A stretch of 24,601 nucleotides of DNA. It comes from a virus. Below the pieces are notes generated by a model. It searched no databases, had not been told where the DNA came from, and was given only the letters and a program-made list of their open reading frames with translations. Shown piece after piece: positions 1 through 24,601 of the stretch. Every line of letters begins with the position of its first letter. Position 1 is the stretch's first letter. The stretch covers positions 1-24,601 of IMG/VR virus record IMGVR_UViG_3300003886_000042; one strand, 5' to 3'. A program made the translations under genes and the position numbers.

Positions 1-8
1 TTCATATA

Positions 9-192
9 TTCAGAAAACAGGGCTACAGCTACCATAACTCCTCAATAAAACGTTCTGAAAAACGTTCTGAAAAATTAGAGATTATGAAAAAAGATTCAGA
101 ACACCACAAAAAAACCCATATCTTGAGCAAGTTACATTATTCTACGTTTTTCAAAAAAACTCGAAAATGAACTTTCAGAGAAATATTCTGAA
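9..192. repeat. Array of TTCTGAA/TTCAGAA motifs
   Basis: The heptamer TTCTGAA or its reverse complement TTCAGAA occurs at 9-15, 53-59, 65-71, 95-101 and 186-192, with near copies at about 174 and 196. Two copies sit in a 12-bp direct repeat (AACGTTCTGAAA, about 50-72). The stretch has no convincing gene. Repeated sites in both orientations suggest a binding site for a regulator or replication protein, but this is inference; AT-rich DNA makes some copies likely by chance. Confidence 0.35.
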
Positions 193-197
193 AAATT

Positions 198-367
198 CAG
201 TCAAATATCAGTCCATGACCAGTCCATTTTTATGAAACCTAAAGATTAAAGTGGAGCAATATCTGTCCATTCCCAGTCCATTCCCAGTCCATTATCTGTC
301 CATTATCTGTCCATTATCTGTCCATTATCAGTTAAATATTAGTGCTCATGCACTAATATCTGTCCAT
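198..367 (+). repeat. 11-bp iteron-like direct repeats
   Basis: Units beginning CAGTCCAT or CTGTCCAT start at 198 (degenerate), 209, 220, then 263, 274, 285, 296, 307, 318 and 329 (degenerate), and again at 360. Spacing inside each block is exactly 11 bp, so all copies face nearly the same side of the helix. The array is interrupted by a hairpin (336-359) and ends just upstream of a promoter -35 box at 378. It lies upstream of the replicative helicase gene. This pattern fits a replication-origin iteron array or a cooperative operator/activator site. The sequence does not decide between them. Confidence 0.6.
336..359. repeat. Type A hairpin (AGTGC arm)
   Basis: Perfect hairpin with 10-bp arms ATATTAGTGC and GCACTAATAT around loop TCAT. 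It sits inside the 11-bp repeat array, directly after a degenerate repeat at 329 and one base before the last repeat at 360. Copies with the same arms recur near 11353 and 19293. Confidence 0.7.
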
Positions 368-377
368 AACAAATCAA

Positions 378-406
378 TTGCAAGTCTTTGATTACTATGA
401 TATACT
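378..406 (+). promoter_or_regulatory. Candidate sigma70 promoter for the rightward genes
   Basis: TTGCAA (378-383), a 17-bp spacer, and TATACT (401-406) preceded by TGA give an extended -10 arrangement. It would start transcription near 413 and leave a leader of about 390 nt before the helicase gene at 802. The 11-bp repeats end just upstream, as expected for an activator or operator array. A weaker alternative is TTGACA (610-615) with TAGAGT (633-638). Confidence 0.45.
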
Positions 407-801
407 ACTCGTCTAAGTATATAAATCATTAATTAACTACCTATATATACTTTTTAGTTTAGTCATAACTCATACACATTATTTATTTCACATGACTAAA
501 TACATATAGATATAGATAAGCAGCACTTAATTTTAACACTAAAATAAAATAAAAAATTCATGCATTAACCTTTAACTCATATAGAGATTCATCAGAGATT
601 CCTAAATCTTTGACAGAATCTTTTAATGTCGGTAGAGTTAAAGGTCATTTCTACCCCGACTATTGTGTGTTTATCTACTGGTTAGGGGGGGTAGTGTTCC
701 CCTAATCTCTTAAAATAAAACAGATATTGACACTTATGTGTCAATATTTAAATGTAAAGAATAAACTCAAAAATGAGTTTATTTAAAGGAACACACCAAA
801 A
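407..801 (+). other. Long structured leader upstream of the helicase gene
   Basis: No convincing ORF is present. An 11-bp inverted repeat pairs ACCTTTAACTC (568-578) with GAGTTAAAGGT (635-645). An overlapping alternative stem pairs GTCGGTAGA (about 629-637) with TCTACCCCGAC (about 650-660), with a CC bulge. A third hairpin pairs TTAGGGG (682-688) with CCCCTAA (699-705). The first two are mutually exclusive, which would allow switching, but no known riboswitch class is recognised. Confidence 0.35.
724..783. repeat. Type A and type B hairpins before the helicase start
   Basis: A type A hairpin (724-747; arm ATATTGACAC, loop TTAT) is followed by a type B hairpin (760-783; arm AATAAACTCA, loop AAAA instead of the usual ATAA). 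The second is followed at once by TTTAAAGGA, which is the Shine-Dalgarno site of the helicase gene at 802. The loop change with intact arms indicates that pairing is what is kept. Confidence 0.75.
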
Positions 802-2676
802 ATGAACATTGACACACTATTAGACGCAACTATTTTCCTGACCCCTCAAAATTATCCAAATTCTGACAAACCGTATTCACCATCCTTTACATTACCTGAT
901 GTAAAGTATGCTAATATTTTAGACAAATATGAAGCGATATTTGATCTTAACAACCATCAAATCACTCAAAACATTGACGATAACTCAACCGCTGAACTAT
1001 TAGTTTATCTCACCCGTGGGGTTGTTTTTAAAGTCTCTGAAGGGTCAGAGATAGCAATATGGAATGATGTTAAATTTGAAGTAATTCCTGGTGATCAAGC
1101 TTACAAGCTTATACAACTCGTTCGTGATCATTACTCAAAGATTCTACGCATGATGAGCTTGAGCATAAAGCACTATGTTGCAGCAAACGCAACTTTCAAT
1201 CACAAACTACTCTTAAAATCGTATCCAAATTATAAAAAAGAAGACCATTATGATTTCATCGACTCATTAATCACCACAGACCTTGACGCATACAATCAAC
1301 TCATTCGAGATATAGCTTCAACATATGACGACACATATATAGAGTATCTTGTATTAAAATCCGATTTTAAGCTATCAAAATTTAAACCTGTGCAACAACA
1401 ACACATTTTAACCTATCAAAATCTTATTAAATATATCAAATTATTGGGCAGTGCTCCAAAAATTAAAAATATAATGTCTCTCTTACCCTCTGAACCAAAT
1501 TACGTCAAATCAATTAATGAATTCGACACCAACCCTACGCTAATTGCTACTAAAGACAGCTATTTCGACTTAAAAGCAGATTCCATCATCCCCCCATGCC
1601 CCACTTATATGGTTACGTCCACATTAAATGTAGACACTGATTACACCATTTTATCAAACACTAAAACAATTAAAGATCACATCAACTCACAGCAATACAA
1701 TTGCCCTGTATTTTTAAAAATGCTTAATACTATTTTCCAAAACGACAGCGAAATAATTAATTTCATTCAAGTGGTATTAGGTTCATGTCTTGTCGGCAGT
1801 TATGACAAATCTAAACTTTTTATATTTACGGGCACCGGTTCGAACGGCAAATCCACATTGATATCAATATTACTCCATATATTAGGCGACCTATCAGTTT
1901 CTATGTCCGCCGCCGACCTAATCACCACAAATTCGAAAACAAACATAGAATACAGACTGGCGTTGCTGAAGGGCAAACGGTGTTGTATTACTAACGAAAG
2001 TGAACACGGAGACCGTCTAGCATCAGGCTTAGTGAAAACGCTGCTGGGCAACGATACCCTAACGGCACGACACATTTACGGTTCACCTTTTCAATTCAAG
2101 CCGCAAGCCACACAAATATTATTAACAAATAATAAACCAAATATTGATGGTAATGATTACGCCATCGGACGTAGAATGGTTCTAATCCCATTCAATGCAA
2201 AAATCAAAAAAGAGAATATTGATCTCGATATTGAACAGAAATTGATTAAAGAAAAAAATGAAATCTATAAATGGTTGCTAAATGGCGCGAGGATTTACAA
2301 CGCACAAGGATTCCATATACCCGAAAAAATTAATAAAGAGACGTCAAACTATCTCGATGAGAATAATGTGATTTCGCAATTCATGCTTGAGACATACAAT
2401 AAAGAACCAAATTCTAAATTATCATTCAAAACCGTTTGGATACAGTATCAATTATTTTGCAAGGACTTTGGCAAAGAATACGTCGGTAATCGTCAAAATT
2501 TTGAATCCCAGCTAAACCGTGGTGGGTTCAACGTTGTTAAAAATTCAAGTAAAACAAAAATATTAGAAGGGTATAGCGACCCTACAAGAAATGAGAATGA
2601 GGCTGGAGTAAATGAGATTTTGGATATGATTAACGAAAAGAATAATAAAATCGAAGATTTTATTATTAATATTTAA
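802..2676 (+). CDS. D5-type SF3 replicative helicase (phage/plasmid primase C-terminal family)
   Basis: Predicted to unwind DNA at the phage origin as a hexameric ATPase. The Walker A loop is clear at residues 344-351 (GTGSNGKS). The Walker B region is around 392-402 (CITNESE), sensor asparagines lie in TNNKP (442-446), and the arginine finger is in GRRM (456-459), followed by a winged-helix-like C-terminal region (about 520-590). This is the SF3/D5 layout seen in P4-like primases. The first 340 residues are divergent, and I see no clear primase catalytic motif there, so primase activity is unproven. The start is fixed by TTTAAAGGA about 11 nt upstream of ATG. A hairpin (2644-2664) encodes part of the last ten residues (IEDFI). 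It is the first gene of the rightward group, next to the iteron-like array, which fits an origin-proximal replication gene. Confidence 0.88.
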   Translation: MNIDTLLDATIFLTPQNYPNSDKPYSPSFTLPDVKYANILDKYEAIFDLNNHQITQNIDDNSTAELLVYLTRGVVFKVSEGSEIAIWNDVKFEVIPGDQAYKLIQLVRDHYSKILRMMSLSIKHYVAANATFNHKLLLKSYPNYKKEDHYDFIDSLITTDLDAYNQLIRDIASTYDDTYIEYLVLKSDFKLSKFKPVQQQHILTYQNLIKYIKLLGSAPKIKNIMSLLPSEPNYVKSINEFDTNPTLIATKDSYFDLKADSIIPPCPTYMVTSTLNVDTDYTILSNTKTIKDHINSQQYNCPVFLKMLNTIFQNDSEIINFIQVVLGSCLVGSYDKSKLFIFTGTGSNGKSTLISILLHILGDLSVSMSAADLITTNSKTNIEYRLALLKGKRCCITNESEHGDRLASGLVKTLLGNDTLTARHIYGSPFQFKPQATQILLTNNKPNIDGNDYAIGRRMVLIPFNAKIKKENIDLDIEQKLIKEKNEIYKWLLNGARIYNAQGFHIPEKINKETSNYLDENNVISQFMLETYNKEPNSKLSFKTVWIQYQLFCKDFGKEYVGNRQNFESQLNRGGFNVVKNSSKTKILEGYSDPTRNENEAGVNEILDMINEKNNKIEDFIINI

Positions 2677-2766
2677 CAATATATTGGTGCTCATGCACCA
2701 ATATTTAACAATATATTGACACTTATGTGTCAATATTTAAATAAAAGATTCACGTACGTGAATCTT
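2644..2766. repeat. Cluster of four hairpins (types D, A, A, C)
   Basis: Type D (2644-2664; arm AATAAAATC, loop GAA) lies inside the last codons of the helicase gene. It is followed by type A with GGTGC arms (2681-2704, loop TCAT), type A with GACAC arms (2713-2736, loop TTAT) and type C (2745-2766; arm AAGATTCACGT, no loop). The next gene's Shine-Dalgarno site, AAAGGA, follows a few bases later. The cluster could act as a processing or attenuating element between the two genes; there is no run of T for a classic terminator. Confidence 0.75.
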
Positions 2767-2784
2767 AAATAAAGGAATAATACA

Positions 2785-3192
2785 ATGATGAATTTAAAAA
2801 CTAATGCTCGTCCCAGCCACATGATGAATTTTAAAGACTTGTGCAACAATTCAAAAGTCAAATATTTTGATACTAATCAAACGTTATATCTCTTATGTGC
2901 TAATTTTGCTTACGATCTAAATCAATATTATGAAGTCCAAGCGGGGATTGCAAACGGGATGCCTATGGCTCAATCAAAATACTTTGAACTTTTAGACTTG
3001 GTGCAAACGCGAGGGTGGAATTCGTTCGAAGTAAAACTATCCCACATTCCACCATTTTTGAAATCTATACATGAACTTACAAATGTAAGCGATTTTGAAA
3101 TCTATACGATGTGTGCTTATATAATTAATGGAATAGAGGGATTGGAATACGTAAAAGGATCAAAAAGTTACATTGAAGAGTATGGAGCATGA
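2785..3192 (+). CDS. Unknown protein, 135 aa
   Basis: I do not recognise this protein. It is 135 residues long and soluble by appearance, with aromatic-rich stretches (YLLCANFAYDLNQYYEV) and no clear catalytic motif or membrane segment. AAAGGAATAATACA precedes the first ATG and supports this start. The sequence ATGATGAATTT occurs again 36 nt downstream (residues 13-16, MMNF), which suggests a small N-terminal duplication or an alternative start. It follows the helicase gene after a hairpin cluster and is probably co-transcribed with it, so an early or replication-linked role is possible but not shown. Confidence 0.7.
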   Translation: MMNLKTNARPSHMMNFKDLCNNSKVKYFDTNQTLYLLCANFAYDLNQYYEVQAGIANGMPMAQSKYFELLDLVQTRGWNSFEVKLSHIPPFLKSIHELTNVSDFEIYTMCAYIINGIEGLEYVKGSKSYIEEYGA

Positions 3193-3316
3193 TACTAATC
3201 AAACATAAAATACAAGCTCCGTCCATGTCCATAGCTATATATCGCAACGTTACAACTATTCAAGCGCGCCACCATCTTTTTGTCGCATTGAAAGGTAGGA
3301 TTACTAATCAAATATA

Positions 3317-3325
3317 TGCTATAAT
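3317..3325 (+). promoter_or_regulatory. Extended -10 promoter TGCTATAAT
   Basis: A perfect TGn-TATAAT element lies about 160 bp upstream of the tryptophan-repeat gene. No good -35 box is seen 17 bp upstream, which extended -10 promoters can do without. Transcripts would begin near 3332 and run through the hairpin cluster at 3335-3450. Confidence 0.4.
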
Positions 3326-3334
3326 ATTTAACAG

Positions 3335-3450
3335 ATATTGACACTTATGTGTCAATATTTAAAGGATAAACTCAATAATGAGTTTATTTAACAGATATTG
3401 ACACTTATGTGTCAATATTTAACAATATATTGGTGCATGAGCACCAATAT
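3335..3450. repeat. Four hairpins: A, B, A, A
   Basis: Type A GACAC arms at 3335-3358 and 3395-3418 (both loop TTAT), type B at 3366-3387 (arm ATAAACTCA, loop ATAA), and type A GGTGC arms at 3427-3450 (loop ATGA, the reverse complement of TCAT). Joining spacers are TTTAAAGGA or TTTAACAGA-like. The A-spacer-B-spacer-A order at 3335-3418 recurs almost exactly at 3923-4006, pointing to duplication of the block. Confidence 0.8.
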
Positions 3451-3484
3451 TTAGAAGTATTAAATGAAGTAAGGGGTGCAGCAA

Positions 3485-3793
3485 ATGAAAATTATTAAGA
3501 CTGAAGCAAAAAATGAACCAAGAGACACATTAAGAAGTAAAACATGGGATGATTCATGGGATAAAACATTCGAAGAAATATGCGAAGACATATGGGAAGA
3601 TGCAAGAGACGTAGTAAGAAGTGAAGTATGGCGGGAAGAAGTTCGGGACATATGGGATAAAGCGTGGGATAAAGTATGGGATGATTCATGGGATGAAGCG
3701 TGGGATAATGAACCATTCGATGATTCATGGCATCAAGTATGGACTGAAGCGTGGGGTGAAGCGTGGGGTGAAGTAAGGAAGCAAATATCTTGA
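3485..3793 (+). CDS. Tryptophan-tetrad repeat protein
   Basis: This 102-residue protein has 13 tryptophans, most in W-D-x-x or W-x-E-x units spaced four residues apart (W-D-K-A-W-D-K-V-W-D-D-S-W at about 57-69). It is very acidic, with a basic N-terminus (MKIIK) shared with three mini-ORFs downstream (4075, 4112, 4267). A four-residue spacing would put tryptophans along one face of a helix with acidic residues on the others. I chose ATG 3485 over GTG 3476 because AAGGGG (3471-3476) lies 8 nt upstream and MKIIK is the shared start. The DNA is a degenerate 12-bp repeat, so slippage by one unit keeps the frame. No signal peptide or known domain is seen, and function is unknown. The group is separated from the helicase genes by hairpins and its own promoter. 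Confidence 0.7.
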   Translation: MKIIKTEAKNEPRDTLRSKTWDDSWDKTFEEICEDIWEDARDVVRSEVWREEVRDIWDKAWDKVWDDSWDEAWDNEPFDDSWHQVWTEAWGEAWGEVRKQIS

Positions 3794-4074
3794 TTTTATT
3801 TCATAAAGTAAATGATGAGTTTAATGCAATGTTTATTAAACGATTCTAAGCGATAATTAGGACTTACCTATGCCATAGTATTACTTTGTGGTTAAATGAG
3901 CTTAGAACAGATTAGAATACAGATATTAACGCATGAGCGTCAATATTTAAAGGATAAACTCAATAATGAGTTTATTTAACAGATATTGACACTTATGTGT
4001 CAATATTTAACAGATATTAATGCTCATGCACTAATATTTAGAAGTAGAGCATGGAATGAAGTATGGAATGAAGA
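3794..4074 (+). other. Non-coding gap with hairpins and a decayed repeat
   Basis: After an unremarkable stretch, four hairpins lie at 3923-4037. From 4046 an open stretch reads R-A-W-N-E-V-W-N-E-E and then stops, without a start codon. It looks like the tail of a broken copy of the tryptophan-repeat genes. Confidence 0.5.
3923..4037. repeat. Four hairpins: A, B, A, A (second copy of the block)
   Basis: Type A at 3923-3946 (left arm ATATTAACGC, loop ATGA, right arm GCGTCAATAT) has one A-C mismatch. Type B lies at 3954-3975, and type A GACAC at 3983-4006. Type A at 4014-4037 (left arm ATATTAATGC, right arm GCACTAATAT) also has a single A-C mismatch. Both mismatches are consistent with one recent G-to-A change in an otherwise paired arm. 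Order and spacing copy the block at 3335-3450. Confidence 0.75.
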
Positions 4075-4125
4075 ATGAGAATTATTAAGAAGCAAGTATG
4101 GAATGAAGTAAATGAAAATTATTAA
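4075..4125 (+). CDS. Mini-ORF of the MKIIK repeat family (16 aa)
   Basis: It reads MRIIKKQVWNEVNENY and stops. Its start matches the MKIIK opening of the larger family members, and it overlaps the next member's ATG at 4112 by 14 nt in another frame. No clear ribosome binding site is present. It may be a decayed copy, or a short upstream peptide coupling translation to the next ORF. Confidence 0.3.
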   Translation: MRIIKKQVWNEVNENY

Positions 4126-4270
4126 GGATGAAGTAAGAAATGAAGTATGGACTGAAGTAAGGCATGAAGTATGGGATAAAGTAAGAAGTGAAGCATGGGC
4201 TGAAGTAAGAAATGAAGTATGGAGTGAAGTATGGACTGAAGTAAGACTTCAAGTATGGACTGAAGAATGA
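4112..4270 (+). CDS. Mini-ORF of the MKIIK repeat family (52 aa)
   Basis: The product is 52 residues, MKIIK followed by about eleven tetrapeptides of the form E-V-W-x or E-V-R-x, with six tryptophans. The DNA is a 12-bp repeat of GAAGTA followed by TGG, AGA or AGG and a variable codon. The repeat register alternates tryptophan and arginine, unlike the aspartate-rich 3485 product, so the two could form complementary surfaces. That pairing is speculation. Its stop overlaps the next start in an ATGA junction (4267-4270), an arrangement used for translational coupling. No strong Shine-Dalgarno site is seen; GAAGTAA lies upstream. The shared start, preserved frame and coupled stop favour a real gene. 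Confidence 0.5.
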   Translation: MKIIKDEVRNEVWTEVRHEVWDKVRSEAWAEVRNEVWSEVWTEVRLQVWTEE

Positions 4271-4368
4271 AAATTATTAAGAAGCACGTATTAAATGAAG
4301 TAAGAAATGAAGTATGGCATCAAGTATTAGATGAAGTAAATGTACATGTAAACATACTGGGTATTTGA
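4267..4368 (+). CDS. Mini-ORF of the MKIIK repeat family (33 aa)
   Basis: The product is 33 residues, beginning MKIIKKHVLNEVRNEVWHQV and ending in a unique tail, NVHVNILGI. It starts inside the previous stop (ATGA) and has two or three recognisable tetrapeptide repeats with one tryptophan. The first codons share a stretch (GTATTAAATGAAGTAAG) with the DNA just upstream of the 3485 gene, evidence that these units were copied from one another. It could be a coupled peptide or the end of a degenerating array. Confidence 0.4.
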   Translation: MKIIKKHVLNEVRNEVWHQVLDEVNVHVNILGI

Positions 4369-4602
4369 TTAATCACATGTCTTGACAAAGGTATATTTGG
4401 AATATCCTTCTATAATTCCATGGTATTCCACAATACATTTACAGTCGATTACATTCATTACCTCTGATATTTTGAATAATCTACATATCTCACTACGCCG
4501 CAGAAATAGCTTTAACACAAATGTATCACCGTGAACAGCAATTGTGAGGTTTGAAAACATATTATCCGTGTAGTGATAATGTATTATTTTAGCACATACC
4601 AT
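4369..4602 (-). CDS. Possible small unknown protein, 77 aa
   Basis: An uninterrupted 77-codon ORF on the minus strand, rich in hydrophobic, histidine and cysteine residues (MVCAKIIHYHYTDNM at its start). It lies just beyond the intrinsic terminator of the virion operon and converges on the tryptophan-repeat genes. No Shine-Dalgarno site precedes the ATG, and I recognise no domain. It is kept as a possible gene because the ORF fills the gap and looks protein-like. Confidence 0.3.
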   Translation of the reverse strand: MVCAKIIHYHYTDNMFSNLTIAVHGDTFVLKLFLRRSEICRLFKISEVMNVIDCKCIVEYHGIIEGYSKYTFVKTCD

Positions 4603-4622
4603 ACGTTGTATTTATTTTAAAT

Positions 4623-4651
4623 AAAAAAGGAGGCTAAATACCTCCTTTTTT
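4623..4651 (-). terminator. Intrinsic terminator ending the virion operon
   Basis: An 11-bp stem (AAAAAAGGAGG pairing with CCTCCTTTTTT) surrounds a 7-nt loop. Read on the minus strand, it is a GC-rich stem followed by six T, about 30 bases after the fibre stop codon. The symmetric A/T runs mean it could also stop rightward transcripts from the 3485-4368 group. Confidence 0.85.
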
Positions 4652-4663
4652 CGTTACAGTTTA

Positions 4664-4678
4664 AAACTCTTCGAGTTT
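4664..4678 (-). repeat. Type D-like hairpin after the fibre stop
   Basis: Stem AAACTC/GAGTTT with loop TTC lies three bases beyond the fibre stop codon. It combines the arm of type B with the three-base loop of type D. Similar TTC-loop hairpins sit on the stop codons of the genes ending at 14899 and 15456, and just before the helicase stop. Confidence 0.5.
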
Positions 4679-4680
4679 AT

Positions 4681-6390
4681 TTAATGTCGCATCTTCGATT
4701 TTAAATCAGTAATTTCTCTACTCATTTCCTGAATTGCGGAAACCATCATTGGTATTAATTTAGAAGCATCCATTGATTGAGGATCAATTTCACCATCTTC
4801 GTCAAGTAAATCCTTCTGACCTTGAACTGCCATCGGTAAAATTGACACAACTTCATGTGCTAAAAATCCATCCATAACAGCTTTTTCTTCATCATTAATA
4901 AAATTAAAACGTTTTGGTTTTAACAAATTCACGTTTGATAATCCATCCGTTAAATCTGAAACGTTTTCTTTTAAGCGATAATCAGATGTTGAATTAAAAG
5001 TAGTTGTACCAGACGCCACCGAAATATTTCCCACAATACCACCAATATATAAAAACTGTGCCGTGACCCCCGCCGATGTTAATCGATTGAGATTAAGCGT
5101 ATACCCAGCCCTAGTCATATTTACCCGGCCATCTTCAAAAATTGTTACGCCAGCAACGCCTGAACTTGGATTAGTTTTCCCGATTGAAAGCCGTCCGTCA
5201 GAGTCGATTCTCATCGATTCAGTCCACGTCAAATCTGCGCCAGCCGATCCCGAATTCGCTGCATACCACACATGCAAACCAGGCGATACCTGATATTGCG
5301 CCGCAGCATTAGTTGAAATATACTTCCAAGTTGAGCCATTGAAGTATGCATTATTTTGAATATTTAGCCCACCTGGGCCTGTGCTCGACATCAGAGTACA
5401 ATTCCCCCCCAACTGAATCGCTGGCCTTCCACTCCCCCAATCGTCAATTGTTGCCCGCCCGACAGATAATATCGGAGATGAATTAGAGGAACTTAATCCC
5501 ATTCTTGATATTTCAGTCCAAGAAATTGAATTCGTGGCTGATCCCGATGGAGCAGAAAAAAATGAATGGGCGCCATCCACTGATCGATATAACGTGGCCT
5601 CGTCGGTACTAGAATATTTCCATCCATCAGTTGAAAGGTATGCATTATTCATTTGATAAAATTGGTTGCCGGCGCCAGGGGCAGTATTAGACATCAAAGC
5701 CGACTCATTACCGATTTGTAGGACGCTATATATTCCCTGGAATGGTGCAATTGTTGATTTGCCGACACTTAAAACGTTCGCACCACTTGCTGAGAGTCCC
5801 ATTCTTGATATTTCAGTCCACGAAATTGTACTCGCCGCTGATCCCGAAACGGTAGATAAATGAACGTGATTCCCACCAGATTGATAAGAATATGAAGCTT
5901 CATCTTCTGAAATATATTTCCACGCGCCGTCGTAATGAGCATTCTGCATTGAAAGCAAACCTGAACCTGTACCTACAGCTAACTCTGATGAGAGAGCACT
6001 ATTTCCTCCGACTTCAAACACATTCAAAGCTGAATCCCATACTGAAAACGTTGGGTTAAGTCCAGCTATGGTTTGATTTATTACGCCGGCTGTGCCTGCC
6101 TGTGTGTTGGTTTTAACACCATCACGTTGTAACATTGCAACACTGCCGTTGTCAAGTGTGTGGTCTGTGGTTTCGTTTACGGAGGCGAGACCTGTTATCG
6201 CCAAATAATTACTTACTGTTACTATATTATAAATTCCCCCACCTGTTGGCTCAGAGTTTGTCGCAGACCAATTCGATAGATACGCGATTGTTTCGACAAC
6301 TAAGCCGAGTTGTAGATCCATTTCTTTCATATCCGCAACGGATGCGATTTTTGGAAAGCCGGAATCCGATCTTGTTGTTCCTATTGTCAT
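4681..6390 (-). CDS. Tail fibre/receptor-binding protein with S74 intramolecular chaperone
   Basis: This 569-residue protein should form the trimeric receptor-binding fibre. Residues 1-110 look like a virion-anchoring head. Three repeats of about 95 residues follow (117-208, 209-308, 309-405), each with a WKY-S/T motif, a GSA and most with SWTEISRMGLS. Residues 406-466 form a short shaft. From S469 the SDYRLKEN motif opens a 101-residue S74 chaperone domain. Serine 469 and lysine 474 have the five-residue spacing of the known catalytic dyad, so self-cleavage after assembly is expected. The C-terminus ends in a helical tail with MVSAIQEMSREI. AAAGGAACACC precedes the ATG. It is the last gene of the leftward operon, where P22 has its tailspike. 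Confidence 0.88.
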   Translation of the reverse strand: MTIGTTRSDSGFPKIASVADMKEMDLQLGLVVETIAYLSNWSATNSEPTGGGIYNIVTVSNYLAITGLASVNETTDHTLDNGSVAMLQRDGVKTNTQAGTAGVINQTIAGLNPTFSVWDSALNVFEVGGNSALSSELAVGTGSGLLSMQNAHYDGAWKYISEDEASYSYQSGGNHVHLSTVSGSAASTISWTEISRMGLSASGANVLSVGKSTIAPFQGIYSVLQIGNESALMSNTAPGAGNQFYQMNNAYLSTDGWKYSSTDEATLYRSVDGAHSFFSAPSGSATNSISWTEISRMGLSSSNSSPILSVGRATIDDWGSGRPAIQLGGNCTLMSSTGPGGLNIQNNAYFNGSTWKYISTNAAAQYQVSPGLHVWYAANSGSAGADLTWTESMRIDSDGRLSIGKTNPSSGVAGVTIFEDGRVNMTRAGYTLNLNRLTSAGVTAQFLYIGGIVGNISVASGTTTFNSTSDYRLKENVSDLTDGLSNVNLLKPKRFNFINDEEKAVMDGFLAHEVVSILPMAVQGQKDLLDEDGEIDPQSMDASKLIPMMVSAIQEMSREITDLKSKMRH

Positions 6391-6422
6391 TTTTTGGTGT
6401 TCCTTTAAAGTTTATAAACATA

Positions 6423-6452
6423 TATATAGTGTGTATTTATGAGATATCACAA
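6423..6452 (-). promoter_or_regulatory. Possible promoter for the fibre gene
   Basis: On the minus strand TTGTGA (6447-6452) and TATATA (6423-6428) are separated by 18 bp, about 35 bases upstream of the fibre start codon. The match is moderate and the region is AT-rich. It would let the fibre be made independently of the long operon. Confidence 0.25.
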
Positions 6453-6457
6453 TTAAC

Positions 6458-6486
6458 TTGACATATTGTTTGGAGTTAACTATGAT
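6458..6486 (+). promoter_or_regulatory. Near-consensus sigma70 promoter
   Basis: TTGACA (6458-6463), a 17-bp spacer and TATGAT (6481-6486) form the best promoter in the window. Transcription would start about 6493, roughly 27 nt before the ATG at 6520. Its strength and isolation suggest expression of the downstream gene independent of phage activators, as for a moron expressed in a lysogen. Confidence 0.75.
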
Positions 6487-6519
6487 ATTCATAAATAATA
6501 TTCAACTAAGGGGTTTATT

Positions 6520-6858
6520 ATGGATTTTTTAGATATTGATATTGTCACATTTACTTTCACTTATAATCACATCATTGGGTTGATTATTATGATTATTGCA
6601 ATAATCGGACATTTTAAAGAAAGAACCCATGAAATCTGGATGGCGAGATCACGGGTAACAGAACTTGTATCAAAACTTGAATTACAACGGTCTAACTATA
6701 TAGATAAAATCGATGAACTTAAATATAAAGTAAGCGGCATGGATCCAGAGTTCAACAAAGCATTCATACGCGATCAATTACTACAAGATCGATTATACGA
6801 AGAATTACTTTCTGACATGGAAAAAGAACATGATTTCCATAGACTTGAGTTTAGTTAA
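6520..6858 (+). CDS. Membrane-anchored coiled-coil protein, candidate moron
   Basis: This 112-residue protein has one hydrophobic segment near its N-terminus (about 15-31, HIIGLIIMIIAIIG), followed by a charged, probably coiled-coil domain (about 35-110). It resembles an inner-membrane protein with a cytoplasmic helical tail. It reads against the surrounding virion operon. AAGGGG lies 7 nt before the ATG, and a near-consensus promoter sits just upstream. In P22 the same gap, between gene 16 and gene 9, carries sieA and the immI region, so a superinfection-exclusion or other lysogenic role is a reasonable inference. A holin or spanin-like role is the alternative. I see no sequence match to SieA. 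Confidence 0.7.
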   Translation: MDFLDIDIVTFTFTYNHIIGLIIMIIAIIGHFKERTHEIWMARSRVTELVSKLELQRSNYIDKIDELKYKVSGMDPEFNKAFIRDQLLQDRLYEELLSDMEKEHDFHRLEFS

Positions 6859-6877
6859 AACAAATTCAATAATGTTA

Positions 6878-6902
6878 AACATTGATGCTCGTCATCAATG
6901 TT
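6878..6902. terminator. Hairpin between convergent genes
   Basis: A 10-bp stem, AACATTGATG pairing with CATCAATGTT, surrounds loop CTCGT. It lies between the convergent 6520 gene and the ejection gene ending at 6913. Sequence after it on the plus strand is T-rich (TTGTTAGTTTGTTT), so it may act as a weak terminator for the rightward gene. Its AACATTGA arm recurs at 23437-23462. Confidence 0.45.
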
Positions 6903-6912
6903 GTTAGTTTGT

Positions 6913-8964
6913 TTAGTCTTCAATATCCTTTTCAGTTTGAGCAATAATTGCATTTTTGATACCTTTAATTAAATTAGCTTCTAATGCACTTCCTTTTTCG
7001 GCATTTGCTAATTTTATAAGTAATGTTCGAATAGGTTTACTTTCATATGTCCGTGCAACCAGACCTATGCCCCCTGCCATTGCGGCCGCTTTGCCAAGAA
7101 GATTTCCCGCGCTTAAACCCCCTCCCATCAAAGTTGCCCCCCATACTTCCTGTTTACTCGCAATATCTTGTCCGGCATCTTGTGCGCGCCGAGTAATTGT
7201 TAAGAATTTTTGGATACCTTTGAGCTGTTTTTTATCCGATCCTTTGAAAAATATATTAATCTGATCCTTACTTTTATCCAACGCAGTTTTAAAAGCGTTG
7301 GGATTAATATAATCGTCAGTTATTGCTTTATCAACAGCAAGTTTTAAAATTTGTTGTCTAACACCTTTCCGCCCTTCAGCGTCAAGATTGGCATTTAATC
7401 TTCTTAATGATGATTTTTTTCCTGTTCTTAGCGTAGTTTCAACAATTTCAGGAGTTAAAGTACCTTTAGTTAAGAGTTTTTTTAATTCAGTTTCTTTAGC
7501 TTTAGTATAGTTGCCACGATATATTTTATTCGATGCTTTCCATTTTCGCTGGGCATCTGGAATTTCTTTTGATATTTCGATCAAATCATCTGAAAGAGCA
7601 CCTGAAATCGGTTTCAAATATCTGTCTGCACCTTGACGCATTGGACTTTTCATTCCGGAGACATCGATTTGCATATCAAATATTATTGTGCGTATATCTT
7701 TTAATTTTTCAAAATTGCCTGATGCAACTTCTGATTTAATATTATTAAGGTTTTTTATTAATGCTTTATCGGCTAATGCACCTTGTCCTTTGATTTTAGT
7801 AAGCTGTTCGTCGATCACCGCAAGTGTTTTGGTTGGGATTTTTTCACCTAACACATTAAGTTGCTGGACTGCATCAGCACGTAATTCGTCACTACGTTTT
7901 TTTGATTTTGCAAACATACGTGCCGCGCTTTCTATTATTTTTGATCCAAATTCAGACTTATCATCGATTTCAAAATCAGCCATAAGTTCCTTAACGGCAT
8001 CCTCTCTCCCAATTTGTTGTTTTGCACGTATTCCACCAGTGCCCATGACTGGTATACGCTCACCGATTTTTTGGGTAAGTTTTCCCATAAAAGTATCAGG
8101 GGGCAAAATATCAGATGATAAAACTGTTCTATTCTTCATTACGAAATCCAGTTCTTCTGGCACATTGCCACGAATCATTTTACTACCACGTTCAATAATA
8201 CCGCCGGTAATTTGTGCAACAGGCCCAAGCGCCCCAGCAATCGCAACTTCATTCGTATCAAACTCCCCGCCTGCTAATTGTTGATTGGCTTGAATAGCAG
8301 CCTCAGTGGCGGCACTTGATATGCCAAGTGAAACACTTTTTGCTACACCACTTTTAGCCAATCCCGTGGAAAAGCCCGCTGGAGTGAATGCCGCCGCCAA
8401 TCCAATCGATTGTAATAAATCGAGTTTTGACATACCTGGTTTATTGATTACTGCTTTTGCTCCAGTATTAGTATTATTCGCGATCAGATTGCCTTTTTCA
8501 TCTTCGGTGATTCTAATATTGTCAAACTGTGAATTTAATATATCACCAAGTTCTTTCGGGTCTGTAGTGGTTGCTAGTACACTAGCTATAGCGGCGACTT
8601 TAGATTGATCTTCACCGTACAACAATCCTCCACTGCCAAGTTCGGGTAGCTCACGTGTAGCTCTTGTTTCCCTTGTTGATCCAGATATGAACTCAGTGAC
8701 TGGTCGGACGAACTCAGTTATAGATTCAAACCCAGGTTCTACAATTGGTTGAACGTCATCAGGCTGTTCTACAGGTTGAATAGAGGGTGATAAGTGTTGT
8801 GGAACATCGGGAACCGATGTTTGTTCTACTACTGGTTGAACGTCCTCAGGTAAAAATTCTTTTGGAACTAAGCCGCGTAGCAACGCTTCATCATACAATG
8901 CAGCCTTTTCAGGTGGTAGAATTCCACGTTTATATGCTTCTTTATAAGCCGCCCAATTTGCCAT
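6913..8964 (-). CDS. Ejection (DNA injection) protein, gp16-like
   Basis: This 683-residue protein occupies the place of P22 gp16, the largest of the three proteins ejected with the DNA. The N-terminus (MANWAAYKEAYKRGILPPEK) is followed by a proline- and valine-rich low-complexity stretch with three DVQPxVE copies (about 40-75). Then come hydrophobic alanine/glycine-rich segments (about 175-260), a long charged helical region, and a second hydrophobic stretch near 610-640. That mix suits a protein that crosses or lines membranes during entry. The start codon lies one base beyond the preceding stop (TAATATG), so translation is probably coupled. The assignment rests on size, composition and gene order, not a catalytic motif. 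Confidence 0.65.
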   Translation of the reverse strand: MANWAAYKEAYKRGILPPEKAALYDEALLRGLVPKEFLPEDVQPVVEQTSVPDVPQHLSPSIQPVEQPDDVQPIVEPGFESITEFVRPVTEFISGSTRETRATRELPELGSGGLLYGEDQSKVAAIASVLATTTDPKELGDILNSQFDNIRITEDEKGNLIANNTNTGAKAVINKPGMSKLDLLQSIGLAAAFTPAGFSTGLAKSGVAKSVSLGISSAATEAAIQANQQLAGGEFDTNEVAIAGALGPVAQITGGIIERGSKMIRGNVPEELDFVMKNRTVLSSDILPPDTFMGKLTQKIGERIPVMGTGGIRAKQQIGREDAVKELMADFEIDDKSEFGSKIIESAARMFAKSKKRSDELRADAVQQLNVLGEKIPTKTLAVIDEQLTKIKGQGALADKALIKNLNNIKSEVASGNFEKLKDIRTIIFDMQIDVSGMKSPMRQGADRYLKPISGALSDDLIEISKEIPDAQRKWKASNKIYRGNYTKAKETELKKLLTKGTLTPEIVETTLRTGKKSSLRRLNANLDAEGRKGVRQQILKLAVDKAITDDYINPNAFKTALDKSKDQINIFFKGSDKKQLKGIQKFLTITRRAQDAGQDIASKQEVWGATLMGGGLSAGNLLGKAAAMAGGIGLVARTYESKPIRTLLIKLANAEKGSALEANLIKGIKNAIIAQTEKDIED

Positions 8965-8965
8965 A

Positions 8966-10108
8966 TTATAACGCCCCTAAAATATCGGCATCGCTTGATG
9001 TTTTTAAATCCGATAACCCTTCCATCAAAAAAATATCTGCTTCTTCCAATCCAAATCGCTGTGCCTGTTTGCTTTTTCTCTTACGATAAATTTTATTCTT
9101 CTTTTCAGTTGATTTATATAAATTTCCAGCAGTTTTTAGAAAATCTTCACGTTGCTCAGGCAAAAGTATTTGCCCCTCTTGAGCTTTTAAGATGATAGAA
9201 CGTATTTTATTCGGTATAGAAATCCCACTTTCTTCAGCTTTGCCCAGCCAAGCCTTAGCATCGGCGGCGGTTTTAAATTCAGATTCCCTCACCACGCTCC
9301 CAGGATCGAGCATTTTCATAAAATTAAACACGATTGCCAAGTCACCAGCCGGGCTGGGATTGGCGGCCGCCACTGAAACGCGATCAAATGCATTCGTTAC
9401 ATCTGTAAAATCTTTTTGCTTTTTCTGTATTTCTGCTCGAAATACTTTAGCTTTATCAAATTTACCTTTGTCTTTATCAACAATCCCACCTAACCTCTGC
9501 TTTTCACCTGTAATAGAATTAATAATATACTGGCCTTTTTCGCCTGTTTCATCATCAACTAATTCCATTATTTTAGATTTCGGTGCAGCTGAAACAGGAA
9601 TAAACCGTTCAAGATCATTTCTCATTTCACCTTCAGAAACAAATCGTTCTATGCCCGTCATGGTATCATAGATTGGAATGAGTTTATCTCTCTGAGCATA
9701 GCCCGCTGCGGCAGCGGCTTGAAAGCCATTGTTCATTATATTATCGCGTTCGGGAATTGGCATACTTAATAATTCAAGTGTATCACTATAATCTTTCCCC
9801 GCTGCGTTTAAACGAGCAACCTCATCGCGTAAAAACCCTTCTTTTGATTCATCATCAGGTAAATTTAAATAAACTTGCGAGAGAAATCCAACACGCGCCA
9901 ATTCTTGATCATACGCTTTTTCTGCTTGGACTTGTTGCGACAACGCTCCACTGCGCATAGCAGCGGCACTTGCTTCTTGCATTTGTATTTCACCAAGTTC
10001 CAACAACTGTTCTTGTCTTTGTTTCGCTAAGTTATTTGCTTTTGCATTTTGGTACGCTTCATAGCCACGTGTTAAATCGGGTATTCTTAATCTATAATTT
10101 GTTGCCAT
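8966..10108 (-). CDS. Ejection/internal virion protein, gp20-like position
   Basis: This 380-residue, mostly helical protein is rich in alanine, glutamine and charged residues, with no membrane segment. The region around 230-275 carries the sequence DLAIVFNFMKMLDPGSVVRE, a pattern I know from phage internal and DNA-transfer proteins (also seen in longer ejection proteins of other podoviruses). The C-terminus is lysine-rich around 335-350. It is placed between the gp7-like and gp16-like genes as in P22, where the three proteins form the ejectosome. AAAGGAATTATT precedes the ATG. Confidence 0.65.
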   Translation of the reverse strand: MATNYRLRIPDLTRGYEAYQNAKANNLAKQRQEQLLELGEIQMQEASAAAMRSGALSQQVQAEKAYDQELARVGFLSQVYLNLPDDESKEGFLRDEVARLNAAGKDYSDTLELLSMPIPERDNIMNNGFQAAAAAGYAQRDKLIPIYDTMTGIERFVSEGEMRNDLERFIPVSAAPKSKIMELVDDETGEKGQYIINSITGEKQRLGGIVDKDKGKFDKAKVFRAEIQKKQKDFTDVTNAFDRVSVAAANPSPAGDLAIVFNFMKMLDPGSVVRESEFKTAADAKAWLGKAEESGISIPNKIRSIILKAQEGQILLPEQREDFLKTAGNLYKSTEKKNKIYRKRKSKQAQRFGLEEADIFLMEGLSDLKTSSDADILGAL

Positions 10109-10128
10109 AATAATTCCTTTATTTTACT

Positions 10129-11250
10129 TTATATTGATGCTGCGGCAATTTGACCACCAACTCCCACTACCTGACCAAATATATCCAATTTCATTTGTGC
10201 TGCGGCGATGTCCCCAGCAGCTTTGGCCTCAACACTATTCATCAATGCTTGCCCTTGTAAACCAACCCCCGCCATACCAGTATTGGCCAGTCGCGTACCT
10301 AAACCTATTTGTTCTGCTCCAATTAATTCACCTGTCCTGGCAATTTGAGAAGCTAAATTTTCTGCTGTCCTGGCTTGAAACCTTGAAACATCACCACCGG
10401 TTTGCTGTAATGCTCGACCCACAGCTTGTCCAGTTTGGCCAAAAGCTTTTGCTCGTGCTTGTTCCAATGCCCCCGTACGTGCCGTCATATTCCCTGCGGC
10501 TTCCAGCTGAGTATTGGTGACTGTTCCCAATCTTGCAAATTGATTTTGAAAATCTTGTAATGCTAGACCTTGATTAAATTCAGATATTGCTTTTAGTCTT
10601 GTTCCGCCAGCCCTGCCAGTTGTCGCCGCTTTACTTTCAAGTCCGCGCATGCCTTGCTCTCGCAGAAAAGCAACACCTGGACTTTCTGTAAATTCTTCGT
10701 ATGCTTGGCGTTGAGCATCTGGCCCTAACGCCCCTGATAAAGCTTGTTGTTTTCTGAATGCTGCGCCTGCATCTTTTTGATAAGGATCATATACGTCACG
10801 TACACGTGCTTGCTGTGCTTCTAAGCCACTCACAGCACGTCCACCATAATTCTCTATTTCAGATACTGCTTCACGTCCGAAGCGCTGTAAGGTGCCCACG
10901 GCTTCTTTGCCGCCCGCACGTAGTTCAGATATTGCCTTATCACCTACTTGTTGATAATTAAGTAGTCCTAGTGCGGACGCTTCTTCTTGTTTTTTTAGTG
11001 CTTCTTCAGTCGCTATTCTTTGGATAGCTCCAACTCGCCTAGCTTCTTCTGCGACAATCAAGGCGGCCTCTTTTGGTGTATCCAATACATCTTGGGCACC
11101 CGCCCCAAGACGCTTAGCATTATCTAATAATGACTTTCCTGTTGTCACTTCTGAAACGACTGAGGCGACGGCCGTGACCGGGTTCAGATAAGGTGCTACT
11201 TTAATAGCCCCGCCAACGGCCTTTTTGCCCCATTTTTTCCAATTACTCAT
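10129..11250 (-). CDS. Ejection/DNA transfer protein, gp7-like
   Basis: This 373-residue protein is rich in alanine, glycine and glutamine and strongly helical. It opens with a basic amphipathic segment (MSNWKKWGKKAVGGAIKVAP) and ends in a glycine/alanine-rich hydrophobic stretch (GQVVGVGGQIAAASI). The middle, with ESPGVAFLREQGMRGLES and a following GTRLKAISEFNQGLA, matches a pattern common in podovirus DNA-transfer proteins. It is first of the three ejection genes, as gp7 is in P22. TTTAAAGGAATAATAAA precedes its ATG directly after a hairpin. Confidence 0.7.
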   Translation of the reverse strand: MSNWKKWGKKAVGGAIKVAPYLNPVTAVASVVSEVTTGKSLLDNAKRLGAGAQDVLDTPKEAALIVAEEARRVGAIQRIATEEALKKQEEASALGLLNYQQVGDKAISELRAGGKEAVGTLQRFGREAVSEIENYGGRAVSGLEAQQARVRDVYDPYQKDAGAAFRKQQALSGALGPDAQRQAYEEFTESPGVAFLREQGMRGLESKAATTGRAGGTRLKAISEFNQGLALQDFQNQFARLGTVTNTQLEAAGNMTARTGALEQARAKAFGQTGQAVGRALQQTGGDVSRFQARTAENLASQIARTGELIGAEQIGLGTRLANTGMAGVGLQGQALMNSVEAKAAGDIAAAQMKLDIFGQVVGVGGQIAAASI

Positions 11251-11266
11251 TTTATTATTCCTTTAA

Positions 11267-11376
11267 AGATTCATGTACATGAATCTTATTTTAAAGATTC
11301 ATGTACATGAATCTCTGTTAAATATTGACGCTCATGCGTCAATATCTTTTAAATATTAGTGCATGAGCACTAATAT
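11267..11376. repeat. Four tandem hairpins: C, C, A, A
   Basis: Two type C hairpins (11267-11286 and 11295-11314) have the arm AGATTCATGT, where other copies have AGATTCACGT; the opposite arm changes to match. Type A follows with GACGC arms (11322-11345, loop TCAT) and with AGTGC arms (11353-11376, loop ATGA). The whole interval between the 549-aa gene and the gp7-like gene is hairpins plus spacers, and the last spacer is the gp7-like Shine-Dalgarno site. Confidence 0.85.
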
Positions 11377-11379
11377 CTG

Positions 11380-13029
11380 TTAAAAATCTTCAATCCAATT
11401 CACACTTATTGTTACATCCGTGTTTCCAGAACTTGCCTTTGCTGCAAAAGTAAGTGTATCATTTGAATTTAACTCCAATAAAAAGCTGTGTAAATCTTGT
11501 GTAATTCCACCTTCCTTGGATAATATAAACACCCCTCTTTCACTACCACCGCTAACTGTAGTGCTGGCAACGTCATATTCTATCACAGATGTATTTGTAG
11601 AAATGTCTGTGTAGGCTGGAGTGCCGCCTAATGTTGCATTTAAAATGATATAGATTGATGCGGGCTTTGTTCCATCTACAGCGGCACTGAGCAACTCTAA
11701 TAAAACAGTTGTGTAATTGGCCAATGAATTAAATGTTGCTTTGTTTCTAATGGTTAAAATATTTGTTAGTGTCGTGCCCACACTTGTTTTCGTATTTGAA
11801 ATTGAATTTCGTGGGCCAAGCAATGCAATTTCGCCCTGGATGGCACCAAACATACCTGATGATTTGCATATAATAATCGATGTATTGGTAGTATTTTTAA
11901 CTTTCATGCTAAGTGGAAAACTTGACATACTAGTGCTGATTCCTAATGCAGAATTCGGATAGTGAATTCTATGACAAATTATAAATCTGCCTGTTGTTGG
12001 TTCTTCAACTAAAAATGTGAAAGCGCCAAAATCAGCTTGGAAAACAATTTGGTATGCGTTTCCTTTTGTAGGATCTAATAACATTGAACTTGGGTTGTTA
12101 ATGTTAGAGGATCCATCTAACGTATCAACATTGAAGTCTGCTTGTGGTATGAAATTAGAAACTGTATTACTGACATATTCTATACCAAATACATCTTCTT
12201 CAAATTTAAAAAAGTATCCGTTTTCCTCAGGTGTGCCAATTCCCATCCATTGATATGACCCCAATATTCCAGTAGAAAATAAACCGGATAATCTTGCGAT
12301 GATGCCTTGCCCTGCACGATATTTGACGTGACGTATTGTTTGTATCATTGCGCTTGAATTCGTGGAGTTTGTTGTGCTTAACTCTGCTAATCCAGCTGCT
12401 TGTGAAATCGCGCCTGATCCTGTGACAGTAGAATTAATCATATCCGAGTTTACGTTGTAAAAGAAGCTGACTTGTGACACTGGTGTAAGTTTTTGGGTCG
12501 TAATTTCACCGAATGCTGAACTTGGATCAATTACGTCTATTTCTAAGGCCCGCTCTGGTGTTACACCCACATTTACAAAATGATTACCAATTGTCTCACC
12601 AGTTAAAACTGAACGTGACAGGATGGCGCTGTGATCTTCGGAAAGATGTGCATTTAATGGTTCAACTAAAACAGCTGGTTTTGAAACATGGAAAATGGTT
12701 TGAATTCTAAGATACGTCTGATCAACGTCGCTGTTTTCTAAAACAATTCTAAAGAATTTAGCTATAACTACATGCAAATGCTCCCGGCCTTCATCGTTTG
12801 CAACGATGATTGAGTGCTTTCGTGATATATCCCAGTTAATGCCGTCACTTGAAAACTCAATTCTAAACCCATCTAGTTTTGAATTTTGATCAGTTGATAT
12901 AATAAGACTTATTGTCGCGTATTCTGACACGTCTTCAGATGAACCGGTAAATATCTCATTAGCTGCTAACGGGGCGTCAGTGCTATTTAATTCTGATACT
13001 ATAAATGTTCTACTTGGGATATAACTCAT
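11380..13029 (-). CDS. Virion structural protein, probable tail or capsid appendage
   Basis: The product is 549 residues, rich in serine, threonine and asparagine and predicted largely beta, with no membrane segment. The stretch from about 175 to 290, with AFGEITTQKLTPVSQVSFFY and later RHVKYRAGQGIIARLSGLFS then GYFFKFEEDVFGI, resembles a domain I associate with virion surface proteins of marine phages and large algal viruses. The N-terminal 120 residues look like a separate beta domain (FRIEFSSDGINWDISRKHS). Its ATG overlaps the previous stop by four bases (13026-13029). It occupies the gp26/gp14 region of the P22 order, so a tail or decoration role is likely but not proven. Confidence 0.6.
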   Translation of the reverse strand: MSYIPSRTFIVSELNSTDAPLAANEIFTGSSEDVSEYATISLIISTDQNSKLDGFRIEFSSDGINWDISRKHSIIVANDEGREHLHVVIAKFFRIVLENSDVDQTYLRIQTIFHVSKPAVLVEPLNAHLSEDHSAILSRSVLTGETIGNHFVNVGVTPERALEIDVIDPSSAFGEITTQKLTPVSQVSFFYNVNSDMINSTVTGSGAISQAAGLAELSTTNSTNSSAMIQTIRHVKYRAGQGIIARLSGLFSTGILGSYQWMGIGTPEENGYFFKFEEDVFGIEYVSNTVSNFIPQADFNVDTLDGSSNINNPSSMLLDPTKGNAYQIVFQADFGAFTFLVEEPTTGRFIICHRIHYPNSALGISTSMSSFPLSMKVKNTTNTSIIICKSSGMFGAIQGEIALLGPRNSISNTKTSVGTTLTNILTIRNKATFNSLANYTTVLLELLSAAVDGTKPASIYIILNATLGGTPAYTDISTNTSVIEYDVASTTVSGGSERGVFILSKEGGITQDLHSFLLELNSNDTLTFAAKASSGNTDVTISVNWIEDF

Positions 13030-13400
13030 ATGATTATCCAGGTGTTTTTTGCTTTAATGAATGTGAAGAAAAGTGACGTGTTATTTATCCACATCGTTAA
13101 CTCTGGTTCATTATTTATTAATTTTGATGCTTGAACTGTTACTTCGCCAGCTTGTGTTATAACATTTACTGTTTCGCCGTCTTCGGCATTTGTATTTAAT
13201 GTAATCGTACCTATACCCTCGACAATTAAACGTTCCGTTCCTTGAGTGATATAAGTCGCGCTATCAACTACTATATTTTCCCATGAATTTGATTTCGTAA
13301 CTGCATCTGCTAATTGCTCAAAAAATGTAATGTATCGCAATCCAACTGAGCCTTGAACTATAAGTTGTTCTGCACGTGTTGGTGCAATAATATGACTCAT
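13026..13400 (-). CDS. Small beta-rich structural protein, 124 aa
   Basis: I do not recognise a family. The protein is short and beta-rich (YITQGTERLIVEGIGTITLN) and has no hydrophobic segment long enough to span a membrane. Its end, FIKAKNTWIII, resembles the NGTNWHI-type C-termini of phage knob proteins, including its neighbour ending at 14899. It starts directly after the gp10-like stop (TAA then ATG) and overlaps the following gene by four bases, so the three genes are probably translated in series. A head-tail or tail accessory role is inferred from position. Confidence 0.55.
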   Translation of the reverse strand: MSHIIAPTRAEQLIVQGSVGLRYITFFEQLADAVTKSNSWENIVVDSATYITQGTERLIVEGIGTITLNTNAEDGETVNVITQAGEVTVQASKLINNEPELTMWINNTSLFFTFIKAKNTWIII

Positions 13401-14858
13401 TTAATTGATATCCAGTATCAATCTAAAAAAATCAGTTGAAACCTTTTCTGATAAAACGAATTTGAAAATGATCGAAGTTGGGACACGGCCAATTCTATTC
13501 CATATTGTTTTTTTACCAAACTGGTTATCTTGACCTATTTTTCTATTACCCATTGGAATAAAAATGTTGCCACCGTCTTTTGAAAAAAGCATTTCAATAA
13601 CCGGGTCTGTGCCTTCCAGGTCTGGAATAGGATTTCCCGTACCTGGTGAAACTACTAATTCTACGCTTGATATTCTAAATGGAACAGTTTGATCTATAAC
13701 ATATAATGATACAAATGATCGTGTGATTGGTTCGTCATATTCACTATAAATATTACGACTTAATAACCCAAGTCTTGCGTCGATATTATCTGAGCACACA
13801 ATGTCCCCAAAAACTGTGGCAATATCATCTACACGCCAGTGTGTTCCGTTAGATTTTCGTTGATGCCATACTAAAGTTTTTTGTAATCGAGAAGCTGTAG
13901 CGTCAAATACTAATGTTTCATTTGGAAATGTAAATCCAACGAATCTACTACCATCTTGTGTATATGTCCAGCTACTTACGTCTGCTAATTCTGCTTCACT
14001 GTAACGTTGTATAAGAGTATCTATAGCGTCAGAACTAACCTTTATTACCTGAGTGCCAAAACCACTCCAGATAGCTGGGGATTCGTTGTATGACTTGCCT
14101 AAAAATAAATAGTTTGCATCAAATTCTACTAATGAATGCCTCGCAATTAATCCCTTGTTGATTGTTGCGCCTAATATCCTGGTTAATGGAAATGCAGTTG
14201 TAGCTATACTTTGATATATTTCAATGTTATCACCACCAAAAATATATAATTCATTTTTTAAAGTGAATGCACGTACTATTTTGTCGGCAGTGACCTCGGC
14301 ATCTTCGAAATCTAGTGCATCGAAGCTTTCACCAAAATTTACAGAAGCTGGACTTCCCATGAAGAATTCTACGTCCGTTGTGTAGATGAAACGTGAGTCT
14401 TTTGTAGTAACCGAAGTTACGCCGCCGACCTGAAGTTTAAAGTCGTCAAATATAGGATCATCGATTTCAGTTAGGATTCCATTTCTATAAAAATAAGCGG
14501 TGATTCCTGGAACCACAATACATGTTGTTATTCCATTTGATGCAAATATCACACGTCCTGACCCAGTGATAGTGCCTTTGTTGATTGAGTTGTATGTTGA
14601 TTGATGTAGGTATAGGTTGTTGCCCGAACAGCTTAATAAGTCCTGTGTTTCAGGCAAGCGATACAATCCACGTCCTACGCCTGTTGCTTGAATAGTTACT
14701 AAACTTATTCCCGGTATTCTGTACAATGCACCTGATGAAGATGCACCTTTATTTGTAGGGGTCACGGGGTACAGGTTGACACAATCTTCTGCTGATAATA
14801 CTGTATCATCAGTGATGTAAAACCCCGTATCGATTGGTATTGTTATAATTCTTCCCAT
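13401..14858 (-). CDS. Packaged DNA stabilisation protein, P22 gp10-like tail hub
   Basis: P22 gp10 closes the portal tunnel and holds DNA inside the filled head. This 485-residue protein is close to that length (about 470). Its N-terminus has the family pattern CVNLYPV (about 26-32) and ALYRIPGISLV (44-54), followed by a GVGRGLYR (60-67) and a repeated beta-strand region suited to a beta-propeller-like hub. It directly follows the gp4-like and knob genes, as expected. The nearest Shine-Dalgarno, TTTAAAGGA, is about 17 nt from the ATG, which is long. A type D hairpin (14884-14902) overlaps the preceding stop. Confidence 0.85.
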   Translation of the reverse strand: MGRIITIPIDTGFYITDDTVLSAEDCVNLYPVTPTNKGASSSGALYRIPGISLVTIQATGVGRGLYRLPETQDLLSCSGNNLYLHQSTYNSINKGTITGSGRVIFASNGITTCIVVPGITAYFYRNGILTEIDDPIFDDFKLQVGGVTSVTTKDSRFIYTTDVEFFMGSPASVNFGESFDALDFEDAEVTADKIVRAFTLKNELYIFGGDNIEIYQSIATTAFPLTRILGATINKGLIARHSLVEFDANYLFLGKSYNESPAIWSGFGTQVIKVSSDAIDTLIQRYSEAELADVSSWTYTQDGSRFVGFTFPNETLVFDATASRLQKTLVWHQRKSNGTHWRVDDIATVFGDIVCSDNIDARLGLLSRNIYSEYDEPITRSFVSLYVIDQTVPFRISSVELVVSPGTGNPIPDLEGTDPVIEMLFSKDGGNIFIPMGNRKIGQDNQFGKKTIWNRIGRVPTSIIFKFVLSEKVSTDFFRLILDIN

Positions 14859-14883
14859 AGATTTTTTAACGTTTATCCTTTAA

Positions 14884-14902
14884 ATAAAATCTTCGATTTT
14901 AT
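14884..14902 (-). repeat. Type D hairpin over a stop codon
   Basis: Stem ATAAAATC/GATTTTAT with loop TTC. On the minus strand, its first bases are part of the TAA stop of the 163-aa gene, and it is followed at once by TTTAAAGGA for the gp10-like gene. Confidence 0.65.
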
Positions 14903-15390
14903 CCTACTATATGCCAGTTTATACCATCAGAAATGACTGTTAGGCTGACAAGCTCAGGCCCCATCATCAAAACAGAAGTATTACCATCAATTAATTCAGA
15001 ACCCGTAGTTAGCAACACAATTTTATTATTATCAGTACTTGTTTTTTTGATAGTAACTTGTTGACCAGCAAATTCAATGCCGTCATAAAACGTGGCAGCA
15101 AGTGGTAAACTTATATTTAAATTACCAATGGTTGTATCAACTAAAATAACTGAATCAGTTAAAATAACTGAATAGTTAAAAGAAATAGCTTTTATAAATC
15201 GCTGTTCAATTGTAGTTGTGGGGGCCTCGCCTTTAAAAAAACCAGCTGTTACTAATAAAGGATCAAGTGTTTCGACGAAAGAATCTACTGTTTGCTTACG
15301 CGAAGTTTGTCCATCCAACACTCGAACGAAGTCTTGTCCCGAAATATCAGAACTGGTAACTGTTGTTAAATTTGTTTCTTTTACTGACAT
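14899..15390 (-). CDS. Tail knob/needle-like structural protein, 163 aa
   Basis: The product has 163 residues. The N-terminal 45 residues contain a TSSDISGQDFVRVLDGQTSR segment like the adapter starts of phage fibres and head spikes. The rest is beta-rich and ends in SDGINWHIVG, a C-terminal signature common in phage knob domains. It lies between gp4-like and gp10-like genes; in P22 the needle gp26 is encoded just after gp10, so a needle or head-fibre role is plausible, but I cannot tell which. TTTAAAGGATT precedes the ATG directly after a type B hairpin. Confidence 0.55.
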   Translation of the reverse strand: MSVKETNLTTVTSSDISGQDFVRVLDGQTSRKQTVDSFVETLDPLLVTAGFFKGEAPTTTIEQRFIKAISFNYSVILTDSVILVDTTIGNLNISLPLAATFYDGIEFAGQQVTIKKTSTDNNKIVLLTTGSELIDGNTSVLMMGPELVSLTVISDGINWHIVG

Positions 15391-15411
15391 AATATTATTT
15401 TAATCCTTTAA

Positions 15412-15458
15412 ATAAACTCATTATTGAGTTTATCTGTTGAATAAAATCTTCGATTTTA
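15412..15458. repeat. Type B and type D hairpins
   Basis: Type B (15412-15433; arm ATAAACTCA, loop TTAT, the reverse orientation of other copies) and type D (15442-15458; stem TAAAATC/GATTTTA, loop TTC). The D hairpin includes the stop codon of the gp4-like gene. The two are joined by a TATCTGTTGA spacer. Confidence 0.7.
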
Positions 15459-15935
15459 ATCCTTTGAAATTGTTACACCTTCATCATCTTCTAATGTGGT
15501 AAATCCATCCAAATCATTTTCAGTGTCATCTGTGAAAAAGCGTTTGTTGTTTTCGTTGAAGTTACCCTGTCCTGTAGGTAATGTATTTGGGAATATTACA
15601 TCCGGTATTGAAACTGTCCGAAATAATGCCACTGACATAGCTTCATTGGCAGCCATTATTAATAATTGAGACGGAAGCACACCAAATCCTGGCGCTAATC
15701 GCAATGCTAACGTTGTGATAAATAAATCTTCGACATAATCTGGTACAGTCATTTCATCTAATTCGCTTGAAATCTTAGAAAATCCAACGTTGATACCTTT
15801 TGCTGCAAACTGAGTGCCGAGTCGATTTAGTCTACGTATACCTGTTGATATTTCAGATGTAGATAAATCAGTCTCTGAAGGTTTAATCCCTAAGTCGTCA
15901 AATGCAGATTCAATTATTGTCAATGCGGTAGTCAT
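15456..15935 (-). CDS. P22 gp4-like tail accessory factor
   Basis: This 159-residue protein matches gp4 of P22 (166 aa) in size, position and pattern. Gp4 is the head-completion factor that binds the portal and lets gp10 attach. The N-terminus, MTTALTIIESAFDDLGI, the RRLNRLGTQFAAKG segment (33-46) and the alanine-rich helix near 95-115 are typical. P22 gp4 also has peptidoglycan-hydrolase activity, but I see no motif that would show it here. The C-terminus is acidic (DDTENDLDGFTTLEDDEG). Its ATG overlaps the stop of the upstream gene by one base (TAATG). A hairpin covers its own stop. Confidence 0.82.
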   Translation of the reverse strand: MTTALTIIESAFDDLGIKPSETDLSTSEISTGIRRLNRLGTQFAAKGINVGFSKISSELDEMTVPDYVEDLFITTLALRLAPGFGVLPSQLLIMAANEAMSVALFRTVSIPDVIFPNTLPTGQGNFNENNKRFFTDDTENDLDGFTTLEDDEGVTISKD

Positions 15936-16327
15936 TATTCGTCTTCAAATAGATTTAATTCAGTAGCTTTTTCAATAATTTGCTTCCGAATTTTATTCAC
16001 ACCAGCCTTGTGATGCACTTTTAATTGCAAAAAATCAGTAGCGAATTCACGTAATGCCATAAGGTCTTCACATTTATCAATATTAAGTAAAAAGTTTAGT
16101 TTTTGTGATAAGTCATCGGCAACTGCTATGAAAGTAGGAGAATCAGTGAACTCTTCTTGATCAGTGAACTCAGCGGGAGATAGTCGCCATCCATCATCAA
16201 CTAATTCAGCTGCTTCTTCGCTACCTACAATTTTGGATAGCATTTCATTGTCAATTTTATTGTATACCCATGTTTTGTAAACTGGATCAGATGGTTTTAT
16301 AATATTGATAATTGATGTGTTGCTCAT
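15935..16327 (-). CDS. Conserved-looking head-region protein of unknown role, 130 aa
   Basis: I do not recognise a named family. It is an acidic, mainly helical 130-residue protein with a short segment AAELVDDGWRLSPAEF (39-54) and a charged C-terminal helix (KIRKQIIEKATELN). Its position between the coat region and the gp4-like gene, with a one-base stop/start overlap to the latter, suggests a co-translated head-completion or assembly factor. TTTAAAAGGAATAT precedes the ATG after two hairpins. Confidence 0.65.
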   Translation of the reverse strand: MSNTSIINIIKPSDPVYKTWVYNKIDNEMLSKIVGSEEAAELVDDGWRLSPAEFTDQEEFTDSPTFIAVADDLSQKLNFLLNIDKCEDLMALREFATDFLQLKVHHKAGVNKIRKQIIEKATELNLFEDE

Positions 16328-16340
16328 ATATTCCTTTTAA

Positions 16341-16391
16341 ATAAACTCAATAATGAGTTTATCTGTTAAATAAACTCATTATTGAGTTTAT
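16341..16391. repeat. Two type B hairpins in opposite orientation
   Basis: 16341-16362 (loop ATAA) and 16370-16391 (loop TTAT) have identical arms but reverse-complement loops. They show that this family can be present in both orientations side by side. The gene after them uses the downstream TTTAAAAGGA as its ribosome binding site. Confidence 0.8.
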
Positions 16392-16396
16392 CTGTT

Positions 16397-16666
16397 TTAA
16401 AATAAATTTAATTTTACTGCACTTGTAATGATAATTCCACTTGTTGCAATAATTGCTGCCACGATTTTGAGTATCTTAATATTAACTTGTTGTGTTATTG
16501 ATAACTGTTTGACATCAATGTCAATATTTTCTATGTTCTGTTGTAGTAAATCAGTACGCAAAATATGGTGTTTTAAATCTGCCGTGTTTTCTGTAAGAAT
16601 GTTCGTGTTTTTGTCCACTTTATCATGTAGTTTTACGAGTGAATCCCACAATCTATCGTCGTCCAT
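16397..16666 (-). CDS. XhlA/holin-like membrane protein, 89 aa
   Basis: An 89-residue protein with a long charged coiled-coil-like N-terminal region (about 8-62) and one C-terminal hydrophobic segment (about 65-82, ILKIVAAIIATSGIIITSAV). This is the layout of haemolysin XhlA-type proteins associated with phage lysis, and also of small membrane-tethered spacers. It starts a few bases after the preceding stop without its own strong ribosome binding site, so coupling is likely. A lysis function is inference; no endolysin is found nearby. Confidence 0.55.
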   Translation of the reverse strand: MDDDRLWDSLVKLHDKVDKNTNILTENTADLKHHILRTDLLQQNIENIDIDVKQLSITQQVNIKILKIVAAIIATSGIIITSAVKLNLF

Positions 16667-16672
16667 TAAAAG

Positions 16673-16894
16673 TTAATCGTTTATTGCGTTGCGTAATGAA
16701 GCATTGTCGTCAATTAATTGATTGACTATTCTTGTTAAATCAGCAACTGCTTGACCAAGTTCGTTCACTGTTGGTATATCACCATCAAATATTGTTGCAG
16801 TGCTGCCGGGGGTTGGTTCGTTCGCTAGCCATGTAATTACAAGTTCGGCGGCTGTTGCTGTGGGCGATTGTTTAAAACGTGTATTTAATCCCAT
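16673..16894 (-). CDS. Small protein next to coat, 73 aa
   Basis: A 73-residue protein whose middle carries TATIFDGDIPTVNELGQAV and whose end is a leucine/isoleucine heptad-like helix (about 48-70). Short proteins with a similar threonine/alanine-rich opening and terminal coiled coil are common next to coat genes in phages, but I do not know this one's role. AAAGGAACAAAC precedes the ATG. It is separated from coat by the compound inverted repeat 16914-16997. Confidence 0.55.
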   Translation of the reverse strand: MGLNTRFKQSPTATAAELVITWLANEPTPGSTATIFDGDIPTVNELGQAVADLTRIVNQLIDDNASLRNAIND

Positions 16895-16913
16895 GTTTGT
16901 TCCTTTATAAAAA

Positions 16914-16997
16914 ATAGGGACTTTAATTAAAGGATAAACTCAATAATGAGTTTATTTAAAGGATAAACTCAATAATGAGTTTATTTAAAGTCCCTAT
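16914..16997 (-). repeat. Compound inverted repeat enclosing two type B hairpins
   Basis: A perfect 13-bp outer stem, ATAGGGACTTTAA (16914-16926) with TTAAAGTCCCTAT (16985-16997), encloses type B hairpins at 16934-16955 and 16963-16984. In RNA it would fold as a branched structure about 10 bases after the coat stop codon. There is no T-run, so RNA protection or partial termination after the most abundant gene is more likely than a standard terminator. Confidence 0.75.
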
Positions 16998-17007
16998 AAA
17001 TCTATTT

Positions 17008-18246
17008 TTATGCACCTACGTGACGAATACCCATACCAGGATTCTGAGCTTCTACTGCGTATAGCACATCGAATCTCCAAGTATTTTGATCAGTCAATAC
17101 GTCGTAATCACCCACTAATCGAACTGATATACCGTCCATGGTCTCACGTCCATATTGCACATTTCCGACTGGCTTAACAAGTTTGCCGAAGGCAACTGTA
17201 ATACAGTCTTTTGTGAATAACATGTTCTGTGAGTATGTGGCTGAAGCAGTTCCCGAAGTCACAACAATGGCGGCATTATCGGCGGGAGCGGCAGTAACAG
17301 TCTGGTTCGCACCTGAAATAATAATTGGAGGTGAAATCGTCAATGTTGCAGGGCCAGTTGTAGCGCCAGAATCAGCATCTGCTCTTACAACGAATGATTG
17401 CAATCGTCCAGTGTCCGCCCGAGTTCGTGGGTTGACTGAGTTGACACCTACGATTGTAAATGTATCACCCTCAAGTAACAAATCAGTTACTGAATTATCC
17501 CATCCATTAGTGATTAATGATTGAGTGTATCCGTCTTTTGCAGCCAAGTAAGTTACATTTTGCGAAGCGCCGTTGATCAGAGGTGTTCCAGCGTGTGCTC
17601 CCACAACATGATTCTTAAGACTTTGTGATTTGTGAACCATGAAACCAGCATATTCAGATACCAATGCGTATTCAATTGCAGTTTTTGATATTTTAGACGG
17701 GAACACACCTTTAAGGCCATCAGCTAAAGTCAAACTTGCCGCTGGTGTATAAAATGCGTTTCTGTCGCCCATGCCCATTGGGACACCAGCTTCGTCTAAG
17801 ATCGCGCCTGCTGTACCGATCTGTAGAAATGTAGACGGGTTAGTTCCGGGAGTTCCGGTGAAATTCCATATTTTCTTATATTGATCGGCGATGTCGGATT
17901 CGACTTGTTGAGCTAACTCAACCATTGCTGGTCGAATATATCGATCATTAAATTCTTCGATATCAAGTGAAAGTTCTTGTGAGCTGAAGTTCATTGCCAC
18001 AACTTTTCTTTTATCTAATGTTACTGCAACTTTACCTTCGATTGTATCGTTGATATTTGAAGTAACATCTGCGCCATTAGAAGCCACGTATCGAACACGC
18101 TTTCTGACACTAACTGTGTCGCCAATGCTGCCTTCGAATAAAGGGTCGAGTTGACGGTCGCATTTTTCTAACATTACCATTGAGTTTTTGAATTCGACCA
18201 TCGCACGTTTAGTGATGATCGAGGGGTTTAAGAGTGAATTAGCCAT
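17008..18246 (-). CDS. Major coat protein, P22 gp5-like
   Basis: The product is 412 residues, against 430 for P22 coat, and builds the icosahedral head with an HK97 fold. The start MANSLLNPSIITKRAMVEFK, the DTVSVRKR segment (45-52), GDTFTIVGVNSVNPRTR near 265-281 (part of the region expected to include the insertion domain), and the final segment with DGISVRLVGDYDV are family-like. A longer reading from GTG at 18273 would start inside a hairpin, so I chose ATG 18246, which has AAAAGGAATAAAAAA upstream. It follows the scaffold gene as in P22. The compound hairpin behind it may protect the coat transcript. Confidence 0.92.
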   Translation of the reverse strand: MANSLLNPSIITKRAMVEFKNSMVMLEKCDRQLDPLFEGSIGDTVSVRKRVRYVASNGADVTSNINDTIEGKVAVTLDKRKVVAMNFSSQELSLDIEEFNDRYIRPAMVELAQQVESDIADQYKKIWNFTGTPGTNPSTFLQIGTAGAILDEAGVPMGMGDRNAFYTPAASLTLADGLKGVFPSKISKTAIEYALVSEYAGFMVHKSQSLKNHVVGAHAGTPLINGASQNVTYLAAKDGYTQSLITNGWDNSVTDLLLEGDTFTIVGVNSVNPRTRADTGRLQSFVVRADADSGATTGPATLTISPPIIISGANQTVTAAPADNAAIVVTSGTASATYSQNMLFTKDCITVAFGKLVKPVGNVQYGRETMDGISVRLVGDYDVLTDQNTWRFDVLYAVEAQNPGMGIRHVGA

Positions 18247-18265
18247 TTTTTTATTCCTTTTATTA

Positions 18266-18285
18266 AGATTCACGTACGTGAATCT
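18266..18285. repeat. Type C hairpin upstream of coat
   Basis: Perfect palindrome with arm AGATTCACGT. It ends about 20 bases before the coat ATG, with AAAAGGA between them. Confidence 0.8.
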
Positions 18286-18308
18286 TTTGTTTAAAATTAA
18301 ATTGATCG

Positions 18309-18380
18309 ATTATTCTTGTTTTTAATATTCCCAAGAATATTTTTATTATTCTTGTTTTTAATATTCCCAAGAATATTTTT
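18309..18380 (-). repeat. 36-bp perfect tandem duplication
   Basis: Two identical 36-bp units (18309-18344 and 18345-18380). Each contains a hairpin AATATTC/GAATATT with loop CCAA (18324-18341 and 18360-18377). The absence of any difference between the units suggests a recent duplication or active copying. Confidence 0.8.
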
Positions 18381-18464
18381 AATTGGTGCCAAATCAATTT
18401 AATTTACAAAGGGCTTTGTATGGCCAATGTTTTGTAGACTATTATCTTTATTTATGCATTGTGT

Positions 18465-19274
18465 TTATTTAATTGAATTTTGATGTTGTTTATAATATTC
18501 TTCCATTGATAGATTGTCGTCATAACGATAATCAGACGTTGGCCTGGTGCCACCTTTAACTGTTTCCACTGGTGGTGGTGCATTACTAATATTTTTATTA
18601 GCAGGTGCAGCGGCGATGGCAGCTTCCATCCGCCCTAATTCCATGACCGCGTGGGTTGGTGATAACGTGACAAGTTTTTGAAATAGTGATAAATCTGTAA
18701 TCATCATGTAATCAAGTTCTGGGCCAACATCTGATGTTAATAATACTTCCTGTAAATGCGCTGGGTATACAATTTGTGCTTCATCAGCGGCCTTGATTGC
18801 TCTGTTATAGTCATTATTTATTTGTGCATATGCAATAGACTTTTTATTGAACGCGTCATTCCGATCATTTGCTGTGGCTTGATTGGATATTTTTAAAGCT
18901 TCATCTGATTGTTTTTTTAATGCAGATTTTACCTGTTCCTTTACCTGGTATTGAATTGTTGCGAGTTGATATTTATCATCATCAAAATCAAAATCTTCTA
19001 AAGTGGGTGCTGGTGTTTGTTCTGGTTGAGTTTGTTGTTGAGTTTGCTGGGTTGTTGAGTTTTTTAATGCGGCCATATCCCGTTCAGTTTGCTTTAACTG
19101 GAAATATAGTTTATTAAAATCTTCTTGTGATACTGTTTTTTGTTCAGGTGTTTCAGTTACTTCTATTGATGTTTCAATTACGTCAGTTGTTTCAGTTGTT
19201 TCAGTTGTTTCAGTTGTTTCAGGTGTTTCAGTTGTTTCAGTTGTTTCAGTTGTTTCAGTTACTTCTTCAGACAT
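18465..19274 (-). CDS. Scaffolding protein
   Basis: A 269-residue, highly charged and helical protein between portal and coat, where P22 encodes its scaffold (303 aa). It would direct coat assembly and then leave the procapsid. Residues 5-30 are a threonine/glutamate tandem repeat (ETT and TTE units) encoded by a 9-bp DNA repeat, a slippage-prone stretch. A glutamine/threonine-rich stretch follows at about 75-90. The middle contains DFDFDDDKYQLATIQYQVKEQ. Unlike P22 scaffold, the C-terminus is mixed rather than strongly basic (EEYYKQHQNSIK). AAAGGAGA precedes the ATG directly after a type A hairpin. Confidence 0.75.
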   Translation of the reverse strand: MSEEVTETTETTETTETPETTETTETTETTDVIETSIEVTETPEQKTVSQEDFNKLYFQLKQTERDMAALKNSTTQQTQQQTQPEQTPAPTLEDFDFDDDKYQLATIQYQVKEQVKSALKKQSDEALKISNQATANDRNDAFNKKSIAYAQINNDYNRAIKAADEAQIVYPAHLQEVLLTSDVGPELDYMMITDLSLFQKLVTLSPTHAVMELGRMEAAIAAAPANKNISNAPPPVETVKGGTRPTSDYRYDDNLSMEEYYKQHQNSIK

Positions 19275-19292
19275 TTGTATTGTCTCCTTTAA

Positions 19293-19345
19293 ATATTAGT
19301 GCTCATGCACTAATATCTGTTAAATAAACTCAATAATGAGTTTAT
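19293..19345. repeat. Type A and type B hairpins between portal and scaffold
   Basis: Type A with AGTGC arms (19293-19316, loop TCAT) and type B (19324-19345, loop ATAA). The type A copy is followed on the coding strand by TTTAAAGGAGA, the scaffold ribosome binding site. Confidence 0.8.
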
Positions 19346-19400
19346 CTTTTGATTTTTGTATAATTCATTATGTATTTAGTAACATACTACTTAAATAATA

Positions 19401-21584
19401 TTATGTTTGAAACGGTTCAATATTTTCGGAAACGTTAACCTGTACAGGAAGCTGTTCAATGGATTCTACGTCCAATTCTAACGATTCATTCAATGCTTGA
19501 AGATTCGCCTGTCTTGCGGCTATTTCAGCACCCTCGATAGGAAAATCGATATCTTTGCCCTGCTTATCCAGTTCCGAGTTTATTTTTGTCTTGGTTAAAA
19601 TGACATCAGTTAAGTTCTCTTGTGTTTGAGAAATTTTGTGAGTGGTATCTGCTTGGACTTTTCTATTCTGTAATTCTAATCCATCAACTAAAGCAGCTTG
19701 TTGCTCTAATTGAAGTTTTAACATTTCAAAATTTATTTGATCGACTGCACTGGGTGCTGGGGGTTGTATTTGTGCTGCGGCTAATTGCTCTTCTTCATTC
19801 GGATCAACTAGACCCTGGGCTAACATTTGTTTTCTGATACGCTTTGTTAGTTCTTCTGACTCGTCAAAATCAACAGACTTTGCGATTAAATCCGCGGAAA
19901 CTGCGGCAAAATTCGGGTTTGTATCGGCTAACTTAGTTAATAGGTTCAATGTTTCTGATCGGGCTGTTGCAAATGATGGGCCGCTACCCGCAGATACTTC
20001 GTACATACCAACTGATAGGTCATTTACGATTACTATATCTCCAGTTTGTTGGTCTACTACTGTTTTATTAATTTCCATTCCACTCGAAATACCATCTTCA
20101 CCTAAAATTGATATTTGGCGTTGTGTATCGTAAATTTTTGGAATCATATCGATTAATATTTTAGAGGTATATTCTACGGCTTTTACTAGGTTATCCACTA
20201 GCTCATGAGTAGATATATTAGTCTGTCGTTGCAGTGCTAATATGGCGCGACCTGATTGGTCAGATTGTTTTCCCAAGGCAGGTGCATACGCTCCAGTTGT
20301 TGATTGTATATCCATGTCGGCTTGCTGAATTTGCTGGATCATAGCGTTTTGAATACTTGGTGCCCCGGATCTTGAGGGTGTGCCGGGTGCCTCAGGATCC
20401 ACGTTGTACAGCATAAAAGGGCTATTCTTGGTATTGAAACTCGCCATCTGGCCTTCCAAGCCTTGCATTTGCTTATGAGTCACCCAGTAAGGATCTTTCG
20501 GGGATAATGCTGAGGTTTCTATTGCTTGGCTTGTGGCATAGTTGTACACTCGCTGAGGGTCTTTGGCCATCCGGACTATACCGTTATAATAATGGTTGCC
20601 AGATATCCATACATTATAACCAAAAATTGGAATTACGGGTATCATTTCTGATGCAAATTCAAACGGCCCTTCCAAAACTTCTGATCCGCTTATTTTATAC
20701 ATTATAATTTTGTGACAAGATTTTTTTCGTTCTTTAACTATATGAATATTTGCTGCGGCAAGTTCATCAATAACTGTTTTATTTTCATCGTTCAACTCAA
20801 TTATCGAGCCATCTGACATTTGAGCAATAGTCTTAATGTAAGGCTGTTTGATCCAGTAATCAGCAATGCGTACAGTATCCCTATATTGCCAGGTTGACAA
20901 GATTGCTGAATCACTTGAGTCAGGCATATCAGTTAAAGTTGCGCCAGGATACCGTGTTTTGAAATAACTTTTGGCGATATCAGAGGTGACCAGCATCCAT
21001 GAGGAATCACGTTTCAGTTCATCGGTTGACGATGGGTCATAATAAATCGAGGAAGCTGCGCCGGTAATGGATTTTAGCGTGATTTCCTGTTCAAACGAAT
21101 CATCATTCGAGTACTGTGTAGTAATATACCATCCACCCATACCACCCGAAACTAATTCCTTGAAAGCAGTATCTTTTATTGAGCGGAAGTCTGAGTTATT
21201 TTCAATTGATCGAATTAAACCACTGAGAATATCAGCAACTGATTTGCTCGCGCCATTTTTAGATGCACGAACCTTGGTGGCAATTCTATTCTGTCTTTGC
21301 TCACCGATTAGCGTATTGATGGGTTGGATTACTTTGTTTATTTCCATCCGTGGTCGGTCAGATCGTTGCTGAGAATCCGTTGAAGACCATTGAGACCCAG
21401 GCACAAACGCAAATGCCATATCTTCAATACAAAGGTCGCGTTGATCCAATTCGGCTGCATAGCTTGCTTCATAGTGTGTCATTGCTTCAGAATGAATATC
21501 AATTAGATGTTGTGTTTGTGGAACATCGGTTCCCGATGTTTGTGTTTTTTGTTTCATTTTTGGTCTCAATTTAGCGTTCACCAT
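19401..21584 (-). CDS. Portal protein, P22 gp1-like
   Basis: A 727-residue protein, the same length as P22 portal (725), forming the dodecameric DNA channel. The N-terminal third is charged and contains FVPGSQW and MEINKVIQPINTLIGEQRQN, typical of this family. A glutamine-rich helical barrel region lies near the end (about 600-690). The start at 21584 overlaps the terminase stop by seven bases. It is followed by the hairpin gap and scaffold. I see no frameshift or missing segment, and the length supports a complete barrel extension. Confidence 0.9.
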   Translation of the reverse strand: MVNAKLRPKMKQKTQTSGTDVPQTQHLIDIHSEAMTHYEASYAAELDQRDLCIEDMAFAFVPGSQWSSTDSQQRSDRPRMEINKVIQPINTLIGEQRQNRIATKVRASKNGASKSVADILSGLIRSIENNSDFRSIKDTAFKELVSGGMGGWYITTQYSNDDSFEQEITLKSITGAASSIYYDPSSTDELKRDSSWMLVTSDIAKSYFKTRYPGATLTDMPDSSDSAILSTWQYRDTVRIADYWIKQPYIKTIAQMSDGSIIELNDENKTVIDELAAANIHIVKERKKSCHKIIMYKISGSEVLEGPFEFASEMIPVIPIFGYNVWISGNHYYNGIVRMAKDPQRVYNYATSQAIETSALSPKDPYWVTHKQMQGLEGQMASFNTKNSPFMLYNVDPEAPGTPSRSGAPSIQNAMIQQIQQADMDIQSTTGAYAPALGKQSDQSGRAILALQRQTNISTHELVDNLVKAVEYTSKILIDMIPKIYDTQRQISILGEDGISSGMEINKTVVDQQTGDIVIVNDLSVGMYEVSAGSGPSFATARSETLNLLTKLADTNPNFAAVSADLIAKSVDFDESEELTKRIRKQMLAQGLVDPNEEEQLAAAQIQPPAPSAVDQINFEMLKLQLEQQAALVDGLELQNRKVQADTTHKISQTQENLTDVILTKTKINSELDKQGKDIDFPIEGAEIAARQANLQALNESLELDVESIEQLPVQVNVSENIEPFQT

Positions 21585-22981
21585 TGGCTGGCATAGTTTA
21601 TATTTATAGGTATTACTTCTTTTTTATTTATTTTTGTTGAATTAGCAAATGCATACATAAGAGAATCTGCTAATCCAGGGGAATCCAGTCCACGTCTTTT
21701 CATATCCGACTTTGATTCAATTTGAATTTTTGAAGAGTTGCTGCTTTTTACTCGTTGAATTTGAGTAAGTTCGGCTTTTAAATCATCAATAAATTCACAC
21801 TCAGATGATATGAATATTATTTTAGACGCATCTACATACTCATTGTGGACAACCGCTCTATAGGTTGCTTCGAACCTATCCGATAATAGCCAAAAGTACT
21901 GGGCACGTTTATTTCTAAACATATCCTTGTTCGTCATTGATTCTTCATACATTTTCAGTGGTTCATCCGGTGTTTCGCTGCCGACAAATGGTGAAATATT
22001 CATCATTCCATCAGGATCAAATGCTTTGAATTTAATCTTAGCACCAGCCCCTATGCCAATTGAATCATAACAAATTGTATTTACTTTGGTGTTTAGTGCC
22101 TCGTTATATACCCTCTCAACTGCATCTGATAAATCACCGTCGTTCCATTTACAAATTTTATTAATTAATACCCCGTGACGGCCGACAAAGGCCTTAGAAT
22201 CTTGTCCTGTGTCCGCAGGATCGAATCCAATGACACGTTCGCCTTTAATCTTAATATTTAATTTTAAGTGGGCATCTATAACAGCGTCAAAGTGTTCGGG
22301 TTGGATGATGCAATTCATGCTTGTTGTCGCTATGTTGCCGCCGTATATATGTAAATATTGTTTGTAATTTGTTGTTTTCATGACATCGATATCATGTAGC
22401 ATGGTATCAGTAATGAATGGATTTTCTTTGTAACTGGTACGAAGAATATAACATTGTTGGTCTACATACGTTTTACTAGTAATCAATGCTTTATACGGTG
22501 TAATGAACATTTTATGAATCGCATCGTGTTCAGAATCCGGGTTCCACGTGAACCATAGTTCTGAATTTTCTTTTCTTATTGTTGGAATTAACACATCTAA
22601 TGACTTTTGTGAGATCGTGGAAGCTTCTTCGACCCACGCAATGTCGCAATCATGAAAACTTTTAATGCTTTCAATGTTTCTAGCAAGTCCATAAAAGCTA
22701 ATTTCAGTGCCATTATGATGGGTAAGTGTTGTGTTAGTTGCTATGTATCCAAGATTAAATTTTAGATTAATGTCACATAGTAGACTGTATACGCTTTGAT
22801 TTAATGATACTTGAAACTCACGGAGGCAAAGTATCTTCAGCTTATTTTGCAGTCCTAAGATGAGTAGTGCTTGGGCTACACTCCAGCTTTTTGCTGCACC
22901 GCGACCAGAGTACATGCATTTAAATCTTCTGGGTTCGAACAGAAATTCAAACTGTTGTGGAAATTGTATATTATTCACCAT
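21578..22981 (-). CDS. Terminase large subunit (PBSX-type)
   Basis: The packaging motor and nuclease, 467 residues. The Walker A loop is at 26-32 (GRGAAKS), Walker B around 113-119 with glutamates 118/119, and the coupling motif TWNP at 145-148. The C-terminal RNase H-like nuclease has aspartates at D254 (GFDPADTG), D306 (YDSIGIGAG) and D439 (SPGLADSLMYAF). This layout matches the Terminase_3/PBSX family. It overlaps the small terminase by 11 bases and the portal by seven. Pac or cos type cannot be told from sequence alone; P22-like phages use headful packaging. Confidence 0.93.
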   Translation of the reverse strand: MVNNIQFPQQFEFLFEPRRFKCMYSGRGAAKSWSVAQALLILGLQNKLKILCLREFQVSLNQSVYSLLCDINLKFNLGYIATNTTLTHHNGTEISFYGLARNIESIKSFHDCDIAWVEEASTISQKSLDVLIPTIRKENSELWFTWNPDSEHDAIHKMFITPYKALITSKTYVDQQCYILRTSYKENPFITDTMLHDIDVMKTTNYKQYLHIYGGNIATTSMNCIIQPEHFDAVIDAHLKLNIKIKGERVIGFDPADTGQDSKAFVGRHGVLINKICKWNDGDLSDAVERVYNEALNTKVNTICYDSIGIGAGAKIKFKAFDPDGMMNISPFVGSETPDEPLKMYEESMTNKDMFRNKRAQYFWLLSDRFEATYRAVVHNEYVDASKIIFISSECEFIDDLKAELTQIQRVKSSNSSKIQIESKSDMKRRGLDSPGLADSLMYAFANSTKINKKEVIPININYASQW

Positions 22982-23381
22982 CTTGAAAGTTTACAAATTC
23001 AACTTTAACGGTATGGTTTACTTCACCCCCATGTTCAACTAAATACTTCTCACCCTGTTTTAATCGGGTTCTGCCTAACCAGGTGAGCATTCTGGTGTCG
23101 CCTGAGAGTGCAACTTCGATCTGTTTTCTACGGAGGGAGATATCCATTTCAGCATGACCTTTTTGAATTATATCTTGGAATCTGCGAGTGAGTGTGCATG
23201 GGTTGATTTTTAAAAAAGTTGCTATTTCTTGGTAGGTGCAGCCAATTGTTGCGAGATTAAGGATTAAATCTTCATCGTGTTTTATGGGTTTTGGGCCAGT
23301 TTTTAATTTTGGTTTTGGTGGGGAGTTTGTTTTTGATTTTGATTTTGGTTTTGGTTTTATGGTTGGTGAGGAGTTTGACAT
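22971..23381 (-). CDS. Terminase small subunit
   Basis: A 136-residue DNA-binding protein that should recognise the packaging start and recruit the large subunit. Residues 1-33 are a lysine/proline/serine low-complexity tail. A helix-turn-helix is clear at about 46-68 (CTYQEIATFLKINPCTLTRR). Residues 80-115 form a helical segment that fits the oligomerisation region. It overlaps the large subunit by 11 bases, as is usual. The ATG is preceded by TTAGGATATATATACA, giving a modest ribosome binding site. An inverted repeat flanks the upstream gap. Confidence 0.82.
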   Translation of the reverse strand: MSNSSPTIKPKPKSKSKTNSPPKPKLKTGPKPIKHDEDLILNLATIGCTYQEIATFLKINPCTLTRRFQDIIQKGHAEMDISLRRKQIEVALSGDTRMLTWLGRTRLKQGEKYLVEHGGEVNHTVKVEFVNFQDGE

Positions 23382-23390
23382 TGTATATAT

Positions 23391-23509
23391 ATCCTAAGTT
23401 TTTGCATGACTTAAATTAAATTATGCATGTTTTATGAACATTGATGTTTTAACGTCAATGTTTAACAGCTATAGATGTTATTTATATCTATTACAAAAAA
23501 ACTTAGGAT
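23391..23509. repeat. 13-bp inverted repeat upstream of small terminase
   Basis: ATCCTAAGTTTTT (23391-23403) and AAAAACTTAGGAT (23497-23509) are perfect inverted copies 93 bp apart. Between them lies a hairpin (23437-23462; AACATTGA arms with one G-T wobble next to the stem). The left copy overlaps the small terminase ribosome binding site. It could be a binding site for the terminase or a regulator; no gene is seen in this gap. Confidence 0.55.
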
Positions 23510-23576
23510 TACATTTTTATTTCTATTAGAAAGTTCTTCGCGTCATACCACAAAATCAATAGTCGTATCTTAAACA

Positions 23577-23596
23577 AGATTCACGTACGTGAATCT
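23577..23596. repeat. Type C hairpin
   Basis: Perfect palindrome, arm AGATTCACGT, in the gap between the small terminase and the 41-aa ORF. No start codon follows it closely, so this copy is not tied to a translation start. Confidence 0.75.
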
Positions 23597-23654
23597 TAAA
23601 AAGTATGAATAGAATTTCCAATTTAATTTTAAGTAATATTAAATTGTCCATGAT

Positions 23655-23780
23655 TTACAGTGATAAAGCAATTATCATGATGTAACTGGTCAGCGCGATA
23701 TACAGTGTATAACCCAGTACTGCGAGTAGTGCAGACTGATCTTTTTTAATCAATACCGTAATATTAGTTTTATTTAACAT
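23655..23780 (-). CDS. 41-residue membrane peptide
   Basis: Translation of the minus strand gives 41 residues: a short charged N-terminus (MLNKTNITVLIKKDQ) and then about 25 mainly hydrophobic residues (SALLAVLGYTLYIALTS, then YIMIIALSL). AAAGGGGTTTATT lies directly before the ATG and is the same leader seen before the 6520 gene, which supports a real start. It lies alone upstream of the terminase genes. A holin-like, antiholin or regulatory membrane role is possible; nothing identifies it. Confidence 0.55.
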   Translation of the reverse strand: MLNKTNITVLIKKDQSALLAVLGYTLYIALTSYIMIIALSL

Positions 23781-23815
23781 AATAAACCCCTTTAATGCAT
23801 TTATTTTTAATGTAT

Positions 23816-23949
23816 TTAGTGCTCATGCACTAATATTTAAAGGATAAGATTCACGCACGCGAATCTTTAAAGGATAAGATCAGAAATTACGAAATATTTT
23901 ATTAAGATTCACGTACGTGAATATTTTATTAAGATTCACGTACGTGAAT
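23816..23949. repeat. Cluster of four hairpins at the end of the 196-aa gene
   Basis: A shortened type A (23816-23833; TTAGTGC arms, loop TCAT) is followed by a type C variant (23847-23866; arms AGATTCACGC and ACGCGAATCT, with one A-C mismatch). Two further type C cores (23907-23922 and 23934-23949) lie in a 27-bp tandem repeat. The last copy supplies the final codons and the stop region of the 196-aa gene. Spacers again read TTTAAAGGATA. Confidence 0.75.
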
Positions 23950-24519
23950 ATTTTGTTGAGATTGTGCTTGATACTGCTTTAGCTTTATAGGTGATAAGGT
24001 GTTAATCATTTCTACGTCAAGATTTTGGTTAATACTAATACGAGGTAATGATGCAATATATAATTTAAAATCGTGCTTCCAATGGGAATGACACAAATCT
24101 ATATTGTATATTTCCGTACCATCGTTTGTTTGAATATGACATGTAACATTTTGTTTAGATATTGAGATATTTAGTTTGTCTTGTGGTGGTGTTGTGATTA
24201 CTTTAGGTTTATATTTAATGATTTTAATGTCAACATCCCACGTTATAAGATTATTTTTCCTTAAAGTATTGAAGAATCGAGTGAAAGCAGAATGGATGGC
24301 AATAAAAGTATGAGGCTTATTGGGTGTTTTGGATGCAGTGTGTAGTAGGGCTTCAACTTTGTCTTGGATTAGTTCAGACGGTGGAATATCAGGTAAGAGT
24401 GTTTTGAGGTTGTCGATGTGATCTAAGCGATACATTTGGCGTCGTGGCCATTTTACAGACATATAATGAATTATATATTGGTCTATCAGATTGTAAAGCG
24501 TGGGAGTGGGGTGATTCAT
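23929..24519 (-). CDS. Integrase N-terminal-like protein lacking a catalytic domain
   Basis: The first 105 residues resemble the core-binding (SAM-like) domain of tyrosine recombinases: a YNLIDQYIIHYMSVKW helix, a MYRLDHIDNLKTLLPDIP segment and an AIHSAFTRFFNTLRKNNLI helix. The rest lacks the R-H-R-Y catalytic residues and ends in IHVRES, six codons supplied by a hairpin. It may be a truncated integrase, a DNA-binding protein derived from one, or an unrelated protein; no frame continues the missing half here. AGAGAGAAG gives a weak ribosome binding site, and an extended -10 promoter lies upstream. Confidence 0.5.
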   Translation of the reverse strand: MNHPTPTLYNLIDQYIIHYMSVKWPRRQMYRLDHIDNLKTLLPDIPPSELIQDKVEALLHTASKTPNKPHTFIAIHSAFTRFFNTLRKNNLITWDVDIKIIKYKPKVITTPPQDKLNISISKQNVTCHIQTNDGTEIYNIDLCHSHWKHDFKLYIASLPRISINQNLDVEMINTLSPIKLKQYQAQSQQNIHVRES

Positions 24520-24556
24520 TTATTATTCTTCTCTCTATTAGTGTGTAAGTATTTGT

Positions 24557-24565
24557 ATTATATCA
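24557..24565 (-). promoter_or_regulatory. Extended -10 promoter (TGA-TATAAT) for the leftward genes
   Basis: On the minus strand TGATATAAT (24565-24557) is a perfect extended -10 element about 38 bases upstream of the 196-aa gene. No good -35 box is seen. It could start transcription of the 196-aa gene and, by read-through, the leftward virion genes. Confidence 0.4.
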
Positions 24566-24601
24566 CATAATCAATATTTAATGTAATTATTTGTATTATT
24601 T

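Follow-up and report, generated by a model that had tools for sequence, protein, structure and literature searches.

The overlapping tetrapeptide-repeat ORFs at positions 3485 to 4368 of this phage contig are well supported as real genes of a widespread, apparently undescribed phage repeat family. The window, by which we mean the whole stretch of DNA that was analysed (24,601 nucleotides), carries a diverged member of this family with E at the second position of the unit and with clear decay. We give a probability of about one half to the reading, drawn from sequence comparison, that the ORFs encode co-translated, recombination-shuffled helical adaptor proteins that would act with a DUF6745-type partner.

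Organization and coding character of the window array

The window is IMG/VR contig IMGVR_UViG_3300003886_000042 (24.6 kb), which was binned as contig C13 in a gammaproteobacterial MAG of 3.5 Mb. It is assigned to a P22-like podophage because it carries portal (PF16510), coat (PF11651), large terminase and D5-type primase genes, and the phage genome is probably incomplete. The + strand carries the genes to the left of about 4.4 kb, and the - strand carries the structural genes; a 135-aa ORF (2785-3192) and the tail fibre gene (4681-6390) flank the repeat ORFs. Near the contig start, an 11-bp tandem repeat, TATCTGTCCAT, is present in 6.4 copies (260-329). The features of the array are the following.

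3335-3450, + strand: hairpin array of cassette A, four perfect hairpins (3335-3358, 3366-3387, 3395-3418, 3427-3450) with TTTAA spacers
3454-3498, + strand: 5'-truncated repeat remnant EVLNEVRGAANENY-stop, adjoining the hairpin, with its stop 14 nt past the next start (-14 junction); recognized from sequence, repeat family D3
3471-3476, + strand: Shine-Dalgarno-like AAGGGG, 8 nt 5' of the P0001 ATG at 3485
3485-3793, + strand: P0001, 102-aa tetrad-repeat protein, 13 W, charge -15.4, predicted helices at 17-72 and 79-101
3923-4037, + strand: hairpin array of cassette B (3923-3946, 3954-3975, 3983-4006, 4014-4037)
4040-4078, + strand: start-less repeat copy RSRAWNEVWNEE-stop (R-S-R-A-W-N-E-V-W-N-E-E-stop), with a 4-nt ATGA overlap with the next ORF
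4075-4125, + strand: 16-residue mini-ORF MRIIKKQVWNEVNENY-stop, overlapping the next ORF (-14 junction)
4112-4270, + strand: P0002, 52-aa tetrad-repeat protein MKIIKDEVRNEVWTEVRHEVW..., 11 units, with an ATGA overlap with the next ORF (-4 junction)
4267-4368, + strand: P0003, 33-aa protein MKIIKKHVLNEVRNEVW..., five repeat units and then a unique tail

These features form two successive cassettes with a spacing of 588 bp, each composed of a hairpin array, a start-less repeat copy and then intact ORFs, which are P0001 in cassette A and the 16-residue ORF, P0002 and P0003 in cassette B. The duplicated 94-nt hairpin cores (3331-3424 and 3919-4012) are 94% identical. The sequence-only reading had described a 102-residue ORF with 13 tryptophans and three overlapping mini-ORFs that start M-[KR]-I-I-K, and all four are present at 3485-3793, 4075-4125, 4112-4270 and 4267-4368. 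It had also proposed that they are paralogous coding repeats built on a 12-bp unit, and this holds: TRF detects a 12-bp period at 3652-3708, 3745-3773 and 4051-4338, and the tryptophan frame is kept open. The decayed, start-less copy that it had noticed is real (4040-4078); the second remnant (3454-3498) and the cassette duplication had been missed. The junctions measure -14, -4, -14 and -4 nt, so that each repeat ORF overlaps the preceding copy, always in a new frame.

Several properties indicate that the ORFs are coding. P0001 contains 13 W, 16 D and 14 E in 102 aa, and its W content is 12.7%; 17 other ORFs of the contig contain 0.84%, a 15-fold difference (binomial P about 5e-12). The tryptophan frame is open, the other forward frames contain many stops, and the frame switches at each junction. 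P0002 and P0003 together have 16 units, in which the first two bases of the x1 codon depart from the consensus in 13 of 32 cases, compared with 2 of 48 for the third positions of x1, E and V (P = 6e-5); this codon-phased deviation argues for a translated, changing protein, as non-coding repeats would not give such a pattern. A 3-nt insertion in P0001 (EVWREEVRD) preserves the frame and makes one 5-residue step. Runs of at least five units of the form x-[QEK]-[VI]-[WRG...] are found in P0001 (with this one 5-residue step), P0002 (11 units) and P0003 (5 units). For the window array as a whole, pN/pS is close to 1. The net charges are -15.4 for P0001, -5.4 for P0002, -0.2 for P0003 and +0.5 for the 16-residue ORF; the three main ORFs are thus acidic or neutral, and the acidic and basic partner surfaces that had been suggested were rejected on this ground.

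The description of the region as hairpin-dense was borne out, with 26 perfect hairpins of 9 bp or more in the window compared with 0-3 in shuffles. They span positions 336-23597, mostly in intergenic gaps, and have in common the spacers TTTAACAG or TTTAAAGG; several stems show compensating changes (GACAC/GTGTC, GGTGC/GCACC, AGTGC/GCACT, GACGC/GCGTC). A DNA search found none of them on the other contigs of the MAG, and none occurs among the hairpins of the relative L304 described below. The region had also been called promoter-bearing, a claim that was not sustained, as the 7 promoter sites found are not above the 13.3 expected by chance.

A search with the coat protein retrieved one relative, contig L304 (IMGVR_UViG_3300028400_000030), whose coat is 78% identical and in which terminase, portal and coat lie in the same gene order as in the window phage; with the primase as query, no relatives were retrieved. 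The repeat array has no match across the whole 23.9 kb of L304, the only close relative contig, which may itself be a fragment. With this reservation on L304, the array looks accessory in the window phage, in agreement with the accessory location first proposed.

The repeat family and its association with DUF6745

Relatives were sought with degenerate-codon DNA patterns scanned over IMG/VR; many early matches came from unrelated repeats read in another frame and were set aside. The patterns partly determine the core, and the W, of two or three units at each locus, which is a minor bias. The search of viral metagenomes that the sequence-only reading had proposed was productive: 38 IMG/VR loci on about 33 contigs hold at least two short repeat ORFs in tandem, with up to 16 per locus. 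The unit of the family is x-[QEK]-V-[WRG], most commonly D/N-Q-V-W/R, and E and K at position 2 are also present in L048, L057 and L067. Many array proteins begin with MKSVK-, MNSVK- or MKAVN- (general form M-K-x-V-K), near the MKIIK- of the window, and of 181 array proteins, 40 (from 16 loci) have the N-terminus M[KN]x[VI][KRN]x[QEKH][VI]. The commonest junction distance is -4 (35 of 118), followed by +2 and -14 (11 each), -17 and -8; the nested window junctions (-14 and -4) are two of the commonest modes of the family. In L089, the array DNA (1-752) is open in a second frame too, with an SGIK repeat, and ends in HGKY-stop/MENIK junctions like the NENY-stop/MKIIK of the window.

A profile built only from array proteins of other phages scores P0001, P0002 and P0003 at 34, 51 and 22 bits, all above the maxima of 7, 9 and 9 bits obtained with 500 residue shuffles each. 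A profile of the family also gives up to 73 bits to unrelated tetrapeptide repeats of other Gammaproteobacteria, so that membership rests on the combination of the unit, the N-terminus, the array form and the junctions.

Standard searches fail with these ORFs, whose repeats are either masked or without a counterpart in curated collections. In PHROGs, Pfam, NCBIfam and PADLOC the window ORFs gave only low-complexity or sub-threshold matches, sequence searches of solved structures gave only repeat-type or insignificant ones, tblastn in phage records misses such repeats (low-complexity masking being the probable cause), and the pattern scan of the genome contigs gave only short spurious runs. The uncharacterized PHROGs phrog_5189 and phrog_33514 are matched by 8 and 5 of 53 aligned family members, and by neither P0001 nor P0002 of the window at E 0.001. 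In the open-access literature searched we found no mention of DUF6745 or of the repeat motif. The initial impression that the ORFs belong to no known family stands only in part: no named family matched, but repeats of this type are widespread among uncultivated phages and are also found within DUF6745 proteins.

This fused form, with the repeat inside a DUF6745 (PF20530) protein, was found in 43 other phage loci, and is also seen in Mycobacterium phage prophiGD102-1 gp38 (QSM05137.1) and in UOF77368.1 of Siphoviridae cta39025. These two proteins resemble the window ORFs in having units of four residues in tandem, the third being a constant hydrophobic residue and the fourth W, R or G (DQLWGQLRGQLG; SSLWSSLGSSLE). 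They differ in that the repeat is a segment of a protein of more than 400 aa and has L or V, and Q or S, whereas the window repeat is free-standing, of the E type and devoid of the DUF6745 domain; no window ORF matches Pfam DUF6745. Using profiles built from neighbours, we found DUF6745 in 15 of 38 array loci; among 109 other viral loci, which are pattern hits and not a random sample, 12 have it (P = 4e-4). The counts are not fully independent, because some loci come from the same or near-identical viruses. In the 15 array loci DUF6745 is always on the array strand, never has internal repeats, and is always accompanied by a phrog_27831 protein of about 116 aa. Among the 43 fused loci, 31 have phrog_27831 and only three have a separate short repeat ORF. 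This complementary pattern of split and fused forms suggests a joint function of DUF6745 and the repeat proteins. Both DUF6745 and phrog_27831 are absent from the 24.6-kb contig and from its MAG; as the phage genome is probably incomplete, a DUF6745 partner is either on the missing part or absent.

DUF6745 and the phrog_27831 protein of about 116 aa form a recurrent phage gene pair (L205, L238, L048, L276 and others), and phrog_27831 proteins have conserved GHxH and THE motifs. In Microcystis phage LMM01 (NC_008562, 154027-155558), gp174 and gp175 are adjoining DUF6745 and phrog_27831-like proteins devoid of repeats. Some of the longest repeat regions found, with 59 to 85 units, are in the DUF6745 proteins of L209, L248 and L275.

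Variation, structure and possible function of the repeats

When 38 array and 27 fused loci are taken together, the codon positions with the greatest mean entropy are the first two of x1 and the first of x4. Several low-divergence fused proteins have an identical core hexamer in all units and vary at x1 and x4: the core is CAGGTT in 27 of 27 units of L219, and the 28 units of L211 likewise share one core hexamer, with for example GAT or GCT as codon 1 and TGG, CGG or GGG as codon 4. Synonymous variants are rare in these proteins; in older arrays pS reaches pN. Since homogenizing recombination alone would also leave synonymous variants, we infer from these sequences that diversifying or balancing selection may act on x1 and x4. 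A diversity-generating retroelement was considered because x1 codons resemble a mutated AAT; the restricted x1 and x4 letters of the fused proteins do not fit random adenine mutagenesis.

The helices that the sequence-only reading had anticipated are predicted by AlphaFold2 in P0001 (residues 17-72 and 79-101; mean pLDDT 75, pTM 0.37). In a fused DUF6745 protein the repeat is modelled as a low-confidence helix (pLDDT below 50) between two well-predicted domains, and these have no match in the PDB. Fold searches that included BFVD gave no structural match and no known DNA mimic. In such models the V/W stripe would wind slowly round the tetrad helix, and could form a surface suited to interchangeable contacts.

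The window repeats can be compared with two known repeat types. TAL effector repeats are near-identical 34-residue units in which two residues vary and which read DNA bases; the window units also have two variable residues but are 4 residues long, and the likeness is one of analogy only. Pentapeptide-repeat DNA mimics of the MfpA type are acidic, with five-residue units that form a beta-helix. The window repeats resemble them in their acidity and very short unit, but this unit has four residues and is predicted to be alpha-helical, and the window ORFs do not match the Pfam pentapeptide repeat.

In the reading that we prefer, small co-translated genes are built from tetrads x1-[QEK]-V-x4, with x4 mostly W, R or G, and each unit would lengthen the helix by roughly one turn. 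The arrays would grow or shrink by slippage or recombination in 12-bp steps, which leave the frame intact; the tetrad helices would provide interchangeable binding or adaptor segments, whose x1 and x4 residues may set specificity. Their partner would be a DUF6745-type core, and the setting probably conflict between phage and host or between phages. An adaptor or recognition role with DUF6745 is plausible from sequence. Against the adaptor reading count the lack of a partner in the window and the MAG, the low complexity of the repeats, the pN/pS near 1 and the low confidence of the structure models. A more specific version, which we regard as tentative, is modular recognition by a DUF6745 core, phrog_27831 and a tetrad helix, where x1 and x4 of each unit would form a combinatorial code; one branch would carry the helix within the DUF6745 protein, and another would keep a battery of coupled mini-genes that shuffle in 12-bp steps. 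If true, this would be a fast-changing helix repertoire obtained without a retroelement.

Alternative explanations and significance

The decayed copies and the 588-bp duplication, the pN/pS of about 1 in the window array and the lack of a match in the closest relative contig would all be expected of a coding minisatellite with little function, where 12-bp repeats expand by slippage or recombination, the products are tolerated junk and decay is the normal end. We consider this unlikely, as every full copy keeps an open frame and the frame switches exactly at nested junctions, as x1 and x4 vary with almost no synonymous change in many phages, and as the link with DUF6745 and phrog_27831 is consistent. 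It is rather improbable that P0001 is an acidic helical decoy that mimics DNA or binds a host nuclease or nucleoid factor, with no DUF6745 partner taking part in this phage; the charge of P0001, its long predicted helices and the absence of DUF6745 from contig and MAG agree with such a role, but P0002 is much less acidic and P0003 neutral, neutral Q replaces E in the Q-type relatives, and BFVD contains no structural match to a known DNA mimic.

The window repeats could also be unrelated to the Q-type arrays, a V/W tetrad helix being able to arise repeatedly from 12-bp repeats. That other tetrapeptide repeats match the family profile, that the window has E and not Q at position 2, and that the exact N-terminal DNA motif of its ORFs was not found in IMG/VR lend this convergence some credit; we nevertheless judge it improbable, given that the N-terminal motif, two junction types, same-strand tandem arrays and the variation at x1 and x4 are all in common, and that E and K at position 2 recur in three other loci. 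Finally, the hairpin-dense setting raises the idea that a DNA or RNA element matters (a recombination site, a structured RNA, a packaging or regulatory array) and that the ORFs are by-products. This is very improbable: the Rfam search found no RNA family, the variation is codon-phased and non-synonymous, and in other phages the peptide repeat exists as a segment of larger proteins.

The array points to a widespread, apparently unnamed family of phage genes that standard annotation overlooks, as its ORFs are short, overlap one another and are masked for low complexity. A constant core with two fast-changing residues, fused to or beside a conserved partner, makes a testable case of recombination-driven diversification, and offers a starting point for understanding what DUF6745 and phrog_27831 do.
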